Shown: in pieces, positions 1 through 64,000 of the stretch
How the letters are laid out: every line of letters starts with the position of its first letter
Numbering within the stretch: position 1 is the first letter of the stretch
NCBI GenBank assembly: GCA_017433765.1
Contig: JAFRGO010000006.1
Span: 1-64,000 of the forward strand
Reading direction: 5' to 3'
Source: Candidatus Saccharimonadota bacterium
GTDB taxonomy: Bacteria; Patescibacteriota; Saccharimonadia; Saccharimonadales; Saccharimonadaceae
DNA: 64,000 nt
Notes under the pieces: generated by a model
The model's input: only the letters and a program-made list of their open reading frames with translations
Databases searched by the model: none
What the model was told of the DNA's origin: nothing
Made by a program: the position numbers and the translations under genes

Positions 1-20
1 ATTGCACTTAGTGGATCTAG

Positions 21-69
21 AAAAACAAAACTAAAACAAAAACTGCCCTGGCTTTTATGCCAGAGCAGT
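21..69 (-). terminator. Rho-independent terminator of the tRNA operon
   Basis: Read on the minus strand, an 11-bp stem with one mismatch (ACTGCTCTGGC / GCCAGGGCAGT) is followed by a T-rich run broken by single G and A residues. It lies 18 bases past the 3' end of the tRNA-Thr gene, so it should end the two-tRNA transcript. Bases 1-20 hold nothing I can assign. Confidence 0.8.
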
Positions 70-87
70 CCTCTTATTATTCTAAAA

Positions 88-163
88 TGGAGCCGTCTTC
101 GGGACTTGAACCCGAGACCTCATCCTTACCATGGATGCGCTCTACCTACTGAGCTAAGACGGC
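88..163 (-). tRNA. tRNA-Thr (GGT anticodon)
   Basis: The minus strand folds into a full cloverleaf: acceptor GCCGTCT/AGACGGC, D arm GCTC/GAGC, anticodon stem CATCC/GGATG with loop ATGGTAA (anticodon GGT, reading ACC), and T arm TCGGG-TTCAAGT-CCCGA. The CCA end is encoded in the DNA and the discriminator base is T. The gene lies 4 bases downstream of tRNA-Val on the same strand, so both probably come from one precursor. Confidence 0.97.
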
Positions 164-167
164 GAGG

Positions 168-244
168 TGGTGGATCTTGCTGGGCTCGAACCAGCGACCT
201 TACGAATGTGAATCGTACGCTCTAGCCAGCTGAGCTAAAGATCC
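168..244 (-). tRNA. tRNA-Val (CAC anticodon)
   Basis: The minus-strand cloverleaf has acceptor GGATCTT/AAGATCC, D arm GCTC/GAGC, anticodon stem TACGA/TCGTA with loop TTCACAT (anticodon CAC, reading GTG), and T arm GCTGG-TTCGAGC-CCAGC. The discriminator is A and CCA is encoded. It is 77 nt long and the first gene of the two-tRNA unit. Confidence 0.96.
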
Positions 245-278
245 CTTGGCCTATTATATCATAGAATAAGATTTTGTG

Positions 279-287
279 TGATATAAT
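279..287 (+). promoter_or_regulatory. Extended -10 promoter of prfA, leaderless
   Basis: TG-A-TATAAT ends exactly 6 bases before the prfA ATG, so the transcript should begin at or next to the start codon. There is no room for a Shine-Dalgarno sequence and no good -35 hexamer is visible. Confidence 0.75.
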
Positions 288-293
288 AATTAA

Positions 294-1346
294 ATGGAGT
301 TTGATAAAACCAAAATTGAAAAAGAAAACGAGGAAATTTTGGCGTTTCTCTCGAGACCGGAGGCCTATGCGGACCCAGATTTCGCGAGCAAGTCGAAAAA
401 ATTGGCGGAAAATAAGGCGCTAGTGGAGTTGTTTGATAAAATCGCGGAGAAAAAACGGGCGCTGGAGGAAGCGAAAGAATTAGTGAATGATGCGGAGCTG
501 GGGGAGTTGGCGAAGAGTGATGTCGAGGAATTGTCGGCGGAAATCCCGAAATTGGAAGCTGAACTGGAAGAAAAATTGTTGCCGAAGGACCCGAATGATG
601 AGAAAAATGCGATTTTGGAAATTCGCGCGGGGGCGGGAGGCGATGAGGCGTCGTTGTTTGCGGGGGAGCTGTATCGAATGTATGTGAAATATGGGGAGAG
701 AAATGGCTTGAAGGCGGAGTTGATTTCGCAGAGTGAGAACGAAGCGGGAGGGATGAAGGAAGTGATCGTGAAGTTCTCGGGCGATAATCCGTATGGGAAG
801 CTGAAGTTCGAGGGCGGAGTGCATCGAGTGCAGAGAGTGCCGGTGACGGAAAGCCAGGGGAGAATTCATACTTCGACGGTGACGGTGGCGGCTTTGCCGG
901 AGGCGGAGGAAAGAGATTTGGAGATAAAACCGGAAGATTTACGAATAGATATTTATCGGTCTGGGGGGCATGGTGGGCAGGGGGTGAACACGACGGATTC
1001 GGCGGTGAGGATTACACATTTGCCGACGGGGCTGGTGGTGGCGATGCAGGACGAAAGAAGCCAACAACAAAACCGCGTGAAGGCGATGAATATTTTGCGT
1101 TCGAGACTATTGGAACGCAAGCGTGAGGAAGAGAGACAAAGTGCGAGCGACGCGCGCAAGTCGTTGATTGGAACGGGGGATAGAAGCGAAAAAATTCGGA
1201 CGTATAATTTCCCGCAAGATAGGATTACTGACCATAGGATACATTATTCGCGCTCGAATGTGACTGGGGCGATGGATGGAGAAATAGAAGATTTAATAGA
1301 GGAGCTGGCCCGTCATGAACGTGAACTTGTGGCTAAAAAAGACTAA
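294..1346 (+). CDS. prfA: Peptide chain release factor 1
   Basis: Class I release factor that ends translation at UAA and UAG codons. The 350-residue length is typical of the family. The codon-recognition tripeptide is PVT (residues 183-185), fitting the RF1 PxT type rather than the RF2 SPF type, and the catalytic GGQ loop lies at 227-229 inside [12 protein letters not shown]. The ATG is set by the -10 box 6 bases upstream; the mRNA is probably leaderless. The 3' end overlaps prmC by 32 bases. This is the common prfA-prmC pairing, in which PrmC methylates the GGQ glutamine of the release factors. RF2 is encoded near 11 kb, so both stop-codon classes are served. Confidence 0.98.
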
Positions 1347-2112
1347 GGAAGAAATCGACGCGCTGGATGCGGAACTATTAGTTTTGGAGATTTTGCATGA
1401 AAAAGAACGGTCGTTTCTGGTGGCGAACGACAATATCGAGCTAAATCAGAATGATTTGGATGTGTTGGACAGGCTGGTAAAGTTGCGGAAAAGGGGGATG
1501 CCGCTGGCGTATATTGTCGGGAGGAAGGAGTTTTATGGGCGAGAGTTCGCTGTGGATAGGAATGTACTAATTCCCCGCCCTGAAAGTGAAGAAATAATCG
1601 AAATTGTGAAAAGTTTGAAGCTAAAAGAGCCAAAAATTCTCGACGTGGGGACGGGGAGCGGGTGTTTGGCGATTACGCTGGCGCTGGAAATCGAGAAATC
1701 GAAAGTAGTGGCGGCGGATATTTCGAAAGAAGCGCTAAAAGTGGCGGCGGAAAACGCTGTGGATTTGGGGGCGAGGGTGGAATTTGTGGAGTCGGATTTG
1801 TTGGAGAAGTTCCAGGACGAAAAGTTTGATGTTGTGGTGGCGAATCTGCCGTATGTGGACGAGACGTGGGATTGGCTGAGCGAGGAATTGGAATGGGAAC
1901 CGGAGAAGGCGCTGTTTGCGGTGGATGAGGGCTTGTATGAGATAAAAAGATTGATTGATGAGGTGGATAAATATAAAAATACGGAATATTTGGTCATCGA
2001 GGCGGACGAGAGCCAGCACGAGAAAATAAAGAAATATATCGGCAAGAAGAAAAGTTTGGAAGTCGTGAAGACGAGCGGATTCCAGATTTTGGCGAAAAAA
2101 TCCCCCCGGTAA
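1315..2112 (+). CDS. prmC: Release factor glutamine methyltransferase
   Basis: SAM-dependent N5-glutamine methyltransferase acting on the GGQ motif of RF1 and RF2. Over 265 residues it has an N-terminal helical substrate-binding part, then the Rossmann SAM motif [10 protein letters not shown] (about residues 112-121). The active-site loop reads NLPY where the family normally has NPPY, an unusual change of the second residue. The ATG lies inside prfA, about 10 bases after a GAGGAG ribosome-binding site, implying translational coupling. The stop codon sits in the loop of the terminator hairpin that ends the operon. Confidence 0.93.
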
Positions 2113-2123
2113 GGGGGATTTTT
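2096..2123. terminator. Bidirectional terminator between prmC and htrA
   Basis: A perfect 11-bp stem (AAAAATCCCCC / GGGGGATTTTT) with a 6-base loop has A and T runs on both sides, so it can work in both directions for the convergent prmC (+) and htrA (-). The prmC TAA stop is the last three bases of the loop. Confidence 0.9.
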
Positions 2124-2159
2124 CTTGGGTTTTGTGAGTTTTGTGTGTCTGCGGGCGGA

Positions 2160-3410
2160 TTATTCTTCGTAAGCGCCGAGAGTGACGTTGAGAGCTAGTT
2201 CCCTGCCGTCGCGGAGGATGGAGAGTTGGACGGTATCGCCGGGTTTGTATTCGCCGATGAGCGAGGAGAGCGAGGCAGAAGCGCCGATTTTGACGCCGTT
2301 GACGGCGGTGATGATGTCTTTGTCTTTCAGGCCGGCTTTGTCGGCGGGGGAGTCTTTTTGGATGGCGGAGGAGTTGTATTTTCCGGAAGAGTAATAGACA
2401 TAGGCGCCGGAGTTGACAGGAAGCTCGTATTGTTCGGCGACGCTGGGGGTAATAGTAAGGTTATTGACGCCAAGGAAGGCGCGGGAGGCGGAGCCGGATT
2501 CGAGAAGTTGGGCGAGCATGCCTTTGACGCTAGAGATGGGGATGGCGAAGCCGAGATTGTCGCCAGAGCCGGTGGCGGTATTGATACCGATGACTTCGCC
2601 TGCGGCGTTGACGAGCGGGCCACCGGAGTTGCCGGCGTTGATGGCGGCGTCGGTTTGAATAAGGTCGGAAAGATATTCGTAGGAAGAATAGGAGGCGTCG
2701 GTGGCGGTGATGGAGCGGCCGGTGCCGGAGATGATGCCGGAGGTGACGGAGTTGGCGAACTGACCGAGAGCGTTACCGATGGCGATAACTTGTTGACCGA
2801 CGGAAATGGTTTTGGAATCGCCGAGTTTGACGGGAGTGAGGTTGCTGGCGTTGTCGATTTTTAGAAAGGCGACATCGTTGAGTGGATCGACACTGGCGAC
2901 TTTGACATTAGTGTAGGTGTCGCCGTTAGCAAGAATAACATTGATTTTGTTGGCTTCGCTGATGACATGTTTGTTGGTTAAAATATAGCCATCTTCGGTA
3001 ACTATCATGCCGGTGCCAGCGGCGGTGGAAGTGGAGCTTTGACCCCAGAAGGAAGTGGTGCGGACTTCGGTAGTAATTGAAACGACAGAAGCGGAGACTT
3101 TGTTGGCAACGTCAGCGATGGAACCTTCGGTGAAGTTGGCGGAATTGCCGTCAGAAGTGAAATTGTTGGCAAAAGTGATGGGTGTGTCGCCGCGGAAGAA
3201 GTCAAGGAGGGAGAAAGTGAGGCTAGCGCCGGAAAGAACGAGGGCAAGAATAACTAGGGCGAGAGTGAGGGTCTGGAAATCGAAGTGCCTTTTGGCTTTT
3301 GGAGTTTTTTGGACGGATTTTTCGGATTTTTTAGGTTTTTCTGGCTCGACGGCCTCGGAGTTTTCTTTGACTTCTTTGGTTTTTGGGGTGTCTTCAATAA
3401 TGATAGGCAT
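2160..3410 (-). CDS. htrA: HtrA/DegP-like membrane-anchored serine protease with PDZ domain
   Basis: Trypsin-like protease for extracytoplasmic protein quality control. The 416 residues comprise a charged cytoplasmic N-terminus (1-45), one transmembrane helix (about 48-70), the protease domain with catalytic triad H148 (TNKHVI), D179 (LNDVAFLKI) and S262 (GNSGGPL), and one C-terminal PDZ domain (about 300-410). A good Shine-Dalgarno GGAGG precedes the ATG. It lies 21 bases downstream of the membrane-protein gene at 3432-4214 and probably shares its transcript. The catalytic residues are intact, so activity is expected; substrates are unknown. Confidence 0.95.
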   Translation of the reverse strand: MPIIIEDTPKTKEVKENSEAVEPEKPKKSEKSVQKTPKAKRHFDFQTLTLALVILALVLSGASLTFSLLDFFRGDTPITFANNFTSDGNSANFTEGSIADVANKVSASVVSITTEVRTTSFWGQSSTSTAAGTGMIVTEDGYILTNKHVISEANKINVILANGDTYTNVKVASVDPLNDVAFLKIDNASNLTPVKLGDSKTISVGQQVIAIGNALGQFANSVTSGIISGTGRSITATDASYSSYEYLSDLIQTDAAINAGNSGGPLVNAAGEVIGINTATGSGDNLGFAIPISSVKGMLAQLLESGSASRAFLGVNNLTITPSVAEQYELPVNSGAYVYYSSGKYNSSAIQKDSPADKAGLKDKDIITAVNGVKIGASASLSSLIGEYKPGDTVQLSILRDGRELALNVTLGAYEE

Positions 3411-3431
3411 AGTTCCTCCTAGTTATGTTGT

Positions 3432-4214
3432 TTATACGTTGAAAATTGGGTTGCTAAAGGCAAAAACGATGACCGCGATAAGGATGAGACTAAAAGCGGT
3501 GGGGGGCAGGACTTCTTTGTAGCGGACTTCGCCGTCGTGACGGAGGACGCTAGTGGCGGCTTTGGCGAAGGCGAAGGCCGAGAGGGTGAGAATGATGGAA
3601 AATTGGGGGACGATGATGCCGGTCGAGCCGAAGGAATAAATAATCGACCAGGTGGAGCAGAGCCAGGCGAGCTCGGCGTAGAGGAGACCGCAGGCGAAGG
3701 TGACGAGGGTGAAGGAACCTTCGGAAGTTTGAGCGAAGAGGTGGCGGCTGGCTCCGTAGCCGATAAGAAACTCTATCAAGACGAAGACGATGGAGTCAAC
3801 AGAAGTGGTGGCGATGAGCGCAGCGGTCGAGCCGAGGAAGGTGGCAAAGAGGGATTGGATGAGAGGATAGGGATTCTTTGTCTTCGGTTTGATGAAAATC
3901 AGCCAGATGGTGTAGAGGGCGGCGAGGAGGATGTGGATGGGGAGGATTTCGGTGCCGGAAAGGTAGGCGAGGACGACGAAGGAAGCGCCGACGATGAGGT
4001 CAACGAGGCTGGATTTTAAGTTGAGGAGCCAGTAGCGAGGGCGGACGGCGAAGATGCGCCATTTGGAGATGAGGACGAGGATGATGCCGAGAATCCAGCT
4101 ACCAGAGATGAGGGTGACGGAAATCGAGCCGACGCCGAGGAGGATGTTCATCAGGACGTGGAGGAAGGAGCTGAGAGTGTTGCGGGATTTGCGTATGATT
4201 GAATAATCTGCCAT
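3432..4214 (-). CDS. Polytopic membrane protein of unknown function
   Basis: The 260-residue protein has about seven or eight hydrophobic segments separated by short loops and no catalytic motif I recognise. A basic N-terminus (SIIRKSRN) precedes the first helix. It is the first gene of a unit with htrA, which suggests an envelope role, but this is inference only. The ATG is set by an extended -10 box (TG-C-TATAAT) 8 bases upstream, so the message would have a leader of one or two bases at most. Divergent from lepB. Confidence 0.75.
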   Translation of the reverse strand: MADYSIIRKSRNTLSSFLHVLMNILLGVGSISVTLISGSWILGIILVLISKWRIFAVRPRYWLLNLKSSLVDLIVGASFVVLAYLSGTEILPIHILLAALYTIWLIFIKPKTKNPYPLIQSLFATFLGSTAALIATTSVDSIVFVLIEFLIGYGASRHLFAQTSEGSFTLVTFACGLLYAELAWLCSTWSIIYSFGSTGIIVPQFSIILTLSAFAFAKAATSVLRHDGEVRYKEVLPPTAFSLILIAVIVFAFSNPIFNV

Positions 4215-4222
4215 ATGAATAT

Positions 4223-4231
4223 ATTATAGCA
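4223..4231 (-). promoter_or_regulatory. Extended -10 promoter of the 3432-4214/htrA unit
   Basis: On the minus strand TG-C-TATAAT ends 8 bases before the ATG. It lies back to back with the lepB promoter. Confidence 0.65.
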
Positions 4232-4283
4232 CGGAAAATAAAATAAGCTTAAAATGGGAAACGTGGCGGTTTGGGCGAAGATG

Positions 4284-4292
4284 TGGTAAAAT
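4284..4292 (+). promoter_or_regulatory. Extended -10 promoter of lepB, leaderless
   Basis: TG-G-TAAAAT ends exactly 6 bases before the lepB ATG, the same spacing as at prfA. Confidence 0.7.
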
Positions 4293-4298
4293 GGGAGA

Positions 4299-4946
4299 AT
4301 GGATACGACAAAACAGCCGAGCTTTTTCCAGAGACACCCGATAATTAAAGATATATTTTCTTTGGTGGGATTTGTTGTGGTGGTGGTGTTCGGGACGTTC
4401 GTGCTAAATACCTTTGTTTTTCGGTCGTATAATGTCGTGGGGGTGAGCATGGAGAATACTTTGCATAATGACGACAGGGTAATTGTGAATCGACTGGCGG
4501 TGACGATGGCGCATTTTTCGGGAAACGAATATGTGCCGGAGCGGGGGCAGATTATCGTGTTCGCGAACGGAAGCGCGACGGGGGCGTTGACTTGTGCGGC
4601 GCCGAATACGGTGACGGACCAGTATATTATCAAGAGAGTGATTGCGTTCCCTGGCGAGAGAGTGACGGTGAAGGACGGGGTGATGACGATTTATAATGAC
4701 GAGCATCCGGAGGGATTTATTTATGATAAGGAATGGAGGAAGTCGGACGAGGAGGGGCCGAAGGAATATACTTCGGGGGAGGTAGATACGACGGTGCCGG
4801 AGGGAGAGTTGTTTGTGTCGGGGGATAATCGCGAGGGGTCACATTCGTATGATTCGAGGAATGGCTTGGGCACGGTGCCGTATTGTCGGATCGTGGGGCC
4901 GGTGAATTTGCGGATATTTCCGCTAGATAGAATAAAGTTGTTCTAG
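4299..4946 (+). CDS. lepB: Signal peptidase I
   Basis: Membrane serine protease that removes signal peptides from Sec-exported proteins. The 215-residue protein has one transmembrane helix (about 18-40), then the catalytic serine in VGVSMENTL (S50) and the general-base lysine in YIIKRVIAFPG (K112). The late SGDNREGSHSYDSRNG segment matches conserved box E of the family (SGDNR...DSR). The exported proteins in this window (CHAP hydrolase, cohesin-domain protein) are plausible substrates. The start is fixed by the -10 box 6 bases upstream. A hairpin terminator follows. Confidence 0.96.
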   Translation: MDTTKQPSFFQRHPIIKDIFSLVGFVVVVVFGTFVLNTFVFRSYNVVGVSMENTLHNDDRVIVNRLAVTMAHFSGNEYVPERGQIIVFANGSATGALTCAAPNTVTDQYIIKRVIAFPGERVTVKDGVMTIYNDEHPEGFIYDKEWRKSDEEGPKEYTSGEVDTTVPEGELFVSGDNREGSHSYDSRNGLGTVPYCRIVGPVNLRIFPLDRIKLF

Positions 4947-4950
4947 ATAT

Positions 4951-4976
4951 AAAAATGCCCTCAAGAGGGCATTTTT
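4951..4976. terminator. Bidirectional terminator between lepB and the 86-aa gene
   Basis: A 12-bp perfect stem, AAAAATGCCCTC / GAGGGCATTTTT, with a two-base loop. A and T runs on both flanks let it serve both convergent genes. Confidence 0.92.
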
Positions 4977-5007
4977 AGACATTTTGTTTGCTGATAGCGG
5001 CTAGGGT

Positions 5008-5268
5008 TTAGCGCATCAGTAACAGGTGCCAGGCCAAGTTGGTCGAGTTGAACTCGAGACGAAACTTCCGCCCACTAGCAATCACGTCGAAGACGTGGAG
5101 AGTGGTGGCACCGACGAACTTGACGCGGCTACGGATGAGCTCGTCAACTTCTACTTCGACACCGTCCGCGCGCTTGAAAGAAAGCGGTTGGCAAGGCGTC
5201 ATTTCGAAGCCGAAGAGGGCCATAACTTCGACTTGCTCGTCTTGGTTGGATTTGGTTTTTTTGAACAT
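5008..5268 (-). CDS. Small protein of unknown function (86 aa) with structured leader
   Basis: I do not recognise this protein. It starts with a charged stretch (KKTKSNQDEQ), then alternates beta-like segments such as ADGVEVEVDELIRSRVKFVG and FDVIASGRKFRLEF; no signal peptide or membrane helix is evident. A clear Shine-Dalgarno (TAGGAGTT) precedes the ATG. Coding is supported by the ribosome-binding site, a promoter about 140 bases upstream and a terminator after the stop. The unusually long leader, against the near-absent leaders of most genes here, suggests control at translation. A regulatory, RNA-binding or ribosome-associated role is possible but unproven. Confidence 0.7.
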   Translation of the reverse strand: MFKKTKSNQDEQVEVMALFGFEMTPCQPLSFKRADGVEVEVDELIRSRVKFVGATTLHVFDVIASGRKFRLEFNSTNLAWHLLLMR

Positions 5269-5402
5269 AAGTAACTCCTAAGATAAATGATAGAAGTCAT
5301 TTATGCGAGCCTAGTTTATTGGCTCTTGGCTATGGAGTTAAATGACAAAATTCCACAGCTTAGTCGGTACGTCTTAGCCAGTGACCGAAGTATGACTAGA
5401 CA
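5269..5402 (-). ncRNA. Candidate cis-regulatory 5' leader of the 86-aa gene
   Basis: About 134 bases separate the predicted start of transcription from the ATG. On the RNA, segment A (5346-5334, GTCATTTAACTCC) can pair by its first 8 bases with segment B (5303-5296, TAAATGAC) or by its last 7 with the ribosome-binding site (5278-5272, GGAGTTA). Segment B also forms an 8-bp hairpin with segment C (5290-5283, TCATTTAT). These pairings exclude one another, so two states, with the ribosome site open or closed, are possible. An upstream stem (CGGT/ACCG flanked by CTT/AAG) adds further structure. The ligand or signal is unknown. Confidence 0.5.
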
Positions 5403-5407
5403 TAACT

Positions 5408-5416
5408 ATTTTAGCA
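5408..5416 (-). promoter_or_regulatory. Extended -10 promoter of the 86-aa gene
   Basis: Minus strand TG-C-TAAAAT lies about 140 bases before the ATG. It is the nearest good -10 box, which implies a leader of roughly 134 bases. The -35 region is weak. Confidence 0.55.
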
Positions 5417-5468
5417 TTTTTTGGAAAAACTAGGAAGAATTTCGCGGATTGCGGGAGTTTTGGAAGCG

Positions 5469-6476
5469 TTAGTTGGTCTCGAAAAAGTGCGATAGGACTG
5501 TGCGGGCTTCGGCGGTGGAATGGGTGTCCATGAGCCTAGCGCGGAGGTCGCTGGCGCCGGCAAAGGAGTGGAGGTAGATTTTGAAATAGTGTTTGAGGGG
5601 CTCGAAGGATTTGGGGCGGGGTTCGGTGGTTTTGTTTTGGCGTTCGTCGGGTTCGCTGAGGTTGCTTTTGCTTGCGTTGGCTTCGTCGAATTTTTCGAGG
5701 TGGAAGAGGAGGAGGTCGAGGAGCTCGTCGCGAGTGGCAAGGTGGTCGATGAAGCAATAGGGATTTTTGAACACGCCGCGGCCAATCATAAAACCGTCGA
5801 GGTCAGGATATTGGGCGTGGAGCTTCATGGCGGCGGCGCGGTCGGGGATGTCGCCGTTGATGATGAGCTTCGTCTCGGGGCTAAGCTCAGCGCGGAGGGC
5901 GAGAAGTGAAGGAATAAGCTCATAGTGGGCGGGGACTTTGGACATTTCTTTTTTGGTGCGAAGATGGACGGTGAGGGCGGCGGGGTGTTCGCGCAGGAGG
6001 GCGGAGAGCCAAGCTCTATATTCGGTGGGGGAGGTGTAGCCGAGACGGGTTTTAATCGAGACGGGGAGGGAGGTGGCGGATTTTGCCTGGCGGTAGCATT
6101 CGACGGCAAGCTCGGGGGTGCGAATCATGGCGGAGCCACCGCCAGCGGCGATGACGTGGCGGTCGGGGCAGCCGAAATTGAGGTCGATGCCGGAGAAACC
6201 GAGATTTTCGAGATCTTTCGCGATGAAGGAAAAATGTTCGGGATTTTTGCCCCAGATTTGGGCGATGATGGGCGAATCGGTGTCGCTAACTTTTAGGCGC
6301 TCGAGAGCGTTGGCGCGACCTTTGGCGGAGGCGTAGGAGCTGACGTTGGTGAATTCGGTGAAGAATAGGTCGGGGCGGCCAGCGCGAGCGATGACTTGGC
6401 GAAAAGGTAGGTCGGTGACGCCCTCCATAGGGGCGAGAATAAGAAAGGGTCGTTCTAGGGAAGACCAGATATCCAT
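5469..6476 (-). CDS. dus: tRNA-dihydrouridine synthase
   Basis: FMN-dependent enzyme that reduces uridines in the tRNA D loop. The TIM-barrel protein has the N-terminal APMEGVTD motif and the LNFGCPD motif with the catalytic cysteine. The 335 residues include a low-complexity hydrophilic insert late in the protein (ASKSNLSEPDERQNKTT) that is not part of the usual fold. I place the start at MDIWSS, six codons inside the longest open frame, because a full promoter (TTGACT, 17-base spacer, TATAAT) ends 6 bases before it. The gene is probably monocistronic. Confidence 0.93.
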   Translation of the reverse strand: MDIWSSLERPFLILAPMEGVTDLPFRQVIARAGRPDLFFTEFTNVSSYASAKGRANALERLKVSDTDSPIIAQIWGKNPEHFSFIAKDLENLGFSGIDLNFGCPDRHVIAAGGGSAMIRTPELAVECYRQAKSATSLPVSIKTRLGYTSPTEYRAWLSALLREHPAALTVHLRTKKEMSKVPAHYELIPSLLALRAELSPETKLIINGDIPDRAAAMKLHAQYPDLDGFMIGRGVFKNPYCFIDHLATRDELLDLLLFHLEKFDEANASKSNLSEPDERQNKTTEPRPKSFEPLKHYFKIYLHSFAGASDLRARLMDTHSTAEARTVLSHFFETN

Positions 6477-6482
6477 CTCTCT

Positions 6483-6511
6483 ATTATAGCACACTTTGCT
6501 GTAAAAGTCAA
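6483..6511 (-). promoter_or_regulatory. Full promoter of dus, leaderless
   Basis: Minus strand: -35 TTGACT, 17-base spacer, extended -10 TGC-TATAAT, then 6 bases to the ATG. The 14 bases AAGTGTGCTATAAT are identical to the promoter at 58945-58973. Confidence 0.85.
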
Positions 6512-6569
6512 TAGGGGAGGCGTTTTTTGATAATTTAGCCTCGGAAACGCAGAATAAAGGGCTGGGCTT

Positions 6570-7760
6570 TTACAGAGAGAGGGCTTTGTCGAGCTGGGGG
6601 TCGCGGAGGGCGTTGATGTCGTCGTCGGTGTTGATGACTTCGATGTCGGGGGTGATGCCGTTCGAGTTAATAGAAACGTCGAGCGGGGTGTACCAGGCGG
6701 CGGTGGTGACTTTGAGCGTGGAGCCGCCGGAGAGGTTGAGGAGGGTCTGGACGACGCCTTTGCCGAAGGACTTTTCGCCGACGAGGGTGGCTTTGTCGTA
6801 GTCACGGAGGGCGCCGGCGACAATTTCGCTGGAGGAGGCGGTGTTTTGGTTGATGAGGATGATGGTTTTCATGTCGGCGAGAATGGCTTTGTTGCGGTTG
6901 GCGTAGGTGACTTCGTCGGGGAAGTTTTTGGACTTTTGGGTGAGGATTTTGTCGCCGTTGAGCCAGAGGGAGAGGATGTCTTTCGCGGCGGCGACGTACC
7001 CACCACCGTTGTTGCGGAGGTCAAGAATGACTTTTTCGCAATTTTTCTCGACGATTTCTTTGGCGAAATTGGTGACGAGAGCGGCGGTGTCGGTGTCGAA
7101 GCGGGTGATGGTGATGACAGCGACGGTGCCGCTTCTGCGGTAGGTGAGGTAGGCGGAGACGTTGTTGATTTCTTCGCGGGTGAGGGTGAAGTCGAGCTCT
7201 TTGCCGTCGCGGATGATGGTGAGTTTGACGGTCGAGCCGACTTCGCCGCGAGTTTTGGAGGCGACGATTTCGACGGATTTGTTCCAGACTTCTTCATCGT
7301 CAACTTTGTAGATGATGTCGCCAGCGAGGATGCCGGCGGCGCGGGCGGGGTTGTCGGGGAGGGTGCGGAGGATGGTGGGGTAGCCGTTGCGGGAGCCGAA
7401 TTCGATGCCGATGCCGCCACCGACGTTGCCATGGAGAGAATCTTCGAAGGCGGCGGCTTCTTCGGCGTCCATGTAGGAAGTATAGCGGTCGCCGAGGGAG
7501 TTGACGAGACCCTTTTTGGCGCCCTCGATGGCAGCCTGGGGGTCGATGTCGCCGTTGTAGTTGGCGACGAGTTTAGCATAGACTTCGTCGAGCGAGAACC
7601 AATCGAGGGTGCTTTGGACGGAGGAAGTAGTTTTGAAGCCGAGGTAGGGGGCGAAATTGGACCAGTTGGCGCCGACAAAAACGCCGAGGACGAGGGTGAC
7701 AAAGGCGGCGATGATGGTCGCGCCGAGAGAAACGTGTTTGACTTTGGGCTGGGCGGTCAT
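6570..7760 (-). CDS. ctpA: S41 family C-terminal processing peptidase
   Basis: Membrane-anchored carboxyl-terminal protease (CtpA/Prc family). The 396 residues contain an N-terminal transmembrane helix (about 12-32), a PDZ domain (about 115-195) and the S41 catalytic domain. The serine lies in the TASSSEIVAG segment (about 307-316) and the lysine in GEKSFGKG (K334). Such proteases trim or activate envelope proteins and wall hydrolases. The gene sits directly downstream of the PcsB-like hydrolase and ftsEX, so a role in controlling that hydrolase is an attractive inference. It has its own leaderless promoter. Confidence 0.94.
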   Translation of the reverse strand: MTAQPKVKHVSLGATIIAAFVTLVLGVFVGANWSNFAPYLGFKTTSSVQSTLDWFSLDEVYAKLVANYNGDIDPQAAIEGAKKGLVNSLGDRYTSYMDAEEAAAFEDSLHGNVGGGIGIEFGSRNGYPTILRTLPDNPARAAGILAGDIIYKVDDEEVWNKSVEIVASKTRGEVGSTVKLTIIRDGKELDFTLTREEINNVSAYLTYRRSGTVAVITITRFDTDTAALVTNFAKEIVEKNCEKVILDLRNNGGGYVAAAKDILSLWLNGDKILTQKSKNFPDEVTYANRNKAILADMKTIILINQNTASSSEIVAGALRDYDKATLVGEKSFGKGVVQTLLNLSGGSTLKVTTAAWYTPLDVSINSNGITPDIEVINTDDDINALRDPQLDKALSL

Positions 7761-7766
7761 TAGTTA

Positions 7767-7775
7767 ATTATAACA
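7767..7775 (-). promoter_or_regulatory. Extended -10 promoter of the S41 peptidase gene, leaderless
   Basis: Minus strand TG-T-TATAAT ends exactly 6 bases before the ATG. Confidence 0.7.
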
Positions 7776-7794
7776 CGAGAAGGGGCGCGGAGGG

Positions 7795-8961
7795 TTATTT
7801 TGGCTGGTCGAGGTGGATGTAGTTGTAGGTGGCGGCTTCGTAGGCGGGGATGGTGCGAGCGCCGAAATCACCGTATTGGTAAACGCCAGAATAGAGGTAG
7901 GTCGCCCAGGCGTTGTTGTATTCGGTGACGTTGATGGAGCCGTCGGCGTTGACGCTCTCGACCCAGAAGACGTGGCCGTAGGTGCCGCCGTCAGCCTGGC
8001 CGATGGTATTGGGGGCGGGATTATGGTCAACATTAAAGTATAGGCGGCCATAGTCATCCCACGAGTAGGCATTGCCCCAGGCGGCGACGACGCCGAAGTT
8101 TTCGTAAGCCTTCCAGCCGGCGTAACTGACGCATTCACAGACGAGACCGCCGATGAGGTTGCCGTTGTGGTAGGTGGCGAAGGCGTCTTGGTAGCCTGGA
8201 CACCAGTTTTTCCATTCATAGCTGTTGGTGCTACCGTAGTAGCTACCGACGCGGTAGAGCTCGGGGTGGGATTCTTGTTCGATGCGCTCGGCTTCGATTT
8301 TGGCGAGGCGGGCAGTTTCGGCGTCGGCGGCGAAGGAGGAGGCGTCGGCCTGGTATTTCGCGACGAGGGTTTGGAGTTCGGCGCGGGCGGTCTCGAGCTC
8401 GGCCTCGGCGAGCTCTTGGGCCTTCAGAGTGGCCTCGGCGTCGGCGCGTTGGACTTCGAGCTGTTCCTTTAGAGCCTTCACTTCGCGGTTGGCGGCGGAG
8501 ATTTGGGACTGGACGGCGTCTTCGCGAGCCTCCTTTTCGGCAAGGTCGGAAATGGAGTCGGAGCCAGCGAGGATAAGGACGGGTTCATTGTTTTTGTTGA
8601 AATACATATCGACGAGGAGTTTCGCGAGAGCGGTTTGTTGGGAAGTCAGCTTCGCTTCGGTAGCGTCGATGTCGGCGATGAGCTCGGTGATGCGGACCTT
8701 GGTCTCGGCGATTTGGGCGACTTTGATGGCGATTTCGTAATTCTTATAGGCGACTTGGGCGGAGTAGGCGTCGGCGGTGGCGGAAGCGGCGGCGGCATCG
8801 GCGTTGGCCTTGTCTTCGGCGGCGGCAGCTTCGAGGCAGGCTTGGCTATTCTGGCAGGCGCGAGAAAGGGCGGAAGAATCGAAGGTGTTACAAAAACCAA
8901 AAATAGCAACGGAAAAAACTAGGACAGCGGCGAGAAAAGTGGAACGCAGACGGATAGCCAT
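7795..8961 (-). CDS. PcsB/CwlO-like secreted peptidoglycan hydrolase (coiled coil plus CHAP)
   Basis: Likely FtsEX-controlled wall hydrolase. The 388 residues comprise a signal peptide (about 1-31), a long Ala/Glu-rich coiled coil (about 45-235) and a C-terminal CHAP amidase/endopeptidase domain with the probable catalytic Cys in ECVSYAGWK (C277) and His in GHVFWVE (H330), followed by a polar residue in NVTEYNN. This architecture matches PcsB of streptococci, where FtsX contacts the coiled coil and releases the CHAP domain. ftsX and ftsE lie immediately upstream on the same strand, which supports that role. The start is fixed by a -10 box (TACAAT) 6 bases upstream. Confidence 0.9.
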   Translation of the reverse strand: MAIRLRSTFLAAVLVFSVAIFGFCNTFDSSALSRACQNSQACLEAAAAEDKANADAAAASATADAYSAQVAYKNYEIAIKVAQIAETKVRITELIADIDATEAKLTSQQTALAKLLVDMYFNKNNEPVLILAGSDSISDLAEKEAREDAVQSQISAANREVKALKEQLEVQRADAEATLKAQELAEAELETARAELQTLVAKYQADASSFAADAETARLAKIEAERIEQESHPELYRVGSYYGSTNSYEWKNWCPGYQDAFATYHNGNLIGGLVCECVSYAGWKAYENFGVVAAWGNAYSWDDYGRLYFNVDHNPAPNTIGQADGGTYGHVFWVESVNADGSINVTEYNNAWATYLYSGVYQYGDFGARTIPAYEAATYNYIHLDQPK

Positions 8962-8967
8962 AAGCGT

Positions 8968-8976
8968 ATTGTAACA
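8968..8976 (-). promoter_or_regulatory. Extended -10 promoter of the CHAP hydrolase gene, leaderless
   Basis: Minus strand TG-T-TACAAT ends exactly 6 bases before the ATG. Confidence 0.65.
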
Positions 8977-8999
8977 TAGAAGGAGAGATTTGGGAAGGG

Positions 9000-10022
9000 T
9001 TATAACTTGCGGAGATATTTATGGCTGGCGAGGTGGGCGGAGAGGTAGCCGATAATCGAGCCAAGGAGAATCATGGCGGCGAAGAAAAGGAGGAGTTTCG
9101 GATAGGTCAGATAGTCGCGAATCGTATCGACGTTGATGCCGTAGCTTTCTAGTCTCGGGGCGAGGAAGTTGAAGCCAAAATAGCCGAGAGTGGCCGCGGC
9201 GGCACCGGAGATGAAGCCGGCGAGCTGGGCTTCAACCAGAAAGGGGCCACGAATGAAGCGGGGGCTGGCGCCGACGAGTTTCATCATGTAGATTTCTTCT
9301 TTGCGGGAGTAAATCGACATGCGGACGGTGTTGAAGATGACGAGCATGGAGATGACGAGAAAGATGGCGCTCATGACGATGCCGCCGCTTTTCGCGATAT
9401 TGGCCCAGGAGTTGATGGTGCGGATTTCGGCTTGGTTCATGTCGTAGGTGGGGAGTTTCTCGGGGTCGAGATGTTTGGCGAAGGTTTCGTCGGTCTCGAT
9501 GAGAGTCTTCACGCTGGCGAGATTATCAATATCTACGACTTTGAAGCGGATGGTGGACTGGATGGTCGTGAGCATGATTTTTTTCATGTCTTCATCGGAA
9601 ACGGTCTCGACAAGCTCGGGGTTGTCGGCGTTCTCGGCGAGAAAGAGGGTGAGCTCGTCTTCGGAGGTGTTGGTGAGGATAGAATCGGTGCGGACGTTGG
9701 AGTCGGATTTCAAAATATCGCTGAGTTTGGCGAGGTCGGCCTCGGAAGTGCCCGGTTTGAGAAAGACGGTGATGTCGATTTTGTCGCGCATGGAGGTGGC
9801 GGTCTCGGCGAGGACGACGCTAGCGAGGACGGTGACGAAGAGAATCAAGATAGTGATGGTCATGACGAGGGTCGAGGCGAGCGAGAGCCAGATGTTGCGG
9901 CCGAAGCTGACGATGCCGTATTTGAAGATACGGAAGCAGCTGCGGACGGGGTGTTTGTGGCCGCCGCGAACGAGGGTGCGGAGGTATTTTTTGGTTTGGC
10001 GTTTGGTGGGAGTGGTGGGCAT
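9000..10022 (-). CDS. ftsX: Cell division protein FtsX
   Basis: Membrane subunit of the FtsEX complex, which couples ATP hydrolysis in the cytoplasm to wall hydrolysis outside. The 340 residues show a basic cytoplasmic start, a first transmembrane helix (about 44-72), a large extracellular loop, and three C-terminal helices, with the conserved cytoplasmic segment RMSIYSRKEEIYMMKLVGAS between them. Start and stop overlap the ftsE stop by one base (TAATG type), so the two are translationally coupled. The CHAP hydrolase follows 38 bases later. Confidence 0.95.
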   Translation of the reverse strand: MPTTPTKRQTKKYLRTLVRGGHKHPVRSCFRIFKYGIVSFGRNIWLSLASTLVMTITILILFVTVLASVVLAETATSMRDKIDITVFLKPGTSEADLAKLSDILKSDSNVRTDSILTNTSEDELTLFLAENADNPELVETVSDEDMKKIMLTTIQSTIRFKVVDIDNLASVKTLIETDETFAKHLDPEKLPTYDMNQAEIRTINSWANIAKSGGIVMSAIFLVISMLVIFNTVRMSIYSRKEEIYMMKLVGASPRFIRGPFLVEAQLAGFISGAAAATLGYFGFNFLAPRLESYGINVDTIRDYLTYPKLLLFFAAMILLGSIIGYLSAHLASHKYLRKL

Positions 10023-10879
10023 TAGGCGACCTTTCGAGATTTAGAGGTGGAGGGTTTGGTAGGTTTCTGAGGTCTATTGTCGGGTTTATGGAGGTCGGGT
10101 TCGGGTTTCTGGAGCTTGGGGTCTGGTTTTTGGAGTTTAGTTCCCGGTTTTTGGATGCGGATGGGGATGGGAGCTTGGTCGGGGGCGGACTTTTCAAGGC
10201 GGTAGATGCCGTGGGACTTTTGGTCGGAGATAATCTTGCCCTTGCTCAAGGTCACGACGCGTTTGCTCAGGAGGTTGACGATGTTTTCGTTATGGGTGGT
10301 GACGACGAGGGTGGTGCCGAGCTCGTTGATACGCTTTAGGAGGTCGATAATTTCCTCGGTCGTGAGGTGGTCGAGGTTGGCGGTCGGCTCGTCGGCGATG
10401 AGGATTTTCGGCTGGCGGGCGACGGAGCGAGCGATGGAGACGCGCTGGATTTGGCCGCCGGAGAGCTGGGAGGGGAACTTTTTAGCTTGGTCGAGGAGGC
10501 CGACGAGGTCGAGAACCTTGGGGACGGTGTTACGGATATCGCGGCCGGACATGCCGGCGATCTCGAGGGCGAAGGCGACGTTCTCGTAAACGGTGCGGCG
10601 GGGGAGGAGTTTGAAATCCTGGAAAACGACGCCGAGGCGACGGCGATAGTGGGGGATGTGGCGTTTTTTGACGTAATCGAGGTCGATGCCGCCGACGAAA
10701 ATCTTGCCGGAATCTTGGCGTTCTTCCTTGGTAATCATTTTAATGAGGGTGGATTTGCCGGCGCCGGACTTGCCGACAAGAAAAACGAATTCGCCTGGGG
10801 AGACGTGGAGGGAGATGTTGTCGAGGGCAGGGGATTTGTCTCCCGGGTAGGTTTTCGATACGCCATCAAGCAAAATCAT
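10022..10879 (-). CDS. ftsE: Cell division ATP-binding protein FtsE with Lys/Pro-rich tail
   Basis: ABC-type ATPase partner of FtsX. Walker A GKSGAGKST is at 36-44, followed by the signature LSGGQIQR and Walker B ILIADEPT. The normal FtsE fold ends near residue 225. About 55 further residues form a proline- and lysine-rich tail with repeated QKP and KPD units, not usual in FtsE and possibly a partner-binding or membrane-proximal tether. A -10 box lies 8 bases before the ATG and there is no Shine-Dalgarno. Forms an operon with ftsX. Confidence 0.95.
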   Translation of the reverse strand: MILLDGVSKTYPGDKSPALDNISLHVSPGEFVFLVGKSGAGKSTLIKMITKEERQDSGKIFVGGIDLDYVKKRHIPHYRRRLGVVFQDFKLLPRRTVYENVAFALEIAGMSGRDIRNTVPKVLDLVGLLDQAKKFPSQLSGGQIQRVSIARSVARQPKILIADEPTANLDHLTTEEIIDLLKRINELGTTLVVTTHNENIVNLLSKRVVTLSKGKIISDQKSHGIYRLEKSAPDQAPIPIRIQKPGTKLQKPDPKLQKPEPDLHKPDNRPQKPTKPSTSKSRKVA

Positions 10880-10887
10880 ATATGTTT

Positions 10888-10896
10888 ATTTTAGCA
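10888..10896 (-). promoter_or_regulatory. Extended -10 promoter of ftsEX
   Basis: Minus strand TG-C-TAAAAT ends 8 bases before the ftsE ATG, giving at most a one- or two-base leader. Confidence 0.6.
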
Positions 10897-10918
10897 TAAT
10901 ATGTTTGAAAAATGAATA

Positions 10919-11995
10919 CTAGTCGCCCATGTCCAAAAATGCTTCTATGAAGGGGTCAATATCGCCGTCGAGGACTTTTTCGACGTTGGTTTCTTCGTGT
11001 TTGGTGCGGGTGTCTTTCACGAGCTTGTAGGGTTGGAGGACGTAATTGCGGATTTGCTGACCCCATTTGGCGGACTCGCCGGCGCGGAGGTCGGAAATCT
11101 TAGAGGAGTGTTGCTCCTGCTGCATTTGGGTGAGTTTGGCGAGGAGGATTTCCATGGCTTTTTCTTTGTTGCGGAGTTGAGAGCGCTCGTTTTGGATGGC
11201 GACGACGGTGTTGGTGGGGAGGTGGGTGATGCGGACGGCGGAATTGGTGGTGTTGACGCTCTGGCCGCCGTGACCGCCGGAGTGATAGACGTCGATGCGG
11301 AGGTCTTTGTCGTCGATGTGGACTGAGTCGGGGTTTTTTAGAATGGGGAGGATTTCGACGAGGGCGAAGGAGGTTTGGCGGAGGTTGTTGGCGTTGAAGG
11401 GAGAGAGGCGGACGAGGCGGTGGACACCGTGCTCGGAACGGAGGCGACCGTAGGCGTGGACGCCGGAAAGCTCGTAAACGGCGGTTTTAATACCGACTTC
11501 TTCGCCGGAGATGCGTTCAAGGCAGGTGGATTTCAGGCCGGATTTTTCGGCGTAGCGGAGATACATGCGCTCGAGCATGGAGGCCCAGTCCATGGCTTCG
11601 GTGCCGCCGACGCCGGCGGTGATGCGGAGAATGGCGTCGGAGTCGTCGTAAGGGCCGGTGTAGCGGAGGGCTTTGTTTTGGTCGGCGAGGTTGGTGGCGA
11701 GGGCTTGGAGTTGGGCGGAAATCTCATCCTTTAAACTGTCGTCGTTTAGGGCGAGGAGTTCTTTGATGTCGGAAAGTTGGGTTCTCAGGAGCAACCAAGG
11801 CTCGAGTTCGGCGGAGAGTTTGGCGAGGGCTTCGTTGGCTTGGCGGGCGGAGTCGGGGTCACGCCAGAGGTCGGGATTGCTGACGGTGGCCTCGAGGGAT
11901 TTTTGTTCGGCGAGTTTTTCGTCGAGACGGAGCTTTTGCCAGGACTTGTCAAGGTCGGCGAGGAGGGCTTGGAGGAGTTTTTCGGAATCGGACAT
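10919..11995 (-). CDS. prfB: Peptide chain release factor 2
   Basis: Class I release factor for UAA and UGA codons. It carries the RF2 tripeptide SPF (VRLSPFNAN) and the catalytic SGGHGGQSVNTTNS loop; 358 residues is normal. The frame is continuous from ATG to stop, so the autoregulatory +1 frameshift found in many bacterial prfB genes is absent. Its presence, together with in-frame TGA stops in neighbouring genes, argues for the standard code. The ATG lies two bases after the murD stop, and both are likely on one transcript. Confidence 0.97.
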   Translation of the reverse strand: MSDSEKLLQALLADLDKSWQKLRLDEKLAEQKSLEATVSNPDLWRDPDSARQANEALAKLSAELEPWLLLRTQLSDIKELLALNDDSLKDEISAQLQALATNLADQNKALRYTGPYDDSDAILRITAGVGGTEAMDWASMLERMYLRYAEKSGLKSTCLERISGEEVGIKTAVYELSGVHAYGRLRSEHGVHRLVRLSPFNANNLRQTSFALVEILPILKNPDSVHIDDKDLRIDVYHSGGHGGQSVNTTNSAVRITHLPTNTVVAIQNERSQLRNKEKAMEILLAKLTQMQQEQHSSKISDLRAGESAKWGQQIRNYVLQPYKLVKDTRTKHEETNVEKVLDGDIDPFIEAFLDMGD

Positions 11996-11997
11996 GG

Positions 11998-13275
11998 CTA
12001 GAGGTTTTTGACGATAGTTTGATATTGGGCGCCGCGGTCATAGACGTTCTCGAACATGTCGAAGCTGGCGGCGGCGGGGGACATGAGGACGACGGAGGCG
12101 GAGGTGAGTTTGGCGGCGGAGAAGGACTTCTCGACGGCGTCGGCGAGGGAATCGGCGAGGAGGAATTTTGCGCTGGGAAAATCGGAGTAGAGTTTGTGGC
12201 CGGACTCGCCGAGGAGGACGACTTTTTCGAGATTTTTGGTGCTGGTGAGGAGTTTGGCGATGGCGGGGAGGTCGGCGTAGTCGGTTTTGTCGCGGCCGCC
12301 GGCGATGAGGACGAGCCGGTCGTTGGGGAAGGCGCGGAGAGCGACCTCGAGCGAGGGGGTGGTGGTGCTGAAGTTGTCGTCGTAGAATTTGATGCCGTCT
12401 TTGGTGCGGACGAATTCGAGGCGATGGGGGAGGCCACGGAAGGATTTGAAGGCGGATTTGAGCTGATCGAAGTGGTCTTCGAGGAAGGCGGGTAGGGGTT
12501 GGTCTAGGAAAGCGGAGACGGCAAGGAGGGCGGCCTCGGCGTTCTCGCGGTTGTGGGCGCCGGGGACGTTGAGGAAGAAGAAAAGATTATCGAGAAGTTC
12601 GGATTTCTCGGAGAGAGGATAGGGGAATTTTTGCGCGGGGGAAAGTTGGGCAATTTTGGCGGAGTCGGGATTGTTTTTGAAGAAAATGCAGGAATCGGAA
12701 GGGGTTTGGAGGCGGCAGAGGTTGGATTTGGCGGAGACGTAGTCGGCGTAGTCGCGGTGGACGTTGAGATGGTCGGGTTCGACGCGAAGGACGACGGAGA
12801 TTTTGGGCGAGACTTCGAGATCCCAGAGCTGGAAGCTACTGAGTTCATAGACGATGACGTCGGAGGGGGAAATCTTGTCGAGGAGGTCGATGGCGGGGGT
12901 GCCGATGTTGCCGACGAGATGGGCGGTGAAGCCGAGGTGCTCGAGGATGGTGGTGATGAGGGAGCAGGTAGTTCCCTTTCCTTTGGTGCCGGTGACGCCG
13001 ATGATGGGGGCGGGGCAGTTGTCAAAGAAATATTTAGTCAGACTAGACCAGTTTCGGCTGGCGAGGACGGCGGGAGATTGAGGAGAATCGGGGAAGATTT
13101 TGTAAAGCGGGGGGACGGAGGGGCTGCGAAGGACTAAATCGTAGGGGCGAAGGTCGAAAGTTTTGAGCTCGGCGAGCGAAAAACCGTCAAAAATTTGGAC
13201 GGTGTCGCCGCGGGCCTCGAAGTATTTTTGGGCGGAGTGACCTTCCTTGCCGTAGCCAAGAATCGCGATATTCAT
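11998..13275 (-). CDS. murD: UDP-N-acetylmuramoylalanine-D-glutamate ligase
   Basis: Cytoplasmic Mur ligase that adds D-glutamate to UDP-MurNAc-L-Ala in peptidoglycan precursor synthesis. The 425 residues show an N-terminal Rossmann-like segment (MNIAILGYGKEG), the central ATP-binding loop VTGTKGKGTTCSL, the GNIGTP and DHLNVHRDY motifs, and the C-terminal domain beginning near SFRGLPHRLEFV. The loop reads GTKGKGT rather than the more common G-[ST]-N-G-K-S/T. The start is fixed by an extended -10 box (TATACT) 6 bases upstream. First gene of a murD-prfB unit. A copy of a dispersed 45-bp repeat lies just upstream of the promoter. Confidence 0.93.
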   Translation of the reverse strand: MNIAILGYGKEGHSAQKYFEARGDTVQIFDGFSLAELKTFDLRPYDLVLRSPSVPPLYKIFPDSPQSPAVLASRNWSSLTKYFFDNCPAPIIGVTGTKGKGTTCSLITTILEHLGFTAHLVGNIGTPAIDLLDKISPSDVIVYELSSFQLWDLEVSPKISVVLRVEPDHLNVHRDYADYVSAKSNLCRLQTPSDSCIFFKNNPDSAKIAQLSPAQKFPYPLSEKSELLDNLFFFLNVPGAHNRENAEAALLAVSAFLDQPLPAFLEDHFDQLKSAFKSFRGLPHRLEFVRTKDGIKFYDDNFSTTTPSLEVALRAFPNDRLVLIAGGRDKTDYADLPAIAKLLTSTKNLEKVVLLGESGHKLYSDFPSAKFLLADSLADAVEKSFSAAKLTSASVVLMSPAAASFDMFENVYDRGAQYQTIVKNL

Positions 13276-13281
13276 AAGAAT

Positions 13282-13290
13282 AGTATAGCA
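13282..13290 (-). promoter_or_regulatory. Extended -10 promoter of murD, leaderless
   Basis: Minus strand TG-C-TATACT ends exactly 6 bases before the murD ATG. Confidence 0.65.
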
Positions 13291-13317
13291 TTTTTCGAGA
13301 TTTTGGCAAAATTTTTC

Positions 13318-13362
13318 GGAACTTTGCTACGCGCTTTGTTGACCTCTGTTGGCTCTCTGGAG
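13318..13362 (+). repeat. Dispersed 45-bp repeat, copy 1 (intergenic)
   Basis: Aligns without gaps to the dnaX copies at about 37 of 45 positions. The GGAACTTT start, CGCGCT core and CTGTTGGCTCTCTGGAG end are conserved. It lies 10 bases past the M16 peptidase stop and just upstream of the murD promoter. Confidence 0.85.
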
Positions 13363-13372
13363 AGAAATTTGG

Positions 13373-14647
13373 TCAAAACTCGAGGTAGTTGTTGAGGGAG
13401 GTGATGAGGGATTTTTCGCAAGAGCCGACGGCGGTGAGGGATTGGATGCCGCTGCCGACGAATTCGCGGGCGAGGTTGACGAGGTCGGATTTACTGACGC
13501 TTTTGACGAGAGTGGGGATGGAATCGAAGTCGAGGATGTGGTCGTTTTTGAAGTAGGCTTCGGAGTAGGAGTCGGCGATTTGGCCGACAGTCTGGGCGGA
13601 CATTTGGAAGCGGCCGAGTTGGTAGTTGCGGGCGGCTTCGAGGTCTTCGGGGCGAACGTCGCCGTTGAGGACTTTGACGAATTCTTTGAGAATTAGCTCG
13701 AAAACAGCTTCGGCGTTCTCGACTTCGACTTCGCCGTCGAAATCCCATGAGGTCATGACGGGGGCGTTGCTGGTGGAACTATACATGGAGTAGAGGAGAC
13801 CTTTTTTGCGGGCGTTACCGAAGATTTTGCTGGACATGGTGCCAGTCAAGATGTGGTTCAGGCAGGCCATGGCTTGGAGTTCGGAAGATTCGAGCGCGCG
13901 CGGAGTCGCCCAAGTGAAGCCGAAGGTTATATTAGTGGCGTCCTTGCGACGAATCAGATAGGCGTCGGATGAAGAAAGTTCGTCGATAGGAATTTCGAGG
14001 CGCTCACCTGGCTTTAGGTTCCAAGCTTCGAGTAGGTCGCGAAGTTGGCGTTTGTCGGCGCGCAAAAAATCGCCGGCGATAATGAAGCGCATGTTGTTGA
14101 GAGTGTGGGTGCGACGGTAGTGCTCGCGGATGTCTTTGAGCTCGATATTGGGGAGAGTTTTGAGGCGTTCGGAGAGATTCTGGGTTTTTTCGCCGATTTG
14201 CTGTTGGAGTCGCGACCAGAGGAGGCGGTAATAGTCGTTTTCGTAGCCGATTAGCTCGGAGCGAATGTTGGATTTTTCGGATTTTAGTTCTTCTTCATTA
14301 AAACGAGGTTCGCAAATAGCAAGACGTTTCAATTCGAGAATACGCGCCCATTCAAAATTTGCACATTCGGTTTCATAAACGACGGAGTAGTCGGAAGTCC
14401 AGGCGTTGTGGTAGGCGCCGTTTTTGGTGAATTCGGACTCGTAGGCTTGTTCGTCGTGGTATTTGGCGTTGGCGCCGAAGCTTAAATGTTCGACGACGTG
14501 GGCGATTTCGGCGAGGTCGGGAGTTTTTGCGTAGCGAAGGCCGGCGCGAAATTGGACGCGCGTAGCAACAACGGAAGCGCCGCGGATGTTGATGAGTAAG
14601 CCCTTGGCGCCGTTCGCCAGCTGTAATTCTTCGACTGAATGTTTCAT
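13373..14647 (-). CDS. M16 family zinc metallopeptidase
   Basis: Insulinase/processing-peptidase-type protease. The inverted zinc motif HVVEH (HxxEH) is in AEIAHVVEHLSFGANAKYH near residue 48, with the third ligand glutamate expected in the following helix (about residues 117-130). The 424 residues comprise an active N-terminal M16 domain and an inactive-type C-terminal domain, like the single-chain bacterial PqqL/YmxG class. No signal peptide, so it is probably cytoplasmic. The ATG is 6 bases after the secA stop with no clear Shine-Dalgarno, suggesting coupling to secA. Its substrate is unknown. Confidence 0.88.
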   Translation of the reverse strand: MKHSVEELQLANGAKGLLINIRGASVVATRVQFRAGLRYAKTPDLAEIAHVVEHLSFGANAKYHDEQAYESEFTKNGAYHNAWTSDYSVVYETECANFEWARILELKRLAICEPRFNEEELKSEKSNIRSELIGYENDYYRLLWSRLQQQIGEKTQNLSERLKTLPNIELKDIREHYRRTHTLNNMRFIIAGDFLRADKRQLRDLLEAWNLKPGERLEIPIDELSSSDAYLIRRKDATNITFGFTWATPRALESSELQAMACLNHILTGTMSSKIFGNARKKGLLYSMYSSTSNAPVMTSWDFDGEVEVENAEAVFELILKEFVKVLNGDVRPEDLEAARNYQLGRFQMSAQTVGQIADSYSEAYFKNDHILDFDSIPTLVKSVSKSDLVNLAREFVGSGIQSLTAVGSCEKSLITSLNNYLEF

Positions 14648-14653
14648 TCGAGA

Positions 14654-17356
14654 TTATTTGCGGGATTTTTTCTTGTGTTTTTTGTTCTTTTTGGACTTTT
14701 TCGAGGTGGATTTAGCGGGAGTTTTCTCGGTTTTGGGCGATTTCTTAAACTCGCTGTCGAGATTTTTCTCACCGGACTGGATTTCGTTGACGCCTTTTTC
14801 GCTGGAGCTGGAGGCCATCTTGGTTAGCTCGGTGTCGTAGTCGTTTTGGGCGGCTTCGGTTTGGTTGGCTTCGGACTTTTGGATGGTAAGGAGAATGCGG
14901 ACAACTTCTTCGCGGAGTTTGCGTTCGAGGCCGTCGAAGAGTTTTTGGGACTCGGAACGATATTCGACGAGGGGGTCGCGTTGGCCGACGGAGCGCCAGT
15001 GGATGCCTTCGCGGAGATGCTGCATGTTCTCGAGATGTTGCATCCAGAGGATATCGAGGACTTTTAGATAGACTTCGCGCTCGATTTTGCGCATAACTTC
15101 GGGGGTGAACTCGGTCTCTTTGGCCGAATAGGCGGCTTCGACAGCTTCGAGGGCGGTTTTCTCACGGTCAGAGGCTCGACGGAGGAGGCCGATGCCTTCG
15201 ATGGTGTCATTGTCAATGACGGGGAAGGCAGATTTGAAATTCTTCGCGAAGTTTTTGTTGATTTTGCTGTTGAATTCGCAAAGTTCTTTGACTTCGTCTT
15301 TGATGAGTTTTTGAATTTCTTTGGAAATATCTTCGCCTTCGAGAATGCGACGGCGCATGAGATAGACGACGCGACGGTGGCGGTTGATTACGTTGTCGTA
15401 TTGGACGACGTTTTTGCGGGAGTCGAAGTTGAAACCTTCGATGCGCTTTTGGGCGGCTTCGAGAGTTTTGCTGATGGACTTGGTTTGAATCGGCATATCT
15501 TCGGCGACGCCGAGGCGGGACATGATGGCTTTGACGCGGTCGCCTTGAAAAATGCGCATGAGGTCGTCTTCGCAAGAAACGAAGAATTGGGTTGTGCCTG
15601 GGTCGCCTTGACGGCCGCCGCGGCCACGAAGCTGGTTGTCAACGCGGCGCGAATCGTGGCGAGCAGAGCCGATGACGACGAGACCACCGAGCTCTTTGAC
15701 GCCTTCGCCTAATTTAATGTCGGTACCACGGCCGGCCATGTTGGTGGCGAGGGTGATAGCGCCTTTTTCGCCGGCTTTTTCGATGATGGCGGCTTCGCGT
15801 TCGTTGTTTTTGGCGTTCAAAATCTCGTAGCTAATTCCCTGTTCGTCGAGATAGCGGGCGATTTCTTCGTTGTTGGCGATGGAATCGGAGCCGACGAGAA
15901 CAGGTTGACCGCGGTCGTGGTATTTTTTGATTTCGGCGGCGATGGCCTTGAGCTTGCCACGCTTGGTGGCGAAGATGAGGTCGTCTTTGTCAACGCGAAT
16001 GATGGGCTTGTTGGGTGGGATTTGGAGGACGTCGAGGCCGTAGATTTGTTGGAATTCTTCGGCTTCGGTGAAGGCGGTGCCGGTCATGCCGGAGAGTTTC
16101 TTGTAGAGGCGGAAGAAGTTCTGGAAGGAAATGGTTGCGAGGGTCATGGATTCTTGTTTTACTGCGACACCTTCCTTGGCTTCGATGGCTTGGTGGAGAC
16201 CTTCGTTGTAGCGGCGACCTTGCATGAGACGACCGGTGTGTTCGTCGACAATGATGACTTCGCCGGAATTTGTCACGACATAATCTTTGTCGCGGTGGAA
16301 GATGACTTCGGCGCGAAGGGCTTGGTTGAGATGATAGACGAGAGGAGTGTTTTTCGTAGAATAGAGTTCGTCGATACCGAGGAGGGACTCGACTTTTTCG
16401 ACACCCTTGTCGGTCAAGGTGACGCTACGGTGTTTTTCGTCGAGAGTGTAATCTTCGGGAGTGAGGTGGGAGGCGATTTTCGCGAATTGGTAGTAGGCCT
16501 CGGGATTGTCGCCGGCGGGAGCGGAGATAATGAGCGGAGTGCGGGCTTCGTCGATGAGAATGGAATCGACTTCATCCACGATGGCGAAATTGAGTTCGCG
16601 CTGGCGGAGGAATTTGACTTCGGAGGTCATATTGTCGCGAAGATAATCGAAGCCGAATTCGTTGTTGGTACCGTAGGTGATGTCGGCGTCGTAGGCTTCT
16701 TTGCGGGTGCAGGGTTTAAGATGGAGGAAACGTTCATCAGCGTGCTCGGTGTTCTCGTAGTCTTTGTCGTAGATGAAAGAAGCGTTGTTGATGATGACGG
16801 CGACGGAAAGGCCGAGGAAGTCATAGACAGGGCCGTTCCAGCCGGCATCACGTTGGGCGAGGTAATCGTTGACGGTGACGACGTGGACGCCGTGTCCGGG
16901 GAGAGCATTGAGGACGGCAGGAAGGAGAGCGACGAGAGTTTTGCCTTCGCCGGTTTTCATTTCGGCGATACGGCCTTCGTGGAGCGCAATGCCGCCGATG
17001 AGCTGGACGTCGTAGTGACGCATGCCGAGGATGCGGCGCGTAGCTTCGCGGACGATGGCAAAAACATCGGGGAGAAGTTTGTTGAGGGATTTTTCGTCTT
17101 TAGCTTGGGCGCGGAGGTCGTCGAAAGCAGACTTTAGCTCATCGTCGGAAAGTTTCTTGTATTTAGGCTCGAGCTTGCCAATTTCGAGGGCTTTTTTATG
17201 CATGCGGTGAAGAGTTTTTTTCTGGGCATCACCAAAAATGCCTTGGAGAAATTTGGTGGTGGCGGTACGGTCGGCAAGTTTGTCGGTCGGTTTCTTTTCT
17301 TTCTTCTGTTTCTTCTGCTTCGGGGGTTTTACGGGTTTGGCTTCTTTTGCGGGCAT
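14654..17356 (-). CDS. secA: Preprotein translocase ATPase SecA
   Basis: Motor of Sec-dependent export. The 900 residues have Walker A MKTGEGKT (133-140), DEVDSILIDEARTPLIIS in the DEAD motor and the late NMAGRGTDIKLGEGV motif. A basic ~30-residue N-terminal extension (repeated Lys, Pro, Gln) precedes the usual start, and the C-terminus ends in a Lys/Ser tail without the CxC...CH zinc-binding SecB-interaction motif of proteobacterial SecA. A 22-base leader carries an AAGGA ribosome site. The M16 protease gene follows in the same unit. Partners SecE and NusG are encoded near 63 kb. Confidence 0.98.
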   Translation of the reverse strand: MPAKEAKPVKPPKQKKQKKEKKPTDKLADRTATTKFLQGIFGDAQKKTLHRMHKKALEIGKLEPKYKKLSDDELKSAFDDLRAQAKDEKSLNKLLPDVFAIVREATRRILGMRHYDVQLIGGIALHEGRIAEMKTGEGKTLVALLPAVLNALPGHGVHVVTVNDYLAQRDAGWNGPVYDFLGLSVAVIINNASFIYDKDYENTEHADERFLHLKPCTRKEAYDADITYGTNNEFGFDYLRDNMTSEVKFLRQRELNFAIVDEVDSILIDEARTPLIISAPAGDNPEAYYQFAKIASHLTPEDYTLDEKHRSVTLTDKGVEKVESLLGIDELYSTKNTPLVYHLNQALRAEVIFHRDKDYVVTNSGEVIIVDEHTGRLMQGRRYNEGLHQAIEAKEGVAVKQESMTLATISFQNFFRLYKKLSGMTGTAFTEAEEFQQIYGLDVLQIPPNKPIIRVDKDDLIFATKRGKLKAIAAEIKKYHDRGQPVLVGSDSIANNEEIARYLDEQGISYEILNAKNNEREAAIIEKAGEKGAITLATNMAGRGTDIKLGEGVKELGGLVVIGSARHDSRRVDNQLRGRGGRQGDPGTTQFFVSCEDDLMRIFQGDRVKAIMSRLGVAEDMPIQTKSISKTLEAAQKRIEGFNFDSRKNVVQYDNVINRHRRVVYLMRRRILEGEDISKEIQKLIKDEVKELCEFNSKINKNFAKNFKSAFPVIDNDTIEGIGLLRRASDREKTALEAVEAAYSAKETEFTPEVMRKIEREVYLKVLDILWMQHLENMQHLREGIHWRSVGQRDPLVEYRSESQKLFDGLERKLREEVVRILLTIQKSEANQTEAAQNDYDTELTKMASSSSEKGVNEIQSGEKNLDSEFKKSPKTEKTPAKSTSKKSKKNKKHKKKSRK

Positions 17357-17385
17357 AGTGAATAATCCTTCGAAATTATCTTTCT

Positions 17386-17394
17386 AGTTTAGCA
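17386..17394 (-). promoter_or_regulatory. Extended -10 promoter of secA
   Basis: Minus strand TG-C-TAAACT lies about 30 bases before the ATG. This leaves a short leader containing AAGGA, unlike the leaderless genes nearby. Confidence 0.6.
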
Positions 17395-17396
17395 TA

Positions 17397-17759
17397 TTAT
17401 CTATTGCGGTGGAACAGGTTTTTTAGGGACTTTTTGGGGCGAGAGTTTTCGGTTTCGGTCTTGTAGCGACGAATTTGGCCGAGAAGTTTGGCTTCGACGA
17501 GGTCAAGGCCAGCAAAAATGTTAGAACAATCGTCTTTGGCGGCGATAACCTTGCCGCCGGGGATTTCCATAGCGGCCGAAACTTCGTATTTGTTGCCTGG
17601 GTTGCGGTTAGTCTCGGTGATGACGACCTTGGCGACGACTTCTTTTTTGCTAGATTTGGGGAGGTATTTGTCGAGTTTGCCGATTTTTTTCTGGGCGTAT
17701 TTTTGGTGGACTTCGGCGAGCTTGAAATTGCTACCGGTGATGTCGAGTTTACTAATCAT
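17397..17759 (-). CDS. hpf: Ribosome hibernation promoting factor, short form
   Basis: HPF/YfiA-like protein that binds the 30S decoding region and inactivates ribosomes under stress. The 120 residues contain only the N-terminal RaiA-type domain plus a basic tail (RPKKSLKNLFHRNR), so it lacks the C-terminal dimerisation domain of long HPF. A strong Shine-Dalgarno (AAGGAGGAA) lies inside the serS 3' end, and the ATG overlaps the serS stop by one base (TAATG), coupling the two genes. Confidence 0.88.
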   Translation of the reverse strand: MISKLDITGSNFKLAEVHQKYAQKKIGKLDKYLPKSSKKEVVAKVVITETNRNPGNKYEVSAAMEIPGGKVIAAKDDCSNIFAGLDLVEAKLLGQIRRYKTETENSRPKKSLKNLFHRNR

Positions 17760-19009
17760 TAGATTTCCTCCTTGTTGTTTAGATAAGGTTTCAAAGCTTC
17801 GGGAACCTTTAGCTTGCCATCTTTGGTGGCGTAGTTTTCGATGAGGGCGACCATGGTGCGGGCGAGGGAGATGGCGGTGCCGTTCAGAGTGTGAAGAACT
17901 TCGACTTCGCCGGACTTGCGGCGGACGCGGATGTTGAGCGAGCGAGCCTGGAAGTCGGTGCAGTTGGAGCAGGAAGTGAGTTCGCGATATTTTTCGTCAA
18001 CTGGAGACCAGTATTCGATGTCGTATTTTTTGGCGGCGGGAGAACCCAAATCGCCGGCAGCGATGTTGATAATATGGTAAGGAATGCCAAGGGATTGCCA
18101 GATGTCTTCTTCGATGGAGAGGATTTTTTCGTGCATTTTTTTGGATTCTTCGGGGAGACAGAAGATATACATTTCGAGTTTGTCGAATTGGTGGACGCGG
18201 AAGAGACCGCGGGTGTGTTTGCCGTAGGTGCCGGCTTCTTTGCGGAAACAGGCGGAAAGACCAGCGTAGCAAAGAGGCAAGTCGGCTTCGTCGATGATCT
18301 CGTCCATGTGGTAGCCGGTGAGGGGCATCTCGGCGGTAGCGATTAGGGCGAGATCCTCGCCTTCGATATAGTATTCGTCGGATTGTTCGGAGGAGCGAGG
18401 ATTGAAACCGCAGCCCTCGAGGACTTTTGAAGAGACGAGATCGGGGACGAGCATGAAGTGGAAGCCGGCTTCGGTGACTTTCTGGAGACCGAATTGAATT
18501 AGAGCGTTTTCGAGAAGAGCAAGCTCGTCGCGCAAATAGTAGAACTTGGCGCCGGCGACTTTGGCGCCGCGCTCAAAATCGACCCAATTGCGGGAAGTGG
18601 CGTAGTCGAGATGGTCAACGGCGTCGGCGTGGGGGCGATGTTCGCCCCAGGATTTAACTTCGACGGAGTTTTCTTCTGGGCCGAGAGGAACATCCTCGAA
18701 GATGATATTCGGGACTTGTTTGAGGGTGTCTTTGATTTGGGCTTCGAGTTCGGAAAGGGATTTTTCTTTTTCGGAAAGTTCTAGTTTGAGTTTCTTGCCT
18801 TTTTCGATGAGTTTCGGATCGGGTTTGCCGGACTTCATGGCCGAAGCAATCTCGTTGCGAGATTTGCGCAGAGCTTCGACGTCAAGGAGTAGGGCCTTGC
18901 GTTTGTCGTCTAGCTCGAGGACCTTTTTTGGTTCGATTTTGTAACCTTTTTCGCGAGTAGAATGCTCGACGAGAGCTAAGTTGTTGCGAATAAAATTTGC
19001 GTCTAACAT
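17759..19009 (-). CDS. serS: Seryl-tRNA synthetase
   Basis: Class II aminoacyl-tRNA synthetase charging tRNA-Ser. The 416 residues comprise an N-terminal coiled-coil tRNA-binding arm (about 27-100, charged heptads LIEKGKKLKLELSEKEKS) and a catalytic core with FRKEAGTYGKHTRGLFRVHQF (motif 2) and the late NGTAISLARTMVALIENY motif 3. The start is set by a -10 box exactly 6 bases upstream. With no leader, T-box-type regulation is impossible. First gene of a serS-hpf pair. Confidence 0.97.
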   Translation of the reverse strand: MLDANFIRNNLALVEHSTREKGYKIEPKKVLELDDKRKALLLDVEALRKSRNEIASAMKSGKPDPKLIEKGKKLKLELSEKEKSLSELEAQIKDTLKQVPNIIFEDVPLGPEENSVEVKSWGEHRPHADAVDHLDYATSRNWVDFERGAKVAGAKFYYLRDELALLENALIQFGLQKVTEAGFHFMLVPDLVSSKVLEGCGFNPRSSEQSDEYYIEGEDLALIATAEMPLTGYHMDEIIDEADLPLCYAGLSACFRKEAGTYGKHTRGLFRVHQFDKLEMYIFCLPEESKKMHEKILSIEEDIWQSLGIPYHIINIAAGDLGSPAAKKYDIEYWSPVDEKYRELTSCSNCTDFQARSLNIRVRRKSGEVEVLHTLNGTAISLARTMVALIENYATKDGKLKVPEALKPYLNNKEEI

Positions 19010-19015
19010 AGCTTT

Positions 19016-19041
19016 ATTATATCAGTTTTCGTCTGTTTGTT
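19016..19041 (-). promoter_or_regulatory. Promoter of serS, leaderless
   Basis: Minus strand: a TTGAAC-like -35 about 17 bases before the extended -10 TG-A-TATAAT, which ends exactly 6 bases before the ATG. Confidence 0.7.
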
Positions 19042-19048
19042 CAATGAA

Positions 19049-20791
19049 CTAGGCGCCGGAAGTGGGATTGAAGGGGAGGCTATCTAGAGAGAAGGGTTCA
19101 CTCGCGGGATGTTCGGGCGCGGGCATAGCGGCCTGGAGGTCGGTCTGGGGCTCGAGAGGCTGGGTTGGCTGGACTGCTGGCTCAGGTGTTGGGGGCTGGG
19201 GCGCCGCCATATTGACCAGAGGCATAGCATTCGTAGGCGCAGGCGTAGAGCTCGGCGTTGGCTGAGGAATTTGGTTCGACGTGGAAATGGAATCTGGAAC
19301 GGGCGTGGCGTTGACGACTAGCGGGTCTTGGCCCTCGTCGGGTTGGGCTTGGTTGGCTACTGGCGGAACTGGCTCCTGGACTGTCTCGACTGGCGGTTCG
19401 GCGGCTGGGGGCGCCTGAGTCGGCGTCTCCAAAACAGTAGCACTAGCCTCGGAGAACGAGGGTGCTTGTTCGACGGCCTTGGGCGGAGTTGGGAAGTTGA
19501 AAGTGGCAGTCTCGGTTGGCGCTGGCGCAGGCTCGGATGGAGGCGAGAATGGGCTATCGACTGGATTTCCGGGCGCGGTATCCATGAAAGGATTGTCCGT
19601 CGGAGTAGGAGCAGGGGCGCTAGGGGCGGGTGCCGCCGCGGTGGGGACGTTGATGAAGGGATTATCCCCTGGATTAGCGGTTGGTGCTGGTGCGACTGGC
19701 TGGGGGGCAGGCGAAACGGCTGGCGCTGGGGGCTGAATCATTGGGACGGAAGGCGGCGGGGTAATAGAAACTGGTGCCGGAGAATTCGGAGTCTTCTTCT
19801 TAATAACGAAGAAATATACGGCGAGCAGACCACCAATTAAAACTAGCGCTACGACGATAATAATTATAGCTGTGGCCGAAGACGAGCCAGTAGAAGTTGT
19901 ATTCGTAGTCGCGGGAACAGTGGACGCGCTTTCGCTTCCGGCCTTGGCGATTTTGAGCCGATAAATGGACTGCGCATCACCATTAGTGACCGTGATACGG
20001 ACGACACTGCCGTCTTTGAGCTCGGAATTATTCGTGATTTTATAAGTGGCTTCGGAAGCGGTCGGCTCGGCGCTAATGGTGAGTTTATCGACGTCATCGT
20101 CTATCTGGACGTTGTAAGTGAAGGTCGTGGGCGAAAAGTCAATATCGTAGCCAGTGATGGACAAGGATTTTAGTGAAGTATCGCTTTTGGTCGCGGACGA
20201 ACTGGTTTCACTAGAGTTAGTGCTGTCGGAAGACGATTGTTGGTCGGAAGACTGGCTATCGGTCGAGCTATTGCTATTGCTGCTGTTACTATTGTTGTTC
20301 GATGAATTTTGGCTAGGGGAGATAATGACGTCTGGAGCCGTGACGGAAACGTTGGCAACGACGCCGCCGGCGGTGAATTCGGAGTTGGCGACGTCGGCGA
20401 AATAGACGTTGGAGAAGGCGATTTTGGCGGTGCCGGACGAGGCGTTGGCTTTCAAGGTGATGGTGCCGAGGGAAATAGTCCCGGACTGGCCGGAGGTATT
20501 CTGGGCGGAGAAATCAGCGCCAGAAAGGGCGCCCGACCAAGTGGAAGCACTACTAGAGAAGCTGACGAGTTGGGCGCCGGTAATGGAAAAACTAGCGTAG
20601 ATGGCCTTGATGACGGAGCTGGAGCTAGCGGAGAGGCTACAGTTGAAGGTGGTGCTAGTCTCGATGGTGCCGGGGCAGGCGAGAGCTAGGGAGTTCCCAG
20701 CGGCGAAGGCGCTAGTAGGAGTGAAAAGCGAGACAAAAAATCCGAGAACGGCTAAGCCACGGAGGAGTTTAGATTGGGTTGCCCACTTCAT
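19049..20791 (-). CDS. Type I membrane surface protein: cohesin-like and cadherin-like domains, Pro-rich tail
   Basis: The 580 residues read in order: signal peptide (1-31), a cohesin-like beta domain (about 32-152, from LALACPGTIETSTTFNCSL), a Ser/Asn/Asp-rich linker (159-205), a cadherin-like beta-sandwich repeat (about 205-283, SLKSLSITGYDIDFSP...TYNV), a transmembrane helix (about 306-330) followed by KKK, and a ~250-residue Pro/Ala/Val/Gln-rich tail predicted to be cytoplasmic. The extracellular part could bind host or partner surfaces; the size of the intracellular proline-rich tail is odd. A TACAAT -10 box lies 7 bases before the ATG. Domain names are from pattern recognition, so medium certainty. 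Confidence 0.72.
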   Translation of the reverse strand: MKWATQSKLLRGLAVLGFFVSLFTPTSAFAAGNSLALACPGTIETSTTFNCSLSASSSSVIKAIYASFSITGAQLVSFSSSASTWSGALSGADFSAQNTSGQSGTISLGTITLKANASSGTAKIAFSNVYFADVANSEFTAGGVVANVSVTAPDVIISPSQNSSNNNSNSSNSNSSTDSQSSDQQSSSDSTNSSETSSSATKSDTSLKSLSITGYDIDFSPTTFTYNVQIDDDVDKLTISAEPTASEATYKITNNSELKDGSVVRITVTNGDAQSIYRLKIAKAGSESASTVPATTNTTSTGSSSATAIIIIVVALVLIGGLLAVYFFVIKKKTPNSPAPVSITPPPSVPMIQPPAPAVSPAPQPVAPAPTANPGDNPFINVPTAAAPAPSAPAPTPTDNPFMDTAPGNPVDSPFSPPSEPAPAPTETATFNFPTPPKAVEQAPSFSEASATVLETPTQAPPAAEPPVETVQEPVPPVANQAQPDEGQDPLVVNATPVPDSISTSNQIPQPTPSSTPAPTNAMPLVNMAAPQPPTPEPAVQPTQPLEPQTDLQAAMPAPEHPASEPFSLDSLPFNPTSGA

Positions 20792-20798
20792 ATATATT

Positions 20799-20807
20799 AT
20801 TGTATCA
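20799..20807 (-). promoter_or_regulatory. Extended -10 promoter of the cohesin-domain gene
   Basis: Minus strand TG-A-TACAAT ends 7 bases before the ATG. Confidence 0.6.
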
Positions 20808-20827
20808 CAAGATGCTTATGTTTGGTA

Positions 20828-21736
20828 TTATTTTATGGATTTTATGGCGGATTTTAGTGCGTTGATGGATTTTTGCATTTTAATACCCTCCGCCTCACTC
20901 ATGCTAATATTGAGGCGGCGGTAAACTCCGCGGCGACCAACGACGGTCGGAAAGCCGTTATAAACATCGCCGTAGTCATCGTAAGAACTGATGGGAAGGA
21001 CACGGCGTTCGTCGTTGAGGATGCAGTTGATGATATTGGCGACGCAAGCGCCGATACCATAGTAAGTCGCGCCTTTGCGCTCGATAATAGCGTAGGCTTC
21101 ATTGCGGGCAAAATCCTCGATTTCGGAGCGGACTTTTTCGGATAACAATTCGGAGATTGGCTCGCCGCCGAGATCGGCCTTTGACCAGAGGGCGAATTCG
21201 GTGTCGCCGTGTTCGCCGATTTGGTAAGCGTGGACAGATTTAGGATTGACCTTTAGACGCTCGGCAATCTGGAAACGAAGACGGGCAGAGTCGAGGACGG
21301 TGCCAGAACCGATAACGCGAGAAGACGGGAGACCGGAATATTTCCAGGTGAGATAAGTAAGCACATCCATCGGGTTGCTAACGACGAGAAAAATACCATC
21401 AAAACCATTTTTCATAATGTCGCCAATCATGGATTTGAAAATCGTGGCGTTTTTGTTTAGTAAATCCATACGGGTCTCGCCCGGCTTCTGGGGAGCGCCG
21501 GCGGTGATGACGATAATGTCGCAAGACTTGGCTTCGGAATAGTCGCCGGAGGAAATTTTTAAATAAGATGGGGCGACGGCGAGAGCATCGCGGAGATCCA
21601 TCGCTTCGCCTTCGGCGTCGGCGGAGTTGATGTCGGTCAAGACGAGCTCGTTGACCGCGGTGCGTTGGTTTACTAGAGAATAGGCAATCGATGCACCGAC
21701 ATTACCTGTTCCGACAATCATAACTTTATTGGACAT
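20828..21736 (-). CDS. ldh: L-lactate dehydrogenase
   Basis: NADH-dependent reduction of pyruvate to L-lactate, regenerating NAD+ in fermentation. The 302 residues have the nucleotide-binding GTGNVG (9-14), a substrate loop PQKPGETR in which Gln marks lactate rather than malate specificity, and the catalytic histidine in GEHGDTE. A leader of about 20 bases carries AAAGGGTGG as ribosome site; the -10 lies in an AT-rich run (TATAAT at 21764-21769). It fits with gap in the same window as the redox-balancing end of glycolysis. Confidence 0.94.
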   Translation of the reverse strand: MSNKVMIVGTGNVGASIAYSLVNQRTAVNELVLTDINSADAEGEAMDLRDALAVAPSYLKISSGDYSEAKSCDIIVITAGAPQKPGETRMDLLNKNATIFKSMIGDIMKNGFDGIFLVVSNPMDVLTYLTWKYSGLPSSRVIGSGTVLDSARLRFQIAERLKVNPKSVHAYQIGEHGDTEFALWSKADLGGEPISELLSEKVRSEIEDFARNEAYAIIERKGATYYGIGACVANIINCILNDERRVLPISSYDDYGDVYNGFPTVVGRRGVYRRLNISMSEAEGIKMQKSINALKSAIKSIK

Positions 21737-21763
21737 AGGCCACCCTTTCTATATATTATATAT

Positions 21764-21769
21764 ATTATA
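21764..21769 (-). promoter_or_regulatory. -10 element of ldh
   Basis: Minus strand TATAAT inside a TA-rich tract, followed by a short leader with a Shine-Dalgarno. A second TATAAT lies about 11 bases closer to the gene, so the exact start is ambiguous. Confidence 0.5.
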
Positions 21770-21798
21770 GTAAAAGTTTATGGTTTTGGAAAGCGTGA

Positions 21799-23253
21799 TT
21801 AGTTTTTGGTGCGAATGATGGGAAAGGGGACAGCCTCGCGGCCAGAGACGCCTTCGAAGAGCCAGAAGTTTCTCTCGCTGTTGCCCCAACCGCAGGCCGG
21901 AGGCATGCCATATTCGAGCATTTCGACAAAGTCGCGATCGAGCATTTGGGCCTCGGAATCGCCAGCGTCGCGGGCGGCTTGTTGTTCTTCGAAACGAGCA
22001 AGTTGGTCGAGCGGGTCGTTGAGCTCGGAAAAACCGTTGCCCATTTCGGAACCGGCGATGATGGGATGGAAGCGCTCGGTGACTAGGGGAGAAGTCTCGG
22101 ACTTTTTGGCGAGAGGGCTGAGGGTGAGGGGCTCTTCGATGAGCCAGAAAGGACCAGCGCTGGTCTTGCGGATAAGTTTCCAGACGTGGTCGATGAGGTG
22201 GGGAGTGGACATGGACTCGTCGAAAGTGACGTTGTTCTGACGAAGAATGTCGATAAGTTGGGCACGGTCGGGATGAAAAACGTCAACAGAAAACTTTTCT
22301 TTCAACAAGTCGGAATATTTGATGCGTGGCCAAGCTTGGTCGAGATTGATGTCAAAACCGTTGACATGGAACTCGAGAGTGCCCCAGGTCTCCTGGCAGA
22401 CGTATTTAATCATTTTTTCGTAAAAATCCATGCCGTCTTCGTAATTTTCGTAGGCGGAATAGGCCTCGAAGGCGATATGCTCGGGGAGATGTTCATCGTC
22501 GATACCCTCGTTGCGGAAGCGGGGGCCAATGTCGAAGACTTTTTCAAAACCGCCGCCGAGGAGACGCTTCAAGGGAAGCTCGTGGGAAATGCGGAGATAG
22601 AAATCTTCGTCGAGGGCGTCCATGTGGGTCGTGAAGGGGGTGGCGTCGGCACCGCCGGTGGTGTGTTCGAGGACAGGGACATTTACTTCGACAAAACCAT
22701 GCGAGAGCATGAAATCGCGGGTGGCTTGCCAGAATTTAGAGCGACGAACGAGGCGGGCGCGGACTTCGGGATTGACGTTCATGTCGACGTAGCGGCGACG
22801 ATAGCGTTCTTCCTTATTAGTGAAACCGTCGCGACCCGGAAGAGGGCGGAGGGTTTTGGTTAGCAAGCGGAGCGTGTTTGAGAAGACGGAGAGCTCGCCG
22901 GTGGAGCTTTTACCAACTTGACCAGAAGCCTCGACAAAATCGCCGGTGTCGAGGAGTTTGAGGCGTTTGGTATTGAAAACTTTGGCGTCGTCGGCTAAAT
23001 CTTTGGCGGTCATGAAGACTTGAATTTCTCCGGAATCGTCGAGGAGTTTAACGAAGGCGAGTTTGCCGAAGGAACGAATAGCCGTGATGCGACCGGAAAT
23101 CGTGACAGTTTGCCCGTCAAAGGTGCCAAAATCAGCCAAAATGTCGCCGATTTTAGTGTCGCGATTCGATTTTGAGGGGTAGGGGTTAATCCCGAGAGAT
23201 TTGATTTCGTCTAGCTTGCGCAGGCGTTCGTTACGATAATCTTCTAGCAACAT
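21799..23253 (-). CDS. lysS: Lysyl-tRNA synthetase (class II)
   Basis: Charges tRNA-Lys. The 484 residues show an N-terminal OB-fold anticodon-binding domain (about 50-150) and the class II core with FRNEGIDDEHLPEH (motif 2) and the late GCGWGNSERNFWL/GVSGREAVPFP region in place of the more usual motif 3 ending. The start is fixed by a -10 box 6 bases upstream. Downstream of greA and proS on the same strand but with its own promoter. Confidence 0.95.
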   Translation of the reverse strand: MLLEDYRNERLRKLDEIKSLGINPYPSKSNRDTKIGDILADFGTFDGQTVTISGRITAIRSFGKLAFVKLLDDSGEIQVFMTAKDLADDAKVFNTKRLKLLDTGDFVEASGQVGKSSTGELSVFSNTLRLLTKTLRPLPGRDGFTNKEERYRRRYVDMNVNPEVRARLVRRSKFWQATRDFMLSHGFVEVNVPVLEHTTGGADATPFTTHMDALDEDFYLRISHELPLKRLLGGGFEKVFDIGPRFRNEGIDDEHLPEHIAFEAYSAYENYEDGMDFYEKMIKYVCQETWGTLEFHVNGFDINLDQAWPRIKYSDLLKEKFSVDVFHPDRAQLIDILRQNNVTFDESMSTPHLIDHVWKLIRKTSAGPFWLIEEPLTLSPLAKKSETSPLVTERFHPIIAGSEMGNGFSELNDPLDQLARFEEQQAARDAGDSEAQMLDRDFVEMLEYGMPPACGWGNSERNFWLFEGVSGREAVPFPIIRTKN

Positions 23254-23259
23254 AAAAAT

Positions 23260-23268
23260 ATTATAACA
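23260..23268 (-). promoter_or_regulatory. Extended -10 promoter of lysS, leaderless
   Basis: Minus strand TG-T-TATAAT ends exactly 6 bases before the ATG. Confidence 0.7.
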
Positions 23269-23274
23269 TAGAAG

Positions 23275-23721
23275 CTAGGCAACAGAAAGAATTTTGCCGA
23301 GCTTGCCGTTGGGAAGCTGGTATTCTTCGCCGACTTTGTGGCCGAGGAGAGCTTGGCCGACGGGAGATTCGTTGCTAATCTTCCCTTCCAGAGGGTTGGC
23401 TTCGACGGGGCCGACGAGGTGGTAGGTGAATTGCTTTTTGTTGACTTCGACGGTGACGGTGCTGCCGAGAGTGATTTTGTCGCTCTGGCGGGTGCGGAGG
23501 ACTTTGGCGTTTTTGAGAATGTCTTGGATTTCGAGAATACGGCCTTCGGCGACCTTTTGTTCGTTGCGGGCGGCGGAGTAATCTTCGTTCTCGGACAAAT
23601 CGCCAAAAGCGCGGGCGGTGGCGATTTTTTCGGTAATTTCTGCGCGCCCGGATATGAGGGTCTGGAGTTCGGCCTCGAGGGCTTTCTTCCCTTCAGAAGT
23701 AAGGGTGATATCTTTTTTCAT
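23275..23721 (-). CDS. greA: Transcription elongation factor GreA
   Basis: Rescues backtracked RNA polymerase by stimulating transcript cleavage. The 148 residues have the N-terminal coiled-coil hairpin with the acidic tip (SENEDYSAARNEQ) and the C-terminal FKBP-like domain (GLVGHKVGE-type region LLGHKVGEEYQLPNG). An AAGGAAA ribosome site precedes the ATG. The gene follows proS by 22 bases and a palindrome that ends proS lies between them. Confidence 0.95.
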   Translation of the reverse strand: MKKDITLTSEGKKALEAELQTLISGRAEITEKIATARAFGDLSENEDYSAARNEQKVAEGRILEIQDILKNAKVLRTRQSDKITLGSTVTVEVNKKQFTYHLVGPVEANPLEGKISNESPVGQALLGHKVGEEYQLPNGKLGKILSVA

Positions 23722-23737
23722 GGTCCAATTTCCTTAT

Positions 23738-23756
23738 ATACTGCTAAAGTTTAGCA
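23738..23756 (-). repeat. Inverted repeat at the proS-greA junction
   Basis: The palindrome ACTGCTAAA / TTTAGCAGT spans the last proS codons and its TAG stop. Without a T run it is unlikely to be a strong terminator. It may slow polymerase, protect an RNA end or bind a protein. Confidence 0.5.
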
Positions 23757-24976
23757 GTAAAGTCGGAAAGTGTCAATAAGTTTTTCTCGCCGGTGGCGCG
23801 AGTGGTAACTTCGACAGAGTCCGAGGCGAGGGTTTTGTCGGAGATGACGACGGCGTAGGGGATGCCGAGGAGTTCGGCGTCGGCCATTTTCTCGCCAAAG
23901 CGGGCTTTCTCGCGGTCGTCGTAGATGAACAAATCTGCGTGGTCGCGGTAGAGTTTCTCGGAGATGGCTTGGGCGGCGTCGCCGAGGGAGATGAGGTAAT
24001 ATTTGTAGGGGGCAAGATTCTCGGGCCAGACGAGGCCTTTGTCATCGGAGAACTTTTCGACAATGACGCCCATGAGACGGGAAACGCCAATGCCATAGCA
24101 GCCCATATAGACCGGGTAGGAGACGTTGTTTTGGTCGATGAAGTTGAGGCCGAGAGGAGCGGAATATTTAGTCTTCAACTTGAAAATATTGCCAACTTCG
24201 GCGGCGCGGTCGGGAGTCAAATCTTCGCGGCGGACGCCAAGATCGGCGAGAACTTCGTCGGTCAGAACTTCTTCGTTGAGGCAGATGGAATAGTCAGAGG
24301 TGTGATAGACGGTGTCTTCGCCGACGGGGGTGAAGGTCTGGAATTCGTGGGAATATTTAGAAAAGACGCCGCCGGAGGCAAAGGCTTCGTGGGTGTCGGC
24401 GCCGAGGCCGAGGCGGGAGTAGATGCGGCCGTAGGTGGCTTCGACGGTTTGGTAAAAGTTGTCCAAATCTTCTTCGGAAGAGTGGAAGCTATAGAGGTCT
24501 TTCATGAGAAATTCGCGCGTGCGCATGATGCCGGATTTGGCGCGAAGTTCGTTGCGGACTTTGGTTTGGAACTGGTAAACGGCGAGCGGGAGGTCTTTGT
24601 AGCTCTTGACATAGTCGCGGAGAAGGTTGGTGATGGGTTCTTCGTGGGTGGGGGCGAGGCCAAGTTCGCCGCCGGCGGCGAGGGTGGTTTTGAACCAGAT
24701 ATCGACCTTTTGGTCGTCCCAGCGGTCGGACTTTTGCCAGAGTTCGGGGTTTTGGAGGGCGGAAAGTTGGAGCTCTTCGCAGCCGATGGAGTTCAACTCT
24801 TCGCGGATGATGGACTGTATCTTCTCGAGGACAATCAGCCCGAGAGGGAGAAAGTCATAGACGCCGGCGAGCTCCTTGTGGATGTAGCCAGCGCGGATGA
24901 GGAGTTGGGCGTTTTTGGCCGACTCGTCCTTGGGGGCGTCGCGGAGGGTTTTTAGAAAAGTTTTGGATAGTCTCAT
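23744..24976 (-). CDS. proS: Prolyl-tRNA synthetase, short form
   Basis: Class II enzyme charging tRNA-Pro. The 410 residues contain the catalytic motifs (LAPTHEEPITNLLRDYVKSY, FQTKVRNELRAKSGIMRTREFLMKDLYSFH, GCYGIGVSRLMGVIVE) and a C-terminal anticodon-binding domain. The ~180-residue editing insertion found between motifs 2 and 3 in E. coli-type ProRS is missing, so Ala-tRNA-Pro editing in cis is not expected. The start is set by a -10 box 6 bases upstream, and that box overlaps the last codons of the upstream CPBP protease gene. Confidence 0.95.
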   Translation of the reverse strand: MRLSKTFLKTLRDAPKDESAKNAQLLIRAGYIHKELAGVYDFLPLGLIVLEKIQSIIREELNSIGCEELQLSALQNPELWQKSDRWDDQKVDIWFKTTLAAGGELGLAPTHEEPITNLLRDYVKSYKDLPLAVYQFQTKVRNELRAKSGIMRTREFLMKDLYSFHSSEEDLDNFYQTVEATYGRIYSRLGLGADTHEAFASGGVFSKYSHEFQTFTPVGEDTVYHTSDYSICLNEEVLTDEVLADLGVRREDLTPDRAAEVGNIFKLKTKYSAPLGLNFIDQNNVSYPVYMGCYGIGVSRLMGVIVEKFSDDKGLVWPENLAPYKYYLISLGDAAQAISEKLYRDHADLFIYDDREKARFGEKMADAELLGIPYAVVISDKTLASDSVEVTTRATGEKNLLTLSDFTAKL

Positions 24977-24982
24977 GAGTTT

Positions 24983-24991
24983 ATTATACCA
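24983..24991 (-). promoter_or_regulatory. Extended -10 promoter of proS, leaderless
   Basis: Minus strand TG-G-TATAAT ends exactly 6 bases before the ATG and overlaps the 3' end of the CPBP gene. Confidence 0.7.
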
Positions 24992-25703
24992 TATTTAGAT
25001 AATATATCATCAGAAAAGCAATTCCGTTTTTCAAAATGTGCAGGATAATGCCGGCGTAAATCGTCCCGGTAACTTCGCGCAGGAGACAGAGGACGACAGA
25101 GAGACAGAAAACGGTAACGGCGACGTTCCATTGGCCGTGGAGGAAAGCGAAGAGGGCGGAGACGAGGAGGGTGGAGAGAACGACGGAGACGACGGGATTT
25201 TTAATGAAGCTGCGGAGTTTGGCGTAGAGGTAGCCGCGGAAGAGGAGTTCTTCGGCGATGGGGGCGACGAGAACAAGCGAGACGAGGGCGAAGAGGCGGT
25301 CGAGACCGAAAAGATAGGGGTCGAAGCCGACTTCTTGGGTCTCGGTGGGGTCGAACCAGGGAAATTGGGTGAAAATCGAGATCAGAACGGCGGCGAGGAC
25401 GTAAAAAACGCAAAAACCGACAAGCGAGAGGCCGATGTCGATGAAGGTGGGGAGGCCGCTGAGCCCGAAGAAGTCGCGCGCGGGACGAGATTGTTTGAGT
25501 AACTTATAGGGGAGAAGAATAGCAAGGGCAAGAGTGAGGGCGTATTGAAAAATCGCATAGAGCAAGGTCAAGAAAGGACTGGCGACGAAATCGCGGTCGA
25601 AAAAGGCGAAAAGATGGTAGAAAATATATTGGCTCAGGAAGACGGAGGCGCAAGTCCAGGCGAGGGCGAGGAGGATTTTGAGGATAATCTTCAGGGCTTT
25701 CAT
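24984..25703 (-). CDS. CPBP family intramembrane metalloprotease
   Basis: Rce1/CPBP-type integral membrane protease. The 239 residues form about seven transmembrane segments with the hallmark motif EELLFRGYLYAKL (EExxxR), then FLHG (H) and a late HILKNG (HxxxN). The ATG follows the stop of the site-2 protease gene with no gap (TAG-ATG), so the pair is translationally coupled: two intramembrane proteases in one operon. Possible roles include maturation of exported peptides or bacteriocin self-protection; nothing here decides. Confidence 0.85.
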   Translation of the reverse strand: MKALKIILKILLALAWTCASVFLSQYIFYHLFAFFDRDFVASPFLTLLYAIFQYALTLALAILLPYKLLKQSRPARDFFGLSGLPTFIDIGLSLVGFCVFYVLAAVLISIFTQFPWFDPTETQEVGFDPYLFGLDRLFALVSLVLVAPIAEELLFRGYLYAKLRSFIKNPVVSVVLSTLLVSALFAFLHGQWNVAVTVFCLSVVLCLLREVTGTIYAGIILHILKNGIAFLMIYYLNMV

Positions 25704-26945
25704 CTAGAAAAATCTCGTTATGTCGAGAATGGTAATTAGAATCATCAGGACAAAGAGGGCGATGAGTGAACGGGAGACGACTTTTTCTTCGGTTTCTTTG
25801 GAGAGGCGTTTGTGTTTTAGGCGAGCGATGAAAATCATCAGCCAGCGGCCGCCGTCGAGGGCGGGGATAGGGAGGACGTTCATACAGGCGAGCGAGGCGG
25901 AGATGAGGGCGATGAGGAAGGAGATGTTGTTGAAGCCAGCGGAGGCGAAGGTCGGGAAAATGTAGCCGACGATGCCGACGGGGCCAGTCACGCCTTCACC
26001 GGCGGAAGAAATTGCTTCTTGACCAGCTTCGCGGGTTGTGTCGTCGAAGCTAAAGAGGCGGACGGTGCCGGTGGCGAGATTGTAGAGGAGGCTACCGAGG
26101 CCTTTGAAAGTTTCGCCGGTGAGTTGGAGGGTTGTGCCGGCACCAACAAGAGGCGCAGACCAGGTGTAGCGAGAAAAAACATAGTCGCTACTCATCGAAA
26201 CGCCAAGGAGATAGCCCCATTCGTTGTTGGCTTCGTTCAGAGTAGCTTCGAGGGTTAAGTTTTCGCCATTTCTCTGGATATCATAGGTAACGGTTTCGCC
26301 GGCAAAGGAGCTAAAAAGTGGGTCGTAGGCGTCGTAGACAGGAGAGCCATTGACGCGGAGAATGTTGTCGCCGAGCTCGAAACCGGCACGCTCGGCGGGG
26401 GAGTTTTCGACGATTTTGACGACTTCGACAGGTTTGAAGTCGATAGTTTTGTCGGAATCAACGGAAAATTGGTTCTCAAGGAAGGTGGGCATGCCGACCC
26501 AGGCGAGAATCGTGAAGACGAGAAAGGCAACGAGCCAGTTCATCAAAACACCACCGAAGAGGATTTTCGTCTTCTGCCAGAAAGTGGCTGCGCCGAAGGT
26601 ACCGGGGCGAGTGTCGGCGTCGGATTCGCCGTCCATTTGGCAGAAACCGCCGATGGAGAGGTAGTTGAGGCTAAAAACTAGGCCGTCCTGAGGCTGTTTC
26701 CACTCGGATTTCTTCAGTCGGCGCCATTTATAGAGAGGCTTGCCGTTCTTTTTCTTTAGGATGTTTCCCTTTTTGTCTTTCTGGAGCTCGTGGACCCAGG
26801 CGATGGCGCGGGGCGGAAAACCGATGCCGAATTCGAGCACGCGGACGCCGTTACGACGAGCCATGAGAAAATGGCCGAATTCGTGGGCGGTGACGAGAAA
26901 AAGTAGGCTAAAAACCCCAATAAGAATCCCAAAAAATACGTTCAT
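25704..26945 (-). CDS. rseP: RseP-like site-2 intramembrane metalloprotease
   Basis: M50 zinc protease of regulated intramembrane proteolysis. It has HEFGH (HExxH) in the first transmembrane helix, one PDZ domain (about 170-235) and the LDG motif VLPIPALDGGRW in a late helix; 413 residues. I place the start at MNVFFGILIG, twelve codons into the longest frame, because an extended -10 box ends 7 bases before it. First gene of a two-protease operon. A regulated anti-sigma factor target is not seen in the window. Confidence 0.92.
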   Translation of the reverse strand: MNVFFGILIGVFSLLFLVTAHEFGHFLMARRNGVRVLEFGIGFPPRAIAWVHELQKDKKGNILKKKNGKPLYKWRRLKKSEWKQPQDGLVFSLNYLSIGGFCQMDGESDADTRPGTFGAATFWQKTKILFGGVLMNWLVAFLVFTILAWVGMPTFLENQFSVDSDKTIDFKPVEVVKIVENSPAERAGFELGDNILRVNGSPVYDAYDPLFSSFAGETVTYDIQRNGENLTLEATLNEANNEWGYLLGVSMSSDYVFSRYTWSAPLVGAGTTLQLTGETFKGLGSLLYNLATGTVRLFSFDDTTREAGQEAISSAGEGVTGPVGIVGYIFPTFASAGFNNISFLIALISASLACMNVLPIPALDGGRWLMIFIARLKHKRLSKETEEKVVSRSLIALFVLMILITILDITRFF

Positions 26946-26952
26946 AGCAGTT

Positions 26953-26961
26953 ATTATAACA
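26953..26961 (-). promoter_or_regulatory. Extended -10 promoter of the site-2 protease operon
   Basis: Minus strand TG-T-TATAAT ends 7 bases before the ATG. It is back to back with the orphan promoter at 26994-27022. Confidence 0.65.
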
Positions 26962-26993
26962 GGGGTAGATAAAAATAGCAATAAAGATTATGC

Positions 26994-27022
26994 TTGACTT
27001 TTTTGCGCAAGTGTGATATAAT
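26994..27022 (+). promoter_or_regulatory. Orphan consensus promoter pointing into the frr 3' end
   Basis: -35 TTGACT, 17-base spacer with extended TG, -10 TATAAT. No plus-strand gene lies downstream; transcription would run through a duplicated frr tail and then antisense to frr. The 29-bp element differs at only two positions from the promoter at 58945-58973 on the other strand. Confidence 0.7.
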
Positions 27023-27045
27023 GAGTGGGGTAAGGGGAACTATGT

Positions 27046-27111
27046 CCCTAAATCTTCATAATTTCGGCTGGGGGTGAAGGGTTGTGCCCCTAAATCTTCA
27101 TGATTTCGGCT
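27046..27111. repeat. Direct duplication of the frr 3' tail
   Basis: A 24-bp unit (27046-27069 and 27088-27111, one mismatch, 42-base offset) corresponds on the minus strand to the codons for AEIMKI plus the stop of frr. The outer copy lies outside the gene. Upstream on the plus strand each unit is preceded by a similar AAGGG and start-codon-like context, so the duplicated block may be about 40 bp. Confidence 0.8.
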
Positions 27112-27632
27112 TCTTTGTCGGAGAAGGCGGAGTCTATCTGAGCAGAAAAAGACTTGGTGAGGTCGTCGATTTCCTTTTCGCCGCGTTTACGGACATCTTC
27201 GGAGAACTCGGCGGATTTCAGTTCTTTGCGGGCGTCTTCGCGGATATTGCGGAGGGAGACTTTGGCTTCCTCGACCTTGGCGGAGGTGGTTTTGACGATT
27301 TCGCGGCGGCGCTCTTCGGTCAGCGGAGGAATGGGAACGCGGACGAGGCGACCGTCGTCGCTAGGGTTGAGGCCGAGGGATTGGTCGTTGCGGATGGCGG
27401 CGGAGATGGCGGAGATGTTGGCGGGGTCGAAGGGGGTGATGGTGAGGAGGGTGGCGCCTTGGGCGACGACGTTGGCGACTTGGTTGAGGGGCATCCATTG
27501 GCCGTAGGCTTCAACTTTGACGCCCATGAGCATATCGGGGTGGGCGCGGCCGGTGCGGACCTTTTTGAGTTCGTCTTTGAAGCGGTCGAGGACGGCTTGC
27601 ATTTTGGTTTTGTATTCGGTGGAGTCAAACAT
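27090..27632 (-). CDS. frr: Ribosome recycling factor
   Basis: Splits post-termination ribosomes together with EF-G. The 180 residues match the family in length and in the motif VRTGRAHPDMLMGVKVEAYG near the N-terminus and the helical-bundle C-terminus ending AEIMKI. A Shine-Dalgarno AAAGGA lies in a short leader. The extended -10 (TG-T-TATAAT) overlaps the stop codon of the upstream LOG gene. The last codons are duplicated just beyond the gene. Confidence 0.96.
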   Translation of the reverse strand: MFDSTEYKTKMQAVLDRFKDELKKVRTGRAHPDMLMGVKVEAYGQWMPLNQVANVVAQGATLLTITPFDPANISAISAAIRNDQSLGLNPSDDGRLVRVPIPPLTEERRREIVKTTSAKVEEAKVSLRNIREDARKELKSAEFSEDVRKRGEKEIDDLTKSFSAQIDSAFSDKEAEIMKI

Positions 27633-27654
27633 AGATATATCCTTTTATGTGATA

Positions 27655-27663
27655 ATTATAACA
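27655..27663 (-). promoter_or_regulatory. Extended -10 promoter of frr
   Basis: Minus strand TG-T-TATAAT overlaps the LOG-family stop codon. A leader of about 16 bases with AAAGGA follows. Confidence 0.6.
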
Positions 27664-28447
27664 CATTGTAGGGGTGATGGGCCTTTTCGAAGCCGTCGTA
27701 GTAGTTGGTCTTGACCTTCGGGTGGCCGATTTTGTTGGCGGAACGGACAATGTCGGAGATGTCGTCGGTGAGTTTGTAGATTTTTTGGTCGGATTTGGCG
27801 ATGAGGCCGAGGGGCTGCATTTTTGAGGAATAGAAGCGGTCGAGGGGTTTCCAGAAGGATTTGCCAAAGAGGAAGAGGGGCATTTTGGGCATTTTGCCTT
27901 CTTGCATGAGGATGAGGATTTCGGAAAATTCGTCCATGGTGCCGAAACCGCCCGGGAAAAAGACGTAAACTTTGGCGGACATGGCGAGCATGACTTTGCG
28001 GGCGAAGAAATATTCGAACTGGAGCATATCGGTCAGGTAGGGGTTGGGGCGCTGTTCGTGGGAGAGGGTGATATTGAGGCCGATGGAGCGGCCACCGTAT
28101 TCGAAGGCGCCGCGGTTGGCGGCTTCCATGATGCCGGGGCCGCCGCCAGTGATGACGGCGTGGCCGTTTTCGGCGAGGGCGCGACCGAGGTTGCGGGCGG
28201 CGAGGCAGTATTTATTGTCTTCCTTTAGGCGGGCGGAGCCGAAGACGGTGACGCCTTGGGGAAAAGTGCGGACGATTTTGAGGCCACGACCGAGGTCGGT
28301 GGCGTAGGCGCGGGCGCGTTCGCGGTCGGCGAGCTCGAGGCTCTCCATGAGATTCTTGGCGCGGGTGATGTCTTCGAGGGTCAAGTCGGGGCTCTCGGTG
28401 AAGCCGAGGGTGGGGTCGTCGGAGGTTTTAGAAGATTGGGGTTTCAT
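27656..28447 (-). CDS. LOG family (lysine decarboxylase-like) nucleotide phosphoribohydrolase
   Basis: Rossmann-fold LOG/YgdH-type protein. The 263 residues show GGGPGIMEAANRGA and the hallmark PGGFGTMDE motif (PGGxGTxxE), with a conserved FARKVM arginine between them. Family members cleave nucleoside 5'-monophosphates to base and ribose 5-phosphate; ribose 5-phosphate would feed the adjoining rpiB and rpe. The ATG overlaps the kinase stop (ATGA), so it is the last gene of a gap-rpiB-rpe-pfkB-LOG operon. Substrate not determinable. Confidence 0.88.
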   Translation of the reverse strand: MKPQSSKTSDDPTLGFTESPDLTLEDITRAKNLMESLELADRERARAYATDLGRGLKIVRTFPQGVTVFGSARLKEDNKYCLAARNLGRALAENGHAVITGGGPGIMEAANRGAFEYGGRSIGLNITLSHEQRPNPYLTDMLQFEYFFARKVMLAMSAKVYVFFPGGFGTMDEFSEILILMQEGKMPKMPLFLFGKSFWKPLDRFYSSKMQPLGLIAKSDQKIYKLTDDISDIVRSANKIGHPKVKTNYYDGFEKAHHPYNVL

Positions 28448-29409
28448 AGATCGACCTTTTGGATGGGCATGAGGTGGAGCTTGCCGAGGCCGTTGAGGAT
28501 GCCACGTTTGGCGCCGAGGTTGACAACGACAGAGGTAGAGTTGGCGCTGGCGAAGATGAGAGAGTCCTTGAAGCTCTTGCCGTTGGCGAGGGCAGCGAGG
28601 AAGCCGGAGCCGAAAGCGTCGCCGGCGCCGGTGGTGTCCTTGACCTTGATGTCTTCGTAAACGCCGAAGCGGTAGGTCTCGGCGTGGTTGGTGGCGATAC
28701 CGCCAGAGGCGGAGTCGGTGATGAGGACGGTCTCGCAGTAGTTGGCGAGATGGGCGAGGAGCTCGGTGAGGATTTTGCCGGGGACGATTTTGGCGGCTTC
28801 GGACTTGTTGACAAGGAGGATGTCGATGTTGGAGAGGAGGGGTAGGAGACGGTCGAGGGACTCGAGTTCGAGGAGACCGGGGTTGAGCATGACTTTGATG
28901 TCGAAAGCTTTGGCGTAGGTGAGGAATTTTTCGAGGGTGTCGAGGTCGCCGCGGAGGGTGGAGATGTAGAGCCAGTCGGGGTCGATGTCGGAGAGGATTT
29001 TGGGGTCGAAATTGCTGAATTTGGCGGAGGCGCCGCGATGAGTGAGGATGGTGCGTTCGCCGGATTTCATGTCGAGGAGGATGATGGAGAGGCCGGTGCC
29101 GCGGCGAGAGAAGCCGACGTAGGAGGTGTTGACGTCTTCGTGGTCGAGGGCGGCGAGGATGGCTTCGCCGACGGGGTCGTGGGAGATGTTGCCGATGAAG
29201 AAGGCGTCGTGGCCGGTGCGGGCAAAGGTGACTGCGGAGTTGGTGCCACCACCGCCGACTTCGTAGGAGATTTTGTCGATGTCAACTTTGGTGCCGATTT
29301 CGATTTTGCCAAAGATGGAGCTGCCGCCGATGGTGCTGGCGACGAAATCGTCGCGATCGACGAGATAGATGTCCTGGAGGGCGGAGCCGAGAGAGACAAT
29401 GCGGGCCAT
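28444..29409 (-). CDS. PfkB family carbohydrate/nucleoside kinase
   Basis: Ribokinase-fold kinase. The 321 residues have an N-terminal glycine-rich sugar-binding motif (YEVGGGGTNSAVTFARTG) and the C-terminal signature DTTGAGDAFGSGFLAAL with the catalytic aspartate. Ribokinase, adenosine kinase and sugar kinase are all possible. Being between rpe and the LOG protein in a sugar-phosphate operon makes a pentose or nucleoside substrate the best guess. The start overlaps the rpe stop (TAATG) and the stop overlaps the next start (ATGA). Confidence 0.88.
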   Translation of the reverse strand: MARIVSLGSALQDIYLVDRDDFVASTIGGSSIFGKIEIGTKVDIDKISYEVGGGGTNSAVTFARTGHDAFFIGNISHDPVGEAILAALDHEDVNTSYVGFSRRGTGLSIILLDMKSGERTILTHRGASAKFSNFDPKILSDIDPDWLYISTLRGDLDTLEKFLTYAKAFDIKVMLNPGLLELESLDRLLPLLSNIDILLVNKSEAAKIVPGKILTELLAHLANYCETVLITDSASGGIATNHAETYRFGVYEDIKVKDTTGAGDAFGSGFLAALANGKSFKDSLIFASANSTSVVVNLGAKRGILNGLGKLHLMPIQKVDL

Positions 29410-30062
29410 TAGATACGAACTCCTGGTTTCTCGGTCTCGGCTTCGAGGTCGTGGAAGGCTTGTTCGGGATTGTCAGCGCCGGAGATGGCGTTGCCGACGT
29501 TGATGACGTCGATGCCGGCTTTGGCGAGCGCGCGGGCGTTGGAGAGATTGGCGCCACCGTCCCAACCGATTTCGATGTTGGCGTCGATTTCTTTGATGAG
29601 GTTGATTTTTTCGAGCTGGAGGAGGTCGGCTTCGCTACCTTGGCGACCGAGTTCGCCGGCGAAAATCAGAGCGTGGTCGGCGGCCTCGAGGTAGGAACGG
29701 TAGTTGCCGGGGAAGGTTTCTTTCTTGAAGGCGACACCAGTTTTGATGTTGTTGGCGGCGAGCTGCTCGAAGACGGGGAGGAGGTTTTCGTCGGATTCGG
29801 CGTGAAAGATGACGAGAGAAGGCTTTAGTTTAAGGATGGTGGGGATGTAGCGGGAGGGGCGGGAGACCATGAGATGAAAGTCCCAGATGCCTTGCCAGTC
29901 GGAGGGGAGGGTGATGACGTCGAGACTGATGGTCGTGGCGGGGGTAAATTGACCGTCGCAGATGTCGAGCTGGAGACGTTTGGCGAAATTTTTGTACACG
30001 TCGATGAATTGCTCGAAAGAGCGGACGTCGGGGACGAGAATGGTGGGGACGATGCTAGTCAT
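29409..30062 (-). CDS. rpe: Ribulose-phosphate 3-epimerase-like protein, divergent active site
   Basis: TIM-barrel member of the Rpe family that interconverts ribulose 5-phosphate and xylulose 5-phosphate. Conserved landmarks include DICDGQF, DFHLMV and GWDGG. The first metal-ligand histidine, normally in the HxDVMD motif, is replaced by Gln (LQLDICD), and the phosphate-binding GFGGQ loop is not recognisable, so activity or specificity may differ. I start it at MTSIVP because a GGAGG ribosome site lies upstream and this ATG overlaps the rpiB 3' end by 8 bases. Confidence 0.8.
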   Translation of the reverse strand: MTSIVPTILVPDVRSFEQFIDVYKNFAKRLQLDICDGQFTPATTISLDVITLPSDWQGIWDFHLMVSRPSRYIPTILKLKPSLVIFHAESDENLLPVFEQLAANNIKTGVAFKKETFPGNYRSYLEAADHALIFAGELGRQGSEADLLQLEKINLIKEIDANIEIGWDGGANLSNARALAKAGIDVINVGNAISGADNPEQAFHDLEAETEKPGVRI

Positions 30063-30537
30063 GGGTAGCCTCCAGTTTATCAAGTTGCGCATTGCGGCGG
30101 AGGTATTTCTCGTCGCTGAGAGGAGAAGCGGTCAGAAAAGCACGGATAATCTCGCGAATTTCGGGGAAATCTAGGTAGTCGGCGGGGAGGCAGAGGATGT
30201 TGGCGTGGTTGTGCTCGACGCCGAGGCGGGCGATGGTGGGCGTCCAGGCGTTGATAGCGCGGAGGCCGCGGAAACGATTGGCGGCCATGGCAACGCCGGA
30301 GCCGGTACCGCAGAGAAGAATGCCTCTTGAGGCGGGATTGGAGAGGACTTTTTCGGCGACGAGTTGGGCGGCCGTAGTAAAATCGTCGTCTTCGTCGAGA
30401 GTGCTAGAGCCGAGAGGACGGAGGGCGGGAGCGCCGGAGATGGAGGAGATTATATCGTCCCAGTTCTCGATGATTTCGGACTTCTTCTCGAAGCCACGGT
30501 GGTCGGAAGCAAGAAAAACTTCGCGAGAATCGGACAT
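30055..30537 (-). CDS. rpiB: Ribose-5-phosphate isomerase B
   Basis: RpiB/LacAB family enzyme that interconverts ribose 5-phosphate and ribulose 5-phosphate. The 160 residues contain ASDHRGFE near the N-terminus and the LCGTGSGVAMAANRFRG active-site segment with the catalytic cysteine; NHANILCLP follows. The ATG directly follows the gap stop (TGA-ATG) with AGGAAGG as ribosome site. Second gene of the gap operon. Confidence 0.93.
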   Translation of the reverse strand: MSDSREVFLASDHRGFEKKSEIIENWDDIISSISGAPALRPLGSSTLDEDDDFTTAAQLVAEKVLSNPASRGILLCGTGSGVAMAANRFRGLRAINAWTPTIARLGVEHNHANILCLPADYLDFPEIREIIRAFLTASPLSDEKYLRRNAQLDKLEATHD

Positions 30538-31542
30538 TCAGCCTTCCTTTCCAAAATCAATAGCGAGCTCGACGAGGCGGTTGGAGTAGCCCCATTCGTT
30601 GTCGTACCAAGCGACGACTTTGACTAAGTTGCCACCGACGACGTCGGTCAAGGGGAGGTCGATGATGCAAGAGTGGGCGTCGCCACGGAAGTCGCAGGAG
30701 ACGAGTTCTTCTTCAGATACGCCAATGATACCTTCATAGTAGGGCTCGGCGGCGGCAGAGCGGAAGAGCTGATTGAGTTCGTCTTTGGTGGTGTCGCGGG
30801 AAAGGACGGCGGTAATATCGCTCAAAGAGACGACTGGGGTCGGGACGCGAATGGAAAGACCGTTGAACTTGTCTTTCAGGGAAGGAATAGTCAGGGCGGC
30901 GGCTTTGGAAGCGCCGGTCGTTGTCGGGACGATGTTCTCAGCGGCGGCGCGGGCTTCGCGGAGGTCTTTTGCTGGGGCGTCTTGGAGACGTTGGGAGGCA
31001 GTATAAGAGTGGACGGTGGTCATCATGGCCTTTTCGATGCCGAAGTTGTCGGCGAGGAGTTTCATGACAGGGGCGATACAGTTGGTGGTGCAGGAAGCGT
31101 TGCTGATAATAATGTCCTCGCTAGTCAAGGAATCTTCGTTGACTCCGATGACGATAGTTTTGGCGCCCTCGCCTTTGGCAGGGGCGGAAATTACGACGCG
31201 CTTCGCGCCAGCGGCAATATGAGAGCGGGCTTTCTCGGGGTCGGTAAAGAGGCCGGTGGATTCGATAACGACATCAACGCCAAGTTCACCCCAAGGGAGG
31301 GCGGCAGGGTCTTTTTCGGCGAAAACGCGGATTTTCTTGCCATCGACGATGAGATTTTCTTCGTCGGAGGAGATATCATGGTCGTAGATGCCGTAAGAGG
31401 AGTCGTATTTGAGGAGATGAGCGAGGGTTTTTGTGTCGGTGAGGTCGTTCAGCGCGACAATCTCGACGTCATGACGCTCGAAGGCAATTTTGAAGCTACT
31501 GCGTCCGATACGCCCGAAACCGTTGATAGCTAATTTGACCAT
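30538..31542 (-). CDS. gap: Glyceraldehyde-3-phosphate dehydrogenase
   Basis: NAD-dependent glycolytic dehydrogenase. The 334 residues begin MVKLAINGFGRIGRSSF and carry the active-site ASCTTNC with Cys151, followed by the HSYTASQRLQD region. I place the start at this methionine, not at the longer upstream frame, because GGAGGT lies 5 bases before it and a promoter (TGC-TATAAT) lies about 30 bases upstream. It heads an operon with rpiB, rpe, a PfkB kinase and a LOG protein, tying glycolysis to pentose metabolism. Confidence 0.97.
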   Translation of the reverse strand: MVKLAINGFGRIGRSSFKIAFERHDVEIVALNDLTDTKTLAHLLKYDSSYGIYDHDISSDEENLIVDGKKIRVFAEKDPAALPWGELGVDVVIESTGLFTDPEKARSHIAAGAKRVVISAPAKGEGAKTIVIGVNEDSLTSEDIIISNASCTTNCIAPVMKLLADNFGIEKAMMTTVHSYTASQRLQDAPAKDLREARAAAENIVPTTTGASKAAALTIPSLKDKFNGLSIRVPTPVVSLSDITAVLSRDTTKDELNQLFRSAAAEPYYEGIIGVSEEELVSCDFRGDAHSCIIDLPLTDVVGGNLVKVVAWYDNEWGYSNRLVELAIDFGKEG

Positions 31543-31570
31543 ATTACCTCCTAATAAAATACTTATCTTT

Positions 31571-31579
31571 ATTATAGCA
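31571..31579 (-). promoter_or_regulatory. Extended -10 promoter of the gap operon
   Basis: Minus strand TG-C-TATAAT with a short leader carrying GGAGGT before the gap ATG. It begins 35 bases past the rpsG terminator. Confidence 0.7.
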
Positions 31580-31613
31580 TAAGTTTTTAGTGTCAACAAT
31601 GAAAAATTGCAAC

Positions 31614-31642
31614 AAAAAATCCCCCCGCGGGGAGGGATTTTT
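31614..31642 (-). terminator. Terminator after rpsL-rpsG
   Basis: Minus-strand hairpin with arms AAAAATCCC / GGGATTTTT and a GC-rich inner part, followed by a T run, 9 bases past the rpsG stop. Confidence 0.9.
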
Positions 31643-31650
31643 GGTTAACG

Positions 31651-32130
31651 CTAGGCGCGAGCAAAGTGCGCAAAAGCACGGTTGGCTTCGGCCATGCGGT
31701 GGCAATCTTCCTTTTTCTTGAAGGCGGTGCCGGTTTCGTTGTAGGCATCGACGATTTCGGACTCGAGGCGCTTGGCGTAGGGCATACCGCTCTTGGCGCG
31801 GGCAGCTTCAACGAGCCAGCTAAAGGCGAAGTGAAGTTGGCGATGACCAGAAATCGGGAAAGGAATCTGGTAGTTCGCACCACCGACGCGGCGGGATTTC
31901 ACTTCGAAATCCGGGGAGACGTTAGCAATGGCGCGTTCGAGAACTTCGACGGGGTCTTCGCTCTTGAGCTTTTTCGCGGCGCCTTCGATGGCGGCATAGA
32001 CCGCGCGCTCGGCGACTTGCTTTTTGCCGTCAAGCATGGATTTGTTGATGAGTCTCTGGACGAGGACGGACTGGTAGCGGCGATCAGGAGAGACTTTGCG
32101 TTCGAGGGATTTGGTAGTTTTGCGAGGCAT
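31651..32130 (-). CDS. rpsG: 30S ribosomal protein S7
   Basis: Primary assembly protein of the 30S head. 159 residues, beginning [21 protein letters not shown], with the conserved RVGGANYQIPFPI segment. Its ATG overlaps the rpsL stop (TAATG) and an AAGGAGG ribosome site precedes it. A terminator follows, so fusA and tuf, which follow rpsG in many bacteria, are not in this operon. Confidence 0.97.
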   Translation of the reverse strand: MPRKTTKSLERKVSPDRRYQSVLVQRLINKSMLDGKKQVAERAVYAAIEGAAKKLKSEDPVEVLERAIANVSPDFEVKSRRVGGANYQIPFPISGHRQLHFAFSWLVEAARAKSGMPYAKRLESEIVDAYNETGTAFKKKEDCHRMAEANRAFAHFARA

Positions 32131-32543
32131 TACTTATCCTCCTTCTTGGCGCCGTATTTGGAACGGCCTTGTTTGCGACCTTGGACACCCTGGAGATCGA
32201 GGGTACCACGGACGATGTGGTAGCGGACACCTGGGAGATCGGGAACACGACCACCGCGGACAAGCACAACGGCGTGCTCTTGGAGATTGTGGCCTTCGCC
32301 GCCGATGTAGGCCCAGACCTCTTGGCCGTTGGTCAATCGAACGCGGGCGACTTTGCGCATGGCGGAGTTCGGTTTCTTTGGAGTCTTAGTGGTGACTTTA
32401 ATGCAGACACCACGCTTCAGAGGAGCGGGTTGGTCGTAATAGCGAGTCTTCAGCGTGTTGACGATGGAGCCAAGAGCTGGAGCTTTGGATTTTTTCGCAG
32501 AGCTTTTGCGGGGCTTGCGAATCAACTGATTGATAGTTGGCAC
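32130..32543 (-). CDS. rpsL: 30S ribosomal protein S12
   Basis: Decoding-centre protein. 137 residues with the conserved [13 protein letters not shown] and [17 protein letters not shown] loops. The start codon is GTG, supported by AAAGGA at the right distance and by the conserved [10 protein letters not shown] beginning. It lies 86 bases downstream of tig; I did not find a clear terminator between them, so read-through from tig or a promoter in the gap are both possible. Confidence 0.97.
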
Positions 32544-32628
32544 TCTTTTAATTCCTTTTAGTTAGTATATTTGTCTATACTTTCTACAGCACTAGAAAAA
32601 TAGACGCGAAACTCTTGTCTCTATTATA

Positions 32629-33909
32629 CTACTTTTCGTTTAATTTGACAAGATGTTCGAGAGTTTTGTCGATAGTCATGCGGTTTTTAATGTCGGCGCG
32701 AACGCGAGGATCCTTCAGGTTTTCGAGGGCTTCTTTGGAATTCTTGTACGCGGTCTTCAGTTCGGAAAGTTTAGCGTCAACTTCGTCTTCGGCGACGGTG
32801 ATCTTTTCTTTGACGGCTAGAGTTTGGAGAATGAGAGAAGCTTTGACGCGTTCGACGGCGAGCTCACGAGCTTCCGCTTGCCATTTGTCGAATTTTTCTC
32901 CAGTAGATTCGATATAGGCTTTCAAATCTTGGCCCCGAGAACGGGCGTTGCGAGTAAAATCGTCGGTGATAAGACGGAGTTGGTCTTCGACAAGAATGTC
33001 GGGAGCGGAGACTTTGGACTTTTTGATAAGCTCGGAGACGAGATCGTCTTTGTATTTATTGAGCGTGCGGGCGAGATTCTGGTTTTCGATGTTCTTCTTA
33101 ATGTCAGCTTTTAGCTCGTCGATAGTCTTGAAAGGACCGCATTTTTTGGCGAAGTCAGCGTCGAGGGCGGGTTTCTTCACTTCGTTGACTTGTTTGACGA
33201 GAATTTCGAAAATTGTCTTCGCGCCGGCGAGGGCTTTGGCAGGATAATCCTTGGGGAAGGTGAGGTCGAGATTGAATTTGTCGCCAGCAGAGTGGCCGAC
33301 GAGACCTTCTTCGAAGCCCGGGATGAAGGACTTGGAGCCGAGGAGAAGAGCGTGGTCTTTGGCGGAGCCACCCTCGAAAGGCTTGCCGTCCTTTTTGCCA
33401 ACAAAGTCGATGATGACTTCGTCGCCGAGTTCGGCGGGTTTTTTGGCGGTCTTTTTCTCGGCGTAGGCGGCGCGGATGTTTTCGAGAATGTCGGTGACGT
33501 CGGATTCTTTGACTTCGGTCTTGTCCTTTTTGACTTTTAATTTCTTATAGTCACCGAGTTCGATTTCGGGGATAATTTCGGCGGTAGCGGTATATTCGAC
33601 GAGCTCATCAGGGACGAATTTCGTAACGTTGACGTTAGGCATGACGATGGGTTGCTTCGAGGCTTCAGAGAAAGCCAGGGGAACAGTCATGCGGACGGCG
33701 AGATCGAGGGTAGTGGAATTGAGGTCGTTGGGGTTGATTCTCTTTTCGGCGAGAAATAGGGGGGCTTTGCCCTTGCGGAAGCCTTCAACTTTGAGTTCTT
33801 TGGCAAGGCGAGCGAGGGCTTTGTCTCGGTAGGAACCGAGGTCGGATTTATCAAGTTTGACAGTAAGCTCGATTTTGGTATCGGATAGTTTTTTTACGGA
33901 TGTCTTCAT
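32629..33909 (-). CDS. tig: Trigger factor
   Basis: Ribosome-associated chaperone and prolyl isomerase. The 426 residues show an N-terminal ribosome-binding domain (GFRKGKAPLFLAEKRI carries the GFRxGxxP signature), a central FKBP-type domain (GDEVIIDFVGKKDGKPFEGG) and a helical C-terminal domain. The start is set by an extended -10 box 7 bases upstream that overlaps the 3' end of the FAD oxidase gene. Confidence 0.95.
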   Translation of the reverse strand: MKTSVKKLSDTKIELTVKLDKSDLGSYRDKALARLAKELKVEGFRKGKAPLFLAEKRINPNDLNSTTLDLAVRMTVPLAFSEASKQPIVMPNVNVTKFVPDELVEYTATAEIIPEIELGDYKKLKVKKDKTEVKESDVTDILENIRAAYAEKKTAKKPAELGDEVIIDFVGKKDGKPFEGGSAKDHALLLGSKSFIPGFEEGLVGHSAGDKFNLDLTFPKDYPAKALAGAKTIFEILVKQVNEVKKPALDADFAKKCGPFKTIDELKADIKKNIENQNLARTLNKYKDDLVSELIKKSKVSAPDILVEDQLRLITDDFTRNARSRGQDLKAYIESTGEKFDKWQAEARELAVERVKASLILQTLAVKEKITVAEDEVDAKLSELKTAYKNSKEALENLKDPRVRADIKNRMTIDKTLEHLVKLNEK

Positions 33910-33916
33910 GGGAGGG

Positions 33917-33925
33917 ATTATACCA
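33917..33925 (-). promoter_or_regulatory. Extended -10 promoter of tig, leaderless
   Basis: Minus strand TG-G-TATAAT ends 7 bases before the tig ATG and lies inside the last codons of the upstream gene. Confidence 0.7.
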
Positions 33926-35504
33926 TAATAGTGGTATTTTCGGAAGTGCGGAAATGGCGGGCGACAGAGCGGGGGTCGGCGCCGAGTTTAATGTCGGGGG
34001 CAAGGATATGATTGGGGTCGAAGGTGTCCTTCAGGGCGTGGTAGAGTTTTTTCTCGGCGACGTTAAGCTCACGATTCGTCAGTAGGGCCTTGATGCGGCC
34101 TTCTGGACTGCCGCCGCAGAGGTAGCCGTAGTGCATTTTTAATAATTTGTTAAAATCGGTGAGAAAATCGACAATAAAACGACGGCCGGATTCGGAGGAG
34201 ATTTGGACGTTGGGACGGATGGAATAGATGGAAGTGCCGTAAGAGCCGTAGATGGAGAGCGGGATTTTGTATTTTTCTTCGAGATAGTGGAGGTCGGAGA
34301 CGAAGTTTACTAGCTCGTCGGCAGGGACGTAGAAGTCGGAGACGAAGGGGGTGCGTTCGTTGTTGGCGTCGCCATTGAGATAGCTGGAAAGGATGTTGAA
34401 AATCGAGGAGAAGTTGACGTCCTTGTCGGACTCAGTGGCATAGCGGGCGGACTTGGGGAGGTATTCGAGGCAGCGCTCGACTTTGCGACGATTGATGCGG
34501 TATTTGTCACAGAAGGTCAGATAAACGAGGTAACCTTCGGAACCGATATGATTGAAGAAGTCGGGGCGTTTACCGTGTTCTTCGGCGACCTTGAGAATAT
34601 TTAAATCGTAGAAATCTAACTCGAGAGGGCGCAGTTTCTTTGCGAAGGCGAGAAAATCGTTGGCGAGGCGGAAGGAGTTGAAGACGACAACGAGGTGAGT
34701 GGGTTTCGGGGGGATAAGTTCGGCGCGGAGGATGACTTCGCTAATAATACCGAGGGTGCCTTGGGAGCCGAAGAAAACTGGGAGGGGGTCGAAAACGCGA
34801 CCGTTGTCGCGGGAGACGTATTGGATGGCGGGGTAGCCGGCGGTGTTGCGAGTGCCGCGGAGGGATTCGATGGTCGATTGGTGGTCGCCAAGAAGGCGAT
34901 TGAGATCGCGGTAGATGGTGCCTTGGATGTTGGTCATGGCTTTGCGACGAGAGAAACCGCGCTGGCCGAAGCGAGAAGTCTGGAAAATATCGCCGGAGGC
35001 GAGGACGGTTTCGATACGATCGACGTAGTTCATAATCCCGCCGAAGCGGAAGGCGTAGGAGTCAGTCGAGGCGTTAGCGATGAGGCCACCGATGGTCTCG
35101 CGGGGGTCGGAATTGACGGGGAGAATCAGGCCGTGGGAAGCAAGGGCGGAGTTTAGCTCGCCTAGAGTAACGCCAGCTTGGACGTGGACGAGGCGGTCGT
35201 GGGCGTCGATTTCTTTGATTTTGTTAAGTCGTTCGGTCGAAATCACGAGGCCAGAAGTCAGGTCGGCGCCAGTCGCATCGAGACCGCTACCACGGACGGC
35301 GATGGGAAGCTTGTAATCCTTCACCGCGAGTTGGTTGATGAAGCGACACAGTTTACGAATATCGTCGGTAGTTTCGGGGACAGCAACGAAGCGAGGTTTA
35401 ATCTCGAGAATTGAGCGATCGGAAGAATAAGCCTTGAGAATAGAAGGCTTGTCGTAAACATTGCCGCGGATTTGACGGTTCAAATAGACGGCAATTTTAT
35501 TCAT
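33918..35504 (-). CDS. FAD-binding oxidoreductase (GlcD/D-lactate dehydrogenase-like)
   Basis: FAD-linked dehydrogenase of the vanillyl-alcohol-oxidase fold. The 528 residues show the PP-loop region PIAVRGSGLDATGADLTSG and the FAD-binding NSDPRETIGGLIANAST segment, then a substrate domain and a C-terminal part. Related enzymes oxidise D-lactate, glycolate or other 2-hydroxy acids. With an L-lactate dehydrogenase in the same window, lactate metabolism is plausible but unproven. A leader of about 20 bases with a GGGTGG ribosome site follows a TG-C-TATAAT promoter. Confidence 0.85.
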   Translation of the reverse strand: MNKIAVYLNRQIRGNVYDKPSILKAYSSDRSILEIKPRFVAVPETTDDIRKLCRFINQLAVKDYKLPIAVRGSGLDATGADLTSGLVISTERLNKIKEIDAHDRLVHVQAGVTLGELNSALASHGLILPVNSDPRETIGGLIANASTDSYAFRFGGIMNYVDRIETVLASGDIFQTSRFGQRGFSRRKAMTNIQGTIYRDLNRLLGDHQSTIESLRGTRNTAGYPAIQYVSRDNGRVFDPLPVFFGSQGTLGIISEVILRAELIPPKPTHLVVVFNSFRLANDFLAFAKKLRPLELDFYDLNILKVAEEHGKRPDFFNHIGSEGYLVYLTFCDKYRINRRKVERCLEYLPKSARYATESDKDVNFSSIFNILSSYLNGDANNERTPFVSDFYVPADELVNFVSDLHYLEEKYKIPLSIYGSYGTSIYSIRPNVQISSESGRRFIVDFLTDFNKLLKMHYGYLCGGSPEGRIKALLTNRELNVAEKKLYHALKDTFDPNHILAPDIKLGADPRSVARHFRTSENTTIMV

Positions 35505-35529
35505 AGTCCACCCAAAATGACATATATAT

Positions 35530-35538
35530 ATTATAGCA
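35530..35538 (-). promoter_or_regulatory. Extended -10 promoter of the FAD oxidoreductase gene
   Basis: Minus strand TG-C-TATAAT within a TA-rich tract, with a short leader before the ATG. Confidence 0.6.
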
Positions 35539-35545
35539 CGAGCGT

Positions 35546-36160
35546 TTAGATTTTGAAAAGTTTTTTCAGCTTTTCGTCAACTTCGCGTGGAGTACCGGTG
35601 GCGTCGAGAGTCGGGATGTCGTATTCTTTAGCGACTTCGAGGTAAGCGTCGTTGAGTTTCTTTTGGAACTCGGCGTCTTTGGATTTGAAAAACTCGGCGG
35701 AACGTTTGCCTTGCATGAGGAGGCGTTTTTTGCGCTCCTCGTCGGAAAGAGTAAAGATGACAATTTTGTCAGGATGGAAGTATTTTTCGGGCATTAGTTC
35801 GTGGTGGAGGCGAGCGATGAGGCTCTTGGAGACGCCGGTGCCGTAGCCTTCGTAAATCAAGGTCGAGAACCAGTTGCGAGTAACGATAACGATGTCGCCG
35901 TTTTTGAGCGCCGGTTCGGCGTAGCGTTTCCATTGTTCGTAGCGGTTAGTGAGGTAGAGAAGGACGCGAGTTTTTTTATCAATTTCGTAATCGGTTTTGT
36001 AGGTCAGGCTGGCGATTTTGGCGACGAAGGGGTCGGTAGAGTTGGTGCCGGATTCGGAATAGTGGACGACGGTGCGGCCTTGGTTCTCAAAATAAGTTTT
36101 GAGTAGGTCGGCTTGGGTGTCTTTGCCGGTGGCGTCTTGGCCTTCGATGACGATGAACAT
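35546..36160 (-). CDS. tmk: Thymidylate kinase
   Basis: P-loop kinase phosphorylating dTMP to dTDP. The 204 residues begin MFIVIEGQDATGKDTQ, where GQDATGKDT (7-15) is a variant of the usual GxDGxGKST loop; RNWFST replaces the common DRY/DRW motif. I start it here because the ATG overlaps the tdk stop (TAATG) and AGGAAAGGG lies upstream. With tdk it forms a two-step route from thymidine to dTDP. A related deoxynucleoside kinase role cannot be excluded. Confidence 0.88.
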   Translation of the reverse strand: MFIVIEGQDATGKDTQADLLKTYFENQGRTVVHYSESGTNSTDPFVAKIASLTYKTDYEIDKKTRVLLYLTNRYEQWKRYAEPALKNGDIVIVTRNWFSTLIYEGYGTGVSKSLIARLHHELMPEKYFHPDKIVIFTLSDEERKKRLLMQGKRSAEFFKSKDAEFQKKLNDAYLEVAKEYDIPTLDATGTPREVDEKLKKLFKI

Positions 36161-36756
36161 TAGTTCCCTTTCCTGACGCTGGCGCGATATTTCTCGAAAC
36201 AAGCAGGACAGAGGGCACGATATTCGATTTTCGAGGTGCCGTCAATCAAAATGTCGGGGCCGTCGAGAACGAATTTATCATCGAGAAAACGGCAGTTGCA
36301 AGTGGCTTTGCGACCACATTCGCAAATAGTTTTAATCTCTTCGATGTCGTGGGCGATTTGGAGGAGACGAGTAGCACCTTCGAAGCCGCCGTCCTCTTGG
36401 CGAAAGTTGAGGCGGAGACCGTAAGCCATGACGGGAATGTCGAGCTGGATGGTGACCATCATGAGTTGGTCAACTTGGGCTTTGGTCAAAAATTGAGCCT
36501 CGTCAACGAGAACACAGGCAACGCCGGCGTATTTTTCGGCGATTTGCTCAAACAGGTCAACTTTTTTGTCAAAACAAAAGTCGGTTTCGCGTTCGGGGCC
36601 GATGCGAGTGAGTAATTTCTCGCCGTTTTTGGTGTCGGTTTTGGGTTTGATGACGCAGACTTGGTGACCGCGTTCTTCGTAGTTAAAGGCGACCTGGAGA
36701 AGTTGCATAGTTTTACCACAACCCATCGCGCCATAGCGAAAATATAGCTTCGCCAT
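36160..36756 (-). CDS. tdk: Thymidine kinase
   Basis: Type II thymidine kinase for nucleoside salvage. The 198 residues contain the P-loop GAMGCGKT (9-16), VLVDEAQFL (Walker B), and four zinc-binding cysteines in CECGRKATCNC and CPACF near the C-terminus. GGAGG precedes the ATG. Operon with tmk. For a small parasitic-type genome, taking thymidine from outside is consistent. Confidence 0.95.
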   Translation of the reverse strand: MAKLYFRYGAMGCGKTMQLLQVAFNYEERGHQVCVIKPKTDTKNGEKLLTRIGPERETDFCFDKKVDLFEQIAEKYAGVACVLVDEAQFLTKAQVDQLMMVTIQLDIPVMAYGLRLNFRQEDGGFEGATRLLQIAHDIEEIKTICECGRKATCNCRFLDDKFVLDGPDILIDGTSKIEYRALCPACFEKYRASVRKGN

Positions 36757-36778
36757 AAATTACCTCCTAGTTTTCTTT

Positions 36779-36784
36779 ATTATA
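36779..36784 (-). promoter_or_regulatory. -10 element of tdk-tmk
   Basis: Minus strand TATAAT without an extended TG, about 23 bases before the tdk ATG, in the gap after the upstream exported-protein gene. Confidence 0.5.
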
Positions 36785-36794
36785 GTCGAAAAAA

Positions 36795-37457
36795 CTAGAT
36801 TGTGCCAGTATTTGGGGCTTTCGGAAGTTCCGTTTCGGGGGCGACGATTTCCCAGACTAAATCTTGGGGGAGGTCGTGGTCAGTTTTGACCCAGTTGAAG
36901 CCAACGACGAGAAAGGCGTAGATGTGATAAGTCCCTGGGGCGGTGGCGCAAATGGGGGGATTATTATCGACCCTAGTTGAGACGCTGGAGAGGCTGACTT
37001 GTTTTTCTTGATACACAACGTCAACACAATGTTCTTCGCCGTCGTATTCGAAAGTCGTCTCGCTGGAAATGTAGGGTTTCGGAATGTTGGGGTAGATAGT
37101 AATCATATATTCGACCGAGGTAACGTTGCCCTCGAAGATGTAATCTTCGTCGGTGATTTCGATGGTGAAAAATTGGTTGCCGACGCCGACAAAATGTCCG
37201 CCGCTAGTGATAGACATAATAGTTTCGTCGTAATTTTCGAGATAGTCCTCGGCATACCAGTCAACGGGGTCAGTGGGGTCGGTATGGAGGATTTCTTTGC
37301 CTTCTATAATCGTCGGGATGGGGACGACGATTTTGTCGTCGAGGGCTCGCGTGGAATTGTCGTTGAGGACGAGGAGAACTCCGACCATGAGGACGATGGC
37401 GAGGGCGAGGAGTTTGGTGATTTTTTGGTATGTGCGTGTGAGGTGAGTAATCTTCAT
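36795..37457 (-). CDS. Exported protein of unknown function ending in a sortase-like motif without anchor
   Basis: The 220 residues have a basic N-terminus and one hydrophobic segment (about 16-32) that could be a signal peptide or anchor, then a polar beta-rich domain. The C-terminus reads ELPKAPNTGTI and stops. PNTG resembles a sortase sorting motif, but the hydrophobic helix and basic tail that normally follow are absent, so the gene may be truncated or the motif may be chance. It lies 53 bases after the ABC exporter operon. A 9-bp inverted repeat covers its start codon. I do not recognise the domain. Confidence 0.7.
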   Translation of the reverse strand: MKITHLTRTYQKITKLLALAIVLMVGVLLVLNDNSTRALDDKIVVPIPTIIEGKEILHTDPTDPVDWYAEDYLENYDETIMSITSGGHFVGVGNQFFTIEITDEDYIFEGNVTSVEYMITIYPNIPKPYISSETTFEYDGEEHCVDVVYQEKQVSLSSVSTRVDNNPPICATAPGTYHIYAFLVVGFNWVKTDHDLPQDLVWEIVAPETELPKAPNTGTI

Positions 37458-37479
37458 AAAGACAGGGTAGCTTTATGAA
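37453..37479 (-). promoter_or_regulatory. Inverted repeat over the start codon of the exported-protein gene
   Basis: Perfect 9-bp arms TTCATAAAG / CTTTATGAA with a 9-base spacer. The ATG lies in the downstream arm. A possible promoter (TTGCAA, 17 bases, TACCCT, 6 bases to ATG) would be overlaid by it, so it could be an operator or an RNA hairpin. Confidence 0.5.
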
Positions 37480-37510
37480 AAAATTTTTGCAAGCGTAGGC
37501 GCAAAATATT

Positions 37511-39289
37511 CTAACTATCGGCGAATTGGGAGTTGTATAGTTCGGCGTAGAAGCCGTTTTGCTTCAACAATTCGTCGTGATTGCCACGTTCGACGATTTT
37601 GCCGTTTTGCATAACGAGAATCAAGTCGGCGTTACGAATGGTCGAAAGACGATGAGCAATGACGAAGCTGGTGCGACCTTTGGTGAGTTTCTCGAAGGCG
37701 GATTGGATGAGCTGTTCGGTGCGAGTATCAACGTTGGAGGTGGCTTCGTCGAGAATAATCATGGGCGGGTTGGCGACGAGGGCGCGGGCGATGGTGAGGA
37801 GTTGTTTTTCGCCGGCGGAAATATTGTCAGAATCTTCGGAAATAAGCGCGTCGTAGCCTTTGTCGAGAGATTCGATAAAATGGTCGATGTTAGCTAGTTT
37901 TGTAGAACGCTTAATGTCTTCTATGGTCGCATTTTTGTTGCCATATTTGAGGTTTTCGGCGACGGTGCCAGAAAATAGCCAGGTGTCTTGGAGAACCATA
38001 CCGAAGAGGCCACGAACGTCGGAGCGCTTCATCTCGCTAATCGGGATGCCGTCGATAGTGATGTAGCCAGAATCGGGTTCATAAAAACGCATGAGGAGGT
38101 TGATGATGGTAGTTTTGCCGGCGCCAGTCGGGCCGACGACAGCAACTTGGGAGCCCGGCTGGACATCGACGGAGAAGTTTCTAATAATCGGAGTATCTTT
38201 ATCATAGCTGAATGATACATCATGGAAAGAAACGGCGCCGCGAACTCGGTCGAGAGTTTTTGCGGGGGGGAAATCTGGGGTTTCTTCTGGCTCGGCGAGA
38301 AAATCGAACACGCGTTCGCAAGCGGCGAGCGTGAGCTGGAGATTGGCGAGAGTCTCGGAAATGTCGGAAATCGGGCGGTTGAATTGGTTGGTATATTGGA
38401 TGAAGGCCTGGATGTTGCCGATGGTGATTTTGCCGCCAATGGCAAGGAGGCCGCCGAGGATACAAACGGCCGTATAGCCTAGACTAGTGATAATATGAAC
38501 GACTGGGAAGCTGAGACGCGAGAGGAAGGTGGCGCGGAAGGACTCGGAGCGATAGCGGTCGTTGACTGCGCGGAAGGCGTCGAGCGAGGCTTGCTCGTGG
38601 GAGTTGGATTTGATGATGACTTGGCCGGAATAATCTTCTTCGATGCGATTGCTTAATTTGCCGAGAGTTTCGCGAGACGAGACGAAAAGTTTTTGAGCTT
38701 TTTTGGTGATTTTGAGGACAAAAATGCTGGCAAGCGGAACGGTGACGAGAGCGACGACCGAGAGATGGATGGAAATTGTCAACATAATCACCAAGATGCC
38801 GACGATGGTGATGGTGTTGGAAATAATCTCGACTAGCTCTTCGCTCAAACCGCTGGCGATGGTGTCGATGTCGTTGGACATGCGTGAAAGAGTGTCGCCG
38901 AAGGCATGCCGGTCGAAATAGGAAACCGGAAGGCGGTTAATCTTATCGAGAATTGCAGCGCGGAGAGATTGGGCGTATTTAGCGGTCACAATGGCCATGA
39001 TGATTGATTCTAGGTAGGCGAAGATGCTCGAGGCGAGGTAAATTGTTATCAGCAAGTGGGCGAGCTGACGAATTGGTAGCCAATCGACGGTGCCGGTCGC
39101 AGTATAACTCTCGACGGCGCTGGTGGTGATGTTGCCGAGGATTTTGGGGCCGAGAATAGAAAGAAGAACGGAGATGATAGCAAAAACAAAGGCTAAAATA
39201 ATCGGGAGATAGTAGGGCTTTAAGCTACGGTAAAGATTTTTTACGGTTCGCTTGATATGTTTGGCTTTTTCGGGACTGGACTTAGGCAT
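37511..39289 (-). CDS. ABC exporter subunit, canonical Walker B, variant signature
   Basis: Half-transporter of 592 residues: six transmembrane helices (about 25-310) and a nucleotide-binding domain with Walker A VGPTGAGKTT, a signature that reads ISAGEKQ instead of LSGGQ, and Walker B MIILDEATSNVD with the catalytic Glu. Its start overlaps the end of the partner gene by 8 bases. The complementary defects of the two genes fit a heterodimeric exporter of the TM287/288 or BmrCD type. The cargo is unknown (drug, lipid or peptide). Confidence 0.93.
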   Translation of the reverse strand: MPKSSPEKAKHIKRTVKNLYRSLKPYYLPIILAFVFAIISVLLSILGPKILGNITTSAVESYTATGTVDWLPIRQLAHLLITIYLASSIFAYLESIIMAIVTAKYAQSLRAAILDKINRLPVSYFDRHAFGDTLSRMSNDIDTIASGLSEELVEIISNTITIVGILVIMLTISIHLSVVALVTVPLASIFVLKITKKAQKLFVSSRETLGKLSNRIEEDYSGQVIIKSNSHEQASLDAFRAVNDRYRSESFRATFLSRLSFPVVHIITSLGYTAVCILGGLLAIGGKITIGNIQAFIQYTNQFNRPISDISETLANLQLTLAACERVFDFLAEPEETPDFPPAKTLDRVRGAVSFHDVSFSYDKDTPIIRNFSVDVQPGSQVAVVGPTGAGKTTIINLLMRFYEPDSGYITIDGIPISEMKRSDVRGLFGMVLQDTWLFSGTVAENLKYGNKNATIEDIKRSTKLANIDHFIESLDKGYDALISEDSDNISAGEKQLLTIARALVANPPMIILDEATSNVDTRTEQLIQSAFEKLTKGRTSFVIAHRLSTIRNADLILVMQNGKIVERGNHDELLKQNGFYAELYNSQFADS

Positions 39290-41027
39290 GGCGTAGCTCT
39301 TCTTCGTATTCGGCGGGGGAAAGTTGGGAACGGACGATTTCTTGGTAAACTTTGCAAGTCTTCAGCAGGTCGGAATGGCGACCGGAACCGACGATTTTGC
39401 CGCGGTCGAGAACGAGGATATTGTCGGCATCCTTGATTGTGCTGACGCGTTGGGCGACGATAAGAGTAATGGAATTTTTCGTAGCGGGAGCGAGGGCGGC
39501 GCGGAGTTTTTGGTCGGTTTTCATGTCGAGGGCAGAGAAGCTGTCGTCGAAAATATAGATTTCGGGATTCTTCGCGATGGCGCGGGCGATGCAGAGGCGC
39601 TGCTTTTGACCACCACTTAGATTGGTGCCGCCGCGAGAAACGCGCGAATTATATTTTTCTTTTAGCTTCATAACGAAGTCGTCGGCTTGGGCGATTTTGG
39701 CAGAGCGCACAATATCTTCGTCGGAAATATTTTTGGCGCCAAAGGCAATATTGGATTTAATGGTACCGGAGAAAAGAAGGCCGCGCTGGGGGACATAGCC
39801 GATGCGTTGCATTAGGTCGTCTTTTTGGTAGTTTCTAATGTCGATACCATTGACAAAAATCTCGCCGGAGGTCGCTTCGTAGAAACGAGGGATGAGCTGG
39901 GCTAGGGTGGATTTGCCAGAGCCGGTCGAGCCGACGATAGCTATGGTATCTCCGGCCTGGGCGGAAAATGAGATATTTGATAGGACTTTTTGTTCGGCGT
40001 GGCGGTAAGAGAAATCGACATTGTGAAACTCGAGGGTCGGGACGAGCGAAGGTTGGCCGAGAGTTTTGGCCGGCCATTTGATTTTCGCCGATGTCCCTAA
40101 AACTTCGTTGATGCGACCAGCGGAGACGTTGGCGCGCGGGAGCATCATGAAGAAGAAGGTCAGGACAATGAAACTCATAATGACTTGGATGGCGTATTGC
40201 ATAAAAGCAATCATGTTGCCGAGATAGGCGAAGTCTTTTGAGATGAGCGAAACGCCGACCCAGATACAGACTAGGCTAGTGAGGTTAAAAACCAAGCCTA
40301 TCAAGGGCCTAATGAGTGACATAACTTTCGAGATATAAATAATCGTGTCAGTTAATTCGGAGTTGGCACGGGCGAATTTCTTTTTCTCGACAGATTCGTT
40401 ATTGAAGGCGCGAATGACGCGGAAGCCGGTGAGGTTTTCGCGAGTTAGGAGAGTGATTTTATCAAGAAGTTTTTGGAAAAGTTTGAACTTTTTCATGGTC
40501 GAGGAAATAATAACAATCACGAAGAAAATGACGGCAGCGATAGCTAGGGCAATAATCCAAGTCATATCGGGGGCGGTGGCGAAGGCTTGGATGATGGCGA
40601 CGACACACATCATGGGGGCGCGGAGGAGCATAGAAAGCATCATGACGACGGTTTGTTGGACCTGGGAAATGTCGTTGGTGGTGCGGGTGATGAGCGAGGC
40701 GGTGCTGAATTTCTCGACTTCGGATAGTTCGAGGGAAAGGATTTTGGCGTAGATTTCTTCGCGCAGGTCACTAGCGAAGGCGGTGCCGATTTTGCTGGAG
40801 AAATAGCCGCTAGAGAGAGCGCCGACGGCGGTCAAAACCGCACAGCCTAGCATACGGAAGCCGATAGTCCAAATAATCTCGGTATTACCGGTGGCGATGC
40901 CCTCGTTGACGATGGTGGCCATCAGGGCGGGGAGGCGAAGAGTAAACCAAGTCTGGAGCGCGATAGAAAGAAGCAGGATAATGACCTGCCACCAATATGG
41001 TTTTAGAAAACGAAGAAGCTTGAACAT
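39282..41027 (-). CDS. ABC exporter subunit, degenerate Walker B (FDDS)
   Basis: Partner half-transporter, 581 residues: six transmembrane helices (about 15-305) and a nucleotide-binding domain with Walker A VGSTGSGKST, canonical LSGGQKQR signature and Walker B IYIFDDSFSALD, where Asp replaces the catalytic Glu. In heterodimeric exporters this degenerate site pairs with the partner's variant signature, leaving one hydrolytic site. Its ATG directly follows the stop of the flippase-like gene (TAA-ATG). Confidence 0.93.
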   Translation of the reverse strand: MFKLLRFLKPYWWQVIILLLSIALQTWFTLRLPALMATIVNEGIATGNTEIIWTIGFRMLGCAVLTAVGALSSGYFSSKIGTAFASDLREEIYAKILSLELSEVEKFSTASLITRTTNDISQVQQTVVMMLSMLLRAPMMCVVAIIQAFATAPDMTWIIALAIAAVIFFVIVIISSTMKKFKLFQKLLDKITLLTRENLTGFRVIRAFNNESVEKKKFARANSELTDTIIYISKVMSLIRPLIGLVFNLTSLVCIWVGVSLISKDFAYLGNMIAFMQYAIQVIMSFIVLTFFFMMLPRANVSAGRINEVLGTSAKIKWPAKTLGQPSLVPTLEFHNVDFSYRHAEQKVLSNISFSAQAGDTIAIVGSTGSGKSTLAQLIPRFYEATSGEIFVNGIDIRNYQKDDLMQRIGYVPQRGLLFSGTIKSNIAFGAKNISDEDIVRSAKIAQADDFVMKLKEKYNSRVSRGGTNLSGGQKQRLCIARAIAKNPEIYIFDDSFSALDMKTDQKLRAALAPATKNSITLIVAQRVSTIKDADNILVLDRGKIVGSGRHSDLLKTCKVYQEIVRSQLSPAEYEEELRHA

Positions 41028-42227
41028 TTAGTTTTTTGATTCTTTCTCTGGCTCGTCGGGGATTTTGCGACGCTCGGGGAGGTTTTTCTGGAATTTTTGA
41101 CGTAGTTTGCGGAGGTATTTTTTAGCATCGGTGAAGAAATAGCGCCCAGTTCTCGTCTCGTAGGCGATAAGGCTATAAACGATGATGCCGAGGAAGATAT
41201 AAGAATAGTAAGTAAGTATACGCCAGAAGAGCATCGCCCAGAAGACGTAGCCCGAAGCAAGGGATTTGAACACGGCGAAGAAGAAGCCCTCGGCGAAGCC
41301 GGAGTTGCCTGGAGTGGGGGTGATATAGACGGCGGCGGTGATAGCCAAGGTGGTCGTGAAGGACGTAAAGAAGCCGAGCGAGCCGCCGAAAGCATGGAGA
41401 ACAAAATAAGGAATCATCGTGATACAAACATGGAAGACGACCGAAAGACCGAGGACTTGGAGAACGAGGGTGCGATTTTTGGCGATTTTCTTGACACAAT
41501 TGGCGTAGTTGTCGATGCTGGATTTGGTTTTCTCGACGGCTTCTTCTTCGTCTTTGACGATATGAATCTTCGCAAGGAGTTTGACGACCCAAGAAATAAT
41601 CTCGGAAAGAAGTTTAGGGAAGAAGGTAGCGATGGTGACCCCCGCGGGGAAGATGGCGTAGAAGATGAGGCCGAGAACGCCGAGACCGAGGTAGGCGGGA
41701 TCGACGAGATGGCCGAAGAAGAGATAAGAAAAGACGGCGACGATGATGAAACCTAACTGAGTGGAAATTAAACTGACGACGGGGATAATCGCGGCGTAGC
41801 CATGTTTCACGCCGTGAGTGTGCATGTAGTGGATTTGGAAAGGCTGGCCACCGACGGCGGCAGGGGTAATATTGTCGTAGTAGCGACCGAGAATGACGGT
41901 GCGAGCACCGACGCGCCAATCCTTTTGGTCGCCGCATTTGCGCGTCATGAGGATGTTTTTGTAAATCTCGGCGCCAAAACCGATAAGGAAGAGCAAGATG
42001 GCGGGGAGGAGTAGCCAGATGTTAATCTCGACATCTTCGAGTCTAGCGGCGTTTTCGCTATCGCCAAATTCCGAGAATGCCGTCCAGAGAATAATCGCAA
42101 CGTTAAAAATAACAAAAAGTGTGACTAGGATGCGTTTCTTGAGATTCTTGGGAGGCTTTGGGGCGTCGGGCTGAGGCTTTTTCGCTTTCGTGACTTTGGC
42201 CGACTTAGCTGGTTTCTCGTTTGGCAT
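41028..42227 (-). CDS. UPF0104/LPG-synthase-TM family membrane protein
   Basis: Flippase-like integral membrane protein related to the transmembrane domain of lysylphosphatidylglycerol synthase. The 399 residues start with a Lys/Pro-rich cytoplasmic stretch (1-30), then about eight membrane helices with the family motif GRYYDNITPAAVGGQPFQ and, later, TPTPGNSGFAEG. No aminoacyl-transfer domain follows, so lipid translocation is likelier than lipid aminoacylation. First gene of a unit with the ABC exporter. Leaderless promoter. Confidence 0.88.
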   Translation of the reverse strand: MPNEKPAKSAKVTKAKKPQPDAPKPPKNLKKRILVTLFVIFNVAIILWTAFSEFGDSENAARLEDVEINIWLLLPAILLFLIGFGAEIYKNILMTRKCGDQKDWRVGARTVILGRYYDNITPAAVGGQPFQIHYMHTHGVKHGYAAIIPVVSLISTQLGFIIVAVFSYLFFGHLVDPAYLGLGVLGLIFYAIFPAGVTIATFFPKLLSEIISWVVKLLAKIHIVKDEEEAVEKTKSSIDNYANCVKKIAKNRTLVLQVLGLSVVFHVCITMIPYFVLHAFGGSLGFFTSFTTTLAITAAVYITPTPGNSGFAEGFFFAVFKSLASGYVFWAMLFWRILTYYSYIFLGIIVYSLIAYETRTGRYFFTDAKKYLRKLRQKFQKNLPERRKIPDEPEKESKN

Positions 42228-42233
42228 AAGTTA

Positions 42234-42242
42234 ATTATAGCA
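42234..42242 (-). promoter_or_regulatory. Extended -10 promoter of the UPF0104-ABC exporter unit, leaderless
   Basis: Minus strand TG-C-TATAAT ends exactly 6 bases before the ATG and overlaps the stop of the histidine kinase gene. Confidence 0.7.
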
Positions 42243-43158
42243 CGATTTTGAACTCCGTAGTACTTTTGGCCGATGAGACGGATAGTGTCCACTTGTTCTT
42301 TTCGGCGAGGGATTTGGCGATACTGAGGCCGAGCCCAACGCCGTCGGAACTTTTGTCAACTTGGTAGAAGCGGTCGAAAATATGCGGGAGTTTTTCTTTC
42401 GGAATGGTCGCGCCGTCGTTTTTGACCTTCACGGATTTGTCGGAAATCTCGATGGAGATAGTTTGGTCGGAATATTTGATGGCGTTGTCGAGAATGATGT
42501 TGAAAAGTTGGACGAAATCGGCTTTAGCAAGGGTGAGGGGCGGATTTTTGCCTTTAATAGTGATGGTCTTGGACTTTAGGCGAGGTTCGACGCTTTTGAC
42601 GTTTTTGATGACTAGGTCTTTCAGTTTGACCGGCTCGGTTTTGGCGATTTCGTCGGTTATGTCGGACTTGGCTAGGGTCAAAAGTTCGGAGTTGAGCGCG
42701 GCGAGCTTTTCGGTCTCGAGAGCGACGTTGTCAATCCAGTGGTTGCCAGTAATATCGGCGGCCTCGAGATTGGCTTGAATGGCGGCGAGCGGGGTTTTTA
42801 TCTCGTGGGAAGCGTTAGCAATGAAGAGTTTTTGAGACTCGTAGGCTTCTTGGATGGGCCTAATCGAACGCTCGGCGAGAAAATAGGAAACGACTACGAC
42901 GACAACTTCGATTACGATACCGGTAGCGAACATATTAACCAGAAGCGAATCGAGCGAAGAGCTGCGGTCGAGACGAATGCGTTCGTTGATAATATTGCTA
43001 ACGTCTTCTTTGTAAGATGGGGCGTCGTCAGGAACGGAGGCGCGACGTTCGGAAGATTGATAGGCAAAAAGATAGATGGCGCCAAAGGAGATGAGAAGAA
43101 TGACGGTCGAGATAACGAAATTAGTTAAGATGAATTTGTTACGAAGTTTTCTGAACAT
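42235..43158 (-). CDS. Sensor histidine kinase
   Basis: Membrane sensor of a two-component system. The 307 residues have two transmembrane helices (about 11-33 and 72-94) bracketing a short ~40-residue extracellular loop, then the H box NASHEIKTPLAAI (H118), N box ILDNAIKYSD and G box GVGLGLSIAKSL. There is no evident HAMP domain of usual length. The start is one base after the regulator stop (AGAAGG ribosome site). The signal is unknown; the envelope exporter next door is a candidate target. Confidence 0.95.
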   Translation of the reverse strand: MFRKLRNKFILTNFVISTVILLISFGAIYLFAYQSSERRASVPDDAPSYKEDVSNIINERIRLDRSSSLDSLLVNMFATGIVIEVVVVVVSYFLAERSIRPIQEAYESQKLFIANASHEIKTPLAAIQANLEAADITGNHWIDNVALETEKLAALNSELLTLAKSDITDEIAKTEPVKLKDLVIKNVKSVEPRLKSKTITIKGKNPPLTLAKADFVQLFNIILDNAIKYSDQTISIEISDKSVKVKNDGATIPKEKLPHIFDRFYQVDKSSDGVGLGLSIAKSLAEKNKWTLSVSSAKSTTEFKIVL

Positions 43159-43159
43159 T

Positions 43160-43819
43160 TTAGCCTTCTATAAGTTTGTAGCCTAAGTTGCGAATTGTCT
43201 TAATTTTAACTCTTGAGTTTAGTTTTTTCAACTTGGCGCGAAGGTAACTCATATAGACTTCTACGTAGTTGTCGTCGTTTTCAGCGGAACTGCCCCAGAC
43301 GTGAGCGAGAATGTGTTCTTTGTTTTGGGTTTCGCCGGGAGTTTTGATGAGCATTTCGAGAATGAGAGCCTCCTTTTCGGTCAGAGGAAGATTGTTGAGC
43401 GTGCGATTTTTGACATCAAAATTGAGGTCGGAAAAAGTGATGTTTTCGGAAGACTGGATGGGTGGGCGGCGAACTAGAGCGTTAAGACGGGCAATTAGCT
43501 CGGAAGTTTTGAAAGGCTTGGCAAGGTAGTCATCGGCGCCGTAGTCTAGGCCGCGGACTTTGTCTTCGACTTGAGACAAAGCAGAGAGCATAATGACTGG
43601 GGTTTTGATTCCCTTTTTGCGAATGGTGGTCAGGATGTCGAGACCAGATAGCTTTGGGAGCATGATGTCAAGAACGATGGCATCGTAAATGGGTTTGACG
43701 GCAAGCTCGAGACCTTCTTCGCCGTCCGCCGTCCAGTCAACGTCAATGTTGGATTTTTTGAGTAGGTGGATGACGGCGTCCGCTAGATATTTTTCATCTT
43801 CAACATAGAGAATACGCAT
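43160..43819 (-). CDS. OmpR/PhoB family response regulator
   Basis: Transcription factor partnered with the adjoining histidine kinase. The 219 residues comprise a receiver domain with phospho-acceptor D51 (IVLDIMLPKLSG) and a C-terminal winged helix (about 125-217, NYVEVYMSYLRAKL). A short leader carries AAGGAAA. Divergent from queA. Confidence 0.96.
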   Translation of the reverse strand: MRILYVEDEKYLADAVIHLLKKSNIDVDWTADGEEGLELAVKPIYDAIVLDIMLPKLSGLDILTTIRKKGIKTPVIMLSALSQVEDKVRGLDYGADDYLAKPFKTSELIARLNALVRRPPIQSSENITFSDLNFDVKNRTLNNLPLTEKEALILEMLIKTPGETQNKEHILAHVWGSSAENDDNYVEVYMSYLRAKLKKLNSRVKIKTIRNLGYKLIEG

Positions 43820-43839
43820 AATTTTTCCTTGTTTATATT

Positions 43840-43848
43840 ATTATAATA
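43840..43848 (-). promoter_or_regulatory. -10 region of the two-component operon
   Basis: Minus strand TATTATAAT, with an AAGGA-bearing leader of about 20 bases. It lies back to back with the queA promoter region. Confidence 0.5.
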
Positions 43849-43925
43849 CGGCGCAAGCTTAAAATGGAGCTTAAAATCCAGCACGGCTCTCGAAAGTCCT
43901 CGTGTTTTATTTATCGGTCGGAATC

Positions 43926-43934
43926 TGTTATAAT
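43926..43934 (+). promoter_or_regulatory. Extended -10 promoter of queA-tgt, leaderless
   Basis: TG-T-TATAAT ends exactly 6 bases before the queA ATG at 43941. This decides against the longer reading frame that begins upstream. Confidence 0.75.
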
Positions 43935-43940
43935 TTAGAA

Positions 43941-44948
43941 ATGTTAGTTTCTGATTTTAGCTATGATTTGCCAGAGGAAAGAATCGCGAAATTCCCACCG
44001 GAGGAGCGCGGAACGACGAGACTGTTGGTACTAGACCGAAAGACAGGGGAGATAAAGGATAGCTTTTATCGGAATTTGGACGAATTTCTCAAGGCGGGGG
44101 ATGTATTGGTTTTGAATGACACGAAGGTGATGCAGAGTAGGATTTTTTGTGAGCTGGCGGACGGGAGGAAACGAGAATTGGTAGTGCTAGAAAAACATGG
44201 CGACGGAGAACAGACCGTGATGTATCGAGGGAAGCTGCACGTGGGAGATATATTATATATAGAAAAGTACAAGGAAGAGAAAATCGTTGTGAGCGAGATT
44301 CTCGGAAACGGAATAGCAAAAGTAGAAAGTGAAACTCCGCTGGCGGAGTTGGCCGAAAAATACGGAACGGTGCCGCTGCCGCCATATCTGCACCGCGAGG
44401 CGACAGAGATGGACAAGAAAAGATACCAGACGGTCTGGGCGAAAGATTTTGGAAGCGCCGCGGCGCCAACGGCTTCGCTAAATATGACGGAGGAGCTAAT
44501 CGGGAAGCTAAAGAAAAAGGGCGTTGCGATTCGCTATCTGACTCTGCACGTGGGGCTGGGGACGTTTTTGCCGATACGGACGGAGGACGTGTGTGAGCAC
44601 AAGATGCATTCGGAATGGTTCAATATCCCGAACGAAACTCTAGAGGCAATCGAGGCCGCGAAAAAAGAAGGTGGGCGAGTAGTTTCGGTCGGGACGACGG
44701 TGGCAAGGACGCTGGAGTTCTATGCAAAAACCGGAAAAACTTCGGGGGAAGATGATATATTTATATACCCCGGATTCGAGTTTAAGATGGTTAATGTACT
44801 GCTAACGAATTTTCATGCGCCGAAATCGACGGTTCTGATGCTGGCGAGTGCGTTTGCGGGGTGGGAAAATTTGCATAGGGCCTACGATTATGCGGTCGGC
44901 AAAAAATATAATTTTTTAAGTTATGGGGATTCGATGTTGATATGCTAG
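43941..44948 (+). CDS. queA: S-adenosylmethionine:tRNA ribosyltransferase-isomerase
   Basis: Late enzyme of queuosine synthesis that converts preQ1-tRNA to epoxyqueuosine-tRNA. 335 residues from MLVSDFSYDLPEERIA, the conserved family start, with LVLNDTKVMQSRIF, LHVGLGTFLPIRTEDV and NFHAPKSTVLML motifs. The -10 box 6 bases upstream fixes this start. The stop overlaps the tgt start by 7 bases, so the two are coupled. Confidence 0.96.
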   Translation: MLVSDFSYDLPEERIAKFPPEERGTTRLLVLDRKTGEIKDSFYRNLDEFLKAGDVLVLNDTKVMQSRIFCELADGRKRELVVLEKHGDGEQTVMYRGKLHVGDILYIEKYKEEKIVVSEILGNGIAKVESETPLAELAEKYGTVPLPPYLHREATEMDKKRYQTVWAKDFGSAAAPTASLNMTEELIGKLKKKGVAIRYLTLHVGLGTFLPIRTEDVCEHKMHSEWFNIPNETLEAIEAAKKEGGRVVSVGTTVARTLEFYAKTGKTSGEDDIFIYPGFEFKMVNVLLTNFHAPKSTVLMLASAFAGWENLHRAYDYAVGKKYNFLSYGDSMLIC

Positions 44949-46090
44949 AGTTTGGAATCGAGAAAAAGATGGGTTTGGCGAGAACGGGCGTGATAAAAAC
45001 TCCGCACGGCGAGATAAAAACGCCGGCGTTTGTCGGCGCGGCGACAAGGGCGACAGTGAAGGCACTGACGATGAAGGAGATGCGAGAGTTGGGGTCGCAG
45101 GCGATATTGGCGAACACTTATCATCTATTCTTGGCGCCCGGGGTGGATTTGATCGAGCGGGCGGGGGGATTGGCGAAATTTAATAGTTGGCAGGGGCCAA
45201 CATTTACGGATTCTGGGGGATTCCAGATTTTTTCGTTGCCGAAAGTAAAGATTTCTGAGGACGGGGTGGAGTTTCGATCGCACATTAGCGGAGAAAAGTT
45301 CACGATGACGCCGGAAAGTTCGATGCGGGCGCAATGGAAAATTGGGGCGGATATACATATGGCGTTCGACCATCTGGCGAAGTCGGAGAGCCACGAGGAT
45401 ATGGAAAAGGCGATGGAGCGAACGCATAGGTGGCTAGAAAGATGCGTGAGGGAAAATAATTTGCTCCGCGCGGAGGCGAAGGCAGAGGGGCGGTCGGAGC
45501 AATATCTCTACGCGGTGGTACAGGGGGGAGATTTCTTGGATTTGCGCAAAAAATCGGCGGAATTTGCGAGCCATTCGGAGGTCGATGGCTTTGGGATCGG
45601 GGGAGTGTTTACGGCGGAAGGAATGGGAGAGATGCTACGGGTCGTGAATTCGGTTTTGCCGGAAGATAAGCCGAGGCATCTACTAGGAATGGGACAGGAG
45701 CCGGCGGATTTGTTCATCGGGGCGCAGTTTGGCTGCGACACTTTCGACTGCGTGGGGCCGACGAGAATGGCGAGGAACGGTTCGATTTATACACTGGACG
45801 GGAGAATAAATATTAAAAACGCGAAATTTACAGAGGACTTTTCACCGATAATGGGGGGGTGTGATTGCGAATGTTGTAAAAATTACAACAAAGCTTATTT
45901 ACATCATCTATTCAAAGTCGATGAGATTACAGCAAAAGTGCTGGCTTCGATACATAATGAGCATTTCGTAGTGAGGACGGTCGATAAAATTCGCGAAAGC
46001 TTACTCGACGGGACGTTCCTGGAATACGAAAAAGAGTTTCTAGAACGATATTACGGGAAAGAGCGGGCGGCGGAATACTTGAAAAACTAG
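44942..46090 (+). CDS. tgt: Queuine/preQ1 tRNA-guanine transglycosylase
   Basis: Exchanges G34 of GUN-anticodon tRNAs for preQ1. The 382 residues include TDSGGFQIFSLP with the catalytic Asp region, the second Asp in FDCVGPTRMARNG (family: FDCVxPTR) and the C-terminal zinc site CDCECCKNYNKAYLHHLF. No preQ1 synthesis genes (queC-queF) are in the window, so the base may be made elsewhere or taken up. Translated from an ATG inside the queA end. Confidence 0.96.
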   Translation: MLEFGIEKKMGLARTGVIKTPHGEIKTPAFVGAATRATVKALTMKEMRELGSQAILANTYHLFLAPGVDLIERAGGLAKFNSWQGPTFTDSGGFQIFSLPKVKISEDGVEFRSHISGEKFTMTPESSMRAQWKIGADIHMAFDHLAKSESHEDMEKAMERTHRWLERCVRENNLLRAEAKAEGRSEQYLYAVVQGGDFLDLRKKSAEFASHSEVDGFGIGGVFTAEGMGEMLRVVNSVLPEDKPRHLLGMGQEPADLFIGAQFGCDTFDCVGPTRMARNGSIYTLDGRINIKNAKFTEDFSPIMGGCDCECCKNYNKAYLHHLFKVDEITAKVLASIHNEHFVVRTVDKIRESLLDGTFLEYEKEFLERYYGKERAAEYLKN

Positions 46091-46101
46091 CGAAAGTGCC
46101 G

Positions 46102-46107
46102 TAAAAT
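46102..46107 (+). promoter_or_regulatory. -10 element of the AI-2E family gene
   Basis: TAAAAT, with TG four bases upstream, about 21 bases before the ATG. A strong AGGAGGT ribosome site lies in the leader. Confidence 0.45.
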
Positions 46108-46128
46108 ATAAGCAGTATAGGAGGTCGT

Positions 46129-47229
46129 ATGTCTAAAACTATCAACGTCAGCACGAGGACTTTTATTCGGTTTTGGTTGGTGATTCTAGGTTTTGTGGCC
46201 GCGGGATTTTTGTTGGTCAAAGCAAAAACTGGCTTGATTGTGTTGGGGGCGGCGCTGTTTATTGCGATAGCAATCAGGCCTTTTGTAGAAAAAATGCAGT
46301 CGATACTGGAGCGAAGATTTCCGAAGATAAAAGCGAGCTATGAAAAGGCGGCGGTAATTAGCTTTGCGATAATGGTGCTAGCGATTTCGCTGGTGGTGGC
46401 GGTGATAGGGCCGGTGGTGATTAGTGAGACGGGGAAATTCGTCCAGCAAGCGCCGGAAATGTTTAATGAGACGCTGGGGGGATGGGACGGGATAAATGAG
46501 TTTGGGAGGAGTATCGGGATAGGGGATTTACAGAAGGAAATCGTCAAGGCGGTAAGCGATTTCTCGGCGAACTTTGGAAATATTCTAGTGTCGGGGTTGG
46601 GGTCGGCGGTGGGGGTGTTTTCAGGAGGATTCTTGGCGTTAGTGTTGACGCTTTTGACGTTACTGGAGGGGCCGAAATTGTTGAATAGACTTTGGAAGAC
46701 GATGAATGGCAAGAAAAAAGACGAGAGCGTCGAGGAGGCGCGGAGAGTAACGTCGAGAATGGGGCGGGTGATATCGGCTTTTGTGTCGAAGCAGCTGACA
46801 ATAGCTCTGCTCGACGGGACGGCGACGGCGTTGATAGTGTTCGTACTGTCGCTAGTGTTCGGGTTTTCGACATCGCTGGCGATCCCGATGGGGCTAATCA
46901 CGATGGTATTTTATCTGATTCCGATGTTTGGGCAGATTATCGGTTGTGCGTTAGTGACGCTGCTGTTGATATTCTCGAGCCCGATTGCTGGGTTAGTATT
47001 CTTTACTATATATATTATATATGCGCAAGTGGAGAACAACTGGATTGCGCCAAAGATGCAGGGCGAAGCGATGAAGTTGTCGCCGCTGATTATTCTAGCG
47101 TCGATTACGTTGGGGACCTATATGTTTGGGTTAGTCGGGGCGATTATTTCGATACCGGTGGCTGGATGTATCAAAGTTCTGATTGAAGAATATCCGAGAA
47201 TAAAAGAGATCCAAGAGAAGAACGACTAG
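46129..47229 (+). CDS. AI-2E family membrane transporter
   Basis: PerM/TqsA-family permease. The 366 residues form about seven to eight transmembrane helices in the family arrangement: paired N-terminal helices, a soluble insert (about 75-150), then VSKQLTIALLDG, the GFSTSLAIPMGLITMVFYLIPMFG region and the conserved NNWIAPKMQGEAMKLSPL. Members export signal molecules or act as Na+/H+ antiporters; the substrate cannot be told. AGGAGGT precedes the ATG. Its TAG stop overlaps the cysS stop from the other strand in a shared CTAG. Confidence 0.9.
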   Translation: MSKTINVSTRTFIRFWLVILGFVAAGFLLVKAKTGLIVLGAALFIAIAIRPFVEKMQSILERRFPKIKASYEKAAVISFAIMVLAISLVVAVIGPVVISETGKFVQQAPEMFNETLGGWDGINEFGRSIGIGDLQKEIVKAVSDFSANFGNILVSGLGSAVGVFSGGFLALVLTLLTLLEGPKLLNRLWKTMNGKKKDESVEEARRVTSRMGRVISAFVSKQLTIALLDGTATALIVFVLSLVFGFSTSLAIPMGLITMVFYLIPMFGQIIGCALVTLLLIFSSPIAGLVFFTIYIIYAQVENNWIAPKMQGEAMKLSPLIILASITLGTYMFGLVGAIISIPVAGCIKVLIEEYPRIKEIQEKND

Positions 47230-48590
47230 AGGTAATACCAGAAAGTGCCTTCGGGAGTATCCTTGACGGTTATTCCCGATTTTTCTAGTTCGGAGCGGAG
47301 AAGGTCGGACTTCTCCCAATCTTTTGCGGCACGGGCCTGGACACGTTCCTCTATCAGGGACTTTTGCTCGTCGGAGATGTCTCTAGTGTCGGCGAGAAGA
47401 TTGAGACCGAAGAGTTGGTCGATATAGTCCCAGACAACGAGCGGGGTGTCCTCTCCGAGCGAGTCGATGTAGGCGAAGGCGGCGGCGGAGTTGAGATTAT
47501 TATTCACTAGTTCGAGGATTTTGTCGCAGGGAGTAGTATCGACGGGTTTCGTCATGTCAAAGACGATGGGCTGGTAGTGTTTGACGATTTTATTACGCCA
47601 GTTGAGACGACGATTGTGGGCGGCCTGCAAATCTTCGAAGGTAAAATTGCGTGTGCCAGAGTAGGTGCCGGACAAAACCCACATTTTGAAGTCCATCGGC
47701 GTGAAGCCTTTCGCCCTAAGGTCGTCTAGAGTGTAAATATTGCCGAGAGATTTGCTAATTTTCTCGCCGTCGATGGTGATGAAGTTGCAGTGGAGCCAAA
47801 AGTTCGCGAGATCTTTGCCTTCGGCGGCAAAGGTTTGAGCGATTTCGTTGGTATGATGAATCGGAATATGGTCGATGCCGCCGGTATGAATATCGATTGG
47901 CTCGCCGAGTTCTTCGTGGATGATTGTCGAACATTCGAGATGCCAGCCGGGGTAGCCGGGACGGCCGAGAAAATCCCAGCGCATGGCGTGGTTCTCGCCC
48001 GGTTTGATGAACTTCCAAACAGCGAAGTCGGAAGGATTGCGTTTTTCGGTGCTATAGTCGATGCGGGCGCCGGCTTTTAAGCCCTCAAGGTCGAGGCGAG
48101 CGAAGTCGGCATAGTTAGCAAATTTCGAGGTGTCAAAATAGATGCCGTCGGAAGTCTCGTAAGTGTAGCCGTTTTTGATCATTTTTTCGACGATTTTTTG
48201 GTCAGCCTCGATATAATCGGTGGCGCGACAGATTTTGGTGGGTTCGGTGAGGTTGAGCGCGCGGAAATTACGCAGAAAATCCTCGATATAATAATCGGCG
48301 ATTTCCCAGACACTCTTCCCTTCCCGGGCGGCGCCTTTTTCCATTTTGTCCTCGCCAGAATCAGCGTCGGAAGTGAGATGGCCGACGTCAGTCAGATTCA
48401 AAATGCGCTCAACTTCGTAGCCGTTCAGGGTCAGCGCTCGGACGAGTAAGTCCCAATAAATATAGGAAGCGTAGTTGCCGATATGTTGAAGACCATAGAC
48501 GGTCGGGCCACAAGTGTAGATTTTTACGACGTTGCCGGATAGAGGCTGAAATTCGTCAAGAGAACGGGTGCGGGTGTTATAGAGTTGCAT
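47226..48590 (-). CDS. cysS: Cysteinyl-tRNA synthetase
   Basis: Class I synthetase charging tRNA-Cys. 454 residues from MQLYNTRTRSLDEF, with the CGPTVYGLQHIGN (HIGH-type) motif, zinc ligands including Cys in WHLECSTI, and KISKSLGN (KMSKS-type). This start has AAAGGAG at the correct distance and overlaps the end of the DHH gene by 14 bases; the longer upstream frame lies within that gene and is rejected. Convergent with the AI-2E gene, stops overlapping. Confidence 0.96.
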   Translation of the reverse strand: MQLYNTRTRSLDEFQPLSGNVVKIYTCGPTVYGLQHIGNYASYIYWDLLVRALTLNGYEVERILNLTDVGHLTSDADSGEDKMEKGAAREGKSVWEIADYYIEDFLRNFRALNLTEPTKICRATDYIEADQKIVEKMIKNGYTYETSDGIYFDTSKFANYADFARLDLEGLKAGARIDYSTEKRNPSDFAVWKFIKPGENHAMRWDFLGRPGYPGWHLECSTIIHEELGEPIDIHTGGIDHIPIHHTNEIAQTFAAEGKDLANFWLHCNFITIDGEKISKSLGNIYTLDDLRAKGFTPMDFKMWVLSGTYSGTRNFTFEDLQAAHNRRLNWRNKIVKHYQPIVFDMTKPVDTTPCDKILELVNNNLNSAAAFAYIDSLGEDTPLVVWDYIDQLFGLNLLADTRDISDEQKSLIEERVQARAAKDWEKSDLLRSELEKSGITVKDTPEGTFWYYL

Positions 48591-49578
48591 TTTCTGCTCC
48601 TTTCTGGGCTGCCGAAAGTAGGCGCGGGGTAATCGAGACGAGTTCACGAACGGCGTCTTCGTAAGACAAATCGTAGGTGCGAAAACCGGCGGCATAGGGG
48701 TGGCCGCCACCGCCAAAATAGCCCGCGACCTGATCAGCGATAGGCTCCGAAGAGCGAATCTTGCCGGTCAACTTACCATCGGGATAGGTTTTAATTGCGA
48801 CAGCGAGTTCGACACCCTCGACCATGCGCATTTCTTCCAAAATCAGGACGTTGGGATTGTACTCGTCAGAGTATTCTTCGATATCTTCCCAGGGGATATG
48901 AACGGTGGCGAGAGCGCCGTCGAGAGAATAGTTGATGCGTTTAATCAAATCGGCTTTGTAAGCCAGGATGCGCTGGGACTTCTTCATGTACTCGCGGCGA
49001 TTTTCTTCGAGCTCGGGGACGTTGGCGCCTAAATCGGTGAGTTCGGCAACCGCGCGAAAAGTCGCGCTTGTGACGGAGTGGGAAGTGAGGCCGAGAGTGT
49101 CGGAGAGAATACCATAGGTGAGGTATTCGGCGGCGGTCTTTTCTACTTTTAGTTTGTTCGCCTTGGCGATGTCGAAAATCAGGTCGCAACAAGATGGACG
49201 AACTTCGATAATCTTATCATGTGAGAAGTCGAGATCGTCTTCGGTCTCGTGATGATCGAGGACAAAAACTGGGCGAGAATAGAGACAGTTCTTAATCGCG
49301 GAATCGTCGAGGAGTTTCGAGAGAAGGACGGAAGCGGCGGTATCGACGATAATATAGGCGTCGGCGCGCCAGTCGAATTCGATAGAGACGCGCGACCAAT
49401 CTGGATAGTAGTGGAGATATTTCGGCAAATCGACCGGGCAATAGAGGGATATTTCATGGTCGGGCAAAAGATAATCTAGGGCAAGCGCCGAGCCGAGAGA
49501 ATCGCCGTCGGGATTCTCGGCCTGGATGATGCAGATGCGGTGGTGGGATTTTATAAAATCGCCGAAGTTTTCATACAT
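48577..49578 (-). CDS. DHH family phosphoesterase (NrnA-like)
   Basis: Probable nanoRNase/pAp phosphatase or cyclic-dinucleotide phosphodiesterase. The 333 residues have the DHH motif in VFVLDHHETEDD, upstream metal ligands in ENPDGDSLGSALAL (family DxDAxGS-type, here PDGDS), and a DHHA1 domain ending in GGGGHPYAAGFR. The start is set by a -10 box 6 bases upstream. Forms a unit with cysS. Confidence 0.92.
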   Translation of the reverse strand: MYENFGDFIKSHHRICIIQAENPDGDSLGSALALDYLLPDHEISLYCPVDLPKYLHYYPDWSRVSIEFDWRADAYIIVDTAASVLLSKLLDDSAIKNCLYSRPVFVLDHHETEDDLDFSHDKIIEVRPSCCDLIFDIAKANKLKVEKTAAEYLTYGILSDTLGLTSHSVTSATFRAVAELTDLGANVPELEENRREYMKKSQRILAYKADLIKRINYSLDGALATVHIPWEDIEEYSDEYNPNVLILEEMRMVEGVELAVAIKTYPDGKLTGKIRSSEPIADQVAGYFGGGGHPYAAGFRTYDLSYEDAVRELVSITPRLLSAAQKGAENATL

Positions 49579-49584
49579 AACTTT

Positions 49585-49593
49585 ATTATATCA
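49585..49593 (-). promoter_or_regulatory. Extended -10 promoter of the DHH-cysS unit, leaderless
   Basis: Minus strand TG-A-TATAAT ends exactly 6 bases before the ATG. Confidence 0.7.
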
Positions 49594-49633
49594 TAGAACG
49601 AATATTTTCTAAACTTGTCTCGGGGAGATAATC

Positions 49634-49642
49634 TGATATAAT
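49634..49642 (+). promoter_or_regulatory. Extended -10 promoter of rmuC, leaderless
   Basis: TG-A-TATAAT ends exactly 6 bases before the ATG at 49649. A GTG at 49643 abuts the -10 box and would precede transcription, so it is rejected as start. Confidence 0.72.
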
Positions 49643-49648
49643 GTGTTT

Positions 49649-50860
49649 ATGGATATTTTGGTAATTGTATTATGTAGTATCAATGTTTTAGTCATGCTCG
49701 CGACGATTTATTTCGTCGTGGCGAAGAAAAAAGACGGCAATAGTCGAGAACTGGAGGAGACACAGAAAGAAGTTCAACGACTTTATGATAAATTAGTAAG
49801 TATCGAGGGGAGTGTAGATAAAATTGTACCAAAGATAGACAACGAATTTCGGGAGAACAGAAAGGAAATTTCCGATAATCTCAAGGGTATTCAGGATAGT
49901 AACGAGAAGAAACTGGAACAGATGCGCGGAACGGTAGATGCGAAACTCAAGGGATTGCAAGATAGCAACGAGAAAAAGTTGGAGCAAATGCGCGAGACGG
50001 TAGATGAGAAGTTGAAAGAGTCGGTAGAAAAAAGATTTAACGAGAGTTTCAAGTCGATATCAGCGCAGTTGACGCAGGTTTATCAAGGGCTGGGGGAGAT
50101 GAGGAACTTGGCGACGGGAGTAGGAAATCTGCGCAAGGTAATGGAAGGTGTGAAAACGCGCGGGGTATATGGCGAAGTGCAACTCGGGGCGATTATTCAC
50201 GATTCGCTAAATACCGCACAATACGAGGAAAATATCGCAACGAAGAGAAAGTCGAATAATCGGGTCGAGTTTGCAATAAAAATGCCTGGAAAAAATGACG
50301 AAATTGTATATTTGCCAATAGATTCCAAATTCCCGATTGAAAATTATTCGAGATTGCTGGCGGCCTATGACGCGGGAGATAAGGCGCTGATAGAAAAGTT
50401 CCAGAAAGAGCTGGCGTTGGACGTTAAAACGCAGGCGAAACTAATCTCGACGAAATATCTAGACCCGCCGATGACGACAGAGTTTGGGATGATGTTTGTG
50501 CCGACGGAAAGTTTGTATGCTGAAATCTTGCGGATTCCTGGACTGTCGGACGAAATTCGGCAGAAATATAATATCGTAATCACGTCGCCGAGCACTCTGC
50601 CGGTCGTGCTTTCGGGGCTAATCATGGGCTTCCGGACGATGAGCATCGAGAAAAAGAGTGCAGAAGTTTGGAAAGTTCTCGGAGAAGTGAAGGCACAGTT
50701 TGGGAAATTTGGCGATTTGCTCGACGGAGTGCAGAAGAAACTACAGGAAAGCGCGAACAAAATCGAAACGGCAAAAGTTGCTTCACGGCAAATCGAGCGG
50801 AGGCTTAAGAATGTTGACGCTCTGCCCGAAGGTGGTAGCGAGAAATTATTACTCGAATAA
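49649..50860 (+). CDS. rmuC: DNA recombination protein RmuC
   Basis: RmuC-family protein with a nuclease-like core thought to limit sequence inversions at repeats. The 403 residues comprise an N-terminal membrane segment (about 1-22), a long coiled coil with a 22-residue tandem repeat, then the conserved core (KTRGVYGEVQLGAIIHDSL, VEFAIKMPG, LPIDSKFPIENYSRLL). Its 3' end overlaps that of the convergent P-type ATPase gene by 56 bases. Confidence 0.9.
   Translation: MDILVIVLCSINVLVMLATIYFVVAKKKDGNSRELEETQKEVQRLYDKLVSIEGSVDKIVPKIDNEFRENRKEISDNLKGIQDSNEKKLEQMRGTVDAKLKGLQDSNEKKLEQMRETVDEKLKESVEKRFNESFKSISAQLTQVYQGLGEMRNLATGVGNLRKVMEGVKTRGVYGEVQLGAIIHDSLNTAQYEENIATKRKSNNRVEFAIKMPGKNDEIVYLPIDSKFPIENYSRLLAAYDAGDKALIEKFQKELALDVKTQAKLISTKYLDPPMTTEFGMMFVPTESLYAEILRIPGLSDEIRQKYNIVITSPSTLPVVLSGLIMGFRTMSIEKKSAEVWKVLGEVKAQFGKFGDLLDGVQKKLQESANKIETAKVASRQIERRLKNVDALPEGGSEKLLLE
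49886..50017 (+). repeat. 66-bp tandem repeat inside rmuC
   Basis: Two in-frame 66-bp units encode nearly the same 22-residue coiled-coil block (QDSNEKKLEQMR.TVD.KLK). Synonymous drift between the units shows the duplication is not recent. Confidence 0.8.
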
Positions 50861-53105
50861 GCCGGCTCACGACGATAAAGATAAGCGTCGCCCCTCCGAG
50901 CAAGCCAAGCAACGGGGGGATTTTTTCGACGCCGACTAGCGAGAGCGAGAAGAAATCGCGAGCAAGAGGAAGGGCAAAGGCAAGAGCGAGGATGCCAATC
51001 AGGCCCACCAGGAGCGAGAGGCGGAGGGGGTTAAGCGGGCGAGAAATCTTATAAATAAGGAGGAAGCCGACGAGATGGGCGAGGAGAATGGCGAAGGAGA
51101 AAATCTCGCCGCTGGAGAGTTGGAAGGAGTCGGCGAAGAAAACTAGCGCGAGGACGCCGATAATCATAGCGATGGCGCTCGGAACGGAGTTGGAAATAAG
51201 GTTTTCCCAGAAGTTTTTGTGGGTGCGAGAGAAGTTGGGCTCGAGAGCGAGAATGAGACCTGGAGCTCCGATACAGAGGGCGTTCACGAGGCCCATGCCG
51301 ATAGGCGTGAAGGGGTAGCTATAGTTGACAAAAATGAAGATGGTGGCGAGAATGGAGGCGTAGATAGTTTTTGAGATGAATAGCGTGCTACTGCGGGTGA
51401 TGTTGTTGATGGTGCGGCGGCCTTCTTTGATGATTTCGGGAATACTATCGAAATCGTTATTGAGAAGGACTAGACGGGAGGCTTTACGAGCCGCGTCGGC
51501 GCCAGCGCCGATAGAGATGCCACAGTCGGCTTCTTTCAGAGCGAGGACATCGTTGACGCCGTCGCCAGTCATCGCGACGGTATGTCCGGCCGCCTCGAGG
51601 GCGCGGACAAGTTCTTGTTTCTCGGCGGGTTTGACCCGAGCAAAAATGTCGTAATTCTCGATAAGTTGGCGCCAATTTTTGCGTTCGAGAGTGGAGAGGT
51701 CGATGGAGTTTTGGTGGTCGTAGTTTAGTTGAGCGCAGACTTTGTTAATAGTGCCAAGATTATCGCCGGAAATGATTTTGACGGCGACGCCGTTTTGGTT
51801 AAAATAGTTGAGGAGGCTTTTGGCGTTTTTGCGAACTTCGTCGGAGAGAAGGATAAAACCGAGGATAGTTTCCTTCTCGGGAGTTCTCTTCACGACGGTG
51901 ATGACGCGAAAATCGTCGGCGTAGGATTGTTCTTCGGCGAGATAAGTCTTATCTTTGGTCAAAAATTCGTAGGCGCCCATGTAGAGCTCGTATTTCTTAA
52001 AGGCGGCGCCGCTATACTTGCGCTCGCTAGAAAAGGGAGTAATTTTCTCGGCTTTTGTGTCGGTATCTTTGCCGTATTTTTTCAACAGGGCGTTATAAGT
52101 GGCGTTGTTGTCGGACAAATTGCCGAGGATTTGGCGAAGTGAGGATACAAGAGATTTTTCGGAAGTCCGACCGAGAGGAATGAGCTGCTCGACTTTCAAA
52201 TTTCCTGTGGTGAGGGTGCCGGTTTTGTCGAGACAAATCGTATCGACGCGAGCAAGAGTTTCGATGGAATAGAGGTCGCTAACAAGGACTTTTTTCTCGG
52301 AAAGACGAATCGTGGCGAGGGCGAGAACGGAAGAAGTGAGGAGCATGAGTCCCGCCGGAATCATGGCAACAATGGCCGAGACAGTCGAGGTGACGGCGGA
52401 AGCAAGGGTAGAATCGGGTAGAGAATGTTGATTCCAAAAAAGTAGGACGCCGACGACGGGTAAAACGAAGGAAATGTATTTGACGATTTTGTTAAGAATC
52501 GAGAAAAGCTCGGAAGTGTCGGGTTTGATTTCTTTGGCACTTTTGAGGATTTTGTTGGTGAAATTATTAACGCCGACGGCGGTAGCGCGGGCGTAGCAAG
52601 TGCCAGAGATTACAAAGCTACCGGAGATTAACTTGGCGCCGGCTTCTTTGCGAATAGTGTTGGATTCGCCGGTGACGAAAGATTCGTTGACCTCGAGAAC
52701 GCCGTCGAGGATTTTGCTATCGACGATGATTTGGTCGCCGAGCTGGTACTTCAGCACGTCGCCGAGGACGATTTCGGAGTTGTCGATTTCGAGTTCCTTG
52801 CCGTCACGCAAGACGGTGGCGCGTTTCTCGGCAATAAGGGCGATTTTCTCGACGGTTTTCTTGGCGCGAAGGTCGTTGACGATGGCGATGATGGTGTTGG
52901 CGAGGGCAACGACGATGAAAAGCGAGTTTTTGTATTCGCCGACGAGGATACAGAGAAGCGAAAGGCTGAAAATAATGATATTGAACAGCGTCAGGGCATG
53001 TTTGCGGATGATACCACCGACGGAAATAGTTTTGACTTGGAGTTTATTGGTCTCGCCGAGACGGATTTTTTCTAGGACTTCTGCGCTCGATAGACCCTTT
53101 ATCAT
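50805..53105 (-). CDS. P-type cation ATPase
   Basis: E1-E2 ATPase of 766 residues: actuator domain with VTGES, phosphorylation motif DKTGTLT, MTGDGVND hinge motif, and about ten membrane helices. The helix-4 ion motif reads IPAGL where Ca2+ pumps have PEGL, so cation specificity is uncertain; CtpE-like calcium transporters and other P2/P3-like pumps are the nearest recognisable group. The ATG overlaps the recR stop (ATGA). Its last 56 bases lie opposite the rmuC end. Confidence 0.9.
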   Translation of the reverse strand: MIKGLSSAEVLEKIRLGETNKLQVKTISVGGIIRKHALTLFNIIIFSLSLLCILVGEYKNSLFIVVALANTIIAIVNDLRAKKTVEKIALIAEKRATVLRDGKELEIDNSEIVLGDVLKYQLGDQIIVDSKILDGVLEVNESFVTGESNTIRKEAGAKLISGSFVISGTCYARATAVGVNNFTNKILKSAKEIKPDTSELFSILNKIVKYISFVLPVVGVLLFWNQHSLPDSTLASAVTSTVSAIVAMIPAGLMLLTSSVLALATIRLSEKKVLVSDLYSIETLARVDTICLDKTGTLTTGNLKVEQLIPLGRTSEKSLVSSLRQILGNLSDNNATYNALLKKYGKDTDTKAEKITPFSSERKYSGAAFKKYELYMGAYEFLTKDKTYLAEEQSYADDFRVITVVKRTPEKETILGFILLSDEVRKNAKSLLNYFNQNGVAVKIISGDNLGTINKVCAQLNYDHQNSIDLSTLERKNWRQLIENYDIFARVKPAEKQELVRALEAAGHTVAMTGDGVNDVLALKEADCGISIGAGADAARKASRLVLLNNDFDSIPEIIKEGRRTINNITRSSTLFISKTIYASILATIFIFVNYSYPFTPIGMGLVNALCIGAPGLILALEPNFSRTHKNFWENLISNSVPSAIAMIIGVLALVFFADSFQLSSGEIFSFAILLAHLVGFLLIYKISRPLNPLRLSLLVGLIGILALAFALPLARDFFSLSLVGVEKIPPLLGLLGGATLIFIVVSRLIRVIISRYHLRAERQHS

Positions 53106-53707
53106 AAATCTGTCCTATTAGCGAGAGCGGCGGAAAGGGTGATTTGGTCAGCGTAAGAGAGATCAACACCGAGCGGGAGGCCGCGAGCGAGGCGAGTGAT
53201 TTTCAGATCGGGATATTGTTCGGAAAGGAGTTTCTGAAGCAGGAGGGCGGTCGATTCGCCTTCGACGCTAGGGTTGGTGGCAATAATGACTTCCTTCGCG
53301 TCGTCATCCTTGACGCGGGCGATAAGTTCGCGAATGTGAAGTTGGTCGGGAGTGATGCCGTCGATGGGAGAGATGGCGCCACCAAGAACGTGGTAAGTGC
53401 CGGAATATTGTTTCGTCTGCTCGATGGCGTAGATATCGAGCGGCTCTTCGACGACGAGGATGAGCGAGCGATCGCGCTCTGGGTCGGAATAGAGCGGAGA
53501 TAAGTCCTCGGACGAGTCAATCAAGGCAAAGGTGACAGGGCAAGATTTAACACCAGCATGGAGATTATCGAGAGCCTCGGAGATGTTCTTAGAAAGATTG
53601 GAATTGGCACGAAAAAGATAGTAGGCGTAGCGCTCGGCGGTGCGGGGGCCGACGCCCGGAAGGTGGCCGAGGGCGTCGATGGTGTCGCGTAAAGCCTTGG
53701 GCAGCAT
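53102..53707 (-). CDS. recR: Recombination protein RecR lacking most zinc-finger cysteines
   Basis: RecFOR-pathway protein that helps load RecA at gaps. The 201 residues have the HhH region LPGVGPRTAERYA, a TOPRIM domain (LILVVEEPLDIYAIEQ...LGGAISPIDGI) and the C-terminal helix. In the zinc-finger position only the first of four cysteines remains (C56); the others align with Thr59, Ser70 and Tyr73, so zinc binding is not expected. AGGAGAG ribosome site overlaps the ebfC stop. Confidence 0.94.
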   Translation of the reverse strand: MLPKALRDTIDALGHLPGVGPRTAERYAYYLFRANSNLSKNISEALDNLHAGVKSCPVTFALIDSSEDLSPLYSDPERDRSLILVVEEPLDIYAIEQTKQYSGTYHVLGGAISPIDGITPDQLHIRELIARVKDDDAKEVIIATNPSVEGESTALLLQKLLSEQYPDLKITRLARGLPLGVDLSYADQITLSAALANRTDL

Positions 53708-53714
53708 TTCTCTC

Positions 53715-54011
53715 CTAGAGGCCGAGACCGCCTAGGTTTCCCATGAGGGGTTTCATTTTGTCGGCGGCGATTTCTTGGGCCTTGGCGTAGCCGTCGCGAA
53801 TACAGTTCTCGATCCAGCGTTCGAGCTCGTGGATGTCGTCGAAGTCAATCTTTTCGGGATCGAGAGTGACTTTCTTAATCTTCAGTTCGGCGGTGATTTG
53901 GACGGTGACGGCGCCGTCGCCAGCCTCAACTTCGACAACTTCGTTTTTGAGCTCCTTTTGGGCCTTGCGAAGCTGGTTTATCATTTTCATTTGGTCTATG
54001 GTTGCGCCCAT
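53715..54011 (-). CDS. ebfC: YbaB/EbfC family nucleoid-associated protein
   Basis: Small DNA-binding dimer commonly encoded between dnaX and recR. The 98 residues carry the family pattern: N-terminal helix QMKMINQLRKAQKELKNE, VEAGDGAVTVQITAELKIKKVTLDP, and a C-terminal helix. A TAGGAGAA ribosome site precedes the ATG, 15 bases after the membrane-enzyme stop. Confidence 0.93.
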   Translation of the reverse strand: MGATIDQMKMINQLRKAQKELKNEVVEVEAGDGAVTVQITAELKIKKVTLDPEKIDFDDIHELERWIENCIRDGYAKAQEIAADKMKPLMGNLGGLGL

Positions 54012-54026
54012 AAAATTCTCCTAATT

Positions 54027-55481
54027 TCAATTACTTGTGACGGTATATACAAATATTCTACCAGAATTGTCTGTTTTTGACGAGGTGATGATGCGAGAAA
54101 GAGTCCAGCCATTGTCGGGATGGTAGGCGTTCTCGAAAGTTGCGAGCTTTGGTGTCTCGACATCGGAAAGTTTGGAGCCGACCGAGATGGCGTGGGTGCG
54201 GTCTTCATAACATTCGTAAAAACCGTAGGCTATGCTGTCTTCTTTCATGAGCAAAGTAGTATCTTCGTCTAGATTTTCTATCACTAAATCCAGATCGTTG
54301 TTGAATTCGTTAGCAATAACCGGAGTGTAGCGATAGCCGAAAATATAGTGCGAGAGGCCGGAAATAATCATAATACTAATAAAGATGAAAATCGGAAAAA
54401 TACCGAAGACGCGGGCGTAGGGATTCTCCGGAAAAAGACCGTACCATTTCTCGAGAATATAACGAAGGCCATGGGCGGTCAAAATAGCCAGCGGAAGGAT
54501 AATCAGCAGGGCGGAATCAGGAGAAAAGCCGCTCAAAATTACGGTGAAGACGACTAGGTAGCTCGCGATGGCGTTGCGCGAAGCAAAGAAACCCTTGGCG
54601 GTCGAGAATAGGCCGGCAAAAGCGAGAAAGAGCGAAGCGATACTAATCAGCGGAGTGAGATAGACGCCCTCGATAGCGTTGCCCCAGCTAAAGAAGAAGC
54701 CTAGAGAAGTCTTAATATTGTCGAGAAAATGTCCGGACTCGTAGTTCTCGGAAGTCAGAAGATGAAGCCCAACATTAGGGTCGGAGATGATGTTCGTAGC
54801 CAAAAGCCCCAAACCAGCTAGCACCACCAATGAAGTAAGGATAAAAGGAACACGAGGAAGGGTTTTAATAGTAAAGCGAAGATGGGGGTTCGCCAAAGCA
54901 TAAAGAACAATAAAAATATCGAGATAAATCATGTGCGGAGTGAAGACACTCAAAAGGAGGGCGATAGCGAAAACTAGACAATAGAAGGGCCGGGGCTTCT
55001 TCACGCCTTGGATTTTGGAGCCGAGCCAGAGGAGGAAAGTCGGCCAGAAAACGAGCATAATCAGAGGAGTACCAGAACCGGCGAGGTAGAGGAAGGGCAC
55101 GGAGAGAACGGTGAGGACGCTAGAGAGGAGAGCGACGTTGGATTTGAACCAGCGGTTCAGAAGGAGGACGAGCAACAGGCCAAGGACGACGGCGACCAAA
55201 ATCGAGGGGAGTTTAATCACGTAGGTCGAGAAGCCAAAAATCAGAAGCAGGAATTTTTGGAGAAGATGGTAGGGGAGGTCAACGAGGTCGCCAGAGGTGA
55301 CGGAAGAAAAGTGGAGGTTGTAGCTAGTGGTGACGGAGCTCAGCTCAGCGGAGGAGAGGCCGTCGGGAGAAATGGTCGGGAGCAAAAAAATCAGGTTCAT
55401 GAAAGCGAGCGCGAGGAGGATGTAGCCGATATAAAAACGGTAGCGATATAGAAAAAGTCGAGAAATAACGTGTTTTTTCAC
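54027..55481 (-). CDS. Polytopic membrane protein, probable GT-C glycosyltransferase
   Basis: The 484 residues have about eleven hydrophobic helices in the N-terminal 390 residues and a soluble C-terminal domain with DEDTTLLMKEDS and FENAYHP. The first loop has SPDGLSSAEL, similar in place to the acidic motif of GT-C enzymes such as ArnT and PMT (family 39), but the match is loose. A GTG start is supported because a -10 box (TG-A-TATAAT) ends exactly 6 bases before it, while the neighbouring ATG is followed at once by a stop. It lies between dnaB and ebfC. Confidence 0.7.
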   Translation of the reverse strand: MKKHVISRLFLYRYRFYIGYILLALAFMNLIFLLPTISPDGLSSAELSSVTTSYNLHFSSVTSGDLVDLPYHLLQKFLLLIFGFSTYVIKLPSILVAVVLGLLLVLLLNRWFKSNVALLSSVLTVLSVPFLYLAGSGTPLIMLVFWPTFLLWLGSKIQGVKKPRPFYCLVFAIALLLSVFTPHMIYLDIFIVLYALANPHLRFTIKTLPRVPFILTSLVVLAGLGLLATNIISDPNVGLHLLTSENYESGHFLDNIKTSLGFFFSWGNAIEGVYLTPLISIASLFLAFAGLFSTAKGFFASRNAIASYLVVFTVILSGFSPDSALLIILPLAILTAHGLRYILEKWYGLFPENPYARVFGIFPIFIFISIMIISGLSHYIFGYRYTPVIANEFNNDLDLVIENLDEDTTLLMKEDSIAYGFYECYEDRTHAISVGSKLSDVETPKLATFENAYHPDNGWTLSRIITSSKTDNSGRIFVYTVTSN

Positions 55482-55487
55482 ATAGAT

Positions 55488-55496
55488 ATTATATCA
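55488..55496 (-). promoter_or_regulatory. Extended -10 promoter of the GT-C-like gene, leaderless
   Basis: Minus strand TG-A-TATAAT ends exactly 6 bases before the GTG start codon. Confidence 0.68.
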
Positions 55497-55513
55497 CGGT
55501 TATGGAGAAAAGA

Positions 55514-56887
55514 CTATGCTTCTTCGTGTTCGGTGTCGAGCGACATGAAGCGCAGAAGTTCGGGGTGGAAGTAAAGCTTAATCGTGCCGACTGGGCCATG
55601 GCGATGCTTCGCGATGATGAGTTCGGTGATGTTGGTTTTCTCGTAATCTTCCTCGTGGTGGTAATAATCGACGCGGTGGAGCATCATGACGAGGTCGGCG
55701 TCCTGCTCGATGGAGCCGGATTCGCGAAGGTCGGAGAGAACCGGGCGGGGGTCGTCGCGGCCGGTGACTTGACGGGAAAGTTGGGCGAGAGCGATGACGG
55801 GAATCTTCAGGTCGCGGGCGAGAATCTTTAGGCCGCGGGAGATCTCGGTGACTTCCTGGACGCGGTTGCCGGTTTTGCGATAGACGTCGGAGCCGTTAAG
55901 GAGCTGGAGATAGTCGATGATGATGAGTCCGAGGTCGTCGTGTTCGTGAGCGAAGCGGCGGGCTTTGTTGCGGAGCTGGAGAATGGTCATGGAGCTGGTG
56001 TCGTCGATGTAGAGGGGGGTTTCGGACATTTCGCCCATGGCGTCGCTGATTTTGGCGAAATCGTCGTCGCTCAGATTACCCGTCCGAATGTTCCAGTTGT
56101 TCACTCCGGAGACGTCGGAAATCATACGGTCGATGATTTCGTTGCGGGACATTTCCATAGAGAAAAAGAGAGTGGATTTGTGGTTGATGGCGGAAATGTT
56201 GTAGGCGAGGTTTTCGGCAAAGGTGGTTTTGCCCATGGCGGGGCGGGCGCCGACGATGACTAGGTCGCCCTTTTGGAGACCGGCAGTCAATTTGTCGAGG
56301 TCGCGGAAGCCGGTTTTCAGGCCGCGGAGAGCGCCGCCGTTTTTGTGGAGTTCTTCCATGCGGTCGAAGGCATCGACGAGGAGGTTGCCAATCGCAACGT
56401 AGTCATTTTTCGTGCTCTTGTCGCTGACGTCGAAGAGTTCTTTTTCGGCGCGGCCGACGAGTTCTTCGACTTGGGCGTCGTCTTCGTAGGCGCGTTCGGC
56501 GATTTCGGTGCCAGCGGCGATGAGGCGACGGCGGAGGGCGGTTTTTTCGACGATTTCGGCGTAGGCCTTGGCGTGGGAAGCGGTGGGAACGAAGTTCGTC
56601 AGCTCAATCAGGAAGGGGGCGCCACCGGACTTGCGGAGGGTCTTTGTAGAGCGGAGCTGGCTAGTCAAAGTCTGGAGGTCAATGGGCTGGTGGGAATTAT
56701 AGAGGTCGGTCATGCCTTGAAAAATCAGAGCGTGGCGCTGGTCGTAGAAGTCGGAAGCCTTGAGGTGCTCGAGGATGTCGGGAAAAACTGCGTCGCTCAA
56801 CAAAATCGAGCCGAGCAGAGACTTTTCGGCGGAAAGGTCTTGGGGCGGGATGCGGCCGCCTGAACTAGAACGGGAGTTCTCCTCCAT
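55514..56887 (-). CDS. dnaB: Replicative DNA helicase
   Basis: Ring helicase of the replication fork. The 457 residues show the N-terminal DnaB domain (EKSLLGSILLSDAVFPDI), a linker and the RecA-like motor with Walker A GARPAMGKTTFAENLA, LIIIDYLQLL (Walker B) and ALAQLSRQVTGRDDPRPVLSDLRESGSIEQDAD. Its ATG lies 23 bases inside the dnaX 3' end; AAAGGAG is the ribosome site, and a TG-A-TATAAT promoter lies within dnaX. Confidence 0.97.
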   Translation of the reverse strand: MEENSRSSSGGRIPPQDLSAEKSLLGSILLSDAVFPDILEHLKASDFYDQRHALIFQGMTDLYNSHQPIDLQTLTSQLRSTKTLRKSGGAPFLIELTNFVPTASHAKAYAEIVEKTALRRRLIAAGTEIAERAYEDDAQVEELVGRAEKELFDVSDKSTKNDYVAIGNLLVDAFDRMEELHKNGGALRGLKTGFRDLDKLTAGLQKGDLVIVGARPAMGKTTFAENLAYNISAINHKSTLFFSMEMSRNEIIDRMISDVSGVNNWNIRTGNLSDDDFAKISDAMGEMSETPLYIDDTSSMTILQLRNKARRFAHEHDDLGLIIIDYLQLLNGSDVYRKTGNRVQEVTEISRGLKILARDLKIPVIALAQLSRQVTGRDDPRPVLSDLRESGSIEQDADLVMMLHRVDYYHHEEDYEKTNITELIIAKHRHGPVGTIKLYFHPELLRFMSLDTEHEEA

Positions 56888-58442
56888 CGATGTTTAGCTC
56901 CTTTACTTCCCCCATTATATCATTGATTTGGGCAAGATTGGGTGGGTTTTTGGCGGAAATGGGGGAGTTTGGGCTTTGGACGGGGGTTGATGCGTTTGGG
57001 GCGGGGTCAGGCGGATTTTCTGGCGCGGGTGGATTTTCTGGCGCGGTCGGGGTTGGGTCGGGCGAGACGAGAGGGTCGCCTGGGTCGTGGATTTCGAGGG
57101 CGAAGGGAGCGAGACAACTAACGAGGATTTGGTGGTTGTTAGCGGAAGTGAGGATACCCTTGGCGGTCGGAGTGGGCGGATAGAGATGGAGAGTGCCGGC
57201 GGAGAAGACGTGGTCGGCTTTGCGGAGCCACATGGCGGCGCCGAGCGAGGAACGTTTCACGGCGTTGAGGTAGGAATCCCAGTTGAAAGAGGCGGTTTTT
57301 GGCGGATTTTCGGGCGGATTGGTCGGAACTTTCGTGCGCGCTCCCATGACCCCTGTTGGCTCTCTGGAGGGAATGGGGGCAGTTTCGGGAGGATTTTCGG
57401 GGTTTGCGGAGTGCTTTGGGGGCAAAAATGTCGGAACTTTCGTGCGCGCTCCAATGACCCCTGTTGGCTCTCTGGAGGGAATAGAGGCGGGTTTTGGCGA
57501 GTTTGGGGTGGGAGTTGGGGGAGCGAGAGCGACGAGGAGTTTCGCTTCGGGGAAGACGCCGCGGACGGTGGGAAGGCGGTCGAGAAGAGGGAGATAGACG
57601 GGGTCAGGGGCGGCGAGGATGAATTCGATGAGTTCTTCGGCGAGAGTTTCGGGTTTGAGGCCGGAATTGAGAGTGTCGCGCAGGAGGGCGGTGATCTCAG
57701 CAAAATCGGCGGAGCGGTAGGCCGAGAGAAGGTTTTTTATCAGCTCGTCTTGGGGGAGGCCGAGGGAGCTTTCGACGAGGTCTTTCGAGATTTCGGAATC
57801 GGGGGCGGCGAGGGTGGAAATTTGGTCAAGGAGGGAGAGCGAGTCGCGGAAAGAGCCGCCGCCGCGGCGGACGATGAGTTCGAGGGCGGCGTCGGAAATT
57901 TTAATTCCCTCTTTATCGCAGATTTCGCGGAGGTGGGACTGCATGAGGTCGGGGTTGGCGAGTTTGAAGGTGAAAATCTGGACGCGGGAGGTGATGGTGA
58001 CGGGGACTTTTTCGATGTCGGTGGTGGCAAGGAGGAAAATGACGTGGGCGGGGGGTTCCTCGAGGGTTTTTAAGAGGGCGTTGAAAGCGGATTTGCTCAG
58101 CATGTGGACTTCGTCGATGATATAGACTTTGTAGCGGCCCTTCGTGGGGGCGATGGCGGCCTTTTCGCGGAGGTCGCGGATGTTGTCAACGCCGGTGTTG
58201 GAGGCGGCGTCGATTTCGATAATGTCGAGATAGGAATCTTCGAGTTCGTAGGGGAAGGAGTTGACTTCGTGGGCGAAGATGCGGGCGACGCTGGTTTTGC
58301 CGGTACCGCGGGGGCCGGTGAAGAGGTAGGCGTGGGAGATTTTGCCCTCGGCGAGGGATTTGGCGAGAATATCGGAGACCTGGGGCTGGCCGACGACCTC
58401 GGCGAGGGATTTGGGGCGATATTTGCGATAGAGGGCTTTCAT
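56865..58442 (-). CDS. dnaX: DNA polymerase III gamma/tau subunit, no zinc module, with repeat-derived linker
   Basis: Clamp-loader ATPase. 525 residues from MKALYRKYRPKSL, with Walker A FTGPRGTGKTSVAR and DEVHMLSK (Walker B). The four-cysteine zinc module that normally follows Walker A is absent: VNSFPYELEDSYLDIIEIDAAS replaces it with a short linker. The C-terminal third is Pro-rich and contains two copies of IPSREPTGV.GARTKVPT encoded by a dispersed 45-bp DNA repeat. The start is set by a TAAAAT box 7 bases upstream; the longer frame is rejected. No programmed frameshift A-run was noticed. Overlaps dnaB by 23 bases. Confidence 0.95.
   Translation of the reverse strand: MKALYRKYRPKSLAEVVGQPQVSDILAKSLAEGKISHAYLFTGPRGTGKTSVARIFAHEVNSFPYELEDSYLDIIEIDAASNTGVDNIRDLREKAAIAPTKGRYKVYIIDEVHMLSKSAFNALLKTLEEPPAHVIFLLATTDIEKVPVTITSRVQIFTFKLANPDLMQSHLREICDKEGIKISDAALELIVRRGGGSFRDSLSLLDQISTLAAPDSEISKDLVESSLGLPQDELIKNLLSAYRSADFAEITALLRDTLNSGLKPETLAEELIEFILAAPDPVYLPLLDRLPTVRGVFPEAKLLVALAPPTPTPNSPKPASIPSREPTGVIGARTKVPTFLPPKHSANPENPPETAPIPSREPTGVMGARTKVPTNPPENPPKTASFNWDSYLNAVKRSSLGAAMWLRKADHVFSAGTLHLYPPTPTAKGILTSANNHQILVSCLAPFALEIHDPGDPLVSPDPTPTAPENPPAPENPPDPAPNASTPVQSPNSPISAKNPPNLAQINDIMGEVKELNIDGGELPF
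56914..56922 (-). promoter_or_regulatory. Internal promoter of dnaB within dnaX
   Basis: Minus strand TG-A-TATAAT about 26 bases before the dnaB ATG, inside the end of dnaX. The leader carries AAAGGAG. Confidence 0.55.
57325..57369 (+). repeat. Dispersed 45-bp repeat, copy 2 (in frame in dnaX)
   Basis: Runs GGAACTTTCG... to ...GGCTCTCTGGAG on the plus strand; on the dnaX strand it encodes the peptide IPSREPTGVMGARTKVPT. It is 44 of 45 identical to copy 3, which starts 108 bases away. Confidence 0.92.
57433..57477 (+). repeat. Dispersed 45-bp repeat, copy 3 (in frame in dnaX)
   Basis: Same element and orientation as copy 2 with a single base change (ATT for ATG, giving Ile for Met). The spacer between the two copies is unlike either, so the copies are more alike than their surroundings. 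Confidence 0.92.
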
Positions 58443-58449
58443 TAAGACT

Positions 58450-58455
58450 ATTTTA
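58450..58455 (-). promoter_or_regulatory. -10 element of dnaX
   Basis: Minus strand TAAAAT (preceded by CGC, not TG) ends 7 bases before the ATG. Confidence 0.5.
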
Positions 58456-58531
58456 GCGTAAAAAAGGAGAAAAAAATAGACGCGAGTGGGGATTTTCGGG
58501 ATTGGCGTGCGGGGTTTAGCCCGGGATTGGG

Positions 58532-58557
58532 AGAAAAAAATAGCCCCCGAGGGGGCT
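58532..58557 (-). terminator. Terminator of the 105-aa gene
   Basis: Minus strand 7-bp stem AGCCCCC / GGGGGCT with a two-base loop, then TATTTTTTT, 7 bases past the stop codon. Confidence 0.9.
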
Positions 58558-58564
58558 TTGCGGG

Positions 58565-58882
58565 TCAATCGACGGAGGAGAGTTGGAAAGAGAGTGTGTG
58601 GACGTTTTTCTGGACGGTGCGGATGTCGAGCAGGGCGGCGCCAAAGTTGTCGTAGGAGCGGTAGAGTTCGATGACGTAGCGGAGATTGTCGGGGCTGTTG
58701 CCGTGCTCGCGGAGGAGCTGGGCGTTTTCGCGCTCCATGGCGCTGCGGCTGGCTTCATCGACGTCGTCAACGTATTCGGCCAAGAGGCGGTCGAAGAAGT
58801 GGACGGAAAAGCCGAGATGAGTGAAGGCGTCGAGGCTGTGGCCGGCAGAAACGGACATTTTGGCGGTAATCTGGTAAGACAT
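58565..58882 (-). CDS. Small protein of unknown function (105 aa)
   Basis: Not recognised. The sequence from MSYQITAKMSVSAGHSLD is soluble, with helical, acidic middle segments (FFDRLLAEYVDDVDEASRSAMERENAQLLREHG). I use this start because GGAGGATT lies at a proper distance; the longer frame would start within the leader hairpin. It has a complete promoter (TTGACT, 17 bases, TATAAT), a leader with an 8-bp hairpin and its own terminator, so it is an independent, probably well-expressed gene. Confidence 0.75.
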   Translation of the reverse strand: MSYQITAKMSVSAGHSLDAFTHLGFSVHFFDRLLAEYVDDVDEASRSAMERENAQLLREHGNSPDNLRYVIELYRSYDNFGAALLDIRTVQKNVHTLSFQLSSVD

Positions 58883-58939
58883 AGAATCCTCCTCAAAAGA
58901 GCTAATTTGGGCGCATCGACCCAAGATGCGCCTATTCTA
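58883..58939 (-). ncRNA. Structured 5' leader of the 105-aa gene
   Basis: The ~57-nt leader has a perfect 8-bp hairpin GGCGCATC / GATGCGCC with a 7-base loop. Its 5' end (TAGAAT) can also pair with ATTCTA that abuts and includes the A of the start codon, closing a larger structure around the ribosome site. Confidence 0.45.
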
Positions 58940-58944
58940 CATTT

Positions 58945-58973
58945 ATTATAGCACACTTACGCAAAAAAGTCAA
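58945..58973 (-). promoter_or_regulatory. Full promoter of the 105-aa gene
   Basis: Minus strand -35 TTGACT, 17-base spacer with AAGTGTG, extended -10 TGC-TATAAT. It matches the orphan promoter at 26994-27022 at 27 of 29 positions. Confidence 0.85.
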
Positions 58974-58998
58974 TAGGCACTAGAGACACTAGCTAATC

Positions 58999-59517
58999 TT
59001 ACAAAGCGGCTTCGACGGCAGCCCAGCGGGCGTCCTTATTATCGGCGGGGATGACGACGCTGACTTGGGAGCCCTCGGAGAGGCGGAAGTAGGTGACGGA
59101 GGCGTAGAGGATTTCGTATTCTTTGCCGGAGACTTCGACGAAGTATTTGTCGTCGTGGTGAGTGAGGGTGCCGATGACGGTGCGGCGCTCGACGGGGCCG
59201 ATTTGTTTGTAGAGGAATTTGCCGTCGGGGGCGATAGTGAGTTTCATGAGGTCGCCTTCGACGAGCTTGGACTTAGACGCGTAGTTCGCAGGAACAGGGT
59301 AATTCTTCCCATCAGGGCCGATCATGATTTGGCCGTCGAAGATGCCTTCGATAATCTTGCCATCGGGGGTGGAGACAACGGTGTCACGAGGGGCGGAAAT
59401 CACATCGCCATCGCCGAGAACAGAAATAAGAAGCTCCTTAGCGGCAGCGAGATTTGTTTCGGCCTCTTGGATAAGGCTACGGAGACGCTTTATTTGTTTT
59501 TCTGGTAGTTCAGACAT
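58999..59517 (-). CDS. Conserved-looking protein of unknown function (172 aa)
   Basis: Starts with a predicted coiled coil (PEKQIKRLRSLIQEAETNLAAAKELL), then a beta-rich region with GKIIEGIFDGQIMIGPDGK and SKLVEGDLMKLTIAPDGKF, suggestive of one or two small OB-like barrels. I place the start at MSELPEK; GAGG lies only 3 bases upstream, so the initiation signal is weak. Divergent from rplJ, which suggests a translation-related role, but no motif decides its function. Confidence 0.7.
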   Translation of the reverse strand: MSELPEKQIKRLRSLIQEAETNLAAAKELLISVLGDGDVISAPRDTVVSTPDGKIIEGIFDGQIMIGPDGKNYPVPANYASKSKLVEGDLMKLTIAPDGKFLYKQIGPVERRTVIGTLTHHDDKYFVEVSGKEYEILYASVTYFRLSEGSQVSVVIPADNKDARWAAVEAAL

Positions 59518-59551
59518 CACCTCGACCCGTCTGTTATTTAATACTGATATT

Positions 59552-59580
59552 ATAATACACGACCGCCTAGAAAAAGTCAA
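59552..59580 (-). promoter_or_regulatory. Promoter of the 172-aa gene
   Basis: Minus strand TTGACT, 17-base spacer, TATTAT (or TATAAT with a 20-base spacer), leaving a leader of about 25-30 bases. Confidence 0.55.
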
Positions 59581-59633
59581 CAAAAACGCGCGGGGAGTTT
59601 TCCACCGCCAAAACAGGGGTCGAGGCGAGGATG

Positions 59634-59648
59634 TTGTAAATTCTACAA
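59634..59648. repeat. Short inverted repeat upstream of the rplJ promoter
   Basis: TTGTA / TACAA arms with a 5-base spacer, about 19 bases before the rplJ -35. It could be an operator; evidence is only the symmetry. The rest of 59581-59666 holds nothing I can assign. Confidence 0.3.
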
Positions 59649-59666
59649 GCAAAAAGACTAACAAAG

Positions 59667-59695
59667 TTGCAAAATTTATGCTCTTTTGGTATAAT
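59667..59695 (+). promoter_or_regulatory. Promoter of rplJ-rplL
   Basis: -35 TTGCAA, 17-base spacer ending TTGG, -10 TATAAT. Predicted start near 59702 gives a 114-base leader. Confidence 0.8.
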
Positions 59696-59702
59696 ATAGG
59701 GA

Positions 59703-59790
59703 GTTACCAAAGACAGCGGCGAGGGAAACCTTTAATCAGGCCACCGAGGCAATTTCTTGTAAATTTGGTGACGAAGATTAACATTTTGCT
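59703..59790 (+). ncRNA. Ribosomal protein L10 leader
   Basis: The leader contains ACCAAAGACAGCGGCGAGG...CCACCGAGGCAA, matching the conserved core of the L10 leader found before rplJ in many bacteria, where L10(L12)4 binds and represses translation. The location directly before rplJ and the 114-base length agree. The outer boundaries are approximate. Confidence 0.8.
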
Positions 59791-59815
59791 GGAAAATTAA
59801 CCAAAGGAACTTTTT

Positions 59816-60316
59816 ATGGCAATTTCTAAAGATAAAAAGAACACATTGGTTGCTGATTTGACGGCGCTGCTCAATGACTCGAAAATGGTCACTTATGCGA
59901 AATATCAGGGGCTGACCGTGGCCGAGCTACAGGAGCTGCGCAAAATGGCGCGCGAATCCGACGTAAAAATCAAGGTCGTCAAGAACCGGCTCTTTAGGGT
60001 GGCGATGAAGGAAATCGCGGCCTATAAAGACACCGAGACGACGGGGTTGATCGGGCAGTTGCTCTACGCGATTGGGACGGACGAAGATTTCACCGCGGCG
60101 AAGGTGCTTGCGAAATTCGCAAAAACCCACCCGACGATGGAGTTAATCGGCGGTTTCAACAGCGAAGGTGCGAATCTCTCGAAAGAGGAAGTTACGACGC
60201 TCGGAAATCTACCGACGAAGAACGAGCTTATTGCTCAGATTGTCGATACGCTACTTTCGCCAATCAACGGAATTGTTTCTGGTTTGGCGGAGCATGCCGA
60301 AAAAGCAACCGAATAA
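59816..60316 (+). CDS. rplJ: 50S ribosomal protein L10
   Basis: Base of the L7/L12 stalk. The 166 residues begin MAISKDKKNTLVADLTALL and contain VKIKVVKNRLFRVAMKE; the C-terminal helix that binds L12 dimers extends to the end. AAAGGA precedes the ATG. Probably autoregulated through its leader together with rplL, which follows after 23 bases. Confidence 0.97.
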   Translation: MAISKDKKNTLVADLTALLNDSKMVTYAKYQGLTVAELQELRKMARESDVKIKVVKNRLFRVAMKEIAAYKDTETTGLIGQLLYAIGTDEDFTAAKVLAKFAKTHPTMELIGGFNSEGANLSKEEVTTLGNLPTKNELIAQIVDTLLSPINGIVSGLAEHAEKATE

Positions 60317-60339
60317 TAATTTAATAGATAGGAAAAATT

Positions 60340-60711
60340 ATGGCTACAGATATTAAGAAGTTGGCCGAAGAGCTCGTGAAACTCACGGTGCTTGAGGTCA
60401 ATGAACTCAAAACTGTCCTCAAGGACGAATATGGTATCGAGCCGGCGGCCGCTGTGGTGGCCGTCGCTGCCGAAGGTGGGGCTAGCGCCGACGAAGGCAA
60501 GAGCGAATTTGATGTCGTGCTCAAAGATGCCGGCGCGCAAAAGATTGCTGTGATTAAGGCAGTCAAAGAGGCTACTGGCCTCGGTCTTGGCGAAGCCAAG
60601 GCGATTGTTGATGGGGCTCCGGCCACCGTCAAGGAAAAAGTTGCGAAGGCGGATGCCGAGGCGATGAAAAAAACCCTCGAAGACGCTGGTGCGACTGTCG
60701 AACTCGCGTAA
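60340..60711 (+). CDS. rplL: 50S ribosomal protein L7/L12
   Basis: Flexible stalk protein that recruits translation factors. The 123 residues have an N-terminal dimerisation domain, an Ala/Glu hinge ([18 protein letters not shown]) and the C-terminal domain EKSEFDVVL-type ([20 protein letters not shown]...[15 protein letters not shown]). AGGAAAA ribosome site. A strong terminator follows. Confidence 0.98.
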
Positions 60712-60738
60712 TAAAATCAAACCAGCAAAATGTGTTAA

Positions 60739-60766
60739 AAAAATCCCCCTTCAAAGGGGGATTTTT
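60739..60766. terminator. Bidirectional terminator between rplL and rplA
   Basis: 13-bp perfect stem AAAAATCCCCCTT / AAGGGGGATTTTT with a two-base loop, flanked by A and T runs, between two convergent genes. Confidence 0.93.
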
Positions 60767-60775
60767 GTTGGTCTG

Positions 60776-61735
60776 CTAGTTGTAGAGGTTTTCGACGGCA
60801 ATCGAAGGTCCCATAGAGGTCGTAATATAAACGGACTTCACGTATTGGCCCTTGAGCGAGGCTGGCTTCATGGCTTTCAGCGAGTCGAAGAAGACGGTCG
60901 CGTTCTCGAGGAGTTTGGTGGAGCCGAAGCTGACTTTGCCGAGGCCGATGTGGACGATGGATTGTTTGTCGACGCGATATTCGACCTTGCCGGCTTTGGC
61001 TTCTTTCACGGCTTTCTCGATGTCGGTGGTGACGGTTCCGGCCTTGGGGTTGGGCATGAGGCCTTTGGGGCCGAGGAGACGGGCGAATTTGCCGAGCTTC
61101 GGCATGTAGGCCGGAGTGGAAATTAGGACGTCGAATTCGATAGTGCCCTTTTCGAGGCGCTTTAGGAATTCTTCGTCTTCGGCGACGTCGGCGCCAGCGG
61201 TTTTGGCTTTCTTCGCCTCGTCGAGAGGAGCGAAGACGGCGACGCGGACGGTCTTGCCGTTGCCGTTCGGGAGGACAATCGTGGTGCGGATGTTCTGGTC
61301 GGCTTGGCGAGGATCGACGCCGAGGCGGACGTGGGCTTCGACGGTCGCGTCGAATTTGGCCGGATTGGTCTTCAACGCGAGGTCAAGAGCGTCCTTCAGC
61401 GTGTAAACTTTGCCTTTTTCGATTTGCTCGGCGAGTTTGCGATAAGTTTTGCCACGGCGCTCAATGAGCGGGCGAGTGACCGGCTTGGCACCCTTGGGCT
61501 TGTCGGCGGCAGCTTCTTCTTTTTTGCGCTCTTCTTTGCGAGCCTGACGCTCTTCTTCGGCCTTCACCTCTTCGAGGTGTTTTTTGGACTTTTTGCCAGA
61601 CTTGGCGAATTTTTCTTCGGTTTCCGGAGTCGCGGCGACTTCGGCGGTCGTCTCGGCGCTTTTTTCGACTGGCGCTGCGACAGCTTCGGTGTCGAGATTA
61701 GAGTTTCCAGTAAGATTTTCGGCGTTTTCTGCCAT
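60776..61735 (-). CDS. rplA: 50S ribosomal protein L1 with N-terminal extension
   Basis: L1-stalk protein. The canonical L1 begins near residue 85 ([24 protein letters not shown]) and carries [16 protein letters not shown]. About 85-90 extra N-terminal residues are Ala/Glu/Lys-rich and low-complexity, giving 319 residues against about 230 usually. I start at MAENAENL because GAAAGGA lies just upstream. It has a consensus promoter and a 65-base leader containing a GAGAC/GTCTC hairpin (61759-61775) that might be an L1 autoregulation site. Confidence 0.94.
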
Positions 61736-61802
61736 ATTTTTCCTTTCGTGGTAGTAGCGAGACTGGACAGGTCTCTCCCAACTAGGTATAGTATATGTGT
61801 CT

Positions 61803-61831
61803 ATTATATCAAAAAATACCCCTTTTGTCAA
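61803..61831 (-). promoter_or_regulatory. Consensus promoter of rplA, inside a terminator hairpin
   Basis: Minus strand TTGACA, 17-base spacer, TATAAT with extended TG. The -35 hexamer lies in the loop and arm of the rplK terminator. Confidence 0.85.
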
Positions 61832-61841
61832 GAGGTATTTT
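61811..61841 (-). terminator. Terminator of rplK
   Basis: Minus strand 12-bp stem AAAATACCTCTT / AAGGGGTATTTT with one G-T pair, a 5-base loop and a T run. It overlaps the rplA promoter. Confidence 0.8.
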
Positions 61842-61874
61842 CATTTGATTGTCGCAATCGGGGATAGTTCCCTG

Positions 61875-62303
61875 TTAGTCAACAACTTCGACGCCCATAG
61901 AGCGGGCAGTGCCAGCGACGATTTTGACGGCGCCGTCGAGGTCGATGGCGTTGAGTTGATCCATCTTTTTATTGGCGATTTCTTCGAGTTGGGCGCGGGT
62001 GATTTTGCCGACCTTGTCGAGGTTCGGTTTGCCGGAGCCTTTTTCGATTTTAATCGCTTCGCGGATGAGGTCGTCAACGGGCTGGCCGAGACAGACCCAG
62101 TCGAAGGTGCGGTCTTCGTAAACCTTGATATGGACGATGACGTTTTTGCCCATATATTCCTTCGTCTTCTCGTTGAAGGGGTTGATGAAGTCCATCATAT
62201 TGAGACCCCATTGGCCGAGAGTCGAACCAACCGGTGGGCCGGCGGTAGCTTTGCCGCCAGGGATGCGAAGTTTGAGATTGCCGATAACTTGTTTTTGGGC
62301 CAT
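61875..62303 (-). CDS. rplK: 50S ribosomal protein L11
   Basis: Binds the GTPase-associated centre of 23S rRNA. The 142 residues carry the Pro/Gly-rich N-terminal LRIPGGKATAGPPVGSTLGQ and the C-terminal domain ending SMGVEVVD. The extended -10 TG-C-TAAAAT lies about 40 bases upstream, and AGGAAAA is the ribosome site. Unlike in most bacteria it is separated from rplA by a terminator and a new promoter. Confidence 0.97.
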   Translation of the reverse strand: MAQKQVIGNLKLRIPGGKATAGPPVGSTLGQWGLNMMDFINPFNEKTKEYMGKNVIVHIKVYEDRTFDWVCLGQPVDDLIREAIKIEKGSGKPNLDKVGKITRAQLEEIANKKMDQLNAIDLDGAVKIVAGTARSMGVEVVD

Positions 62304-62344
62304 AGCTTTTCCTGATTTATTTAGTAGTCGTGCGTAACGGGGTT

Positions 62345-62353
62345 ATTTTAGCA
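62345..62353 (-). promoter_or_regulatory. Extended -10 promoter of rplK
   Basis: Minus strand TG-C-TAAAAT with a ~36-base leader before the ATG. Confidence 0.6.
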
Positions 62354-62417
62354 CATTTTTCCGAAAAATACAAGAGAGGGATTTTATAGGATTTATGCGA
62401 TTTTAGCGGGGTTTTTG

Positions 62418-62462
62418 CTCCAGAGAGCCAACAGGGGTGATGGGAGCGCGGAAGAAAGTTCC
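62418..62462 (-). repeat. Dispersed 45-bp repeat, copy 4 (intergenic, reverse orientation)
   Basis: The reverse complement aligns without gaps to copy 2 at about 42 of 45 positions. It lies 16 bases past the nusG stop. Its orientation relative to its neighbours is opposite to that of copies 1-3. Confidence 0.9.
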
Positions 62463-62478
62463 GAAAAAATGGCGAAAA

Positions 62479-63024
62479 TTAGAGCTGTTTTACCTGGAGA
62501 GCGTCGAGCTCGACAGGGGTTTCGCGGCCGAACATGGAGACCATGACTTTTAGCTTGCCCTTGGCTTGGTCGATTTCGGAAATCGTGCCGTCGAAGCCCT
62601 TGAAGGGGCCGTCGGAGATGGAAACGACTTCGCCGACTTCGTAGTGCATGGAATATTTCGGGTCTTCAACGCCCATGCGCTTTTTAATCTTGGCGATTTC
62701 TTTCTCGGAGACGGGGGTAGGTTGGGTGCCGTTGCCGATGAAGCCGGTCACGCCTGGGGTGTTGCGGATGATGTACCAAGTTTCGTCAGAGAGGCTCATC
62801 TCGACGAGGACGTAGCCCTGGAAAATCTTTTTATCGACGATTTTGCGTTTGCCATTTTTAATCTCGATTTGCTTTTCTTTCGGGACGATGGCGTCAAAAA
62901 TCTTGCCTTTCAACTCGGCGTTGTCAAGGCGTTGTTTGATAGAGTCGGCGACTTTGTCTTCATAGCCGCTGTAGGTGCTGATAGCGTACCAAGCGCGGGT
63001 GTCGTCATAACGGTTTACTGCCAT
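62479..63024 (-). CDS. nusG: Transcription termination/antitermination protein NusG
   Basis: Universal elongation factor linking RNA polymerase to Rho or the ribosome. The 181 residues comprise the NGN domain (WYAISTYSGYEDKVADSIKQRL, PGVTGFIGNGTQPTPVSEKE) and the C-terminal KOW domain (VGEVVSISDGPFKGFDGTISEID). It follows secE by 9 bases with a GGAGA ribosome site. Confidence 0.97.
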   Translation of the reverse strand: MAVNRYDDTRAWYAISTYSGYEDKVADSIKQRLDNAELKGKIFDAIVPKEKQIEIKNGKRKIVDKKIFQGYVLVEMSLSDETWYIIRNTPGVTGFIGNGTQPTPVSEKEIAKIKKRMGVEDPKYSMHYEVGEVVSISDGPFKGFDGTISEIDQAKGKLKVMVSMFGRETPVELDALQVKQL

Positions 63025-63033
63025 ATTCTCTCC

Positions 63034-63351
63034 TTATAGAATAATTGTGTTAAATAACCAGCTAAAGAACAGGTCGAGCAAGGTGACCAGAGCGATGAAA
63101 AGAGCGGTATAGATAAGGACGGCAAAGAACATTTTCCAGGTAGCCTTGCGGGAGGGCCAGCGGACTTGGCGGATTTCGCGCCAGGAGTCACGAAGATAGC
63201 GACCGAGGGCGACGAAGGGGCGGAAGAGAAGGAAGGGTTTTTTGGATTTCTTGTTCTCTTTGGATTTTTTAGGTTTTTCGGGGGTTACGGATTTTTCGGG
63301 ATTTTTGGGGGCGCCTGAATCCTGGGCTTTGATTTTGGTGATGTTTGCCAT
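63034..63351 (-). CDS. secE: Preprotein translocase subunit SecE
   Basis: Membrane clamp of the SecYEG channel. The 105 residues have a Lys/Pro-rich N-terminal half (about 1-50), an amphipathic helix with REIRQVRWPSRKATWK (conserved SecE surface motif) and one transmembrane helix (about 78-100). AAAAGGAG precedes the ATG. First gene of a secE-nusG pair. Confidence 0.95.
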   Translation of the reverse strand: MANITKIKAQDSGAPKNPEKSVTPEKPKKSKENKKSKKPFLLFRPFVALGRYLRDSWREIRQVRWPSRKATWKMFFAVLIYTALFIALVTLLDLFFSWLFNTIIL

Positions 63352-63373
63352 ATGCTCCTTTTTACATCAAAAA

Positions 63374-63388
63374 AAGTCTAAACGACTT
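63374..63388 (-). terminator. Possible weak terminator after the glucan phosphorylase gene
   Basis: Minus strand 5-bp stem AAGTC / GACTT with a 5-base loop followed by a T run of seven. The stem is short, so it could also be an attenuator in the secE leader. Confidence 0.45.
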
Positions 63389-63431
63389 GTCAATAGTTTA
63401 GCAAAAAAGCAAGGGTTTGTAAAGAGGGAGA

Positions 63432-64000
63432 TTAGCTAAACAGAAGAATGAGGTAGTCGCGGAGCATGCGGGAGCCGGAGATGACGGGGAGATAGTTCGC
63501 GAGTTGTTTTTTCATGTAAAATTCGAGGTCGAAATCACTGTTCCAGGCGACAGCAGCCTCGGACATACGGGAGTAGAGGGACTCGACTTCTTCGGCTTCG
63601 GTCGAGCCGGAGACGTTGAAGTAGGAGTCGGCGGGGGCGTCGGCAACACCGCCGTCGTGGGTGGAGATGAGGAAGTCGAAGTTGGCGATGTCTTTTTCCC
63701 AGCTAGTGCCGCAGGCTTCGAGACCAACGATGGGGATGTTGATCGAGGCGTTGGAACCGACAGAGAGGGCGTAGGCGAGTTCTTCGTCGTAATCGGGGAG
63801 ATAGTGGACGTGGGTGCGGAGGAAGGGGTCGGCATCGACGAGGGAGAGGATGGAGGTGAGGCGGGAGTACATAGTGGAGTCGCCTTCGTGGACGCGGCCG
63901 GCGAAGATGTAGTGGGCGCGGGAATCTTCGAGAATGCGGCGGAGGCGAACTGGGTCGGAGAAGGGGAGCCAGGGGCGTTTATAGTCAACGAAACGGCGTT
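63432..64000 (-). CDS. glgP: Alpha-glucan phosphorylase, C-terminal part (cut by the window edge)
   Basis: Only the 3' part is present; the frame stays open to the last base. Read on the minus strand it begins RRFVDYKRPWLPFSD and continues with FAGRVHEGD, YLPDYDEELAYALSVGSN and GLEACGTSWEKDIANFD, which match the conserved RRF..YKRP, FAGKAHP, DYD and EASGTSGMK segments of the bacterial glycogen/maltodextrin phosphorylase family GT35. It would release glucose 1-phosphate from alpha-1,4-glucans. Several residues differ from the common forms (Arg for Lys in FAGK, EACGTSWEK for EASGTSGMK), so it belongs to a divergent branch. Confidence 0.8.
   Translation of the reverse strand, partial: RRFVDYKRPWLPFSDPVRLRRILEDSRAHYIFAGRVHEGDSTMYSRLTSILSLVDADPFLRTHVHYLPDYDEELAYALSVGSNASINIPIVGLEACGTSWEKDIANFDFLISTHDGGVADAPADSYFNVSGSTEAEEVESLYSRMSEAAVAWNSDFDLEFYMKKQLANYLPVISGSRMLRDYLILLFS

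Follow-up and report, generated by a model that had tools for sequence, protein, structure and literature searches.

A conserved leader RNA that probably controls translation of a translesion-synthesis accessory gene in Saccharibacteria

Introduction

Saccharibacteria are tiny parasitic bacteria, and we know of almost no regulatory RNAs in the Candidate Phyla Radiation. In the stretch of DNA analysed here (the window, 64,000 nucleotides of a Candidatus Saccharimonadota contig), a minus-strand leader, which runs on the RNA from 5402 to 5269, lies ahead of an open reading frame of 86 amino acids (5268-5008). An earlier note, made from the sequence alone, described this leader as riboswitch-like: a segment A would pair either with a segment B, leaving the ribosome site open, or with the ribosome site itself, when B is sequestered by a segment C. 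This raises the questions of whether the leader is real, which of its pairings are conserved, and what it may control.

Extent and folding of the leader

In 88 of 91 relatives a -10-like hexamer ends 3-5 nt before the point where the aligned leader begins, and this spacing makes the length of about 134 nt, which the earlier note had proposed, credible. The predicted -10 element is far upstream of the ATG; a transcript that starts close to the ATG, which would contradict the proposal, is not what the promoter prediction points to. The leader folds with a minimum free energy (MFE) of -40.3 kcal/mol, compared to -26.0 kcal/mol for shuffled sequences (z -4.1, none of 200 shuffles being as good; all folding was computed at 37 °C only). 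The features discussed below, in the order of the RNA, are the following.

5408-5416, minus strand: -10 promoter element TGCTAAAAT, from the sequence; predicted transcript start at about 5402-5400
5371-5401, minus strand: P1, the 5' hairpin, with a UNCG-type tetraloop (UUCG, 5389-5386) and a conserved internal loop A-N-AC / GU-CMC-U
5329-5359, minus strand: P2 hairpin, based on covariation, with the pseudoknot strand GUCAUUU in its apical loop
5340-5346, minus strand: putative pseudoknot strand 1 (segment A of the earlier note), GUCAUUU, whose complementarity is kept
5307-5325, minus strand: P3 hairpin, GAGCC/GGCUC with a variable loop, the stem being nearly invariant in 45 leaders
5296-5302, minus strand: putative pseudoknot strand 2 (segment B of the earlier note), AAAUGAC, common to the start-site hairpin
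5266-5305, minus strand: predicted start-site hairpin (OFF), 5299-5291 with 5280-5272 and 5305-5301 with 5270-5266
5008-5268, minus strand: gene of the 86-aa ImuB-C/DUF6504-like protein (all-beta model), based on the family profile, the neighbours and AlphaFold2
4950-4977, minus strand: terminator-like hairpin directly 3' of the gene, the palindrome GCCCUCUUGAGGGC followed by TTTTTAT in the minus-strand reading

The helix of the start-site hairpin consists of UGACUUCUA/UAGGAGUUA and CAUAA/UUAUG (5305-5266); it covers both the Shine-Dalgarno sequence (SD, 5278-5275) and the AUG, and is part of the MFE fold. The terminator hairpin is listed on the plus strand in the hairpin scan. Judging from this layout, the transcript of the gene looks monocistronic.

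Conservation in the genus

This small gene is preceded by the leader in 45 of 60 genomes of the same genus, which takes in Candidatus Nanosyncoccus alces and many metagenome-assembled genomes from rumen and gut. The full-length protein is encoded in the genome of the window (327 kb, 50% complete) and in 45 of 59 further genomes of the genus, give or take a fragment in one of them (G052). Two sets of sequences were used below: alignment A1, which comprises 45 leaders, and a larger set of 91 distinct leader sequences.

A covariance model of the leader (R1), the construction of which the earlier note had suggested, detects it in 46 genomes of the genus, once per genome, and all 46 true matches are located before this same gene. 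The model also finds the leader in three loci of another genus (L085-L087, E 1e-15 to 1e-16), and gives one further weak match in another family (E=0.0042). Weak R1 matches on the minus strand overlap true leaders and were discarded as mirror artefacts. As far as sequence comparison goes, the leader is real and conserved.

Conserved and conflicting pairings

In alignment A1, 92.2% of the cells that belong to P1, P2, P3 and the pseudoknot are paired, whereas shuffles reach 85.4% and sliding the partners leaves no more than 37%; cells in which both bases changed number 118, against 39.7 in shuffles. Covariation was assessed with our own R-scape-like test (G statistic with APC, 91 distinct sequences, 9591 column pairs), the null being obtained by moving inferred substitutions along a FastTree tree. 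Eight pairs covary at E<0.05, all of them in or next to P2, including one (52-82) which is an out-of-register neighbour. Pair 48-87, at the base of P2 (about 5360/5328 in the window), exchanges almost perfectly between G-U (49 leaders) and A-C (39 leaders), with E<0.01, which suggests a geometric demand at this position, G-U and A-C being isosteric wobble pairs. The E values are 0.07 for the outer (distal) pair of the start-site hairpin, 132-153, and 0.16 and 0.22 for pairs of P1, while P3 is nearly invariant and so gives no covariation signal either way. These alignments show P1 and P2 to be conserved as RNA helices. The covariation in relatives by which the earlier note wished to be judged is thus found, in P2, and as far as the sequence tells its proposal of a structured leader is not refuted, either by this result or by the position of the promoter.

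The complementarities that had been described in the window are present: A (5346-5339) pairs with B (5303-5296) over 8 bp, and A (5340-5334) with the SD region (5278-5272) over 7 bp. The pairing of B with C is indeed a perfect 8 bp helix, except that B must then be taken as 5304-5297, one base away from the segment that had been indicated. Their fates in the relatives differ. A:B is at least 7 bp long in 90 of 91 leaders, whereas B:C reaches 7 bp in only 4 of 91 and A:SD reaches 6 bp in 2 of 91; B:C and A:SD are local accidents of this genome, and we rejected them as conserved elements. A:B is identified as a predicted pseudoknot between the loop of P2 and a downstream strand. Its strands, GUCAUUU and AAAUGAC, hardly vary and show G-U changes only (7 bp in 100% of the 45 sequences of A1), so that its support comes from conserved complementarity and G-U changes rather than from compensatory changes.

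The element that the earlier account missed is the start-site hairpin, which appears in the MFE fold and is the stronger competitor: in all 91 leaders its arm GACUC:GGAG has 5 bp or more and its AUG arm 4 bp or more. The strand AAAUGACUC is complementary both to the loop of P2 and to GGAGUC...UUUAU at the ribosome site and start codon, and the two exclusive pairings, each of them conserved, overlap at the bases GAC (5298-5296). The predicted conserved conflict is therefore between the A:B pseudoknot and the pairing of the overlapping strand B' with the SD and AUG, not between A:B and B:C; the general idea of a structured, conserved leader with mutually exclusive pairings that reach the ribosome site holds, with the pseudoknot in 90 of 91 leaders and the start-site hairpin in 91 of 91.

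According to ViennaRNA, the SD is unpaired with a mean probability of 0.02 over the 91 leaders, against an average of 0.44 among 36 further genes in the window, and we predict on this basis that the default state is OFF. The value rises to 0.36 when the pseudoknot strands are held out. In silico, the pseudoknot duplex amounts to -5 kcal/mol and the local hairpin to about -10 kcal/mol; energies alone favour the local hairpin, so opening by the pseudoknot is not expected to be favoured without help.

The gene and its family

The sequence of the window protein has no match in Pfam, NCBIfam, PHROG or the PDB, nor with the DUF6504 profile (PF20114), and a scan of the contigs with this single protein as the query returned no relatives. 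AlphaFold2 predicts an all-beta structure (pLDDT 86.7), for which the PDB offers no informative fold match (best Foldseek E 0.35; VIA-align Z at most 6.7). This empty fold search agrees with the description of ImuB-C as a beta-barrel without close relatives in the PDB (PMC12926913).

The family emerges from a profile, with matches in 188 of 217 genomes within the order and in 61 of 240 phylum-wide. The DUF6504 cut-off of 24.2 bits is exceeded by two homologues of other Patescibacteria (25.9 and 26.1). In other Patescibacteria, the family gene is located directly 5' of a Y-family polymerase gene, with lexA just upstream in three of the loci that were inspected; in other families of the order, the leader and the small gene stand first in an operon with a Y-polymerase (PF00817), or with a UmuD-like S24 protein and UmuC. 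A homologue encoded on a Geobacter plasmid, which Pfam does not recognise, also matches the family profile, and its gene is flanked by lexA and a Y-polymerase reading frame; a lexA-imuB-C-polY arrangement has been published for Geobacter sulfurreducens (PMC6511836). We named the family ImuB-C/DUF6504-like because of these Y-polymerase and lexA neighbours and of the DUF6504 matches of the homologues; we infer that DUF6504 and ImuB-C are equivalent. The protein, which had been described as unknown, can thus be placed: it is likely, from its relatives' neighbours, an accessory subunit of a translesion-synthesis polymerase system. The gene-neighbour analysis of the relatives rules out an orphan protein, and the idea of a phage gene was discarded, no viral contig encoding a relative. 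In the window the gene is solitary, with no adjoining polymerase, as it is throughout its genus, and the half-complete genome to which it belongs yielded no Y-polymerase.

Two loci deserve a mention. In the plasmid of Geobacter anodireducens (L310), the Y-polymerase frame (3740-5310) is unlisted and split over two frames, immediately after lexA and the ImuB-C-like gene. In another family of Patescibacteria (L191), an SOS-box-like palindrome, GAACGTTTGTTC, lies just 5' of ImuB-C-like and Y-polymerase genes.

The leader across the order

A pattern search shows that the motif ACUNCGGUCMCUG recurs 5' of family members in many other families of the order. Forty diverse P1 hairpins align without gaps, with A11, C14, U15, G18, G19, C21, C23 and G25 invariant; the tetraloop is of the UNCG type in nearly all of them, and its closing A-U pair is replaced by G-C in 4. 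A second model, restricted to P1 (R2), matches the window at 5370-5403 (E=6.5e-6) and yields 21 matches at E<0.02 across 41 genomes; 19 of these precede an ImuB-C-like or Y-polymerase gene when match positions are set by hand against gene positions. The two exceptions are G094:C1:376985 and G083:C4:15052. The former (L065) is a well-formed P1 before an ORF of 58 amino acids (MGRIEDLLPKIEIAAGKTTQQ...) that is unrelated to the family, which speaks against strict autogeny.

Other genera of the window's family swap the apex of P1 for inserts of about 19-34 nt while they keep the AUAC/GUCCCU core; tolerance at the apex and a constant core are what is expected of a docked surface, and we propose from this pattern that P1 is a recognition site. 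A stretch just 3' of P1 is complementary to the start site (p<=0.05) in 13 of 28 order-wide leaders, about 1.4 being expected, and the helices reach up to 12 bp with a sequence that differs each time (e.g. AUCUAAACAAC/GUUGUUUAGAU and CAUAUACAAACC/GGUUUGUAUAUG). The sequences GAACGG and CCGUUC occur about 40 nt apart in 19 of the 28; a CCUGU/ACAGG pseudoknot inside this helix, suspected by eye, was abandoned, the automatic search giving nothing above shuffles. Half of the loci (45 of 90) miss a strict P1 criterion; they are partly variants (UCCGGGCC) or hairpins with multiply interrupted lower stems, and partly loci where the leader is absent.

Some loci show further arrangements. Two tandem P1 hairpins (1513 and 1476, minus strand) are found 5' of the ImuB-C-like gene of L068 (G071). 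A P1-like hairpin precedes an apparently decayed Y-polymerase gene in L177 (G203:C2:172063). In the paralogue L174 (G190:C5:342302), the strand directly after P1 is complementary to the gene's own start site (TTCATAAAA/TTTTATGAA). L070-L073, L088, L172, L280, L284, L292 and others share one more conserved element (roughly AGYCAYGTGNGGRCT ... CAGACTT) about 60 nt 5' of P1, and on account of it other families of the order seem to have a longer leader.

Since 56 of 61 genomes of the order encode LexA, transcription may be LexA-controlled as well; in the genus of the window, no shared LexA operator stood out by eye 5' of P1. On balance, we lean slightly towards the view that an order-wide class of regulatory RNA governs error-prone polymerase operons (ImuB-C-like gene and Y-polymerase, or UmuD-UmuC), which would then respond to a signal read by RNA and not only to LexA.

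Proposed mechanism and alternatives

We consider it probable that the leader belongs to a new class of leader RNA which controls the translation of a translesion-synthesis polymerase accessory gene. In the mechanism that we propose, the closed start-site hairpin would be the default OFF state, and formation of the pseudoknot with the loop of P2 would release the start site, as their shared bases suggest. A factor docking on the internal loop of P1 would shift the balance between the two pairings, and the mutagenic machinery would be made only when needed. Most likely the factor would be a protein; the ImuB-C-like gene product or a partner of it is a candidate. We favour a protein because the RNA serves one dedicated gene system, has a small core and tolerates apical inserts: for an RNA dedicated to one gene, in which about 9-12 loop bases are conserved, protein binding fits better than a metabolite pocket.

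A true riboswitch is nevertheless the most serious alternative, although we regard it as unlikely. P1, with P2 and P3 packed on it, would bind a metabolite or an ion, for example a nucleotide whose level goes up with DNA damage, and would thereby displace the balance between pseudoknot and start site. The anatomy is aptamer-like (an invariant internal loop, a pseudoknot and a shared switching strand), the tandem copies of P1 in L068 recall some riboswitches, and a covarying, structured leader whose predicted exclusive helices reach the expression platform is what a riboswitch would look like. But it is associated with one gene family only, and not with transporters or biosynthesis genes, large inserts are tolerated in the apex of P1, the conserved core is small and there is no relative in Rfam.

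Less likely still is a leader of the standby type, like that of E. coli tisB, in which the 5' structure and the pseudoknot would recruit 30S/S1 upstream of a buried start site and activity would be set by processing or coupling, and not by a ligand of its own. The predicted layout is the same, with a structure at the 5' end, a pseudoknot and a sequestered ribosome-binding site in front of a DNA-damage gene (PMC7708055), but the sequence of P1 is conserved over many families, more than a generic standby site needs, and the tisB-like elements share no sequence. An RNA thermometer, in which the SD hairpin would melt with heat, is very improbable: the SD and the AUG do lie within one moderately stable, AU-rich hairpin, but the P1 core, the covariation of P2 and the pseudoknot would be left unexplained, and most of the relatives come from warm-blooded guts, where the temperature is near constant.

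If the proposed translational control by a factor that reads P1 is correct, the leader adds a naturally regulated 5' UTR to the genetic tools for Saccharibacteria, in which inducible expression is lacking (PMC11665869). For the Candidate Phyla Radiation it would be a rare regulatory RNA and would add a new level at which mutation is controlled, and a 'hypothetical' protein family gains a likely role. This suggests that Saccharibacteria hold mutation-causing enzymes in check via RNA, besides or instead of a DNA-binding repressor.

Comparison with known systems

The earlier note had recognised no known class, and a search with 4227 families of Rfam 15 in the window and ten relatives likewise gave no match to the leader above the cut-off. 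In the literature that we searched (which included few subscription journals, and neither preprints nor the supplements of RNA screens), no leader RNA on a translesion operon was found. The main text of a large RNA screen (PMC8040213) does not mention Saccharibacteria, and the supplements of such screens may hold an earlier, unnamed prediction.

The design resembles that of translational pseudoknot riboswitches of the preQ1 type, in which the pseudoknot and the SD pairing compete for a strand, as is predicted here. Unlike in those riboswitches, the pseudoknot is here expected to open and not to close the start site, there is neither a known aptamer sequence nor an Rfam match, and the distribution is limited to a single gene. 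Autogenous leaders of ribosomal proteins are RNAs limited to the genes of their own system, with a compact hairpin, a conserved internal loop and control of translation. The present leader resembles them in its compact hairpin with a conserved internal loop and in its predicted control of translation; of its 21 P1 matches, 19 precede a gene of the system and two do not. It precedes an accessory gene of a translesion polymerase, and self-binding is only a candidate idea.

Translesion polymerases are usually described as being controlled by LexA and by proteolysis. The lexA-imuB-C-polY operons of Geobacter have the same protein family and the same gene order (lexA, small gene, Y-polymerase) as are seen in other Patescibacteria; published accounts place them under LexA control and describe no RNA leader, whereas the gene of the window is solitary (PMC6511836; PMC12926913). 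Last, the mRNA of E. coli tisB is a DNA-damage mRNA with a 5' pseudoknot, a sequestered ribosome-binding site and a standby site (PMC7708055). Both leaders combine a DNA-damage-related gene with a structured 5' end, a pseudoknot and a ribosome site that is buried, here by prediction from the sequence. They differ in that tisB is a toxin gene controlled by processing and by the antisense RNA IstR-1, with no likeness in sequence or to the P1 core, and in that the pseudoknot and the start-site hairpin of the present leader have bases in common.
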